A program made the position numbers and the translations under genes. Of a stretch of 41,339 bases of DNA, positions 1-41,339 are shown piece after piece. Under the pieces are notes generated by a model. The model did no database searches. It was not told the DNA's origin and saw nothing but the letters and a program-made list of their open reading frames with translations. The number at the start of each line of letters is the position of its first letter. The stretch's first letter is position 1. Origin of the DNA: an uncultured Planctomycetaceae bacterium (lineage in GTDB: Bacteria > Planctomycetota > Planctomycetia > Planctomycetales > Planctomycetaceae). The DNA is taken from NCBI GenBank assembly GCA_903858815.1, contig CAIOKE010000318.1, positions 1-41,339 of the forward strand. The letters run 5' to 3'.

Positions 1-320
1 GGTGCGGGCCTCCGAGCGTGGTGTACGTCTCCGGGCCCTGGTTCTGCTTGCCCGCGTTTGCGATTCAGGCCTGAACGGCCGGCTTCCTAAAGCCGAGGTC
101 ACAAACTGCTGAATTTGTGGGTAATGACAAGGCTTCAGCCCGTGTCGTGCACCGCGTTCATGCCCCCCCGGGGCGAGTCGATTCGCGTAAGCTGACGGGT
201 GTTGTCGTTTGCGTCTGAGCGGTTGTGTTTTTCCTGACACGAAAGCAGGATCCAGTGCGTTTTTCGCCAACTCCCATCAAACTGCAAGCTGCAGGTGCGC
301 CCGGGATTTTTCGTTGATTC
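1..320. repeat. Left copy of terminal inverted repeat (about 320 bp)
   Basis: Bases 1-141 are the exact reverse complement of 41199-41339. From 142 to about 320 the two copies still align, by eye at roughly 75-80 percent identity. The identical part can form several short hairpins, for example GGCTT/AAGCC near 81 and CACAAA/TTTGTG around 100-119. No transposase or flanking direct repeat is visible. It lies downstream of the leftward lipoprotein gene that ends at 389. Most likely a dispersed genomic repeat at which the assembly stopped. The stretch 321-388 holds nothing I recognise. Confidence 0.9.
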
Positions 321-388
321 CATCAATGCCGATCGGACACCGGAATTCGGAATTCCCGGTGCCCGCCGGCTGTTCACTCAATCCCGTC

Positions 389-1702
389 TCAACCGCGGTT
401 TCCCCGCGGCGTCCGTGTCTGTCTCAGGCGAGGCCCCGGAACTGGCGGAGGAGCGGTGGAAGGCAGGTTGCTCCCCGACTCAGGCTCTGCCTGCGGCAGT
501 GGTGGCAGTTCCGGTCGCTCCGGCATCGGCTCCGCAGCCGCTTCGTCAGCCGCAGGAACCGGTGCTGGGTCTGAAGCAGCGGGTGGCTCGGGAGCTGGCT
601 CGGGTTGTGGCTCAGGAGCCGGCTCCGTACCCGGGTCAGGTGTCGCTGTGGGCGCAGGCGCTGATTCCGGTGCTGTATTGACGTCTGGATTGGCCTTCTG
701 CTCACGAATGCGGAACCAGAGCGGTGGTTCAACAATCTGCCCGTTGTTTCTGTTTCCGGGAAGGATCTCCGGCAGTGCACCTTCCGGGACTTCCGGGACA
801 TCGTTCGGCATCGGAACGCTGTCAGGAACAGCGGGTGGGGTGCTGTTTGATGGCGCTTCGAATTGCTCCGGATGTGACAGACTCTCAGAGGGTCGCCCGG
901 GCAGATCATAGGAGTCTGACGGAACCGATTCCTGAGGCATTTTCCGTGTCGCGCTGCATCGACAGTCTTTCCGCACAGGCTCCCATGTCTCCGTGCCACA
1001 GAACGGCCACGGACCATCGGGAACTTCGCAGTAGAAGATGGATGTCAGTGCATCACACAGTGGACGTTCGCCTTCGCCATTCAGACGACTGCGGAGCCGA
1101 TCACACAGCGGATGATCCCCCTCTCCGTGCAGCCGATCCCGCAGGCGGTCACACAACGGATGGTCGCCTTCCCCCCGCAAACGCTCGCGCAGGCGATCGC
1201 ACAGCGGATGCCGACTGTCATCACTGCAGGATTCACTACGGAAGTTATCACGCAGTCGATCGAGAAATGGTGTGGCATACGGCCCTGACTGACGACGCTC
1301 CCGGAATCGTTCCCGCAGACGATTGCACAAAGGGCTGTCGCTGCTGTCAGTATCGCAGCCGTCATCCGTGCACTCGGTATCCCGATCACGCAACCGGGTC
1401 AGCAACCCGGTTTCCACGATGTAATCGTCCAGCTCTTCGTCCGTCGCTTCGTAAGGACGGTCCGTCTTTTCCGTCACTCGTGAACGGCTGACGCTTTTAC
1501 CGCGGACTGCTGCCCCACGATCCTCTGCTTCAGGTTCAGCAGACTCAGTATCACGCGCCGTCTTCCGAGGATTGTACTGCTGCGAGTGGGAAGGCGGCAC
1601 ATCCACCTGCTCCACAAGGTTGACGGATGCGCTGCGACTTGCAGCGCAACCAGACAGCAGGCCAGCCACTGTGGCCGCCAGACACAGGCGTTTCAGTCGC
1701 AT
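389..1702 (-). CDS. Cys- and Pro-rich lipoprotein with 16-residue tandem repeats
   Basis: I do not recognise a family. The chosen ATG at 1702 has an AAGGGA-type ribosome site just upstream and gives 437 residues; the reading frame is open further, to 1756. The N-terminus is a lipoprotein signal ending in LSGC, so the protein is probably anchored to a membrane facing the periplasm. The central part has imperfect 16-residue repeats of the form PLCDRLRxRLxGEGxx, each with one cysteine, encoded by 48-bp DNA units (1054-1197). They are flanked by further cysteine-rich segments. The C-terminal third is dominated by Pro, Ala and Glu and ends in a basic tail. Regularly spaced cysteines suggest disulfide cross-linking in the envelope, which is inference. 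The gene stands alone. Confidence 0.82.
   Translation of the reverse strand: MRLKRLCLAATVAGLLSGCAASRSASVNLVEQVDVPPSHSQQYNPRKTARDTESAEPEAEDRGAAVRGKSVSRSRVTEKTDRPYEATDEELDDYIVETGLLTRLRDRDTECTDDGCDTDSSDSPLCNRLRERFRERRQSGPYATPFLDRLRDNFRSESCSDDSRHPLCDRLRERLRGEGDHPLCDRLRDRLHGEGDHPLCDRLRSRLNGEGERPLCDALTSIFYCEVPDGPWPFCGTETWEPVRKDCRCSATRKMPQESVPSDSYDLPGRPSESLSHPEQFEAPSNSTPPAVPDSVPMPNDVPEVPEGALPEILPGNRNNGQIVEPPLWFRIREQKANPDVNTAPESAPAPTATPDPGTEPAPEPQPEPAPEPPAASDPAPVPAADEAAAEPMPERPELPPLPQAEPESGSNLPSTAPPPVPGPRLRQTRTPRGNRG
1054..1215 (-). repeat. 48-bp tandem repeat inside the lipoprotein gene
   Basis: Imperfect 48-bp units begin at 1054, 1102 and 1150, with a partial fourth from 1198. Each unit encodes one 16-residue PLCDRLR-type module on the minus strand. 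Unit length is an exact multiple of three, so copy-number change would keep the frame. Confidence 0.85.
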
Positions 1703-2227
1703 TAGACTTCCCTTCTGCGATGCATCGCATCCGCTGCGATGCAAACTCCGTTTCAATTCCCCGGATGACCTCCGGCAACAGAATCACCTGCGATGCACCA
1801 TCACACGCGTCACAGCAATCGCTGCGAAATCTGCTGTACTGCTTCTGAAGATCGGCATGAAATGCAGAATGCCAGGGAATTTCTGCCGAAACTCACTCGG
1901 GTTTACCCAGCCACCGCACAAAATAAGCAAATTGACAACAGAAACGGCGATGCCCCGCCTGACGGTCCTGACGCCTCTGTCGATCGCATCTGCTGTTCGG
2001 CTCAGGACGGTCGGAACAGCCCGCGGAAACGATCACCAGCCCCTGCATCCTCTGCAGGCCATCGACGCAGCAGAGACGGCACAGTTTTCCTGCATTGCCC
2101 CAGCAATACCGACACTGCAGCAGGCCGGATCCATGCCTTCGTTTCCAGCGGAAACCCGACTCCGACGCACCCGCAAAGGGTAAACTTACATCCAACAGGA
2201 ACCAACACCGTCGGCCGGCTCAACCAC
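1703..2227. other. Divergent intergenic region, 525 bp
   Basis: Separates the leftward lipoprotein gene from the rightward FtsQ-like gene and should hold both promoters. A TTGACA hexamer lies at 1932-1937, but I see no good -10 element at the right distance. The FtsQ-like frame is open back to 1793, but that stretch does not look like a protein domain. No RNA gene recognised. Confidence 0.5.
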
Positions 2228-3190
2228 ATGCCCCGTCTGCCAAAGTCACCCGCGACAAACACCACCCCGGTCGCAGCACCCGCTGCTGAACTCGCCGCCT
2301 GGCGCCGCGCGCTCCGAAAACCCGGATTTCTGATCCTGCTCGCAGCGCCACTTGCCCTCGCTTTGGCTGTGATCAGCTTTCGCCACATCAGCCCGATCCT
2401 TGTCAGTCGACCGGAATACCGGATTCACCCCGCCGCGGTCATACTGCCACCCACACCCCCGTGGATCCCACAAAATCTGGCTGAGCAGGTCTTCAAAAGT
2501 TCCGGACTGGGGACACACCTGTCGCTCCTGGACCCAACCGTCAGCGAACGCGTTGCCGCAGCGTTCCACTCACACCCATGGATTGAACGAGTCGTCAGCG
2601 TTCAGAAACGCTGGCCGTCCCGAATCGTTATTGATGCCGTCTATCGCCAGCCTGTCGCTATGGTTCGCGGTATCGATGGCTTCTACCCGATCGATCACAA
2701 CGGAATTCTGCTGCCAGCCCGGGATTTCAGCGACACCGACGTTCAGCAGTTCCCCGTGATCGAACAGGTAACCAGCAATCCACTGGGACGACTGGGAGAA
2801 CCATGGGGTGACCCTGCCGTCGCTGCCGCAGCAAAGCTTGCCGAAGTGCTGCTGCAGAATGCTGATGAACAACGCAACTGGTGGCAGTTGCTGAACCTTG
2901 CCGCCATCGTCGTGCCACGTAACGTCACCCTGCCGGAATCCGCAGAAGAACTGCAGTTTGAACTCAGAACCAAAGGCGGATCGCGGATTCTCTGGGGACG
3001 AAGCCCCGAAGCACGCCATCCCGGCGAAATCGACCTCACACGCAAACTGCAGCGACTGCGCGAACTGCACTCGCGATTCGGAAACCCCGATAACCAGCAG
3101 GACCAGTGGCAGATCGATATCCGCCCGTGGCAGGGCGTTCGCCGCGACATCCTGTCCTCTGTCCCCACCAAAGATTCCGCCAAAAACTGA
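2228..3190 (+). CDS. FtsQ/DivIB-like membrane protein
   Basis: 320 residues from the ATG at 2228. The frame is open upstream, but the domain starts just after this Met. A basic cytoplasmic N-terminus is followed by one membrane segment (about residues 36-55). Next comes an extracytoplasmic region with a POTRA-like pattern: HPWIERVVSVQKRWPSRI, then VYRQPVAMV and a YPID-G-LLP segment, as in FtsQ. In other bacteria FtsQ links FtsB/FtsL to the divisome. Here the gene stands alone, outside any division cluster, and most planctomycetes lack FtsZ. The assignment rests on motif pattern and topology and is moderate. Confidence 0.7.
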   Translation: MPRLPKSPATNTTPVAAPAAELAAWRRALRKPGFLILLAAPLALALAVISFRHISPILVSRPEYRIHPAAVILPPTPPWIPQNLAEQVFKSSGLGTHLSLLDPTVSERVAAAFHSHPWIERVVSVQKRWPSRIVIDAVYRQPVAMVRGIDGFYPIDHNGILLPARDFSDTDVQQFPVIEQVTSNPLGRLGEPWGDPAVAAAAKLAEVLLQNADEQRNWWQLLNLAAIVVPRNVTLPESAEELQFELRTKGGSRILWGRSPEARHPGEIDLTRKLQRLRELHSRFGNPDNQQDQWQIDIRPWQGVRRDILSSVPTKDSAKN

Positions 3191-3464
3191 ATATTGGACA
3201 TACCCGCAAACAGCGGCACTGTTCTCCTCGAGTGGCCTGAATGACAAACACAGCCCGCCACCGGGTAAAAACACCACTACGCCTCGCCCACCGGCAGATT
3301 AGCCCGACCTGGTGAAAACTGGCAACATCCCCAAAGCATCGATTTCTTCGCAGCCTCTTGTGTTTGCCTATCCACGTGCCAGGATCTGTTCGGCAAACAC
3401 TATGACTCCCGCACCCCGCTGATTCTGCCCTGCGCATGGCCCGCTGAACCACGGCACACGCACC

Positions 3465-4100
3465 ATGGATTCCAATTCCACGAAACAGATTCCCTGCGAT
3501 TTGACCTACGTGACACTCCGTGCGGCTTTCCTGCTCACTCTGGATGGCTTGCTCCGATACTCATTGGAACCCAGCAAATCCGAACGCGCAGGATCTGATT
3601 TACTGCACTTTTATCCACCCCTATCTGGAATGGCCCCCCAAATCCAGATGGAAACTGTGTTGCAGACGTGGAATCGCTGGAGTCACAGTGGCTCGCCCAA
3701 CCTGACCCCACTGGAAGCCCGGATTCTGTATGCGGCCACGGAGCTGCTGGCCAGCCTTGCCACCGACCGACAGAATCCGCTGCTTCGAGTGGTCTTTGAG
3801 GGACCACGTGATGTGCATCATCTCAACGATCACTGGCTTCCTTCGCGAGTCCGCTGCCTGCAACTTTCCCGCGAGAACGGGATTTCCCGGGGTATCCTGC
3901 AGGAATTGACCATCACCTCTGCCCCTCAGGAACAGATTCTCGCTTCAGAATGTCCCGCATTCGAGGGGGAAGTTCTGGAGGCTCTGGGAAGATGGAGGGT
4001 TCAGCCACAGATGCTGCAGTGGGCTGATGGACTCCTGACGGACGACGAAATGGAACTGGTTCGGGACTTTTTTGAGGAACATCCGTGCCTTTTCGGGTAA
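3465..4100 (+). CDS. Conserved-looking protein of unknown function
   Basis: 211 residues. I do not recognise a family. The sequence has normal codon use and a compact globular composition. There is no signal peptide or clear membrane span, although a hydrophobic helix occurs near residues 17-30. The C-terminus is acidic and helical (about residues 185-208, with a DDEMELVRDFFEEHP segment). It is followed after 132 bp by the histone-like gene and preceded by 274 bp with no recognised element. No clear ribosome site lies ahead of the ATG. Confidence 0.65.
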   Translation: MDSNSTKQIPCDLTYVTLRAAFLLTLDGLLRYSLEPSKSERAGSDLLHFYPPLSGMAPQIQMETVLQTWNRWSHSGSPNLTPLEARILYAATELLASLATDRQNPLLRVVFEGPRDVHHLNDHWLPSRVRCLQLSRENGISRGILQELTITSAPQEQILASECPAFEGEVLEALGRWRVQPQMLQWADGLLTDDEMELVRDFFEEHPCLFG

Positions 4101-4232
4101 ACGCAGGTCGCACGTTTGTATATTACAGGGCTTGTGAGGTGGTCTGAGACCCCGGCAGCAACTGGTTTGACCATTTGCTCAGTGCCCCAACGGCCGACCA
4201 TCCCAAGTCCCTACCGTCACCGGAACTTGAAC

Positions 4233-4931
4233 ATGGCAAAGAAGGCGATAAAGAAGGCTGCTAAGCCGCGCCGGTCAGTTTCCACTGCTGCCAAAGCGAC
4301 ACCACGACCGGCCAAAAAGGTCGTTCGACGTAAGCCGGCTCCTGTGGCAACAAAGAAAACCAAACCCGCTTCCCGTCCGTCGAAGACGGAAAAACCTGTG
4401 GCCAAACCCACAAAAGTGGTTGCGCGACCCGAAAAAGCTCCGGCAAAGCCCGAGAAAAAACCCGTTGTGGCCGAAAAGCCGGTCGTTCGCGTCGAAACCT
4501 CCCCCACGCCTGTTGCGATTCCGGAAACGGTCGTCCCTCCTTCACCCGTGGCTCTGCAAACCGAATTGGGTCAGGATTCGTCCCTGCTGAACGCCCCCCG
4601 CAAAGGCGTTCGTAAAGCGACGCTGACGACCGGACTTCGCGAAGCCAGTGACGCCAATAAGCTCGGACGATCACGCATCCCCGTTGATGCACCACTGGAT
4701 GTCGTGTTCCAGAGCGATCCGGAAGCACGGGATGCTTTTCATTTCCTCGGCATCCACTCCATCCGCGAACTGGAACAATTTTCCGCAGACCAACTGGTAC
4801 TTCGACTGACCAGCCCCGCGAAACTTACCGTCGGACGAATTCGTAAGAAACTGGCAATGAACAATCGCTGTCTTGCCGGCGATGAAGACTTCGCTCAGCA
4901 GTTCCACGAGGTCAAACCCAAAACCGAATAG
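4233..4931 (+). CDS. Histone H1-like basic protein with helix-hairpin-helix-like C-terminus
   Basis: 232 residues from the ATG at 4233 (MAKKAIKKAAKP). Residues 1 to about 105 are a low-complexity Lys/Pro/Ala tail like that of histone H1 or bacterial H1-like proteins, suggesting non-specific DNA binding. After a linker, roughly residues 155-215 form a helical domain with a LGIHSIRELEQFSADQLV segment. It resembles the helix-hairpin-helix folds of the RNA polymerase alpha C-terminal domain or DUF4332, another nucleic-acid-binding fold. A nucleoid-associated role is inferred. Transcription ends at the strong hairpin just downstream. Confidence 0.75.
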   Translation: MAKKAIKKAAKPRRSVSTAAKATPRPAKKVVRRKPAPVATKKTKPASRPSKTEKPVAKPTKVVARPEKAPAKPEKKPVVAEKPVVRVETSPTPVAIPETVVPPSPVALQTELGQDSSLLNAPRKGVRKATLTTGLREASDANKLGRSRIPVDAPLDVVFQSDPEARDAFHFLGIHSIRELEQFSADQLVLRLTSPAKLTVGRIRKKLAMNNRCLAGDEDFAQQFHEVKPKTE

Positions 4932-4977
4932 ACGGTCTTCAGAATCGATCGCTCTCGGCACACTCCATCAAAAACAG

Positions 4978-5013
4978 AAGAAAGCTCGTCGGATCACTCC
5001 GACGAGCTTTCTT
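4978..5013 (+). terminator. Rho-independent terminator, probably bidirectional
   Basis: Perfect 16-bp inverted repeat (4978-4993 and 4998-5013) with a four-base TCAC loop and a run of T on the plus strand. It lies between convergent genes (histone-like and regulatory-like lipoprotein). A-rich bases on its left side give a weaker U-tract for the minus strand, so it may serve both. Confidence 0.92.
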
Positions 5014-5044
5014 TTTTGGACCGATTGTCCGGGATTCAACCCGA

Positions 5045-5428
5045 CTACTTTGACTCCATCGGGAAGTTCAGTTCATTCGAACCTTCCTTCACTTCGACCG
5101 AGAATCCCTCCTGCATGTACTTCGCCGGCACGGCAGCCGTCGGTTCCACACCAGGCGACCATTCGAAAGTCACCTTCGCCGGCCCAACTTTGCTGCCCGA
5201 GTATCCTTCCAGATACTTCAGCTCATAGTTGCCCTCTTCATCCGTCACGCCACCAGCCGGGCGACCCGTTTCCGGCGTGAACAGGATGTTGATGTTGGGA
5301 ACCGGCTTTCCGTCCAGAGTGACCTTGCCATAAACGTCACCCAGCTCAGGCATATCGCCCCGACCACAACCAAAGATCATGGCCGACAGCAGCAGCACAC
5401 AATTTGTCAGCACACCTGACTTCTTCAT
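5045..5428 (-). CDS. Small lipoprotein with carboxypeptidase-regulatory-like fold
   Basis: 127 residues. The N-terminus is a lipoprotein signal with the cysteine in MIFGCG. The rest has the pattern of a beta-sandwich carboxypeptidase regulatory-like or transthyretin-like domain: VYGKVTLDGKPVPN, then GVTDEEGNYEL. Such proteins are very common in planctomycetes, often directly after a DUF1559 gene, as here: the gap is 24 bp and both genes are probably cotranscribed. An AAGGGG ribosome site precedes the ATG. The molecular role is unknown; an envelope-attached structural or binding protein is likely. Confidence 0.85.
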   Translation of the reverse strand: MKKSGVLTNCVLLLSAMIFGCGRGDMPELGDVYGKVTLDGKPVPNINILFTPETGRPAGGVTDEEGNYELKYLEGYSGSKVGPAKVTFEWSPGVEPTAAVPAKYMQEGFSVEVKEGSNELNFPMESK

Positions 5429-5452
5429 GACTCAGGCCCCTTCAACTGATTC

Positions 5453-6502
5453 TCAGAAATCACCGACAATCTGACCGTCCGCACGCACCAGCAGGCGAGC
5501 ATACACCGAGGTCACATGCAGCGTCATGTCGGTCAATGCTGCATTATCAGTCGACTTGTAGTCGATGTTTTCGCTGATCATTCGCACTGAGCCGTCGCAC
5601 AGCACAAACTGAGCACCGCCCGTGTGACCGCTGCTGAAACCGCGAGTCTGGTGCACCAGATTGTTGGCACTCCAGTTAATCCCATTGTAACCCAGCCCAA
5701 GGCATGCCATCGCAGCAGACTTGACATTCGCACTTGAAGACTGATCGTCGATCGAGGCACTGAAACCAAACACTGTCGCTGCACCCACCATCACCTGACC
5801 ATACTTCCACGCACGCTCACCAACCATCAGAGTATTGCTGGTCCCGTCAGTGATATCACGGAAATTGATGCGTGAATTGCGGAAACCAATCCCCATCGGC
5901 TCGCACGCTGCAGCTGCACGATTCGTCGGATTCGCCGCAGGCGTTGTACTGACACCCGTACCGGAAACCATCACGTAATTCGAAGTGGCAATCGGCACCT
6001 GAGCCGAACCATTCGTGATGTTCATGTTGTACCAGTTGGCTGCAGGCGCCGGACTCACATAGTTATTCAGCTGCGGACCAACATCCGTCGGACAACGAAA
6101 CGCAGGCTGCGGTGTCTGCAGAATCTTCAGATTCGCCGCATTCGCCGCATTCACCTGTAAAGGCACCAGACCCACACTCAATGCCTGCTGCACGTTCGTC
6201 TGCTCAAGCTGCGGCAGAATACAGGAACCCCACGAATAGACCCCCACCTCAGACGAAGTATTGCCATTCGCGATCGGCGAAATGTACCCCGGAGGAAATG
6301 TGTTGAAGACGTCGTGGTAATTATGAATCGCCAGACCAATCTGCTTCAGATTGTTCTTGCACTGCGTACGCCGGGCTGCCTCGCGAGCCTGCTGAACGGC
6401 AGGCAACAGCAATGCCACCAGAATCGCAATAATCGCTATCACAACCAGAAGCTCGATCAGGGTGAATCCCCGAATTCGAGTCCTTGACACAGTACTGACC
6501 AT
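5453..6502 (-). CDS. DUF1559 prepilin-like protein
   Basis: 349 residues from the ATG at 6502, which has a strong GGAGGG ribosome site; the frame is open to 6610. It begins with a type IV prepilin/pseudopilin cleavage motif (RGFTLIELLVVIAIIAIL), so a prepilin peptidase should cut before the Phe. The AREAARRTQCKNNLKQIG segment that follows is the usual start of DUF1559. Near the C-terminus is the H-x9-DG motif (HTGGAQFVLCDG), and before it GTSNTLMVGE. This family is hugely expanded in planctomycetes; its function is not established but a pseudopilin-like surface or secretion role is assumed. Confidence 0.95.
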   Translation of the reverse strand: MVSTVSRTRIRGFTLIELLVVIAIIAILVALLLPAVQQAREAARRTQCKNNLKQIGLAIHNYHDVFNTFPPGYISPIANGNTSSEVGVYSWGSCILPQLEQTNVQQALSVGLVPLQVNAANAANLKILQTPQPAFRCPTDVGPQLNNYVSPAPAANWYNMNITNGSAQVPIATSNYVMVSGTGVSTTPAANPTNRAAAACEPMGIGFRNSRINFRDITDGTSNTLMVGERAWKYGQVMVGAATVFGFSASIDDQSSSANVKSAAMACLGLGYNGINWSANNLVHQTRGFSSGHTGGAQFVLCDGSVRMISENIDYKSTDNAALTDMTLHVTSVYARLLVRADGQIVGDF

Positions 6503-6646
6503 CAGAACCCTCCCCCCAAAAACAGAAGCCACGTGAAAGGAATGCAGAACAGGTCGTGCAGACGAGAGACTCAGGACCGGCCCCATCAGTCGATGTACAT
6601 CGGCTGTCAAACGTGATGAACGTTCACAAGTCGCCAGACGTTCAAT

Positions 6647-6662
6647 GGAAACACATGTTTCC
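6647..6662. promoter_or_regulatory. Inverted repeat upstream of the DUF1559 gene
   Basis: A 7-2-7 inverted repeat, GGAAACA-CA-TGTTTCC, about 145 bp upstream of the DUF1559 start. The size suits a dimeric regulator site. I cannot name the regulator. Confidence 0.3.
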
Positions 6663-6788
6663 GCCTGTACGCGATCACAATGCTATACAATCCGGTACTG
6701 ACAAAAAAGTTTCCCGGATACCCATTTTCAATCCGAAAATATTGGTTTTCCCGTGGCAACACTGCCTAAACAATCGAAAAAATGGGCT

Positions 6789-7772
6789 TCAGTCGTCACT
6801 CAGCCCCAGCCTTACAAGGGAAAGCAACCGTTCCTGCTCAAGCAAGGCCTGTTGAGACTGTTCATATGACACCACACGAAACCGCACCCGATCCCCCGGA
6901 CACAGTTGTCCCGCCAACGGTAAATCCGCTGTGATTACGTGCGCTATCCGCGGATAACCACCCGTTGGAGCACAATCTGCCATCAACAGCAGTAACTGAC
7001 CGTCAGGCGTCAGCTGCACCGTCCCCGGTACGACAGCTTCCGAACGTATCTGCACCTGAGCATCCCCGGTCAGTGTCGGCCCCAGCAGACGATAACCCAT
7101 TCGGTCACAGTCCGTACTGAGTCGAAAGTCGGCCGATTCGAATACCCGCATCGCTGTTGCGCTGAGCAGTCCTGAATGATGGCCACTCAGACAACGAAGC
7201 ACTCGCACTTGACCGTCACGGGCAGGCAAGTTCGGCGAATCCACAAACCAATTCGCCTCGACGACTGCTTCCCCCAGTCCCTGCTGCTCCCGACACAATT
7301 CCAGTTCATCACCTTTCACCAGCGATCGGCCGCAGAGCCCTGGAAAGCCCGATCGCAGCAGTGCCGCTCGGCTCCCAAGTACCACCGGCCCTGCAAAACC
7401 ACCGGCTACTGCGAGGTAGGCCCGACACCCCCGTTTTGCCTCACCGAACTCCGTCACGGCACCCGCTGGTACCACGACAGGTCGACCGCGCGAAAGGTCC
7501 CGCACACAGCCATTCGGAAGATGAATCTCGGGATGCATATCGGCACCAGCCACTGCAAGGGTGACCGTCTGCAGCCAGAGCAGGGCAGGGCCCACCAGTG
7601 TCAGCTCCAGTGCCGCCTGATCAGACGCATTCCCAACCAGCAGATTCGCCAGGCGAAAGGCGACCGAATCCATGGGCCCCCCGGCTGAGACACCCAGATG
7701 ACGATAACCGGCTCGCCCGCGGTCCTGCAGAGTCGTCAGTGTCCCCGCTCGCAGCACTCTGACAGAATTCAT
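6789..7772 (-). CDS. pxpC: 5-oxoprolinase subunit C (biotin-dependent carboxyltransferase-like, KipA family)
   Basis: 327 residues, the normal family length. The N-terminus has the family hallmarks GTLTTLQDRGRAGYRHLGV and GGPMDSVAFRLANLLVGN. A DRMGYRLLG segment and a DCAPTGGYPRIAHV segment follow, as in KipA/PxpC. With PxpB and PxpA this subunit hydrolyses 5-oxoproline (pyroglutamate) to glutamate using ATP. The start overlaps the stop of pxpB in ATGA (7769-7772), so translation is coupled. No pxpA (LamB/YcsF family) is present in the window. Confidence 0.92.
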   Translation of the reverse strand: MNSVRVLRAGTLTTLQDRGRAGYRHLGVSAGGPMDSVAFRLANLLVGNASDQAALELTLVGPALLWLQTVTLAVAGADMHPEIHLPNGCVRDLSRGRPVVVPAGAVTEFGEAKRGCRAYLAVAGGFAGPVVLGSRAALLRSGFPGLCGRSLVKGDELELCREQQGLGEAVVEANWFVDSPNLPARDGQVRVLRCLSGHHSGLLSATAMRVFESADFRLSTDCDRMGYRLLGPTLTGDAQVQIRSEAVVPGTVQLTPDGQLLLLMADCAPTGGYPRIAHVITADLPLAGQLCPGDRVRFRVVSYEQSQQALLEQERLLSLVRLGLSDD

Positions 7773-8488
7773 GTGCCGCAGTCCCCTGAGTATCCAGCGA
7801 CAAGGGGACCGTGCGGCTCAATCCGCACAATATCCCCGGTCGTCAGCAGACAGGGTGACTCGCCAGTCGCTTCAAACAACACGACATCAGTGCGTCCCAA
7901 TAGCCGCCAACCTCCGGGAGAACTGCGGGGATAGATTCCCGCCTGACCAGCCGCAATTGCAAATGAGCCTGCAGGGACGCTGACTCGTGGAACGGATAAG
8001 CGCGGCAACCAGAGACATTTCGGGAGTCCACTGAGATATGGAAACCCAGGAGCAAAACCGATCATACGCACCCGAAAACGAACGCTTGCCAGTAATGCGA
8101 TACAATCCGGCACCGACAACCTCGCAGACGCGGCGACATCCAGCAGGTCGGGACTGTCCGCACTGGAGAATCTCACAGGAATCGTGAGCTCCCGAGCCAC
8201 TCGTTGCTGCTGCAACTGGCAGCCACTCACCACGTGGCACACTGTCTCCACCAGTGCCTCAACAGAACAATTCCGAGGCTCAAAACAGATCGTCACTGAT
8301 TCAAAGCCGGGAACAACGTCCTCAACACAGGGCAACTGCAGCTCGCGAATTGCCTGCACGACATGCGGGATCATTCTTTCAGCAAAACTGTCCGCCGCAC
8401 CGCGCCACTGCAGCATCAAAGCGGTATCGCCCAGCAGCGAAGCCACAGGAGCACAATCCTCGGTATCCGGCGGGGGCAAGTCCCGCAT
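7769..8488 (-). CDS. pxpB: 5-oxoprolinase subunit B (KipI family)
   Basis: 239 residues from the ATG at 8488, preceded by an AAGGGA ribosome site; a TTG at 8503 is a possible alternative. Family features are LLGDTALMLQW at the N-terminus, the pattern around VPGFESVTICFEP, and the C-terminal FAPGFPYLSGLP followed by VPAGSFAIAAGQAGIYP and SPGGWRLLGRT. PxpB and PxpC act together in the ATP-dependent 5-oxoprolinase complex. The permease gene ends only 23 bp upstream, so the two are probably one transcript. Confidence 0.93.
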   Translation of the reverse strand: MRDLPPPDTEDCAPVASLLGDTALMLQWRGAADSFAERMIPHVVQAIRELQLPCVEDVVPGFESVTICFEPRNCSVEALVETVCHVVSGCQLQQQRVARELTIPVRFSSADSPDLLDVAASARLSVPDCIALLASVRFRVRMIGFAPGFPYLSGLPKCLWLPRLSVPRVSVPAGSFAIAAGQAGIYPRSSPGGWRLLGRTDVVLFEATGESPCLLTTGDIVRIEPHGPLVAGYSGDCGT

Positions 8489-8511
8489 ATTTGTTCCCTT
8501 CAAAGTCCCGC

Positions 8512-10053
8512 TCAGCGTTCCTTCCGCGGACTACGGTGACCGCCTGCTGCGTAATACCACACGGCACCTGCCGCTATCAGCGCCAGCACCATCACTGTCT
8601 GACCAGGCGCTTCAATCAGCATGCTGATAAACGCGCCCACATACGCCGTCAGCAACAATGCCGGTGTCACCGGATAACCCCATGTCAGATACGGGCGATG
8701 AGCCTGAGGACGAGTGCGACGCAGCACATAAACAGCTGCCACCGCCAGCCCATAAAAAATCAAACCGGCACAGATCACGGAATCTGTCAAAACATCAAAT
8801 GCCGCTTTAATACGCCGTGAGTGAGAAACGCCGGCCTCAGCCTCAACCACCGCCGCAATTGCTGTTTCACCGCCACTTTCCGCTGCTGCCACCTCTATCG
8901 CCACCGCCTCCGGTGGTCGCACGGGTTCTTCCGGAGCGTTCGGGTCCCAGACCGAGAACAGCACCACCAGAAATATCGTCCAGACAGCCTGCAGTACAAT
9001 CGTGTTTGCCGGTGTTCGATAACGAGGATGAATCCGCTGCAGCCACTGTGGCACCAGACCATCACGAGCGATTGCGAGGTAGATTCTGGGCCCCGTAATC
9101 ATGTTCGAATTGGTCGCACCAAATGTCGAAATCATCACCCCAATCGCCGCCACAGTAGCCCCGACCGGCCCAAACATTACTGCAAACACGTCAGCAGCCA
9201 CCGTCTCGCTCTGAGCAAGATGCGACATCGGCAGGACACAGTGATACGCCAGATTGGCCCCCATATACACCAACACGACAAGGCCCAGTCCGATCGCCAT
9301 CGCTCGTGGCACATTCTTCATGGGCTCTCGGATATCCTCCGCCACAGGTCCAAGGTTGATCCAGCCGTCATAGGGCCAGAGCACAGCGACCATCGCCGCT
9401 CCAAGAGCTCTGAAAAATGCCGTCCACGCAACTCCATCATCCGGCAACTGCAGCACGGGTTGCAGATTCGTCGCACTGACGGTGCCACGCAGAAACGGCA
9501 GCACGATTAACCCTGCAAGAAACAGCACCTTACTGACAGTTGCCAGGCTCTGAATCCCGGCCCCGATCCGCGTGCTGCGGTAATTGGCAGCGGAGAGCCC
9601 TACAACAATCGCCAGCGCCAACAACGTCTGCGATGTCGCAGATAAAGCCACCAGTTCATTGAAGTAGACAACCGTTGCGCAAGCCAGCGCCCCCACGGAC
9701 CCCGTTCGCACAACCCAGAATTCTGACCAGCCCCACAAAAATGCAGGCAATCGTCCGAAGGACTCACGAATATAAAGATAAGGACCGCCAGCCTGCGGAA
9801 ACATCGCCCCCAGCTCTGCCAGAGCCAACGCACCACACAGCGTAACCAGCCCCACAAACAACCATGTTCCCATGATCGCCGCAAAGCCGTATTGCGCCAG
9901 CTTGCTGTCAACCGAGCTGACCTTCAGAAAAATGCCCGACCCGATGATCGAGCCGACCACAATCATCGTCGCATCAAACAAACCCAGGACCCGTGGCAAA
10001 CGGTCCGGATCATCACTTGATGCTGAGTCCAACTGCTGCATCCTGTCGTTCAT
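8512..10053 (-). CDS. APC-superfamily amino-acid permease
   Basis: 513 residues from the ATG at 10053, which follows a CAGGGTACAGG ribosome site; the frame is open further with TTG. It shows the APC signature VGSIIGSGIFLKV in the first membrane span and about twelve hydrophobic segments. An Ala/Glu-rich hydrophilic insertion (VAAAESGGET, EAEAGV) lies in a loop of the C-terminal half, which is unusual. It probably imports an amino acid or 5-oxoproline; the pxpBC genes just downstream favour that, but the substrate is inferred. Part of a leftward run that begins with the SDR gene 54 bp upstream. Confidence 0.9.
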   Translation of the reverse strand: MNDRMQQLDSASSDDPDRLPRVLGLFDATMIVVGSIIGSGIFLKVSSVDSKLAQYGFAAIMGTWLFVGLVTLCGALALAELGAMFPQAGGPYLYIRESFGRLPAFLWGWSEFWVVRTGSVGALACATVVYFNELVALSATSQTLLALAIVVGLSAANYRSTRIGAGIQSLATVSKVLFLAGLIVLPFLRGTVSATNLQPVLQLPDDGVAWTAFFRALGAAMVAVLWPYDGWINLGPVAEDIREPMKNVPRAMAIGLGLVVLVYMGANLAYHCVLPMSHLAQSETVAADVFAVMFGPVGATVAAIGVMISTFGATNSNMITGPRIYLAIARDGLVPQWLQRIHPRYRTPANTIVLQAVWTIFLVVLFSVWDPNAPEEPVRPPEAVAIEVAAAESGGETAIAAVVEAEAGVSHSRRIKAAFDVLTDSVICAGLIFYGLAVAAVYVLRRTRPQAHRPYLTWGYPVTPALLLTAYVGAFISMLIEAPGQTVMVLALIAAGAVWYYAAGGHRSPRKER

Positions 10054-10107
10054 CCTGCCTGTACCCTGTTGAGGAAAACTGTCCCGGTTTGCCAACTGCC
10101 GACAAAA

Positions 10108-10896
10108 TCAAAGTTCCTCGCCACCCGATACCGTCAACACTTCCCCCGTCACAAAATCGGCATCCAGCAGATATCCGATCGCCGCCGTCAGATCACTCGG
10201 AGTCCCCGAACGTCGCAGCGGAATCCCCTGTGCTGCACGCTGCTGGTGCCAGTCCGGACGATCCTCCGGAGGCAGGACTGCTCCCGGAGCTACGGCATTG
10301 ACTGTCACCTCTGGTGCCAGCTGCTGAGCCAGCGTTTTTGTGACACTCGCCAACGCCGATTTTGTCGCCGTATAGACCAGATGATCGGCTCCCGGACGAT
10401 GAATTCGCCAGTCCAGAATATTGATGATCCTGCCCATCGCTCCGGATTTCAGCTGCCGCTGAAGCTGCTGCGCCAGAAAGATCGGAGCCAGCAGATTGAC
10501 TGACACATGCTCCGCACAGTGCTCGACGTCAACCTCGGACAGTGTCACATCCCTGAATACCGACGCACTGTTGATCAGCACGCTGACATCGCCAAGACCG
10601 CGAGCCACACTGAAGATGGCTTCGGCAGCTGCCCGCGGGTCCCGCAGATCAGCCGAGACAGCCGCAGCACAGACTCCCAGTGCCTCAATCTCACTGACCA
10701 CCTGGTTCGCGGCATCGGCCGACGCCCCATAATGCACCACGACATTCAAACCACGCCGTGCCAGAAAAATTGCAATCGCCGCCCCCACGCGACGACCAGC
10801 ACCCGTCACCACTGCAACGGATCGAGCGACTGAGGCCGCAGGAACAGCACCAGCACCGCATGCCACGACCGCCACTGCTTCCGGAGTTTGTTCCAT
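10108..10896 (-). CDS. Short-chain dehydrogenase, pteridine-reductase-like
   Basis: 262 residues from the ATG at 10896 (CAGGAT ribosome site). The cofactor motif is TGAGRRVG, with Arg where classical SDRs have Gly. This is typical of pteridine reductase PTR1/FolM-type enzymes that use NADPH. Other motifs are NSAS in place of NNAG, YTATK with the catalytic Tyr and Lys, and NAVAPGAVLPPE. It likely reduces a pterin or folate, or another carbonyl compound. An Ala/Val-rich stretch of about 25 residues precedes the Rossmann fold. It is the first gene of the SDR-permease-pxpBC run, though the functional link is unclear. Confidence 0.85.
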   Translation of the reverse strand: MEQTPEAVAVVACGAGAVPAASVARSVAVVTGAGRRVGAAIAIFLARRGLNVVVHYGASADAANQVVSEIEALGVCAAAVSADLRDPRAAAEAIFSVARGLGDVSVLINSASVFRDVTLSEVDVEHCAEHVSVNLLAPIFLAQQLQRQLKSGAMGRIINILDWRIHRPGADHLVYTATKSALASVTKTLAQQLAPEVTVNAVAPGAVLPPEDRPDWHQQRAAQGIPLRRSGTPSDLTAAIGYLLDADFVTGEVLTVSGGEEL

Positions 10897-11113
10897 ATCC
10901 TGCACCCACCAAATACCGGTCAGCGAACAAACGTTTGCCGGACACCGCAGCATAGCGAAAACACCCCTTTTTCACATCGACAATCCCCACTCAACAGCGG
11001 AAAATTCCAATCACCTGCTGTCTGATCAGGCTCTGCACTGGATTCAGAACAGCGAACTGCGACAATCTCACGCATTCACGTTCACGCCGCAAAAACAACA
11101 CGAGTTGCCGAAT

Positions 11114-11626
11114 ATGACCAGCGAAGTCCCCAAACCCCTGACCGAATTACCAGTCCTTGCCCAGGTGCTGGGACGCATCCCCAGTGGCGTCTTCATCCTC
11201 GCCGTGGCAGGTCCCGCTGGTCGTCGCACCGGCCTGCTTGCCAGCTGGGTCCAACAGGCATCCTTCGCCCCACCTCAGGTCACCATCGCCGTAAATAAAT
11301 CACGCTGGTTCATCGACTGGCTGACGCCCGGAACATCCGTCGTATTGAATCAGGTCCAGAAAGGCGACCCCATCCTGTTCCGGCACTTTGGGAAGGGATT
11401 TGACCCGGAAAGCGATGCCTTTGACGGTGTGGAAAGCCATCCCGGCGAATCCGGGCTGCCCATCCTCAGTGCTGCCATGGCCGCCCTCGAAGGAACCGTC
11501 ACCAGTTGCATGGAGGCCGGCGATCACCGGATTCTCCTGGTAACTCTCACCACGGCACATGCCATCCGGCCACCCGCAGAATTCGATCCGTTTGTGCATG
11601 TTCGTAAAAACGGCCTCAACTACTGA
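11114..11626 (+). CDS. Flavin-reductase-like FMN-binding split-barrel protein
   Basis: 170 residues from the ATG at 11114; a TTG at 11105 is in frame. The pattern LGRIPSGVFILAV, then GLLASWVQQASFAPP and VTIAVNKSRW, matches the flavin reductase-like domain. This domain also occurs at the C-terminus of cyanobacterial flavodiiron proteins. It binds FMN and likely serves as a flavin reductase or electron carrier; the partner is unknown. It lies divergent from the SDR gene and is followed by an unrelated exported protein, so context does not help. Confidence 0.85.
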   Translation: MTSEVPKPLTELPVLAQVLGRIPSGVFILAVAGPAGRRTGLLASWVQQASFAPPQVTIAVNKSRWFIDWLTPGTSVVLNQVQKGDPILFRHFGKGFDPESDAFDGVESHPGESGLPILSAAMAALEGTVTSCMEAGDHRILLVTLTTAHAIRPPAEFDPFVHVRKNGLNY

Positions 11627-11746
11627 GAACTGGTGTTCCGCCGAAACCCGACTCTGATCTAAACTCCCGCTGGCTGTTGCTGCGCGCTGTGCGCACCTGC
11701 TGCTGACAGCAGACCGTGCCCCGGTCTGCAGGGAAAGGAGTCCCCC

Positions 11747-13330
11747 ATGCCTTCACTGCCATGTTTTGTCGCCAGAACCGCAATGCTGGCCGTCTGCTGC
11801 CTATCGCTGCTGACAGATGTTGCTTTTGCCCAGACCACCAGAATCTCGCGATCTGACATCGACCGCAGTCGACCACTGCCCACGGGTGGACTCGGAACGA
11901 GGGAAGAACTGCGACCACTCAGCTCCTCAGCACGCAGTCGCACCTCAGACTACTCAAAAATCGACCGGCGAGCTGTCGCAGCACTGCTCCGCGACGCCCT
12001 CGACGAGTCTGGACGCCTTTACGCCGCTCTTGATGCAGATTATCGAAGAAATCCGCAACTGCGGTCACTGCTGGCCGACCTCGGAAGACTCCGAGCCCAG
12101 ACCAACAGCCTGAATCAGGATCTCGCCGCTGGCGTTGACCTGAATCTCATCGTCGAAGATTTCCGAGCAGCCGACGCCGACTGGCGCATCTTTTCCACTC
12201 GCATGTCCCAGACTCGTGGCCTGAGTACCCCGACACAGCAGAGTTTCGCCCGCGTCGATCAGCTCGACCGACAGATCGGGAAACTGTTCCAGGTCGCACC
12301 CACGCTCGATCGTCGCACACTCCTGCAACAGCTCTCAAGCCTCGAAAACTCCCTGCTGTTCCTTACCGATGAACTGGCCCGAGACCCCGCTGTCTCCACC
12401 CAGATCATCAGTTCAGGACGAAAACTCCAGCAACGCATCTCTCGCGTCGTTACCATGGTCGTTGACGAATACGACTACGAACGAATCGTTAATGAATACA
12501 ACGGTTTTGATCAGTCTCTGGCCGCACTCATGCCGCAACTGACCAGTATCCGTAACCCCTACATCGAACGCACGATCCAGCGCCTGTACACCGCAAATGA
12601 TCTCGTTCACGAACTGCTGTGGATGGAAAACACCACGAGCAAGGCTGAATTAAAACGCATGGCCGATGCACTGATGCAGGACGTCGATCAGTTCTACCTG
12701 CGGACCGGACTCGTGCTGCTGCTGGGATTCAAGGATCCAGCACGGGCGCTCAGCACCGCCTCTGACTTCTACGGCACGGTCCAGAATTTTCACGACCTGC
12801 TGGAGCGGGGTGAAGCAGATAACAAGGTCGCTGAGAGTTACGGCTATGTGGAGGAGGAGGGACGACGGTTCCTTGCCGCTTTCCGCCAGACCAAAAGTCA
12901 GGCTGCCGTCGCGGTGCTGCAGGAAATCGAAGATGACATCGCCACCATTCGACGCGAACTGAATCTTGGGGATTCGGCTCCCGTCAGCCAGCAGAAACTG
13001 CGGACTGTGGCTGCATCTCTCGAAGATCTGGCAGATCAGCTGGACATGGATATCCGACAGTGGCTGAATACCGAACGACCAGCGTACCGTACAGAGGCTA
13101 CAACCGCCTCAACAACATTCCTGAAACGAGCCCAGCAGCTGCATCGCAGGGTCGATACAGAAAGTCGCCCCACTGAACTGCTCCGTGAAGTTGATGCCGT
13201 CTTCGCAGACTGGCAGAACCTTTACAGTATGATGGAACGCTGTCGCACGGCCGATCGCTCAACGCTCGCATGGCGTGCCCGTCTTATCAATGACGTGCTC
13301 GTTGACCTTGATACACAGCTGAGACCATAA
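11747..13330 (+). CDS. Exported helical protein of unknown function
   Basis: 527 residues. The start is well supported by an AAAGGAG ribosome site six bases upstream. A signal peptide is cut after about VAFAQ (residue 29). The mature part is almost entirely helical and polar, with repeated blocks of about 100 residues that resemble each other in pattern (LRxLLxDLxRLRAQ, FRAADADWR, LDRQIGKLF). This suggests tandem helical bundles or coiled coils. I recognise no enzymatic motif. The gene ends 253 bp before glgC. A periplasmic structural protein is possible but not shown. Confidence 0.75.
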   Translation: MPSLPCFVARTAMLAVCCLSLLTDVAFAQTTRISRSDIDRSRPLPTGGLGTREELRPLSSSARSRTSDYSKIDRRAVAALLRDALDESGRLYAALDADYRRNPQLRSLLADLGRLRAQTNSLNQDLAAGVDLNLIVEDFRAADADWRIFSTRMSQTRGLSTPTQQSFARVDQLDRQIGKLFQVAPTLDRRTLLQQLSSLENSLLFLTDELARDPAVSTQIISSGRKLQQRISRVVTMVVDEYDYERIVNEYNGFDQSLAALMPQLTSIRNPYIERTIQRLYTANDLVHELLWMENTTSKAELKRMADALMQDVDQFYLRTGLVLLLGFKDPARALSTASDFYGTVQNFHDLLERGEADNKVAESYGYVEEEGRRFLAAFRQTKSQAAVAVLQEIEDDIATIRRELNLGDSAPVSQQKLRTVAASLEDLADQLDMDIRQWLNTERPAYRTEATTASTTFLKRAQQLHRRVDTESRPTELLREVDAVFADWQNLYSMMERCRTADRSTLAWRARLINDVLVDLDTQLRP

Positions 13331-13502
13331 GCTCCGTTCGCCAGAACAGCACCAGGCACACTTTCCCGGCACACATGCACACATTTCGCACAGGCAGCAG
13401 GGTTCTCGAATTAAAAAACGAGGATTCCCGATCACAGGACTGGCGAAATCCAGCGTTTTTTTGAATACCGCTGCCGCAGATGATGCATTCTCGCGCGGAG
13501 TT

Positions 13503-13518
13503 GGGCACTGTTTGTGCA
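13503..13518 (+). promoter_or_regulatory. Possible sigma-54 promoter ahead of glgC
   Basis: GGGCACTGTTTGTGCA has GG and GC at the exact 12-base sigma-54 spacing, a full GGCAC block and TGCA at -12. It departs from consensus at the G after CAC and the first T of TTGC. Transcription would start about 55 bp before glgC. A chance match cannot be excluded. Confidence 0.3.
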
Positions 13519-13583
13519 GAATGAGTCCACGACCGCACTGATCTGCAACCACCCCATCTGGTGTTCAAACTGGAACTGAAACT

Positions 13584-14885
13584 ATGCTCGACGCTGTCTG
13601 CCTGATTCTTGGCGGCGGAAAAGGAACTCGACTGCTGCCTTTGACTGAATACCGCTCCAAACCTGCGGTACCAGTGGCAGGCAAATACCGCCTGATTGAC
13701 GTGCCTATTTCCAACTGTATCAACAGTAAAATCAGCCGGATCTACGTACTCACCCAGTTCAACTCTGTCAGTCTGCATCGCCACATTCGGCAGACGTACA
13801 ACTTTGACCTGTTCCACAATGGCTTCGTGGAAATCCTTGCTGCCCAGCAGACTCTGGATGGCAACAACTGGTTCCAGGGAACTGCAGATGCCGTCCGGCA
13901 GCAGCTGCGTTTGCTGAAGGAAACTCGCAATCGCTATGTACTGATTCTTTCGGGCGACCAGTTGTATCGGATGAACTTCGGCGAAATGCTGAAGACTCAT
14001 GAAAACGCCAAAGCCGATGTCACAATCTCCACAGTCCCGGTGGACGCGGCCGCAGCCCGTGGATTCGGCATTATGCAATTGGATGACAGTGGCCGAGTCA
14101 CTGGATTCGTCGAGAAGCCAAAAGATGACGCGGCCCTCAGTCAGGTCCGCACTTCCGCTGGCTGGATTGACCAGCGCGGAATCGAATCCCGTGGCCGCGA
14201 ATACCTCGCCAGCATGGGAATTTACCTCTGGAATCGTGAACTACTGGTTCATCTGCTGGAAACCACAACGCATGACGACTTCGGGAAAGACATCTTCCCG
14301 ATGGCCATCCGCCAGCACCGCGTCCAGACCCATCTGTTCGACGGGTACTGGGAAGACATTGGAACGATTCGTGCGTTCTACGACGCCAACCTTGCTCTGG
14401 CCCAGGCTGATCCTCCATTTCGCTTCGCTGACCCTACGGCTCAAATCTTCACACGCCCAAGGTTCCTCCCATCAACCCGGATGGGTTCATGCACAATCCG
14501 CGACAGCCTGATTGCTGATGGCTGCTTCATCGGATCATCAACAGTCCTCGAAAAATGTGTCGTGGGGATGCGGACGCATGTGGGCAGGAATGTCACCATT
14601 CGTAACACTGTGATCATGGGGGCCGACTTTTACCCATCCGGAACCATGAGCAGCAGTGCGGATGCAGAAACCGGTCCGGTCTGGGGAATTGGCAACGGAG
14701 CCTACATTGATGGGGCGTTGCTGGACAAAAACGTCTGCATCGGCAGAAATGTTCGACTTGTGGCCTCTGAGGCCCCCGCTCCCAACTGTGACTTCGGTTC
14801 GGTGGTGGTCCGTGATGGAATTGTCGTCGTCCCCAAAGGCGCGACAATCGAAGACAACTGGAGATTCCCACGCAGTCCAGCCTGA
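13584..14885 (+). CDS. glgC: Glucose-1-phosphate adenylyltransferase
   Basis: 433 residues, normal for the family. It makes ADP-glucose from ATP and glucose 1-phosphate, the first committed step of glycogen synthesis. The N-terminal nucleotidyltransferase domain shows GGGKGTRLLPLTEYRSKPAVP and KYRLIDVPISNC. WFQGTADAVRQ and LSGDQLYRMNF follow, and the VEKPK segment near residue 178 is the sugar-phosphate site. The C-terminal part is the left-handed beta-helix with hexapeptide-like repeats. No glycogen synthase or branching enzyme gene is nearby. The ATG at 13584 is preceded by 253 bp that should hold its promoter. Confidence 0.96.
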   Translation: MLDAVCLILGGGKGTRLLPLTEYRSKPAVPVAGKYRLIDVPISNCINSKISRIYVLTQFNSVSLHRHIRQTYNFDLFHNGFVEILAAQQTLDGNNWFQGTADAVRQQLRLLKETRNRYVLILSGDQLYRMNFGEMLKTHENAKADVTISTVPVDAAAARGFGIMQLDDSGRVTGFVEKPKDDAALSQVRTSAGWIDQRGIESRGREYLASMGIYLWNRELLVHLLETTTHDDFGKDIFPMAIRQHRVQTHLFDGYWEDIGTIRAFYDANLALAQADPPFRFADPTAQIFTRPRFLPSTRMGSCTIRDSLIADGCFIGSSTVLEKCVVGMRTHVGRNVTIRNTVIMGADFYPSGTMSSSADAETGPVWGIGNGAYIDGALLDKNVCIGRNVRLVASEAPAPNCDFGSVVVRDGIVVVPKGATIEDNWRFPRSPA

Positions 14886-15026
14886 TGGCCCCGGGTGTGT
14901 TCAGCCATACCCCCTGCAACTCAGGCAGATGGATTCGGCAATTCCTCGGAATTCTCTGATCCAGCGTCAACGAACTGCGTTGGGCTGGATGCATGATTTG
15001 CACCACCCTAATCCCACTCTTTCGCT

Positions 15027-15040
15027 CGCAGAATTCTGCG
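15027..15040. promoter_or_regulatory. Perfect 14-bp palindrome upstream of the membrane-protein operon
   Basis: CGCAGAATTCTGCG is a perfect palindrome about 125 bp before the start at 15166 and could be an operator for the operon downstream. No regulator gene is adjacent. The rest of the 280-bp gap after glgC shows nothing else I recognise. Confidence 0.3.
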
Positions 15041-15165
15041 TCCCGAATTAAGATGCTGGTTCGAACAGTGGTTTGTTGCCCGATTCTTTCCGGCTCAGGT
15101 CCCGCATGATTGCAGGCCTGACACCCGGTCAATTCCCGTGGAATCCCGCCAAGGAGTCAGACGTC

Positions 15166-16044
15166 ATGAGCGAACCTGTTCCCTCAGAATCGGCCGGTAT
15201 GCTGCCTGTGACACCTCCTGTAACCGAACCACAGCCCCCCGAACTGCCAGATCGAATTTTTCTGGTTTCGTACCCGAAGATCGTCTTCATGTACCCCACC
15301 ATGCTGACATCACTGATCTGCTCGATCGTGATGCTGGTACGCGGAGAAGCTCCGGTCAATCGGGCACAATTCAGGGATTCCGGTGCTCAGCCGGCTGTCA
15401 TGCTGGCTTCCGTGGATGTCGGCAAAGCAGGCACAGACGGATCTGCCCCTTCTGCGCCGGCAGTGGCAGCACCTGCCGCTGGTGACTCGGTTGTACAGCA
15501 CTGGTGTGCACGCATCTTTCTCGCTGTGCTGGCACTCAACCTCGTGGTCCTCTCGTTTGAGTTCCCGCGAACCACATCGCTCACATGGTTCTTCGCGCTG
15601 TCTACAGCGGCCATTGGAATCTGGTTCCTGTTCACAACATACGAAGGCCTGGCTCCGGCCGTTGTCCGAAGCCTGCTGGCGGTGAAACCACTGGCAAACG
15701 CAGCCTTCTACATGATCTTTACGGCGATTCTGCTGCTCCTGTTCGTTGCTGTACTCGTCAGTCGGCGGGTTGATTACTGGGAAGTCCGTGGCAATGAGCT
15801 GCTGCATCATCACGGTCTGCTCAGCAACCTGGAGCGATTCAGTGCTCCCAACCTGCGTATCGACAAGGAAATCACAGACTTGTTTGAATATCTGCTGCTG
15901 CGATCGGGCCGACTGATCATTCACTGCAGCAACGAACGGCGTGCCATAGTCCTGGAAAACGTCCTGAATATCGACCACAAGGAGCGTCAGATTACCCGAC
16001 TCCTCGGGGCTCTGCAGGTCCGCGTCCGCCCGGAAAAGGAATAG
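15166..16044 (+). CDS. Membrane protein with PH-like C-terminal domain
   Basis: 292 residues from the ATG at 15166, supported by AAGGAG nine bases upstream; the frame is open to 15073. A Pro-rich N-terminus is followed by about four membrane segments, the last ending near LLLLFVAVLVSRR. An Ala-rich loop with many small residues lies after the first segment. The C-terminal part (WEVRGNELLHHHGLLSNLERF and later RRAIVLENVLNID) resembles the bacterial PH-like (DUF304/bPH2) fold, but I am not certain. It starts the operon: the cysteine desulfurase begins two bases after its stop. Confidence 0.7.
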   Translation: MSEPVPSESAGMLPVTPPVTEPQPPELPDRIFLVSYPKIVFMYPTMLTSLICSIVMLVRGEAPVNRAQFRDSGAQPAVMLASVDVGKAGTDGSAPSAPAVAAPAAGDSVVQHWCARIFLAVLALNLVVLSFEFPRTTSLTWFFALSTAAIGIWFLFTTYEGLAPAVVRSLLAVKPLANAAFYMIFTAILLLLFVAVLVSRRVDYWEVRGNELLHHHGLLSNLERFSAPNLRIDKEITDLFEYLLLRSGRLIIHCSNERRAIVLENVLNIDHKERQITRLLGALQVRVRPEKE

Positions 16045-16046
16045 CA

Positions 16047-17219
16047 GTGTCGGTGGGTCCGGCTGCGTCCCAGCAGCCCATCTATCTTGATAACAACGCC
16101 ACGACCCGGATTGCCCCGGAGGTCCTGCAGTCAATGCAGGACTGCTGGGAAGCCGGGTTTGCAAATCCCGGCAGTCAGCATGGATTTGGGCGGGCCGCCC
16201 GCACTCGCCTCGAAGATGCACGTGAATCCATCGCGGAAATCCTCGATGCTGATCCGGCCGAACTGATCTTCACCAGCGGCGGCACAGAGGCCATTAATCT
16301 GGCTGTACACGGTCTCACCTGCGGACGTCGCGGAACACTGCTGTTAACTCGTGGCGAACATCCGGCTGTACGTGAGGCCTGCAGTTATGCTGCAGGTTAT
16401 GGACTGCAGCAGCATGAGCTGCCGGTGAATGAGCATGGTCTGCTGTGTGAATCCGAGGCCATTCGTCTTCTTGATGATCAGACCCGACTGGCCTGCCTCA
16501 TCCTTGCCCACAACGAAACGGGTGTGCTGCAGAATCCGTCGGCGTTTTCCTCTGCCTGTCAGGCGCGCAACGTGCCACTGCTGCTCGACGCAGTACAGGC
16601 TGTGGGAAAGGTCCCGGTCAGCTTTCGCCGGCTGGGTGTTGCTGCACTGGCCTTCGGAGCACACAAATTCCATGGTCCCCGAGGTGTCGGAGGTCTGCTG
16701 CTCAGACGCGGTCTGCGATTGACGCCTCTGCTGCATGGTGGCCATCAGGAAGGCGGCCGTCGCCCAGGCACAGAACCAGTCCCGCTGATTGTTGGTATGG
16801 CCCGAGCACTGCAGCTGTGGCAGGCCCACCATGAAGAAACCACCCGACACATCAGCACTCTGCGTGATCAGCTGGAAGACCTGCTGCGACAGAATTGTGA
16901 TCCGGCCAGAATCCACGGCAGGGGCACAGCTCGTCTTCCCAATACCGTCAGCATTGCTTTTCCCGGAGTTTCGGGTGAGGCTCTGCTGGTCAATCTGCAT
17001 ATGGCCGGTGTGGCGTGTTCGCTGGGCAGTACCTGTGCCAGCGGGTCCGCGGAGGCAGCCCCCGCACTGCTGGCGATGGGCATCCCGAACGATGTCTGTC
17101 GATCAACAATCCGCCTGTCACTTTCTCGCATGACGACACCTGACGAGGTCCACAGGGCTGCCTCGATCATTTCGGCCACGGTACAACGACTGCGTTCGAC
17201 CTCTGGAAGTTCCCCATGA
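16047..17219 (+). CDS. Cysteine desulfurase (IscS/NifS family)
   Basis: 390 residues starting at GTG, with AAAAGGA just upstream inside the preceding gene. A PLP enzyme that takes sulfur from cysteine as a persulfide for Fe-S clusters or tRNA thiolation. Motifs are YLDNNATT, NPGSQHGFGR, TSGGTEAIN, EHPAV (His105) and DAVQAVGK. The PLP lysine is K207 in GAHKFHGPRG and the persulfide cysteine is C330 in LGSTCASGS. The short active-site loop suggests a type I NifS/IscS-like enzyme. No iscU, sufE or other partner lies nearby. The next gene starts in the ATGA overlap at 17216-17219. Confidence 0.94.
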   Translation: MSVGPAASQQPIYLDNNATTRIAPEVLQSMQDCWEAGFANPGSQHGFGRAARTRLEDARESIAEILDADPAELIFTSGGTEAINLAVHGLTCGRRGTLLLTRGEHPAVREACSYAAGYGLQQHELPVNEHGLLCESEAIRLLDDQTRLACLILAHNETGVLQNPSAFSSACQARNVPLLLDAVQAVGKVPVSFRRLGVAALAFGAHKFHGPRGVGGLLLRRGLRLTPLLHGGHQEGGRRPGTEPVPLIVGMARALQLWQAHHEETTRHISTLRDQLEDLLRQNCDPARIHGRGTARLPNTVSIAFPGVSGEALLVNLHMAGVACSLGSTCASGSAEAAPALLAMGIPNDVCRSTIRLSLSRMTTPDEVHRAASIISATVQRLRSTSGSSP

Positions 17220-19681
17220 ACCACCCACTCAGCAGTAAGCGACTGTCGGCAATGATTCTGCTGCTGGTTTTGTGCCAGCTGTTCGGAACAAGTCGTCCAT
17301 TGTCGGCACAGCAGGCACAGCCGGATGATGCAGCTCTGCGTACTGCAGTTCTGCAATCCATCCAGAGCGGCACGGCATGGCTGCGTGCCACGCAGCAGGA
17401 TGACGGCTCGTGGCAGGGCAAGGGGGCCTATGCCTCATTCACCACCGGCACAACAGCACTCGCTCTTCTCGCGCAGATCAATTGTGACGTGCCCGTTGAT
17501 TCCCCTGAGATTCAGCGCGGTCTCAGTTATCTGCGCAGCCTGACGATACAGGGAGTGCAGGGCAGTGCCGGCGTCTATGAAACTTCACTGGCTGTCATGG
17601 CTCTCTGTGCGGCCGAACAGCTGGACCGGGATCTGCCTCGAATTCAGCTGCTGGCGACACTGCTTGAACGAAGTCAGCTGCAGGAGGGAGATTCATCCGG
17701 TTACTGGGGTTATCAGTTGACGCCGGGCGGCAGAAATGGAGATGCCAGCAACGGCCAGTATGCGGTGCTGGGTCTTCGCGAAGCTGTCCTCGCTGGTGCT
17801 CAGGTCTCGCGCGAAACATGGCAGCGTGTCGAGCATCGCTGGCTGCAGGATCAGCAGCCCAACGGTGGCTGGGGCTACAGCGCCGGCGATCGTAAAACTC
17901 GCGGCAGCATGACTGCCGCTGGACTTTCCACAATCGCAATCACATCCCGCATGCTGCAGAACGACGCCGACGTTGATGCTGAAGGACGCCCGGACTGCTG
18001 TGGTACTCCCCCGCTCGGAAATGCCATGGCGGGTGGACGTCGCTGGATGGCAGAGAATTTCTCTGTTGCCACAAATCCCGGCCATAACGACTACTTTTAC
18101 TATTATATGTACGGACTGGAGCGCGCAGGACGCCTTGGAAATGTCCGCTTCTTCGGGCCACATGACTGGTATCGTCGTGGAGCTCAGCAACTGGTGCAGA
18201 TGCAGCAGCCCGGTGGAAACTGGACTGCCGAAACGCCGTCAGATCGTGACGATATCCTGAATACCTCAATGGCCATGATCTTCCTGTCAAAGGGACTGTC
18301 GCGGGTGGTCATCAACAAGCTGGACTACAACTCACCCGCCGGTGAAAGTCTGGACGTTGGCGAGTGGAATCGGCATCCATGGGACGTCGTCAGCCTCGTT
18401 GATCTGCTTGAAACCCTGCCGAAGTGGCCAGCACGACTGACCAGCCAGGTGGTGACCCTCAGTCGACTCAGACCTGCCACTGCAGTGGAAGAACTGAACC
18501 AGTCACCTATCCTGTTTCTTTCCGGTCGCGAGGCACCGCAGCTGAACGATGAACAGATCGGCTGGCTCCGCAGCTACGTGGATTCCGGTGGATTTATTCT
18601 CGCGTCGTCCTGCTGCGACGGACGAGGTTTTGATACGGGGATTCGTGAAATCGTAAAACGCATGTTCCCTGATGGTTCAGCATCTCTGCAGAAACTACAG
18701 GGCGATCATCCGGTATTTCGCAGTGAGTATCTGCTGAATGCCACGGGAATCGATCTCTGGGGTGTCGACTTTGGCTGCCGCACGTCCATCATCTACAGCC
18801 CCGATGATCTGGGCTGTCTGTGGCAGAAATGGATGAAACATGAACCTCCCAATCGAAACCCCGACCTGACTCAAAGAATTCTGCGAGCGACCCGGATCGG
18901 AGTCAATATTGTGGCCTATGCCACCGGTCGCGAACCTCCGGAAAAACTGTCTGAAAATCCCGGGAATCGTCGGACGGTTGAAGAGCGAATTGAACGTGGA
19001 CTGCTGCAGATCGCCCGTATCAGACACTCCGGTGGCTGGGATACGGCACCGCGAGCCGCACGGAATCTGCTGCAGGCTCTGAATGACACCGTTGGAGTGG
19101 CGGCATCAACCCAGGTGGAAGTGATACCGCCCACACTCGAAGAACTCACCCGCTTTCCTCTCACCTGCATGCATGGACGCTATCGCTTTCAGCTTCCTGC
19201 CCAGCAACAGGAAGCCCTCCGTGAATATCTCAAACGAGGTGGTGTGCTGTTCGCGGATGCCTGCTGTGGATCAACCCAGTTCGATCGCAGCTTTCGCGAT
19301 CTCATGCGGCAGCTGTTCCCCGAACAGGAATTGAAAACCATTCCCGCTGATCACGAACTCTATTCGGCCACAACCGGACACGAAATTCGTGAAGTAACCA
19401 GACGACGACTGATCGCCTCTGAACAGAATGCCGCTCTGACAATGCAGACTGAAAAGGGTAGTCCACTGCTGGAGGGTATTGAGATCGATGGTCGTTATGC
19501 GGTGATCTACAGTCGTCACGACATCAGCTGTGCCCTTGAACATCAGGCGTCGCTGTCCTGCGATGGCTATGTGGAAGCAGATGCGGCCAGACTGGCAGTC
19601 AACGTCGTACTGTATTCCATGCTTCAGAACATCAGCTGGTCACATTTCCTGTCCGCACCCCCTGATCAAACCCGGCCATGA
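17216..19681 (+). CDS. Exported toroid (squalene-cyclase-like) protein with two DUF4159 domains
   Basis: 821 residues with a signal peptide (about 1-31, ending LSAQQ). Residues 40-385 are an alpha/alpha-toroid of the prenyltransferase/squalene-cyclase type, with QDDGSWQGKG, QPNGGWGYS and QPGGNWTAE repeats. Two DUF4159-like domains follow, at about 430-570 and 595-810. Each has a matching core: VDSGGFILASSCCDGRGFD in the first and KRGGVLFADACCGSTQFD in the second. Both carry a Cys-Cys pair, later followed by a YS(P/R)(D/H)D segment. Function unknown; DUF4159 proteins are typical of planctomycetes. It overlaps both neighbours by four bases, so translation is coupled. Confidence 0.88.
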   Translation: MNHPLSSKRLSAMILLLVLCQLFGTSRPLSAQQAQPDDAALRTAVLQSIQSGTAWLRATQQDDGSWQGKGAYASFTTGTTALALLAQINCDVPVDSPEIQRGLSYLRSLTIQGVQGSAGVYETSLAVMALCAAEQLDRDLPRIQLLATLLERSQLQEGDSSGYWGYQLTPGGRNGDASNGQYAVLGLREAVLAGAQVSRETWQRVEHRWLQDQQPNGGWGYSAGDRKTRGSMTAAGLSTIAITSRMLQNDADVDAEGRPDCCGTPPLGNAMAGGRRWMAENFSVATNPGHNDYFYYYMYGLERAGRLGNVRFFGPHDWYRRGAQQLVQMQQPGGNWTAETPSDRDDILNTSMAMIFLSKGLSRVVINKLDYNSPAGESLDVGEWNRHPWDVVSLVDLLETLPKWPARLTSQVVTLSRLRPATAVEELNQSPILFLSGREAPQLNDEQIGWLRSYVDSGGFILASSCCDGRGFDTGIREIVKRMFPDGSASLQKLQGDHPVFRSEYLLNATGIDLWGVDFGCRTSIIYSPDDLGCLWQKWMKHEPPNRNPDLTQRILRATRIGVNIVAYATGREPPEKLSENPGNRRTVEERIERGLLQIARIRHSGGWDTAPRAARNLLQALNDTVGVAASTQVEVIPPTLEELTRFPLTCMHGRYRFQLPAQQQEALREYLKRGGVLFADACCGSTQFDRSFRDLMRQLFPEQELKTIPADHELYSATTGHEIREVTRRRLIASEQNAALTMQTEKGSPLLEGIEIDGRYAVIYSRHDISCALEHQASLSCDGYVEADAARLAVNVVLYSMLQNISWSHFLSAPPDQTRP

Positions 19682-20634
19682 CACAACGATTGTTCATCGG
19701 AACCGACGAAGCCGGGTATGGCCCGAATCTGGGGCCACTCGTCGTCGCAGCTACAGCGTGGACCGCTGCCGGTGTTGCTGACTGCAGTGAATTATGGCAG
19801 GTGCTTGAGCGAGTGATCACGGATCGCAGATGCTCTGACGATCGCCGATTGTGGATCGCTGACTCGAAAGCCGTCTATAACTCCGGAGACTCCCTCGAGG
19901 CACTCGAAGTACCGGTTCAGGCACTGCTCAGAACAACTGGTGTGGCAGCTGCCGATATCCATGGCCTCATGACCGCACTCAGTGACTCGCGATTCCGACA
20001 GACAGGCCGACCAGAACCATGGCATCAGCCTCCCGGACCAGTACTGCCGACAGATTCCAGCGAAGAGCATATCACAGAGTGGGTTGACCTGCTGGGTCCG
20101 GCGCTGGGGCATGCTGGAGTACGGCTGTGCCGCATCGCTGTGCGAATCATTTTTCCTCAGGAATTCAATCAGCTCGTGGAAGCCACCGGCTCAAAGGGGG
20201 CTGTGCTCTCTGATGCCACACTGCAGCTGGTCCGACAACTGACAGACCAGCACGCTGGCGGTCCCGTCCAGGTGATTTGTGATAAACACGGAGGTCGCAA
20301 CCGCTACGATGAACTGATCGCAGCTCACTTCGATGATCAGTTTGTATTTCGCATCGAAGAATCTCGCGAACGGTCTCGCTATCGACTGGGCCTGATGGAA
20401 TTCTGCTTTCGAACGCGAGCAGAAGAATTGTTGCCAGTCGCACTGGCATCCATGACTGCCAAATATCTGCGTGAAGTACTGATGATGCAGTTCAACTGCT
20501 GGTGGCAGCAACAACTGCCACGATTGAAACCGACGCAGGGATACCCAGTCGATGCCAAACGGTTTCTGGCCGACATCCAGCATCTGCTGGCACCACTTGG
20601 TATCAGTGAATCACTGCTGTGGCGCAGTCGCTGA
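19678..20634 (+). CDS. Divergent ribonuclease HII-like protein
   Basis: 318 residues, against about 200 for typical RNase HII. The N-terminus has the active-site pattern GTDEAGYGPNLGPLVVAA (Asp10, Glu11), followed by ADSK (Asp62-Lys64). Asp202 in VICDKHGG fits the third carboxylate, and ASMTAKYLRE (258-266) matches ASxxAKxxRD with Glu in place of the last Asp. QGYP near 289 mirrors the GYGT motif. Insertions lie between residues 90 and 135 and around 205-240. It probably cleaves RNA in RNA/DNA hybrids, but the insertions may change substrate. The start overlaps the DUF4159 gene (ATGA); the 3' end overlaps the convergent gene by 24 bp. Confidence 0.85.
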   Translation: MTQRLFIGTDEAGYGPNLGPLVVAATAWTAAGVADCSELWQVLERVITDRRCSDDRRLWIADSKAVYNSGDSLEALEVPVQALLRTTGVAAADIHGLMTALSDSRFRQTGRPEPWHQPPGPVLPTDSSEEHITEWVDLLGPALGHAGVRLCRIAVRIIFPQEFNQLVEATGSKGAVLSDATLQLVRQLTDQHAGGPVQVICDKHGGRNRYDELIAAHFDDQFVFRIEESRERSRYRLGLMEFCFRTRAEELLPVALASMTAKYLREVLMMQFNCWWQQQLPRLKPTQGYPVDAKRFLADIQHLLAPLGISESLLWRSR

Positions 20635-22362
20635 CTGCGAAGGTGCTGCCAGAGCACTCAGGAACTCTCGCTCTTCCCCGGACAATAGCGGCCGCAGATT
20701 CAGTCCGCGAAACTGACTGGGAAACGAACTTACACCAATCGGCTCACTCATGAAGTACACGTTTCCATAGATCTGCTGTAATGCTGCAGCTTCAGTCTGC
20801 TGATCCTGACGACCAATAAGCACTACAGGACAACTGCGAGTCCGACAGTCAGCACGCAGGTTGGCAAGTGTCGTGGACGCTGGCCATCGTGACGGATACA
20901 GAGACAGAAAGATCACATCGCTGTGCAGACAGCCGACAGCCTGTACAAAACCCTGTGGCCCCGTCTCAGCAACCTGCACGGAATACTTCTGGTCCTCAAG
21001 CAGCTGTCGCAGAACCAGACTCAATTGATCGTCCGGGGCAATGACCACAGCTTCCGGCTGAGATACCGCCTGCTCTGCCGCAGCCAGAACATCGCTGATG
21101 GTGAACAGGGCGTTGCCTGCAGAAATACTGTTTTTCCGAGCTGCCGCTGCTGCGAGGACTCTGACGCGTACGTCCGTACTGAGAATTGCCTCGTTCAACA
21201 ATGCCCGGATAGCCTGCTTATCTGCGGCAGCCAGATCGGTTGCGGACAGACCACGCAGACACTCTATCGCAGCTGGCCACTGCTGCAGTTCCAGTGCCAC
21301 TCCCAGAACCGCCGTCAGTTCAGCAGCTGGTTTTCCCGCCAACGGTCCTGCCTGAGCAGTGACTGTCGGATCAGCCCCCGCCGCCGCAACTAACCGCTCA
21401 AGGATCACTCCCCTCGAATGCCCTCGCTGCAGACTCAGGGCATCCGCCAGCAGCCATTCTGCTTTCTTGAGACGAGCAGTCACAGTGTCATCGGTTTCGA
21501 GGAGCACCGGACTTCCGACCGGCGACCGATCGGCCGCAGCCTGCAGATTCTTTTCCGCTTCCGAAATCAGAAGAGCAGCCGCATCAGCTGAATTCCCGAC
21601 AGTGATCGCCCCCCTGCTCAGCCGCCGTACAGCCTGCTTTGCTGCTGCTGCAACGTTCACGTCACTGTGAAACTGCAGCTTTACCAGAGACCAGGCAGTG
21701 TCAGGCGATACAGTCCCCGCCAGCAGTTTCAGAACGCGGATCTGACCGGCAGAGTCAGCTGCAGGTAACTGCCGCAGAAGTTCGTCCCGCAGATCCGCAG
21801 AGTGCTCCTCAAGAAATGCCTGTGCTGAAGCTCCAGCCTGTGTTGCCGGGTCGGCCGCCAGTAAAGCGGAAACGGCAGCATCCCCCCCCAACAACAGTTC
21901 CGTCACGGCATCTGCACCTCGCGTCCCACCTGCTGACAAATCAGCCACGCGCTGCGGCAACTGCAGGTTGTCCGATTGTGGCAATGACTTCCGCAGATTC
22001 CTCAGCATCTGCACAGACTCAGGATGCAGACGCCGATCCCGGTACAACTCGATGAACACAGACTGCCCCTGTTGCTTTCGCAGCAGCACCAGTTCAGCAG
22101 ATTGTGGATCACGCTCCCCCAGTTGTCTCAGATAATTTCGAGCATCAGAAATGCGATCCAGCTTCCATGCAATCACCGCCGCATTCAGCAGTTGTTCGCT
22201 GGTTTGTGGCTGGAACTGAAACAATGCGGCCCGGCTGCCCGAAGCCCCGGCAATACCCTGACCGCAGGCCGAATTCGAAGAATACGACGACATCAGGCTG
22301 CATGCCAGAATCGCCGCGGCGAAATGCTGCACGGAAAAGGATCGGCTGGAGAGACTGCTCAT
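20611..22362 (-). CDS. Exported HEAT-like protein with degenerate receiver domain
   Basis: 583 residues from the ATG at 22362 (GGAG ribosome site); the frame is open to 22596. The N-terminus looks like a signal peptide ending near SNSACGQG. The middle is Ala/Leu-rich helical repeats resembling HEAT/TPR folds (for example DVNVAAAAKQAVRRL). Residues 437-545 follow the pattern of a response-regulator receiver: AVVIAPDDQ keeps an acidic pair, but the phosphoacceptor position is Ser (DVIFLSLYPS, about residue 487). The usual Lys before Pro is Glu (MSEPI, about 540). It therefore cannot be phosphorylated in the usual way. Function unknown. Confidence 0.78.
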   Translation of the reverse strand: MSSLSSRSFSVQHFAAAILACSLMSSYSSNSACGQGIAGASGSRAALFQFQPQTSEQLLNAAVIAWKLDRISDARNYLRQLGERDPQSAELVLLRKQQGQSVFIELYRDRRLHPESVQMLRNLRKSLPQSDNLQLPQRVADLSAGGTRGADAVTELLLGGDAAVSALLAADPATQAGASAQAFLEEHSADLRDELLRQLPAADSAGQIRVLKLLAGTVSPDTAWSLVKLQFHSDVNVAAAAKQAVRRLSRGAITVGNSADAAALLISEAEKNLQAAADRSPVGSPVLLETDDTVTARLKKAEWLLADALSLQRGHSRGVILERLVAAAGADPTVTAQAGPLAGKPAAELTAVLGVALELQQWPAAIECLRGLSATDLAAADKQAIRALLNEAILSTDVRVRVLAAAAARKNSISAGNALFTISDVLAAAEQAVSQPEAVVIAPDDQLSLVLRQLLEDQKYSVQVAETGPQGFVQAVGCLHSDVIFLSLYPSRWPASTTLANLRADCRTRSCPVVLIGRQDQQTEAAALQQIYGNVYFMSEPIGVSSFPSQFRGLNLRPLLSGEEREFLSALAAPSQSATAPQQ

Positions 22363-22695
22363 AGGTTGGCTCCGTTCTGCACGCGGCGACGCGAACAGAT
22401 TGCTGGCGGACAGGTCAACCGACCCATATTCCCCCTGAACCCCCTGAATTACCAGAGATTTCGAGAGGAAATTGTGGAAAACGGCTGCATTGAAAATCGG
22501 CGGACCCCGTTCATCGCTTCCAGCACTCCTGAAAAAAACCGGCACTTTCTGCCGAAGCCTTCTCAACCTTACCGTGAAACCAATACAGATGGTCATATTG
22601 CCCGCTGGCGAGCGGCCTTTTTCAATCGGCCGGAATCACGGCAGAGTTGACCGCCAAACAACATGCAACAAAAAGGGGCACAACCACCGCATGCA

Positions 22696-22712
22696 TGCTC
22701 TTATTTTGAGCA
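22696..22712 (+). promoter_or_regulatory. Possible NtrC-type enhancer site
   Basis: TGCTC-N7-GAGCA, perfect five-base arms spaced by seven. Consensus NtrC sites have TGCAC-N7-GTGCA, so length and spacing match with one change per arm. It lies about 110 bp upstream of the -24 element, a usual enhancer distance. Confidence 0.45.
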
Positions 22713-22822
22713 CACATAACAAACAAGCCTTTTATCAGGTGTGGATTAACAACAAAAAAAAATCCTCAAACACAAACGCGACAACAACTTAGAAAAAAAT
22801 CCAAAGACCTTCAAAACACAAA

Positions 22823-22838
22823 AGGCACATTGTTTGCA
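22823..22838 (+). promoter_or_regulatory. Sigma-54 promoter candidate for the ammonium transporter gene
   Basis: AGGCACATTGTTTGCA matches TGGCACGRNNNTTGCW at GGCAC and TTGCA with the correct 12-base GG-to-GC spacing. Transcription would start near 22850, leaving a leader of about 220 bases before the start at 23069. Confidence 0.6.
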
Positions 22839-23068
22839 ATCCTGCTCAGCGGACTGTTTCGGTGGCATGCAACTCTCCGGGAGACGGAACTGCAAGTGTC
22901 GATCGGAACGGGAATCCGGTTTGAATGGAACTCTGCTGTGGAATTTGGCGATTGGCGACAGCCGCACTGCAGCACCTGCACATTTCCTGATCAACAGCCA
23001 TGACAAATCGTCACGTTGACCACAGGAATGGCCCCTGTCTGAAGAAAGCTAGCGAGGAGAATCAGGCG

Positions 23069-24628
23069 ATGTTGAGTGTTTCGAGGTTCAATTTCCGACC
23101 GGGGCTGGCACTGCTGGCCGGTCTTGTTCTGTCACTTGCCGGATCCTGCATGGCTCAAGCTCAGGATGCATCGGCCCCGGTGGCAGCAACCGAAGCCAGC
23201 GCTCCCGCGGAAACCGCACCTGCGGCCACTGCTGCGGAAGCACCGGCGGCTGATGCTGCCGCACCGGCAGCCCCCCCCACTGCGGAAGAAGTCCTGGGCA
23301 AGCTGACTGTCGGCATCGATACGATCTGGGTGCTCGTTTGCAGCATGCTGGTGTTCTTCATGAACCTCGGTTTCGGCTGTGTGGAATCCGGATTCTGCCG
23401 GGCAAAGAACTGCGTCAACATTCTCTCGAAGAACTTTGTTGTGTTTGCCGTCTGTTCGATTGGCTTCTGGCTGATTGGCTGGGACCTGATGTTCGGAGCA
23501 GGCGATGGGGCTCTGATTGGCAGCTCAGGTGCGTTTATGGTGCAGGGAGCCGATAACAGTCCGCTTCAGGCGACGAAGGGTTATGAGGGCGCCTACGGTT
23601 CAATCGCATGGGCAACGGTTCCGCTGTGGTGCAAGTTCTTCTTCCAGCTTTGCTTTGCTGGCACAGCGGCAACGATCGTATCAGGCGCTGTTGCCGAACG
23701 CATCAAGTACGGTGCCTTCATTGCATTCTGTTTTGTTATGGCGGTGGCGATCTACCCGGTGACAGGTCACTGGATCTGGGGATTCGGATACCTCGCAGCG
23801 AAGTGGAACTTCTGGGACTTTGCAGGATCGACCGTGGTGCACTCGGTAGGTGGCTGGGCCGCTCTGACTGGAGCCATCATCCTTGGACCACGCATCGGTA
23901 AGTTTTCAAAGGACGGCAAGATCAATGCGATCCCGGGCCACAACATGACCGCCGCCTTCATCGGCTGTCTGGTGCTCTGGTTTGGCTGGTTCGGCTTCAA
24001 TCCAGGCAGCACGATGTCGATCGCTGCAGACGGCGGAAACATGGCCGCCTTGTCAGCGGTCAACACCAACCTCGCTGCGGCATTCGCCACGATGACTGCA
24101 ACAGCAACTGCATGGTTGCTGTTGGGTAAGCCGGATATTGGAATGACCCTGAACGGCTGCCTCGCTGGACTCGTCGCAATCACAGCACCGGCCTACTTCA
24201 CGAATCCGCTGTGTTCGGCCATCATCGGAGCAATCTCGGGCGTAACGGTCGTCCTCGCGGTACTGTTCTTCGACCGTCTGCGAATTGATGATCCGGTGGG
24301 TGCAATCTCCGTCCACCTTGTGCACGGGATCTTCGGAACTCTGTGTGTGGGCCTGTTCTCCACCACTGACCTCTCCACAACACCGATTACCGGCGGTCCG
24401 AAGGCTGGACTTTTCTTCGGTGGTGGGACCGAACAGCTGGTGGCTCAGGCTGTCGGTGTCGTGATGGTCGGGGTTTACGTATTAATCGTATCCGCAGCCA
24501 CGTGGCTGATCCTGAAGTACACCATGGGTATTCGAGTCACTGAGCATGAAGAAGTGGGTGGTCTGGACATCGGCGAGCATGGCAACGAAGCCTATCATGG
24601 CTTTGTGATGCAGACTGGCAGCCACTGA
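23069..24628 (+). CDS. amtB: Ammonium transporter (Amt family)
   Basis: 519 residues from the ATG at 23069, with GAGGAG nine bases upstream; the frame is open to 23000. A signal peptide (cut near MAQAQD) is followed by an Ala/Pro-rich linker of about 45 residues and then eleven membrane segments. Amt motifs include GFGCVESGFCRAKNCVNIL and the twin pore histidines in DFAGSTVVHSVGG and in HLVHGIFGTLCVG. The GWFGFNPGS segment is the family signature. It transports ammonium into the cell. No glnK/PII gene is adjacent in the window, unlike the common amtB-glnK pair. Nitrogen control is suggested by the upstream elements. Confidence 0.95.
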   Translation: MLSVSRFNFRPGLALLAGLVLSLAGSCMAQAQDASAPVAATEASAPAETAPAATAAEAPAADAAAPAAPPTAEEVLGKLTVGIDTIWVLVCSMLVFFMNLGFGCVESGFCRAKNCVNILSKNFVVFAVCSIGFWLIGWDLMFGAGDGALIGSSGAFMVQGADNSPLQATKGYEGAYGSIAWATVPLWCKFFFQLCFAGTAATIVSGAVAERIKYGAFIAFCFVMAVAIYPVTGHWIWGFGYLAAKWNFWDFAGSTVVHSVGGWAALTGAIILGPRIGKFSKDGKINAIPGHNMTAAFIGCLVLWFGWFGFNPGSTMSIAADGGNMAALSAVNTNLAAAFATMTATATAWLLLGKPDIGMTLNGCLAGLVAITAPAYFTNPLCSAIIGAISGVTVVLAVLFFDRLRIDDPVGAISVHLVHGIFGTLCVGLFSTTDLSTTPITGGPKAGLFFGGGTEQLVAQAVGVVMVGVYVLIVSAATWLILKYTMGIRVTEHEEVGGLDIGEHGNEAYHGFVMQTGSH

Positions 24629-24663
24629 GACGCTGTGCGAATCTGTATTAGTGCTTCAACACA

Positions 24664-24696
24664 AAGGCCCATGCATCTTCCGGATGCATGGGCCTT
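24664..24696 (+). terminator. Hairpin terminator after the ammonium transporter gene
   Basis: A perfect 14-bp stem (24664-24677 and 24683-24696) with loop TTCCG, 36 bp after the stop. The following T-tract is short (ATT), but the stem is strong. It lies between convergent genes. Confidence 0.75.
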
Positions 24697-24717
24697 ATTG
24701 CCTGAAGGGATTTGCTC

Positions 24718-25140
24718 TCACAACGACATCGTCGTGTCACCCAGCGTCTTCCACTCCATCAGGGAAGGATCAGCCACCTTTCGATACCCCAGACTGCGAA
24801 GAACTTCCAGTACTTCGCTCCACGTGGGAAAAGGTCGCCCGCTTTTGCGTTTGTAGTCGTCCATGGCTCGCATGAATTCAATTTCCTGATCACTGTAGTC
24901 ACGTTCACAGGTAGTCGGATCAATCTGACGCCGACGATCCATCCGCCGACGCTCGATAATTTCACGACGCTCAGCGGCCTCGTCTTCACGCAGCATTCGC
25001 CTTACAGCAATATCCGTCTCGGCGGCATCCACCACAGGCTTTGTGCTGGACGCTTCTGACCGAGTCTGTTCCTGAGTGGCGGTCGGCCGCGCTGTACGAC
25101 GTCGAGATGGAGGGATGATCTGTGATGCAGTTGTTGCCAT
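24718..25140 (-). CDS. Small basic/acidic protein of unknown function
   Basis: 140 residues from the ATG at 25140, with AAGGA seven bases upstream; the frame is open to 25311. The N-terminal 60 residues are low-complexity (Ser/Thr/Arg/Ala). The middle is a charged helix ([16 protein letters not shown]). The C-terminal 55 residues look like a compact domain ([18 protein letters not shown], then [19 protein letters not shown]), possibly helix-turn-helix-like in pattern. I do not recognise a family. The layout of a disordered tail with a small C-terminal domain suggests nucleic-acid or protein binding, which is inference. Confidence 0.7.
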
Positions 25141-25711
25141 TTTCAATCCTTCTGACCTGAGGGGCAGTCCTGTTTGAATGATCCCAGACAGTGCGGTATT
25201 GCCTGCTGGTCCGCAGCATTCCTCACTGCGTTCCACACCCAAATATGCCCTCAAATCTGCCGGTCGGGGAAAATCTGCGGAAAACAGAGACCTGTTGCTC
25301 CAGGGAAACATGAGCGGATTCTCGGAAAAACCACCTGTAACGATTCTGCGGCTCAGATGCCTTTCAGCAACACTTTTATGAAATCTGCAGGCGTTCAGCT
25401 CAGTTTGACTAAAGCCCGAAAGACCCGCAAAACCCGTGTAACCGTGCGTTACCGCTGGATGTCATCGTCAGTAAAAGTGGCAATTTGGCAGTCAGCAACT
25501 GTGCCTCGCCCCCCACCGCACTCCTCGGCAATTGACATAAACACCTGCCCATCAGCGTCTTACAGCAAAAAAAATGTCACCAAAGCGATTCAGCCATTCT
25601 GTATTTTTTTGGAACGCATTGTGCTGACTTGTGACGTGAAAGACCGGGTTTGGTCGAAAACGGCAGAATTCGGTCAGAATCCTGAAATCTGCAGGGCAGG
25701 GGGGACTGTCG
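25141..25711. other. Divergent intergenic region, 571 bp
   Basis: Separates the leftward unknown gene from the rightward heat-shock genes. I looked for a CIRCE-type inverted repeat and did not see one. A sigma-54-like element lies at 25610-25625. Open frames here look like noise. Confidence 0.5.
25610..25625 (+). promoter_or_regulatory. Possible sigma-54 promoter ahead of the small heat-shock genes
   Basis: TGGAACGCATTGTGCT has GG and GC with the correct 12-base spacing and fits TGGCACGRNNNTTGCW except at three positions. The start of transcription would lie near 25636, about 76 bp before the first Hsp20 gene. Confidence 0.4.
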
Positions 25712-26155
25712 ATGACAATTTTTCGGTGGGGTCAGTCCTGGGATCCTTTCCACGACCTTGAGCGTGAGCTGGATCGGCTGCTTCAGAGCGTGCACCAGAC
25801 GTTTCACATGGTGCGGTCGGCCCGCAGCTTTCCTCAGTGCAACATCCTGGAAACCCCCACGGCATACATCGTGACAGCGCAGATTCCCGGTGTGGAGGCA
25901 CGCAGTATCGATGTCACCATTTCTGCTGGCTGCCTTGTGCTTAAGGGAATTCGCCATCCTCCCGAAGAATCGCGGGAAGATTCCTATCGCCGTCGAGAAC
26001 GTTTTCACGGCACATGGCAGCGAAAGATTTCGCTGCCGGACCGAGTGGATGAAGACAACATGAAAGCGGATTACTCCGCCGGAATTCTCAGAATTACATT
26101 ACCCCGAGCGACCCCGGGTCGTGCTCGGCAGATCGCAGTCAATGAAGGTCCCTGA
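25712..26155 (+). CDS. Small heat-shock protein (Hsp20/alpha-crystallin), first copy
   Basis: 147 residues. The alpha-crystallin domain covers about residues 44-140, with TPTAYIVTAQIPGVEARSID at its start and GILRITLPRA near its end (the G-x-L signature). The N-terminal arm has WDPFHDLERELDRLLQ, as in class A bacterial sHSPs. It is an ATP-independent holdase that keeps unfolding proteins soluble. The second copy follows 36 bp downstream, so both are likely on one transcript. A purine-rich GGGGGGA ribosome site precedes the ATG. Confidence 0.94.
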   Translation: MTIFRWGQSWDPFHDLERELDRLLQSVHQTFHMVRSARSFPQCNILETPTAYIVTAQIPGVEARSIDVTISAGCLVLKGIRHPPEESREDSYRRRERFHGTWQRKISLPDRVDEDNMKADYSAGILRITLPRATPGRARQIAVNEGP

Positions 26156-26191
26156 AAGCTGGCGGGCAGTTCGCAGAGGAATAGGTGCGTC

Positions 26192-26638
26192 ATGAACGAG
26201 CAGGACGGTCAACTGATTCCCCGTCGCAATGAATTGCTTCCGGCTGCTGTGGCTGGCCCCGGAGTGGCTGGTGCTGCTGGTATCTCGCCCACCACAGAAA
26301 CTCCTGCGCTGCTGTTTCAACCGCAGATGGACATTTACGAAACCGACGATGGACTCGTGCTCTACGCTGATCTGCCCGGCGTCACTCTCGACGGTCTGGA
26401 ACTGCAGGTTCAGGATAAGAAACTGACCCTGTTTGGTCGCATCAGCCAGAATGCCGACGAGATCGTACAGGTGCTGCATCAGGAGTATCAGTCCGGACAC
26501 TTCTTCCGCTCCTTTATCCTCAGCGATGATGTTGACCATGACCGGATTGAGGCAAGGTTGACCAACGGTGTTCTGCGAGTCTCACTTCCACGCGCTGAGC
26601 GGGCTAAACCGCGTCGAATTGAAGTCGCAGGCAGCTGA
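26192..26638 (+). CDS. Small heat-shock protein (Hsp20/alpha-crystallin), second copy
   Basis: 148 residues. The alpha-crystallin domain spans about 45-145: ETDDGLVLYADLPGVTLDGL, then FFRSFILSDDVDHDRIEA and NGVLRVSLPRAE. The N-terminal arm differs from the first copy (Pro/Ala/Gly-rich), so the pair may form mixed oligomers or take different clients. Similarity outside the core is low, so the duplication is old or the two came from different lineages. A TPR-like gene follows after 32 bp. Confidence 0.94.
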   Translation: MNEQDGQLIPRRNELLPAAVAGPGVAGAAGISPTTETPALLFQPQMDIYETDDGLVLYADLPGVTLDGLELQVQDKKLTLFGRISQNADEIVQVLHQEYQSGHFFRSFILSDDVDHDRIEARLTNGVLRVSLPRAERAKPRRIEVAGS

Positions 26639-26670
26639 AACCTGCAACGAAGATTTTCAGGAACTGAACG

Positions 26671-26994
26671 ATGGCCAGTCGCCGCGAAAAACTTGAGATG
26701 ATGCTGCAGGCAGCCCCGAATGATCAGCTGGTTCGCTATATGCTGGCGATGGAAACTGACCGAGAAGGTGCCACCGACAGGTCTCTGGAATTATTTCAGT
26801 CCCTGATGGATGCCCCGGTTCCCTACGTCCCTGCCTTTCTGATGGCCGGACAACTGCTGATGCGTCTGAATCGCTCAGCAGATGCACGCCACATCTTCGA
26901 GGCAGGGATTCGACAGGCGGAACAGCAGCACAATACCCACGCTGCCGGGGAAATGGCTGGTTTCCTTGCGACGCTCAACCTGTCAGCAGATTGA
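26671..26994 (+). CDS. Small TPR-like protein
   Basis: 107 residues. Sequence pattern of about two tetratricopeptide repeats (LVRYMLAMETDREG, then FLMAGQLLMRLNRSADARHIFEAGI). Such folds bind proteins. It is the third gene of the sHSP group, so it may assist the chaperones, but that is only context. A CAGGAAC ribosome site precedes the ATG. It ends 22 bp from the convergent hemD stop. Confidence 0.82.
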   Translation: MASRREKLEMMLQAAPNDQLVRYMLAMETDREGATDRSLELFQSLMDAPVPYVPAFLMAGQLLMRLNRSADARHIFEAGIRQAEQQHNTHAAGEMAGFLATLNLSAD

Positions 26995-27016
26995 GTTTCC
27001 TCGGACAGGGGGGAGC

Positions 27017-27862
27017 TTAAGCTGACGGGTTTTCGACAGCAGTCGAGTTCTGCTGTCGCCAGAAATCGACTGCTGAGCGAGCCAACTGCCCCATCTTCGG
27101 CGGACTGGCCTCTGCATGAACCGGGAAACCCTGATCCACAAGAGCTTCGGTGCAGGTCGGGCCGATTGAGGCGATCACCATTCCTCGGTCCACGGCCTCG
27201 CGTATCTGTCGCTCCAACCCCAGCTGTACTGCTGCCTGCAGAACATTACTCACCTGATTGGCGCTTGTGAACAGCATGCCATCCACCTCACCGGCAGCAA
27301 TTGTGCGCAGCGCCGCATACAGTGGCTCAGGATCTTCAGGAAAAGCCCAGCGATAGACCGGTACCGGAACAACTTGAGCCCCCCGATCCTGCAGGGCCGA
27401 ATACAAACGCTGATTCGGCAGGCCGTATTCCTGCACCGCCACGTCTTTCCCTGCCAGCCCCGGCCCATCCGTGTCGAGGGCCTGCAGCAACTCACGCCAT
27501 GTGTTGGGCTCGGGGGCTTTGAGGCTGTATCTCAAACCGACCTTTCCCAGCACCGCGGCAGGTTTTGGACCACGGATGGCCAGAAACACCTGCGACAGGG
27601 CGGTGTGCAGCCTGTCAAACAGATCGTGAGAACGAGCCACTTCAAACAACGCCTCTGTGCCAACGCCGGTCATCAGAATCACGATGGGAAATCGTCCTGC
27701 AATAATCTGCTGAATTGCCGTCAGCGCCTGGGGATTGTTCTCGATCGGAACCTCCCGCATCGATGGAGCAGCTATCGCCCGCGCACCCTGACGCTCAAGC
27801 AGTGAACACATTTCCTCTGAACGGCGACTTTCAAACGAACAAAACAGGGGTTCTGAACGCAT
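27017..27862 (-). CDS. hemD: Uroporphyrinogen-III synthase
   Basis: 281 residues. HemD closes the linear tetrapyrrole hydroxymethylbilane with inversion of ring D, in heme biosynthesis. The sequence is divergent, as usual for this family. Recognisable parts are SFESRRSEEMCSLLERQGA at the N-terminus, VILMTGVGTEALFE and AIRGPKPAAVL. MLFTSANQVSNVLQ and IASIGPTCTEAL near the C-terminus match the conserved TS(A/S)..V.N and SIGP.T..AL patterns. No other heme gene is adjacent. Divergent from the VWA gene. Confidence 0.9.
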   Translation of the reverse strand: MRSEPLFCSFESRRSEEMCSLLERQGARAIAAPSMREVPIENNPQALTAIQQIIAGRFPIVILMTGVGTEALFEVARSHDLFDRLHTALSQVFLAIRGPKPAAVLGKVGLRYSLKAPEPNTWRELLQALDTDGPGLAGKDVAVQEYGLPNQRLYSALQDRGAQVVPVPVYRWAFPEDPEPLYAALRTIAAGEVDGMLFTSANQVSNVLQAAVQLGLERQIREAVDRGMVIASIGPTCTEALVDQGFPVHAEASPPKMGQLARSAVDFWRQQNSTAVENPSA

Positions 27863-27938
27863 TTTTATTCCTTGCTGCAGGCATTGGCCGGGTGATCACA
27901 GAATATCAACAGGACAGGCATACCCCAAACCGTCTGAT

Positions 27939-27947
27939 TGCTATAAT
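27939..27947 (+). promoter_or_regulatory. Extended -10 promoter of the VWA gene
   Basis: TGCTATAAT is a perfect -10 with the TGn extension, about 67 bp before the GTG start at 28014. No good -35 hexamer is visible, as is common for extended -10 promoters. Confidence 0.55.
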
Positions 27948-28013
27948 CAACCGGGAGACTGGACGGCAGATCCAGCGTTATGACCCCGGTAGGCGGAGCT
28001 GAGGGCAAATTCC

Positions 28014-29765
28014 GTGAATCATACGTCAGATGAATCCGACCAGAGCGCGGGCAAGCCCCAGGCAACACCCTCAGCCAGTACACCGGGTGGTGTCGTACAC
28101 ATTTATCAGCAGTATGATCCGCAACAGTTTCCTTCGCCAGGGACCCCGGCTCCGGACCTGGTCTCTCAGGCCTTCGAGCATATGCTGGAGTGGGGTTCCC
28201 TGCGTGAACTGACCGAGGAAGAGCTGGCCAGTGCCATTCGGCTGGATCCAGGCCAATTTCCTGGTCTTGGCCCCAGCCTCGACTCACTGATCCGCATGCT
28301 GCGAGAACGTCGCGAGAAGATCCTCAGCACATGGGAAACTCAGACTGTCCGCCGCAAGGCCGTCAAACGTCTCGCAGATTCGGCTCGCCACGCAAAGCCA
28401 CCTGGCCAGTTCTCCAAATCCTTCTGGAATGCTGTCCGCACCGAACAGCTCTACCAGTTGGAGAATCTCTGGTACCGAGCTGAACGGGTCGACCCGGAAT
28501 TCGCTGCTCGACTACCAGCACTGATCGAAACCATGGGTGAAAAATACCAGGTAGACATGCTGGCCTCAGCCTATGAGTTTACAGGAAACGCAGCACTCTC
28601 GATTGAGCAGGCGATCGAGGTGCGTCAGGAACTGCAGCAGATCGATGATTTGCTGAAACAACTGGAGGAGGCAAAGAAGAATGCTCGACTGGCTGTGATT
28701 GATCTGGAGGAACTGAGTGATTTCGCCGACCCGGAAACTGTCCGGAAACTCTCCGAGTTTCAGGAGCAGATCCAGCAGCACCTGAAAAACCTGATGGAGC
28801 AGCAGGGACTTGGCGGAGGGAACGGTCGCGTCCAGCTTTCCCCCAAAGCCTACCGTCTGTTTCAAAGTCGTCTGCTGGAGCGAATCTTCAGTGACCTGCA
28901 GGCCTCGCGGTCAGGGCGGCATCAGGGTCCGATTGAGGGTGATGGAGTTGTTGAACTGCAGCGCACTCGCCCATGGGAATTCGGCGACGCAGCCGCTCAG
29001 ATCGACCTTCCGGGATCGCTGATCAATGCGATGCTGCGGCAGGGAGCACAGCGGCCTCTGCGACTGCAGTCGCGTGACATCGAAGTCCACCGTACCCGAA
29101 ATAATCCTCGCTGTGCAACCGCCGTGCTGATGGACATGAGTGGGTCGATGCGATACGACGGGCAATACATCAACGTCAAGCGCATGGCACTGGCTCTGAA
29201 CGGACTGATTACGTCAGAGTTCCCTGGTGATTTCCTGCGGTTCATCGAACTGCACACTTTTGCCAAAGTTGTGCCCCCCGGCGACCTGATCTCGCTGATG
29301 CCGAAAATCCCCACAATTACCAGTCCGGTTGTCAGACTCCGCGCCGACATGAGTCGCAACGACGTCAGCGAAGTCCACATTCCGCCGCATTTCACGAACA
29401 TACAGCACGGGTTGCAACTGGCTCGCCAACTGCTTGGTCCCCAGGATACGCCCAACCGGCAGATTATCCTGATTACAGATGGACTGCCGACAGCACATTT
29501 TGAACAGCATCTGCTGTACATGCTGTATCCCCCCGACCCTCGTACGGAAGAAGCAACACGACGGGAAGGCCTGCTGTGTCGCCGTGAAAATATCACAATC
29601 AATATTTTCCTGCTTCCTTCATGGTCGCAGAGCCACGAGGACGTGCAGTTTGCTCATCGCCTCGCAGAAAGCACCGGCGGGCGCGTCTTCTTCACCGCAG
29701 GTCGCGACCTCGATCGCTACGTCGTCTGGGACTATGTAGGCCATCGCCGCGAAATCATCAGCTGA
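28014..29765 (+). CDS. VWA-domain protein
   Basis: 583 residues starting with GTG at 28014 after AGGG. The N-terminal half is helical and charged, with a coiled-coil stretch at about 195-265 (LLKQLEEAKKNARLAVIDLEE). The C-terminal von Willebrand A domain starts near 365 with a complete MIDAS motif DMSGSM (Asp374, Ser376, Ser378) and a later ITDG. It lacks a signal peptide, so it is probably cytoplasmic. Such VWA proteins commonly act with MoxR/CbbQ AAA+ ATPases as metal-chelation or assembly factors; no such ATPase is in the window. Confidence 0.9.
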   Translation: MNHTSDESDQSAGKPQATPSASTPGGVVHIYQQYDPQQFPSPGTPAPDLVSQAFEHMLEWGSLRELTEEELASAIRLDPGQFPGLGPSLDSLIRMLRERREKILSTWETQTVRRKAVKRLADSARHAKPPGQFSKSFWNAVRTEQLYQLENLWYRAERVDPEFAARLPALIETMGEKYQVDMLASAYEFTGNAALSIEQAIEVRQELQQIDDLLKQLEEAKKNARLAVIDLEELSDFADPETVRKLSEFQEQIQQHLKNLMEQQGLGGGNGRVQLSPKAYRLFQSRLLERIFSDLQASRSGRHQGPIEGDGVVELQRTRPWEFGDAAAQIDLPGSLINAMLRQGAQRPLRLQSRDIEVHRTRNNPRCATAVLMDMSGSMRYDGQYINVKRMALALNGLITSEFPGDFLRFIELHTFAKVVPPGDLISLMPKIPTITSPVVRLRADMSRNDVSEVHIPPHFTNIQHGLQLARQLLGPQDTPNRQIILITDGLPTAHFEQHLLYMLYPPDPRTEEATRREGLLCRRENITINIFLLPSWSQSHEDVQFAHRLAESTGGRVFFTAGRDLDRYVVWDYVGHRREIIS

Positions 29766-29833
29766 CGACAATCGTCATGACATGGCTCAGGCCGGCATCC
29801 ATTCGGCAGGTGGATCAGGCTGCTGCCACACAC

Positions 29834-30592
29834 TCATTCACCATCAACCAGCAGCATCTGTCCATGAATGTGTTCAGCAGCATCGCTCAACAGAAACACA
29901 GCAGTGCCACCGCAGACTTCCGGCCCCGGCACAACACCATTCGGGGTATGCACCTCCATCCAACGACGAAATCGCGGATCCTGAATGGCTGGTTCCGTCA
30001 GTGGCGTCCGGAACAAACCAGGCGCCATACCATTAATTCGTATACCCAGGGGAGCCAGTGACACGCACAGCGAACGCACCATGGCATCAATTGCCCCCTT
30101 GGATGCGTCATACGCCACGTGCGTTGGCTCAGACAATCGACCATTGATGGAACCAGTCACCAGAATTCGACCGCGCACTCCTGCCGCGACCCAACGACGA
30201 GCAAAATACTGAATCAGCACAAACTGCGAATACACATTCAGCTTCATTGTCCGATCAAAAATTTCCAGTGGCATGTCCAGAAACGGCTGATCCATAAAGG
30301 TCCCGGCATTGCAGACCAGCAGATCAATCTGCGGGTTCTGATGCACAGCCGCCTCAGCAGCCTGCAAAGGACCGTCCGGCATCGGATCCGCCAGATCACA
30401 GCAGATCAGCGGAGCAGGGCGGTCAACAGTTCCACAGCGCTCAGCCGCCAGCAATGCTGCCGCATCACTGCGCAACCCATGCAGCACAACGCCAGCGCCC
30501 GCAGCACTTAATGCGGCAGCTATCTCCAGCCCCACGCCCTGAGTACTACCGGTGACAAACGCACTCCGCCCCTGCAGCACCGTCCACGTCAT
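29834..30592 (-). CDS. Short-chain dehydrogenase/reductase
   Basis: 252 residues with a GGAG ribosome site. It has the classical SDR motifs TGSTQGVG (cofactor), CNAG, a catalytic Ser in VTGSING and YDASK (Tyr and Lys), followed by INGMAPGLFRTP. It lies 18 bp downstream of the UxaE gene and is probably cotranscribed. A role as the reductase that takes fructuronate on to mannonate, or another sugar-acid dehydrogenase, is plausible from context but not provable here. General sugar or fatty-acid SDR functions are alternatives. Confidence 0.88.
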   Translation of the reverse strand: MTWTVLQGRSAFVTGSTQGVGLEIAAALSAAGAGVVLHGLRSDAAALLAAERCGTVDRPAPLICCDLADPMPDGPLQAAEAAVHQNPQIDLLVCNAGTFMDQPFLDMPLEIFDRTMKLNVYSQFVLIQYFARRWVAAGVRGRILVTGSINGRLSEPTHVAYDASKGAIDAMVRSLCVSLAPLGIRINGMAPGLFRTPLTEPAIQDPRFRRWMEVHTPNGVVPGPEVCGGTAVFLLSDAAEHIHGQMLLVDGE

Positions 30593-30610
30593 CTGATCGC
30601 TCCGAAGATA

Positions 30611-31939
30611 TCACTCAAGTCCCGAACGCAGTGGTCGCAGATGCCTTCCAAAATGATCCGCCAGCACTTCCCGATAGGTGTCCGGATAAGCCTCCAGCAG
30701 TGCTCGAATTGCCGGCCCGAACTTCGGATGTGTCAACGTCGATCCGAAGGTGCAGTGCAGAATCTGTCGGCCCGGCTTCGTAAAGCCACGCCCCTCAGCC
30801 ACCTCGGACCACAACTCCAGATACTCACGCTCAAGATCAGCCACAGACGACACGGCAGCAGGCTCCGGAGCACTCTGCAGAGTCGCTGAGACATGATAGG
30901 TCGCTCGATCCACATCATAGCGACTGCGAGCAAACTCGATAATCGCGCGAAACAGCGATTCATCATGGCGCGCCGCCACTCGCAGTGCCTCCAGATAGCT
31001 GGTACCGGCCGTCTTCACATGAAACAGACCACGAGTTGCCCTGCTGAGCAGACTGTACATCGACAGCTTGTCCGAGCCGGAATGCAGGCTCAGTTTGTAT
31101 GGCCCCACCAACGCTGCCACAGCCGCATGATCCGACAGCGAACTCTGCAAAGCTGTCAGATCTCCTCGAAAATCCACTCCCTTCTCAAAGTCACCGATAA
31201 ACCGCGGTGCAAGGCTGACCAGTTTCATGCCAGCCTGAAGGCACTGCTCGGCAATAATCAGATGTTCAGCCAGGGTCGTGGGCTGATCCGTCTCATCGAC
31301 TGACAGCTCAATTTCAAAATCCCTGCCGGCCGTAGCCTGCACTCTGGCGATGTAATGACTGAGCGAAATTGCCTGCTGAATCGCCGCACCATATTTCACC
31401 GCCGCGCGCATGCACGCCTGCTCATCCAGACGTATGACCGTACCCGTCGACAATGCCACCTGCCGACCTCGATACGCGTCAAACCATGGTGCCGTTTCAC
31501 GAACTGCTGCAAAACGTTCACGCAGCTCCTGCTCGTTGTAACTGTCCGTCCGCTGATCCACGGCACCTGATGGATCTATTGTGAAAAACGTGAACCCAGC
31601 CGCCGCTGTGACGTCCACGTCGTCAGGCGTTTTCAGATGATCAGCATCAGCCCCCGTAATTCCTGTCCATCCCGCGGCTGCAGCACCCGATAGCGCTTCC
31701 CCCATCACCTGAACTGCCGTTCGCTGAGTTCTGGACATTTCGCGAATTGACTGCTGCGGGAAAATCGGGGCAATGCCAGCACCGTCCCGCTGCATCGCCA
31801 GCACATGACCGGGCGTTGCCAGCCCTGTACGATCTCCAAAACCAAAACTGGGACTCAGGCCCAGAGTCTGACACTTCGGCAGCTGCACAGAAACACTCCC
31901 CGAAAAACCATTCACCCCGATCACACCACGATTCCTCAA
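30611..31939 (-). CDS. uxaE: Tagaturonate/fructuronate epimerase (UxaE family)
   Basis: 442 residues. The TTG start at 31939 overlaps the stop of the PfpI-like gene (TTGA); a GTG at 31924 is an alternative with GAGGA upstream. Family motifs are SFGFGDRTGLATPGH, DADHLKTPDD, LSVDETDQPTTLAEH, LAPRFIGDFEKGVDF, LHSGSDKLSMY and HVKTAGTSYLEALRVAAR. The Thermotoga enzyme interconverts tagaturonate and fructuronate in hexuronate breakdown. The SDR immediately downstream could be the next step. No hexuronate isomerase or mannonate dehydratase gene is in the window. Confidence 0.87.
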   Translation of the reverse strand: MRNRGVIGVNGFSGSVSVQLPKCQTLGLSPSFGFGDRTGLATPGHVLAMQRDGAGIAPIFPQQSIREMSRTQRTAVQVMGEALSGAAAAGWTGITGADADHLKTPDDVDVTAAAGFTFFTIDPSGAVDQRTDSYNEQELRERFAAVRETAPWFDAYRGRQVALSTGTVIRLDEQACMRAAVKYGAAIQQAISLSHYIARVQATAGRDFEIELSVDETDQPTTLAEHLIIAEQCLQAGMKLVSLAPRFIGDFEKGVDFRGDLTALQSSLSDHAAVAALVGPYKLSLHSGSDKLSMYSLLSRATRGLFHVKTAGTSYLEALRVAARHDESLFRAIIEFARSRYDVDRATYHVSATLQSAPEPAAVSSVADLEREYLELWSEVAEGRGFTKPGRQILHCTFGSTLTHPKFGPAIRALLEAYPDTYREVLADHFGRHLRPLRSGLE

Positions 31940-32463
31940 CTCACCCCATAAAACGCCAGAATAGCCCGACAGAAATCGGGCAGATCATCCGGACGACGAC
32001 TGCTGATCGAATACCGATCCACCACCACCGACGCGTTTTCGAACACCGCTCCGGCATTCACCAGATCATCCCGAATCCCCGGAGAACCTGTCACGCGAAT
32101 ACCTCGATAAATCCCCGCCGAAATCGGTATCCAGCCACCATGACAGATTGCAGCCACCAGTTTCGACTGATCGGCAAACTCACGAGTAATCCGCAATACC
32201 TCCGGATCACGCCGCAGTTTGTCAGGCATCCAGCCACCCACACAGATCAACCCGTCATAATCCGCCGCCGAAAGACCCGCAATCGCCAGATCCGAAACGC
32301 AGGGATAGCCATGCTTTCCGAGATACTTCCGGCCAGCCTGATCTGCCGCCACATGAAACTCAGCCCCCGCCTCGATCAGCCGAAGCTTCGGGTACCACAA
32401 CTCCAGATCCTCGTAGTCCTCACCGGTAAAACACAGGAACCTGCGTCCATTCAATGAACTCAT
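31936..32463 (-). CDS. DJ-1/PfpI-family protein
   Basis: 175 residues from the ATG at 32463, with GGAGAAGGG upstream; the frame is open to 32520. Class I glutamine-amidotransferase-like fold: FTGEDYEDLELWYP (early acidic residue) and ICVGGWMPDKL. The nucleophile elbow is AICHGGW, with the conserved Cys followed by His. Members are glyoxalases, deglycases or proteases; the exact activity cannot be told. Genes before and after are close (53-bp gap and four-base overlap), consistent with an operon for sugar metabolism or carbonyl detoxification. Confidence 0.87.
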   Translation of the reverse strand: MSSLNGRRFLCFTGEDYEDLELWYPKLRLIEAGAEFHVAADQAGRKYLGKHGYPCVSDLAIAGLSAADYDGLICVGGWMPDKLRRDPEVLRITREFADQSKLVAAICHGGWIPISAGIYRGIRVTGSPGIRDDLVNAGAVFENASVVVDRYSISSRRPDDLPDFCRAILAFYGVS

Positions 32464-32516
32464 ACAACCCTTCTCCTGTTTTCTGCTGGCCACCTGACCG
32501 ATACACCCTGACACCG

Positions 32517-33032
32517 TCAACGCACGGGCGGCAGACCCAGCAATCGACGCAGCAGACCCAACTGGCCTGCATGAATCATTTCATGATGTGAACAAAACAG
32601 CAGACAGCCCAGTTTCGTTGCCTCAACCGCCCACGGTGGTTCCACAGCCTCACTCAATACCACCTCAGAGTAACTCGGCAACTCCAGCATAGACTGCTCA
32701 AACACTCGCTCAAATACTGCCCGAATCTCAGCAACAGCAGGATTTGCCGCGGGCTGCGGGTCAGGTGTCGTACCACGACTGAATTTTTTGCGAAACGCAG
32801 AGGACATCAGTGTCAGATCCGCTTCTGCACGCCCACGAATCCGGAACAGACACAGACCATACTGCGCCATAGCGAGATGGCCCACCTGCCACGCCACATG
32901 AGACGCTGCCCCGACAGGCTGCTCAAACCAGCGCTCCTCAGGAATCGTGTCCAGCAGTGACAGTGTGTATTCGCGAGCAAATCGGATCTGTGCTATCGCC
33001 AGCTGCAGACCAATACCCGAATCCAGTGCCAT
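32517..33032 (-). CDS. DinB-family protein
   Basis: 171 residues from the ATG at 33032 (GGGGGA upstream); the frame is open to 33206. It is a four-helix bundle of the DinB/YfiT type: a His in ASHVAWQVGHLAMAQ and the pair HHEMIHAGQLG near the C-terminus, the usual three-His metal site. Many members are thiol-dependent transferases (bacillithiol or mycothiol) or unknown metalloenzymes. First gene of the leftward operon. The PIG-L gene about 1 kb away could fit a low-molecular-weight-thiol theme, but this is speculative. Confidence 0.85.
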   Translation of the reverse strand: MALDSGIGLQLAIAQIRFAREYTLSLLDTIPEERWFEQPVGAASHVAWQVGHLAMAQYGLCLFRIRGRAEADLTLMSSAFRKKFSRGTTPDPQPAANPAVAEIRAVFERVFEQSMLELPSYSEVVLSEAVEPPWAVEATKLGCLLFCSHHEMIHAGQLGLLRRLLGLPPVR

Positions 33033-33479
33033 CGCATCCCCCGAAATCCTGCCATACCCGCTGCCAGACAACAACCCTCCGCTCACCGCATGATAGCGTG
33101 ATTCCATGGCAATGCATGTTCGCCACACATCGACACGAGGTCCCACGGACAATTCCCTGTTGCCTGAATGCATCACTGCGAACTGCAGTTGACGTCGCTT
33201 CGCCACACAAAGTCAAAACCCGCCGTCAGCACGGAACAGATGGAAATCACTGAAAAATGCGATTCCGCGGGATCCGATCGAGGAAAAATCCACCACCCAC
33301 AGCAGCACGATCCAAATGGAGGACCTGGGGCTTTTTATCAACACCTGAAAAGCCCTGCTTCATGCGCATTCGGATTGATCCGCGCAGACTCCTGACCAGA
33401 ATCGCCCGTGTCGCCTGAAATGATTTCGGCAACCGTACACTGGCTCTCAGGTTCCCCCCCCCCAAATTGGATTCACATC
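33033..33479. other. Divergent intergenic region with a 10-base C run, 447 bp
   Basis: Separates the DinB-like gene (leftward) and the PEP-CTERM gene (rightward). Its most obvious element is a run of ten C at 33454-33463, 17 bp before the PEP-CTERM start. No ribosome site like those of the neighbouring genes is visible. No protein or RNA gene recognised. Confidence 0.5.
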
Positions 33480-34124
33480 ATGCTGACTAGAATCATTCTG
33501 ACCGCTGCCCTCACTCTGATGTGCAATTCTGCATACGCAGAATACATCCTTGGCTCTGTGGGATTCACCACCTATGTCAGTCCCGGGACCGGCAACCTGA
33601 ATCAGGCCATGACATTTCTGAATCTGCAGTCCACAACCAGCACCAGCGGTTTCTTCGCCGGGTTTTCTCCCGGAACAGCCTGGGGCAACTTTACGCTCAA
33701 TGCCAACAGCTCAATAAGCAGTGTTGTGTCCATCAATGACTCGTCATTCGGCAACTTCTCCGGCACGGTTGTCACTGACACCGGTGAGTACAGTCTTGGC
33801 ACAGAATTCGCCCAGGGATTCACTCGTTACGTAACTGTTCAGGGACAGTGGACTCCCGGCACCCAGACAGCGTTCGCCGGCGTCGGCGCACGACTGGCAG
33901 CAATTACCATCACCCTGACTCGAAATGCCCCGCTTTCGGGAACCGATGGCACCGCCATCAGCGGTGGACTGACTCTGCAATCCTTCGGCAACGCTGCCGT
34001 CCCGGAACCCTCGTCCATGATCTTCGCCGGTCTGAGTGCAGCCATTGGCGCCTTCACATTCATCCGTCGCAGGGTTCAGCAAACAACGCCTTCAGTGATC
34101 TCACCCCCAAAGTCTCTCGATTGA
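33480..34124 (+). CDS. PEP-CTERM sorting-domain protein
   Basis: 214 residues from the ATG at 33480 (MLTRIILTAALTLMC); the frame is open to 33408. It has a signal peptide ending near AYAE. The mature part is Ser/Thr/Gly/Asn-rich and likely beta-rich. The C-terminus has VPEPSSMIF, a hydrophobic helix and an RRR stop, the PEP-CTERM sorting signal read by exosortase. It should be exported and processed at the membrane or released to the surface. No exosortase gene is in the window. The last 65 bp overlap the convergent PIG-L gene. There is a 10-base C run just upstream of the start. Confidence 0.88.
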   Translation: MLTRIILTAALTLMCNSAYAEYILGSVGFTTYVSPGTGNLNQAMTFLNLQSTTSTSGFFAGFSPGTAWGNFTLNANSSISSVVSINDSSFGNFSGTVVTDTGEYSLGTEFAQGFTRYVTVQGQWTPGTQTAFAGVGARLAAITITLTRNAPLSGTDGTAISGGLTLQSFGNAAVPEPSSMIFAGLSAAIGAFTFIRRRVQQTTPSVISPPKSLD

Positions 34125-34773
34125 CAAGCGGCTCACCATAGGCAGTGTTAATGGCCCAGCCCCAGTAGCGTGCTCGATCACGAATATCATCCACCACAGT
34201 GGGGAATGCCTCGCTGCGTCCCGTCTGCAACTGCGAACGATAAGCCTGCACAGCGGCCATCTTGCGTTCAATCACAGTTGAGATATCTATCACGAATGAC
34301 GCTGACGGATGAATTCGCAGATGAATACTGAAGTAATGCAACAGCATCGGTGTCCACCACGGATCACCCGACATATCCGTGCGGCTCAGTTTCGCCCAGA
34401 ACCTCGCCTCATCACACAGGCTGCTGGCCGCCACGTGATCAGGATGTACGTCCTGCCAGTAGGGCGCCAGAATCAGCTGCGGTCGCGTCTCGCGGATCAC
34501 TTCCGCCAGTCGCCGCCGATGGTCCAGTGTTGGTTGCAGACTTCGATTCGGCAGCCCCAGATTTCGTCGCCATGTCAGTCCAAGTTCGGCTGACGCCTGC
34601 TCTGTCTCAGCCGCCCGGATGGCTGGTGTCCCATGCGGTGTTGGCTCTCCGCTGGTCAAATCCAGCACGCCAACCCGCAGATTCTGCCGAATCGACACAG
34701 CGATCAGGCCACCTAAGCTGATTTCTGCGTCATCCGGATGGGTTGCCACTACAAGCAGGTCCAGAGCCCCCAT
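34060..34773 (-). CDS. PIG-L family deacetylase
   Basis: 237 residues. The metal-binding motif HPDDAE is at residues 12-17, with HPDH further on for the third ligand. LGGLIA, DLTSGE and AAETEQASAELG are typical of the BshB1-type N-acetylglucosaminyl-malate deacetylase of bacillithiol synthesis. The function is N-deacetylation of a sugar conjugate; bacillithiol is a fair guess, but bshA and bshC are not here. It overlaps the convergent PEP-CTERM gene by 65 bp. The start lies 84 bp from the divergent small lipoprotein. Confidence 0.9.
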   Translation of the reverse strand: MGALDLLVVATHPDDAEISLGGLIAVSIRQNLRVGVLDLTSGEPTPHGTPAIRAAETEQASAELGLTWRRNLGLPNRSLQPTLDHRRRLAEVIRETRPQLILAPYWQDVHPDHVAASSLCDEARFWAKLSRTDMSGDPWWTPMLLHYFSIHLRIHPSASFVIDISTVIERKMAAVQAYRSQLQTGRSEAFPTVVDDIRDRARYWGWAINTAYGEPLVNRETLGVRSLKALFAEPCDG

Positions 34774-34857
34774 GTTCGTCTCTCAGTCCAATGGCCCAAA
34801 CTCTATACTTCCTGAAAGTCACTGCGCCACAGTGTAACCATCATGGAGCAAAAAGGC

Positions 34858-35160
34858 ATGTCCGGTCGAAGCCGCCACAGCCAGCGATTCCTGTGTCTCA
34901 TCCTGTTGCTGCTGACAACAGCCGGTTGCAATCTCGTGGAATCGCCAAAATCCGCGTCGCGACGATTCACGCGCATGTTCACCCCCAACAGTCGCGACTG
35001 GACCGATCCCGCTCACGAAGATCATGGGGAATGGGATTTCGTAGGTGATGAAGGCCGAGCAGAATTCGAACGTGAACAGGATCCGGACCCCTGGTACGGA
35101 AAACACCTCATGTCTGACAAAGCCCGTTCCATCGAAAGAAATCTCGGAATCGACTACTGA
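34858..35160 (+). CDS. Small lipoprotein of unknown function
   Basis: 100 residues from the ATG at 34858, supported by GGAG nine bases upstream; an ATG at 34843 would add five residues. Lipoprotein signal with the cysteine in TTAGCN. The mature part is short and very polar, with many acidic residues and Trp/Tyr (DWTDPAHEDHGEWDF, then DPWYGKHLMSDKAR). I do not recognise a family. It sits nine bp before truB, so the two are probably cotranscribed. A TATACT -10-like hexamer lies at 34804-34809. Confidence 0.75.
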   Translation: MSGRSRHSQRFLCLILLLLTTAGCNLVESPKSASRRFTRMFTPNSRDWTDPAHEDHGEWDFVGDEGRAEFEREQDPDPWYGKHLMSDKARSIERNLGIDY

Positions 35161-35169
35161 TTCAGCCGT

Positions 35170-36099
35170 ATGACCGCGTCTCTCACACTGTCCGGCATGC
35201 TTGTGCTGGATAAGCCCTGCGGCATTACATCCCGTGATGCTGTCAATCGACTGCAGCGCCTGGTTCGGCCACTCCGTGCAGGACACGCCGGGACTCTCGA
35301 TCCCGCAGCCTCAGGTGTTCTGCTGACCTGCATCGGAGACGCCACTCGCCTCGTACGCATTCTCCAGCTCCTGCCAAAGACCTACCTCAGCCGGTTCACG
35401 CTCGGACAGTCCAGTGATACTGATGACGCAACCGGGCAGATCACGCAGCATGCCACTCCCGATCCCCTGCCAGACCCCGTAACTGTGACGACGTGCCTGC
35501 AGAGATTCTCCGGGGTCATTGCTCAGACACCGCCGCAGTGGTCGGCAGTTCATGTCAACGGACAACGTGCCTATCACCTCGCACGATCCGGACAGGAATT
35601 CACACTGTCTGCCCGCGAGGTCGAAATTCACTCCATCAATATCCACTCGTTCAAATGGCCACATCTCGATCTCAGCATCACCTGTGGCTCAGGCACTTAC
35701 ATCCGCTCCATCGCTCGCGATCTTGGACAGCAGTTGGGGTGCGGTGCCCTGATGGCCAGCCTGCAGCGGACATCCATCGGACCATGGCAACTGAGCGAGG
35801 CACTCGCTGCCGACAAACTCAGCCACGAATCTCTGCAGCAGTACCTGATCGAACCTGTACGACTCATCAGCCATCTGCCTGTTTACCCATGTACAGCGGC
35901 TGAACAGGAGTCAGTCCGCTGCGGGCGCCGCATTCCCTGCAGTCCTGATCGATTGCAGGCAGCCCCCGCTGCACCGGCAGATCCTTCCATTGCTCTACTG
36001 TCCGCAGATCACCAGCAACTGCTGGCACTGGCCGAAGCCGACTCTGATGGGTTGCTGCAACCACGCGCCGTTTTTCTGCACAGTACGACTGGCAACTGA
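35170..36099 (+). CDS. truB: tRNA pseudouridine(55) synthase
   Basis: 309 residues. It converts U55 of the T-loop of tRNAs to pseudouridine. Hallmarks are MLVLDKPCGITSRDAV at the N-terminus and GHAGTLDPAASGVLL with the catalytic Asp44. The KTYLSRFTLGQSSDTDDATG segment and SCGSGTYIRSIARDLG-like stretch (SITCGSGTYIRSIARDLG) follow. The C-terminal part is short and variable. The gene normally sits with rpsO/rbfA/infB; here it follows a small lipoprotein instead. No ribosome site is clear, so translation may be coupled to the upstream gene. Confidence 0.95.
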   Translation: MTASLTLSGMLVLDKPCGITSRDAVNRLQRLVRPLRAGHAGTLDPAASGVLLTCIGDATRLVRILQLLPKTYLSRFTLGQSSDTDDATGQITQHATPDPLPDPVTVTTCLQRFSGVIAQTPPQWSAVHVNGQRAYHLARSGQEFTLSAREVEIHSINIHSFKWPHLDLSITCGSGTYIRSIARDLGQQLGCGALMASLQRTSIGPWQLSEALAADKLSHESLQQYLIEPVRLISHLPVYPCTAAEQESVRCGRRIPCSPDRLQAAPAAPADPSIALLSADHQQLLALAEADSDGLLQPRAVFLHSTTGN

Positions 36100-36128
36100 G
36101 GTCCGATTCAAACCGGGCTGATGTTCGC

Positions 36129-36800
36129 TCACAGAACCCCAAAAGTGTCGAACGCCTGTACCGCAGACATCCCACCACGGATCGCATCGCGGACCCGGTT
36201 TTCCGCGTGCGCCTTCATCCATGCGGCCCGCACCACGTCTCGCTCAACGGCCTGTGGCACAACCACGATACCATCCTCATCAGCCGCGACCAGATCACCC
36301 GGACAAAACCCGATCCCGTCAATCTCCACCCGCACATTCACGTCAATCACTCGCTGTCGGTCACGACTGTCGTAAGGATTGGCACCTCGGGCAAACACCG
36401 GAAAACCCATCTGTCGCATGCGGGAGATGTCCCGCACATGACCATCCACAATCACACCCACACAACCACGATTCTTTGACGCCGTTGTCAACAGCTCTCC
36501 CCAGATCCCTGATCGACACGAACCTGCAGCAGCACAGATCAATACATCGTCAGGCTCACACGAATCCACCGCCTGCAACTCCAGTTCGTAGGGCCGAGCA
36601 TCCACATGAGCCATGTCAGCCCACAACGTTGTCCGGCAGCGACCAATCAGAGTCACCTCAGGCAGAGTCACAGGAAGAATCGGTAAGCGCGGCGACTGAC
36701 GCGGAAAACCGGCTGCATCCAGAGCGTCACACAGCAGAGGTACCGACAACACCTGACGCATCATGGCAATCGTAATCACCTCAGGCACATCAGTCGTCAT
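36129..36800 (-). CDS. RraA-like protein (aldolase/dimethylmenaquinone methyltransferase family)
   Basis: 223 residues from the ATG at 36800 (AGGAG seven bases upstream); a GTG at 36818 is possible. The family core is GELLTTASKNRGCVGVIVDG followed by HVRDI, and then PGDLVAADEDGIVVVP. Some members are 4-hydroxy-4-methyl-2-oxoglutarate aldolases; RraA itself inhibits RNase E. This version is closer to the metabolic type, judging by its metal-site Asp in VRDI. Its gene is 27 bp downstream of xylA, so it probably shares that transcript and may act on a sugar acid. Confidence 0.87.
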   Translation of the reverse strand: MTTDVPEVITIAMMRQVLSVPLLCDALDAAGFPRQSPRLPILPVTLPEVTLIGRCRTTLWADMAHVDARPYELELQAVDSCEPDDVLICAAAGSCRSGIWGELLTTASKNRGCVGVIVDGHVRDISRMRQMGFPVFARGANPYDSRDRQRVIDVNVRVEIDGIGFCPGDLVAADEDGIVVVPQAVERDVVRAAWMKAHAENRVRDAIRGGMSAVQAFDTFGVL

Positions 36801-36827
36801 CTCAGGCTCCTTTGCCACTCCCAGATT

Positions 36828-38141
36828 TCAGATGTAACGATTGATCAGGTTTTCCAGCATCTCCTGCCGTCCACTGGAATTCGGTGCAGCGTCACCCTTC
36901 TCCAGCATATACGCTTCAAGGTCAGCAAATTTTGCAGCCCCGGACTCAATCTGCTGACCGATGCCCGCGTCATAGCTGCTGTATCGCTGAGTTACAAACT
37001 GATCCAGCACACCCTCTGCCCGGATCGCAGCGGCAATTTTCAGCCCGCGAGCGAATGCGTCCATGCCACCAATGTGAGCATAAAACAGATCCACCGGATC
37101 AATGCTCTCACGCCGCACCTTCGCATCAAAATTTGTACCACCCGGCTGCAGACCACCCTGCTTCATGATCACCAGCATAATCTGCGTGGTCAGATAAATA
37201 TCGGTAGGAAACTGATCCGTATCCCAGCCCAGCAGCAGATCACCCGTATTCGCATCGATGCTGCCCAGTACTCCCTGAATCGAAGCATACTCCAGTTCAT
37301 GCATCATGCTGTGACCAGCCAGAGTGGCATGGTTGGTCTCAATGTTCAGTTTGACCACATCCATCAGGCCGTACTGTCGCAGGAAATTCAGACAAGCCGC
37401 TGCATCAAAATCGTACTGATGCCTGGTCGGTTCCTTCGGCTTCGGCTCAAACAGAAACTGACCGCGGAAACCAATGGATCTGGCATGCTCATGCGCCAGA
37501 TGCATGAATCGAGCCAGATGATCCAGCTCGCGTTTCATGTTTGTGTTGTACGAACACATGTAGCCTTCACGACCACCCCAGAACACATAGTTCTCTCCGC
37601 CCAACTGGTGTGTCACCTCAATGGCCTTCTTCACCTGAGCCGCTGCAAACGCAAACACGTCGGCATTCGGACTGGTCGCCGCACCATGCATGAAGCGCGG
37701 GTTTGAAAAGAGGTTGGCAGTGCCCCACAACAGTCGAATACCGGTCGCCTTCTGAGCCTCGGCCAGTTTCTGCACAACGGCATCCAGATTGCGGTTGCTT
37801 TCACGCAGCGAAGCACCCTCAGGAGCCACGTCACGGTCGTGAAAACAGTAGTAGGGAACCCCCAGTTTGCTCATGAACTCAAACGCAACGTCCACTCGCC
37901 GCAGTGCACTGTCCAGGGAATTCGTTCCGTCATCCCAGGGGCGTTTCAGCGTTGGAGCACCAAAGGGATCCGTACCATCCCCGCGGAATGTGTGCCAATA
38001 ACAGACTGCAAACCGCAGCCAATCCTTCATCGTCCGACCTTCCACCACCTCATCAGCGTTGTAGTGGCGAAATGCCAGCGGATTCTTTGACGAAGGACCT
38101 TCGTACACAACGCGATCAACTTCCGGGAAATAGGTTGCCAT
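36828..38141 (-). CDS. xylA: Xylose isomerase
   Basis: 437 residues from the ATG at 38141 (GAAGG upstream), the normal length; the frame is open to 38348. It isomerises xylose to xylulose. Typical motifs: [13 protein letters not shown] (active-site His), [26 protein letters not shown], and [20 protein letters not shown] with the metal-binding acids. [11 protein letters not shown] is the class II N-terminal segment. No xylulokinase gene is nearby. The RraA-like gene follows directly. Confidence 0.97.
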
Positions 38142-38559
38142 ACGAACGCCTTCAACTGAATCGGGCCTGCGGTGAGACAGAGCAGCCGGGATTTCTGCAA
38201 AATCAGCAGTATTCAGCAGGTGCCCCACGCCGCCGTCAGCGACGCGCAAAGACTTCAGCCTGCCAGACGAATCACGGACTTTAAACCGTGACTGGCACTC
38301 CGAAAAGTGTTCTGGACGATTTTTTTCAGTTCCCGTTCCTGGCGTCAAACTTGTGCAAATGACTTTGAAACACCATTGAAACTCGTCATAGTGCAGGCTT
38401 CATTCGCTCAGAATGTGCTGCCTTTTGCCTGCCCGTCGCCGGTCTCAAGTCTACTCATCCTGCGCTGCAGTTGGAAATTGTGTGCTGACTGCAAACTTTC
38501 CCCCGCCGTGTGCCTCATCTTCCACGATCTCGCCTTCGGCAACCGCAAAAGGACCGTTC
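38142..38559. other. Divergent intergenic region, 418 bp
   Basis: Between xylA (leftward) and the FKBP gene (rightward). A modest promoter candidate for the FKBP gene is TTGAAA (38365-38370), a 16-bp spacer and CATAGT (38387-38392). The frames continuing past both starts are not convincing coding. Confidence 0.45.
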
Positions 38560-39270
38560 ATGTTCCGTCCAGCTCTGCGATTCGCTCGCCTCGCTGCCGC
38601 TCCTCTCATTCTGCTCTCAGCCCTTACCGTGGTTGGGGACGAAAAGGCAGAGAAACCAGCAGTGAAACTTGAAACCACCAAAGAAAAAGCCAGCTACGGC
38701 ATCGGCTTCAATATCGGATCAAGCATCCGTCGTGAAGGTCTGGACCTTGACGCCCAGACAATTGCTGCCGGGATCGCCGCCGCTCTGAAAGGCGAGCCAT
38801 CTGCCGTACCAGCAGAAGAAGTCCAGGCTGCCATTGAAGAGATGGCCAAGGCCAAATCATCAGCGAAGCTCGAAGCCAACAAGAAGTTCCTTGAAGAAAA
38901 TAAAGCCAAAAAGGGCGTCAAGACGACCAAGTCAGGTCTGCAGTACATGGTCATCAAGGAAGGTGATGGAGCTGTACCAACTGCAAAAAGCACTGTCAAA
39001 ACTCATTATCGCGGTAAGCTGCTCAACGGAACCGTATTTGACGAATCTTACAAGGGTGAAGCCCCGGCGGAGACTGACGAAGCCGTGGAATTTGGAGTCA
39101 CTCAGGTCATCAAGGGCTGGACGGAAGCACTGCAGCTCATGAAGACCGGCTCACACTACCGCCTGTTCATCCCCAGCGAACTGGCCTATGGTGAACGTGG
39201 TGCCGGTGGCGCGATTGGACCAAATGAAGTCCTGATCTTCGAAATTCACCTGCTGGAATCAAAGGACTGA
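38560..39270 (+). CDS. FKBP-type peptidyl-prolyl isomerase
   Basis: 236 residues from the ATG at 38560, with AAAAGGA seven bases upstream; the frame is open to 38413. A hydrophobic signal segment (about 8-25) suggests export. Residues 35-115 match the helical FKBP N-terminal dimerisation domain (ASYGIGFNIGSSIRREGLDL). The rest is the FKBP catalytic domain: KTHYRGKLLNGTVFDESY, VIKGWTEALQLMKTGS and PSELAYGERGAGG. Resembles Mip/FkpA, a periplasmic folding helper. Followed by a strong terminator. Confidence 0.94.
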   Translation: MFRPALRFARLAAAPLILLSALTVVGDEKAEKPAVKLETTKEKASYGIGFNIGSSIRREGLDLDAQTIAAGIAAALKGEPSAVPAEEVQAAIEEMAKAKSSAKLEANKKFLEENKAKKGVKTTKSGLQYMVIKEGDGAVPTAKSTVKTHYRGKLLNGTVFDESYKGEAPAETDEAVEFGVTQVIKGWTEALQLMKTGSHYRLFIPSELAYGERGAGGAIGPNEVLIFEIHLLESKD

Positions 39271-39298
39271 TCATCCACTCGTTCCGCTGTGTTTCGCT

Positions 39299-39331
39299 GC
39301 CCCGGGCCACCCACGGTCCGGGGCTTTTTTT
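39299..39331 (+). terminator. Rho-independent terminator after the FKBP gene
   Basis: A 10-bp GC-rich stem (39299-39308 and 39315-39324, one G-U pair), a six-base loop and seven T, 28 bp after the stop. Confidence 0.93.
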
Positions 39332-39459
39332 CGCGCTCGTGAGCCCCCCCGCATTCGCAATTCCCGGAACTTCAGAGCATAATCCAGCGTCCTGACTGAT
39401 CACAGCCTGTGAATTTCCCCGTGATCAGTGCCTCATCCCAACCACTCAGGAGCTGCCAC

Positions 39460-40932
39460 ATGACGACTGCCACGACAGAATTTGCCCCGCCCCCAATCCG
39501 CCAGACCGGTATCCTCATCGGCGATGATTTTCGCCCTGCGGTCAGCGGTCGAACATTCGCGACCGTAAACCCGGCGACCGAGTCGGTCATCTGTGATGTG
39601 GCCGAGGGCGACGCTGCCGATATCGACCTGGCCGTGCGAGCGGCGCGGAAGGCCTTCGAATCGGGACCATGGTCTCGCATGGATGCTCGCGATCGCGGTC
39701 GCCTGCTGACCAGACTGGCCGATCTGATTGAAGCCAATTTCGACGAGCTGGCAGCCCTCGAAACCCTCGACAACGGTAAACCCATCGGAGATTCACGCGC
39801 CGCCGACCTGCCTCTGGTCATCGACTGCCTCCGTTATTACGGTGGCTGGGCCGATAAGATTCAGGGCAGCACAATTCCCGTGCGAGGAAACTTCTTCTGC
39901 TACACGCGACGCGAACCGGTGGGAGTCTGCGGACAAATCATTCCGTGGAACTTCCCGATGCTGATGGTTGCCTGGAAATGGGGCCCCGCTCTGGCCGCCG
40001 GAAACACGATCGTTATTAAGCCGGCCGAGCAGACTCCGCTGACCTGCCTGCGAATGGCCGAACTGGCGCTGGAAGCCGGTTTTCCCCCCGGAGTCATCAA
40101 CGTCGTTCCCGGCTACGGGCCAACGGCCGGTGCTGCGCTGGTCCGTCATCCGCTGGCTGACAAAATTGCCTTCACGGGCGAAGGCACAACGGCAAAGATC
40201 ATCATGCGAGAAGCGGCTGAAACCCTGAAACGCATCACGTTTGAACTGGGCGGCAAAAGCCCCAATATCGTCTTTGCAGACGCCGACCTCGACGCGGCGG
40301 TGGCTGGAGCTGAATTCGGGCTCTTCTTCAATCAGGGCCAGTGCTGCTGCGCCGGCAGCCGATTGTTTGTGGAAGAATCCATTCATGATGAATTCGTCGC
40401 CAGAATCGTGGCGCGAGCAAAGGAACGCCGCGTCGGAAACCCCTTCGACAAAGCCACAAAGCAGGGCCCACAGGTCGATCAGGCTCAGTTCGACAAAATC
40501 ATGAGCTACATCGGTCGAGGACGCAGTCAGGGCGCAGCCTGTGTCGCCGGCGGAAATCGAGTTGGAGACAAAGGCTACTTCATCGAACCCACTGTATTCA
40601 CAGGCGTAACTGACCAGATGGATATCGCTCGCGAAGAAATCTTCGGACCTGTCATGAGCATTCTGAAGTTCCGCAGCACGGATGAAGTCACGCTGCGTGC
40701 CAACGACACCAGCTACGGCCTGGCGGCAGCCGTCTGGACACGTGATGGCGCTAAAGCACATGCCCTCGCTCATAAGCTCCGTGCGGGAACAGTCTGGATC
40801 AACTGCTACGATGTCTTTGATGCTGCCGCACCGTTTGGCGGCTTCAAGATGAGCGGGCTGGGTCGCGAACTGGGTGAAGCCGGACTGGCCAACTATACGG
40901 AACTGAAAACCGTGACGATGTCCATCGGCTGA
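39460..40932 (+). CDS. Aldehyde dehydrogenase, ALDH2-like
   Basis: 490 residues from the ATG at 39460 (AGGAG seven bases upstream); the frame is open to 39409. NAD(P)-dependent oxidation of aldehydes to acids. The catalytic Glu262 lies in [12 protein letters not shown] and the catalytic Cys296 in [13 protein letters not shown], which closely matches mitochondrial ALDH2 (three adjacent cysteines). PWNFPMLM and EEIFGPVMS are the usual motifs. In the cofactor loop the usual GS is replaced by GE (FTGEGTTAK). Stands alone before the right-hand repeat. Confidence 0.95.
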
Positions 40933-41020
40933 GCCAGCTCTGCCGGTTCAAACAACACTGTCTGAAGCATCGACGGGGGCGGTACGGCTCTGTATGGGCT
41001 GCGCTGCACCCGTGTTTTTC
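40933..41020. other. Spacer between the aldehyde dehydrogenase gene and the right repeat
   Basis: 88 bp downstream of the ALDH stop with no hairpin terminator or other element I recognise. Confidence 0.4.
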
Positions 41021-41339
41021 TGAATCAACGCCAAATCAAGTGCGCACCTGCAGGTGACAGTTTGATGGAGTTGGCGAAAAATGCACGGGATACTGCTTCC
41101 GTGTCAGGAAAAATACAACCGCGCAGACGCAAACCATAACACTCGTCAGCTTCCGCTAACGGCTCGACTCTGGGGGGCTTGAACGCAGTGGAAGACAAGG
41201 GCTGAAGCCTTGTCATTACCCACAAATTCAGCAGTTTGTGACCTCGGCTTTAGGAAGCCGGCCGTTCAGGCCTGAATCGCAAACGCGGGCAAGCAGAACC
41301 AGGGCCCGGAGACGTACACCACGCTCGGAGGCCCGCACC
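41021..41339. repeat. Right copy of terminal inverted repeat (about 320 bp)
   Basis: Reverse complement of 1-320: 41199-41339 is identical to 1-141, the inner part has diverged. It contains CACCTGCAGGTG, a perfect 12-bp palindrome (about 41045-41056), and an ACAAGG/CCTTGT stem near 41194-41212. Read with the flanking genes, both copies sit downstream of a gene stop in the same polarity. No coding capacity is convincing. Confidence 0.9.

Follow-up and report, generated by a model that had tools for sequence, protein, structure and literature searches.

Insertion sequences (IS) of the ISL3 family are described in the available accounts as generating target-site duplications of 8 bp that are T- or AT-rich, such as TTCTTTTT (PMC7643977, PMC5559704), and the inverted repeats of one member, CLJ-ISL3, are given as 24 nt long and starting with GG (PMC7643977). 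Here, we compare with these elements a repeat that lies at both ends of a planctomycete contig. The window (the whole stretch of DNA analyzed, 41,339 nt) is the entire contig C318 of a 6.39-Mb genome in 373 contigs and has a GC content of 57%. Judging from sequence comparison, the repeat very probably belongs to a family of ISL3-derived MITEs with REP-like hairpin cargo. A preliminary description of the window had proposed a diverged, dispersed, hairpin-bearing, and non-autonomous element that is REP-like or acts at the RNA level; the former attributes are retained here, and the latter two are not.

Window copies and the genome-wide family

The two window copies, at 41022-41339 (+) and 1-320 (-), align as a genuine diverged repeat, in agreement with the preliminary description. 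Ahead of the terminal stretch that they share, 149/179 alignment columns (83%) are identical; upstream of the left end, only 37/90 columns match. The terminal stretch itself is exactly identical over 141 nt, with positions 41199-41339 equal to the reverse complement of window positions 1-141 and to C123:1-141. Such identity is what a 141-mer assembly node common to several contigs would produce; thus, the exact identity looks like an assembly k-mer overlap, and we infer that the perfect identity of the window ends, and not the repeat itself, is an assembly effect. The contig that makes up the window breaks off within the repeat, and just the left part of the element is visible at either end, with the right end of the right-hand copy outside view.

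The left terminal inverted repeats of the window copies lie at 41022-41045 (+; 20/24 versus the family consensus) and 297-320 (-; 20/24). Immediately ahead of the right-hand copy is a weak terminator-like hairpin with a T-run (40997-41019, +; score 8, among the weakest). The putative target-site half, GTTTTTCT (41014-41021), is T-rich, as in the duplications of other copies, and its partner would fall outside the contig. The interior of this copy includes hairpin module H1 (41143-41162, +; 17/20 to the module), the hairpins GACAAGG-GCTGAAG-CCTTGTC (41194-41214, +) and CACAAA-TTCAGCAG-TTTGTG (41221-41240, +), and a double hairpin, CGGCTTTAGGAAGCCG / GGCCGTTCAGGCC (41245-41272, +). As noted previously, both copies follow a gene stop in the same relative orientation: the right-hand copy begins 88 nt past position 40932, where the upstream gene (39409-40932, +) ends, and the left-hand copy begins 67 nt past position 389, where its upstream gene (389-1756, -) ends.

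The preliminary description had predicted a dispersed element and named a total of two copies as the contrary outcome; at least 50 copies with the left end are present genome-wide. These comprise 42 copies retrieved by profile and all eight of a later set obtained with an internal core pattern. A first genome search gave at least 47 matches (40 of 175 candidates scored), and a 28-nt core with up to three mismatches gave 33 matches in the genome and 0 for the reversed control. With 40/175, 40/495, and 40/327 candidates scored in the genome searches, these copy numbers are lower bounds, and the actual number may be above 50; among the 495 candidates of the second search, many may be internal modules only. 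The position of the left end is fixed. Among 43 profile hits starting before position 60, 42 start at positions 2 to 12 (38 of the 42 at 2 to 3), and all eight later-fetched copies start at positions 2 to 3.

The 17 two-ended copies are 320 to 689 nt long (481 to 689 nt in 15 of them), and two later-fetched copies with both ends measure 247 and 284 nt. Thus, the roughly 320 bp given initially holds as a repeat and not as the length of the element. As is typical of MITEs, the element is small, lacks a transposase, and is present in many copies. Pairwise identity of the left module had a median of 0.78 (range, 0.66 to 0.89) among 33 aligned copies; L025, L071, and L093 were excluded, and 33 of the 39 references left were entered in the alignment. 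When 150 genomes of the family, including this one, were searched with up to five candidates scored in each, the 147-nt left module was matched in this genome and in one congener, G143. The copies are old, as their median identity shows, and most are probably no longer mobile.

Three copies (L093, L094, and L010) are preceded at the left flank by a second shared repeat, CTCTGCGCCTCTGCGGGA...TGGCTTTCGTT. An ORF that starts downstream of the L010 copy is, as judged by eye, presumably similar to transposases of the Rpn/PD-(D/E)XK family.

Ends, duplications, and ISL3 loci

The right end of the element was identified as ...CAGCATTTTACGTAGAGCC. Its reverse complement agrees with the left end at 19/24 positions (consensus ends), a score reached in 0/20000 shuffles; the ends are imperfect inverted repeats. 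A LINE-like truncation of the copies, considered as a candidate, was dropped after the right end turned up. Three of the 42 copies were excluded from the duplication test for lack of room, and 22 of the remaining 39 for lack of a right end at 13/19, leaving 17/39 copies with a right end at ≥13/19. Copies without a recognized right end are either cut by a contig end or show no right end and include a longer type in C123 and L007.

Among the 17 two-ended copies, the 8-bp flanks show an identity of 0.551 versus 0.312 for mismatched pairs (0/5000 permutations as high). The corresponding values at other lengths were 0.513 for 7 bp, 0.418 for 9 bp, and 0.324 for 10 bp, with 0/5000 permutations as high at both 7 and 9 bp and 144/5000 at 10 bp. 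The flank duplications are AT-rich, as in GTTTTTT (L085), AAAAAAA (L023), and GCACTTGC/GCTTTTGC (L092), and are degenerate across copies. In the later set of eight copies, the right end passed in just two, and the 8-bp agreement equaled the mismatched control (0.625 in both). On the basis of the 17 two-ended copies, the family possesses both terminal inverted repeats and a target-site duplication, as MITEs do.

Six ISL3 (PF01610) matches are present in the same genome, and a MITE-like end was found at three of these six loci (C91, 21/24; C48, 20/24; C229, left end, 19/24). No end at 19/24 was found at the other three, and the best score among 60 single-base shuffles of one locus (L098) was 18/24. 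The longest match, in C91, is an ISL3 transposase (NF033550, 208 bits; cutoff, 180); though the best of this genome, its gene is interrupted by an in-frame stop and runs off the end of the contig. Ahead of this transposase lies GGATCAACGCAAAATGAAGTGCGCACCTGCAGG, which matches the MITE left end at 21/24 positions; compared with the MITE consensus, 33 of the first 36 nt are equal and only 6 of the next 14. At the start of contig C48 lies the C-terminal part of an ISL3 transposase (54 bits; NF033550 positions 317 to 368); after it, on the other strand, comes GGCTCTACGCAAAATTACGTGCGC, matching the MITE right end at 20/24 positions and adjoining the A-run AAAAAAT.

ISL3 is present in 12/18 genomes of the genus, this one included, and congener transposase genes free of internal stops include those of G143 C272 and G113 C56. 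Across this genome and the genus, an end at ≥19/24 was found within the fetched stretch in 12/33 ISL3 loci, with none at 19/24 in the fetched stretches of the other 21/33; the refetched loci L104 to L107 are left out of this count. The MITE family thus has ends matching those of ISL3-family IS, as well as an 8-bp AT-rich duplication.

A wider search with the ISL3 transposase yielded 11 loci, and the named relatives, as far as they go, place the element in a planctomycete. In the MAG with the closest transposase, two loci (L155 and L156) share their end and flank with loci of congener G113; this MAG is thus probably a congener as well. A Planctomycetaceae MAG holds 461 nt between ISL3-type inverted ends (L157:552-1012; 19/24 and 20/24), and this stretch includes a 45-residue match to the ISL3 transposase; it is possibly an intermediate between an IS and a MITE. 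At the contig end of C91 (L098), a GGGAGGGCGAAGCTCCC hairpin was observed, as if a hairpin repeat sits in the 3' part of the ISL3 transposase gene.

An empty site was found in the congener G143 at one clean locus of three tried. At L026, contig C214 of G143 holds 23 nt (10782-10804) between two matching stretches, where the genome under study holds 563 nt. Except for 2 nt, the 531-nt element lies within this stretch, and the terminator is retained in G143. The element is flanked by CTTCATTTGC and TTATTTTGC, and G143 has a single CTTCATTCTGC. At L085, the terminator after the upstream gene stands without the element in G143, with a weak flank alignment, and the joined flanks of L030 gave no alignment to G143.

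Interior hairpins and placement beside genes

In the 17 two-ended copies, the interior carries hairpins H1-H2-H3-H4-H5-H7; their order is largely conserved, with some modules lost and others inserted. By eye, several of these modules resemble GTAG REPs in that one strand shows GTAG ahead of a palindrome or hairpin. One internal hairpin, the 24-nt GGCTCGGCAGGAGCCTCGCCCTCC, has 138 exact copies in this genome and occurs in 36/120 family genomes (this one included) and 22/58 genera; its reversed control gave 0 among the matches listed. It was also found in genomes that gave no match to the left module (up to five candidates scored per genome), and the matches listed contain inverted pairs ∼40 nt apart, such as G068:C8:16353-16376 (-) with 16395-16418 (+). 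The GGCTCGGCAGGAGCCTCGCCCTCC hairpin is an independent repeat that exists outside the element too. Within the window, no match to an Rfam family attained the gathering score. In the longer variant L007, Acido-Lenti-1 matched within the tail modules, at positions 1943-1987 (+; 38.5 bits; gathering score, 37) and, below the gathering score, at 1740-1786 and 1812-1858 (-). These matches hint that Acido-Lenti-1 may belong to a mobile repeat.

A fixed polarity relative to genes, as had been generalized from the window, is true of the two window copies; genome-wide, the upstream gene is co-oriented with the element in just 23/40 cases, with gene orientations taken from a home-made gene caller. A cruder caller, by which the stretch of gene 389-1756 was miscalled, gave 24/36. 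The downstream gene faces the element in 18/22 cases, and the gene pairs around the element are convergent in 10/21 and divergent in 1/21. Given a co-orientation of 23/40 and a single divergent pair, the pattern is one of avoiding divergent promoter regions, and not of a polarity kept toward the upstream gene. The combination of random orientation and no covariation, named in the preliminary description as speaking against its proposal, largely applies to the upstream gene, and the downstream genes depart from it.

Terminator-like hairpins with a T-run adjoin the left boundary in 7/42 flanks (versus 36/2520 control positions) and the right boundary in 3/18 (versus 144/8000), where the latter count covers the 17 copies and L093 (12/19), added by hand. 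The boundary terminators of L001, L013, and L093 are weak, and the one at L094 looks doubtful by eye. A T-run or A-run of at least four residues occurs in the 9-nt left flank in 15/42 copies versus 164/4200 in the control, and one of the eight later copies, L170, also comes after a terminator by eye. The 8-bp T- or AT-rich duplications published for ISL3 might be enough to explain this placement at terminator T-tracts. In the available text of a large survey, ISL3 insertions are overrepresented between co-directional genes, with 111 in proximal promoters (PMC9208149); thus, a preference for convergent pairs is not predicted by that survey.

Origin, mobilization, and related systems

Several internal hairpins, seen by eye as GTAG plus a palindrome on one strand, recall GTAG-tagged REPs, which the consulted portion of one study reports from Planctomycetes too (PMC3733652), and one internal hairpin is widespread, with inverted pairs among the matches listed. 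It is nonetheless very improbable that the element is a REP/BIME mobilized by a RAYT (Y1 tyrosine transposase). No match to Y1_Tnp was found at an E value of ≤0.001 in this 99.4%-complete draft genome (5/14 control genomes were positive), and the whole unit is delimited by inverted repeats and carries 8-bp duplications, contrary to a RAYT-mobilized REP. The label REP-like, in this sense, is therefore not supported for the element; single internal hairpins, as opposed to the whole unit, may have a RAYT/REP origin. The hairpins, the position of both window copies after a stop, and the 18/22 downstream genes facing the element would also suit a structured noncoding RNA or 3'-UTR element maintained downstream of genes, which is close to the RNA-level element first suggested. 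A check for covarying stems, recommended along with that suggestion, found none in the left module or H1: the RNAalifold consensus of the left module in 33 copies has four pairs, of which 0 have changes on both sides, and the covariation score of H1 was 0.101 versus a shuffled mean of 0.100 (241/500 shuffles as high). Folding of the 319 nt does not stand out (z, -1.65; equally good in 7/100 shuffles), upstream co-orientation is just 23/40, and the inverted ends, duplications, and empty site conflict with such an origin, which we regard as more improbable still; single copies may have taken on such a role later.

Class C group II introns have GTGCG near the left end and lie after terminators, and the element, with terminator-like hairpins at 7/42 left and 3/18 right boundaries, could be taken for a terminator-targeting retroelement, for example, a remnant of such an intron. 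Against this, terminators adjoin either end of the element, conservation begins 18 nt ahead of GTGCG, the Rfam group II search gave no hit at E values up to 1 in the 15 of 30 loci scanned, and inverted ends and 8-bp duplications are present; the chance that this reading is correct is minute. The same minute chance attaches to an assembly artifact, in which the window ends would be alike only through a contig cut at a shared k-mer. Exactly 141 identical nucleotides are common to both window ends and C123, which this reading explains, but the window copies are 83% alike over 179 further columns and 48 other copies have the left end. The artifact is refuted for the repeat and stands for the 141-nt identity alone. 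Taken together, the inverted-repeat ends, the 8-bp duplications, the matching ISL3 ends, and the empty site point to an ISL3-derived MITE rather than to a RAYT/REP element or a structured RNA.

For such a MITE, the shared ends suggest mobilization by an ISL3 transposase, which would act in trans on these ends and insert the element into AT-rich 8-mers. In a genome of 57% GC, as measured in the window, the T-tracts of intrinsic terminators would supply AT-rich 8-mers, so that copies would gather just outside genes, as may be reflected in 10/21 convergent and 1/21 divergent pairs. The interior hairpins would then be cargo of the MITE.

This reading accounts for the prominent repeat at the ends of contigs in this planctomycete MAG and ties a MITE family to a putative ISL3 parent. 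The cargo offers a possible route for REP-like hairpins to spread in genomes without RAYTs, and should the terminator preference reflect genuine targeting, an element would have in it a simple means of spreading without gene breakage. A broader proposal, which we consider doubtful, is that ISL3-type MITEs of this genus are carriers that spread and reshuffle REP-like hairpins without a RAYT, use terminator T-tracts between convergent genes as a safe landing, and thereby remodel numerous transcripts at their 3' ends. If this were true, the hairpin arrays would act as terminators, insulators, or mRNA 3' stabilizers. The consulted portions of the literature on MITEs, ISL3, planctomycete repeats, and terminators as targets hold no evident earlier description of the element. 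The element is new and the type of element familiar; its cargo and landing site are mildly interesting.

As far as the available accounts describe them, ISL3-family IS (NF033550/PF01610), such as CLJ-ISL3, which is an ISPst2 isoform (PMC7643977), and ISAeme19 (PMC12554700), share with the MITE imperfect inverted-repeat ends and 8-bp T- or AT-rich duplications, and resident transposases have matching ends. Unlike these IS, the MITE has no transposase, and its interior consists of hairpin cargo within 0.25 to 0.69 kb. A close parallel in the published excerpts is MITEAba12 with ISAba12 (PMC6382973), which likewise has ends in common with a co-resident IS, duplications of the IS length, and no coding capacity. 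MITEAba12 differs in its length of 111 to 114 bp, its 9-bp duplications, and its observed movement (PMC6382973), whereas the element described here has an ISL3 parent, 8-bp duplications, a longer and variable interior, and older copies. REP/BIME elements with a RAYT, as portrayed in the part of the report consulted (PMC3733652), resemble it in their intergenic position and their GTAG-plus-hairpin modules, which are internal here; it differs in that inverted repeats and duplications delimit the whole unit and in that no RAYT was found in the genome. By description alone, the pneumococcal BOX, RUP, and SPRITE repeats (PMC3049150, PMC10969869; available portions) are likewise small and intergenic, with a terminator-like SPRITE and nested insertions, and the element differs from them in the parent assigned here, ISL3.
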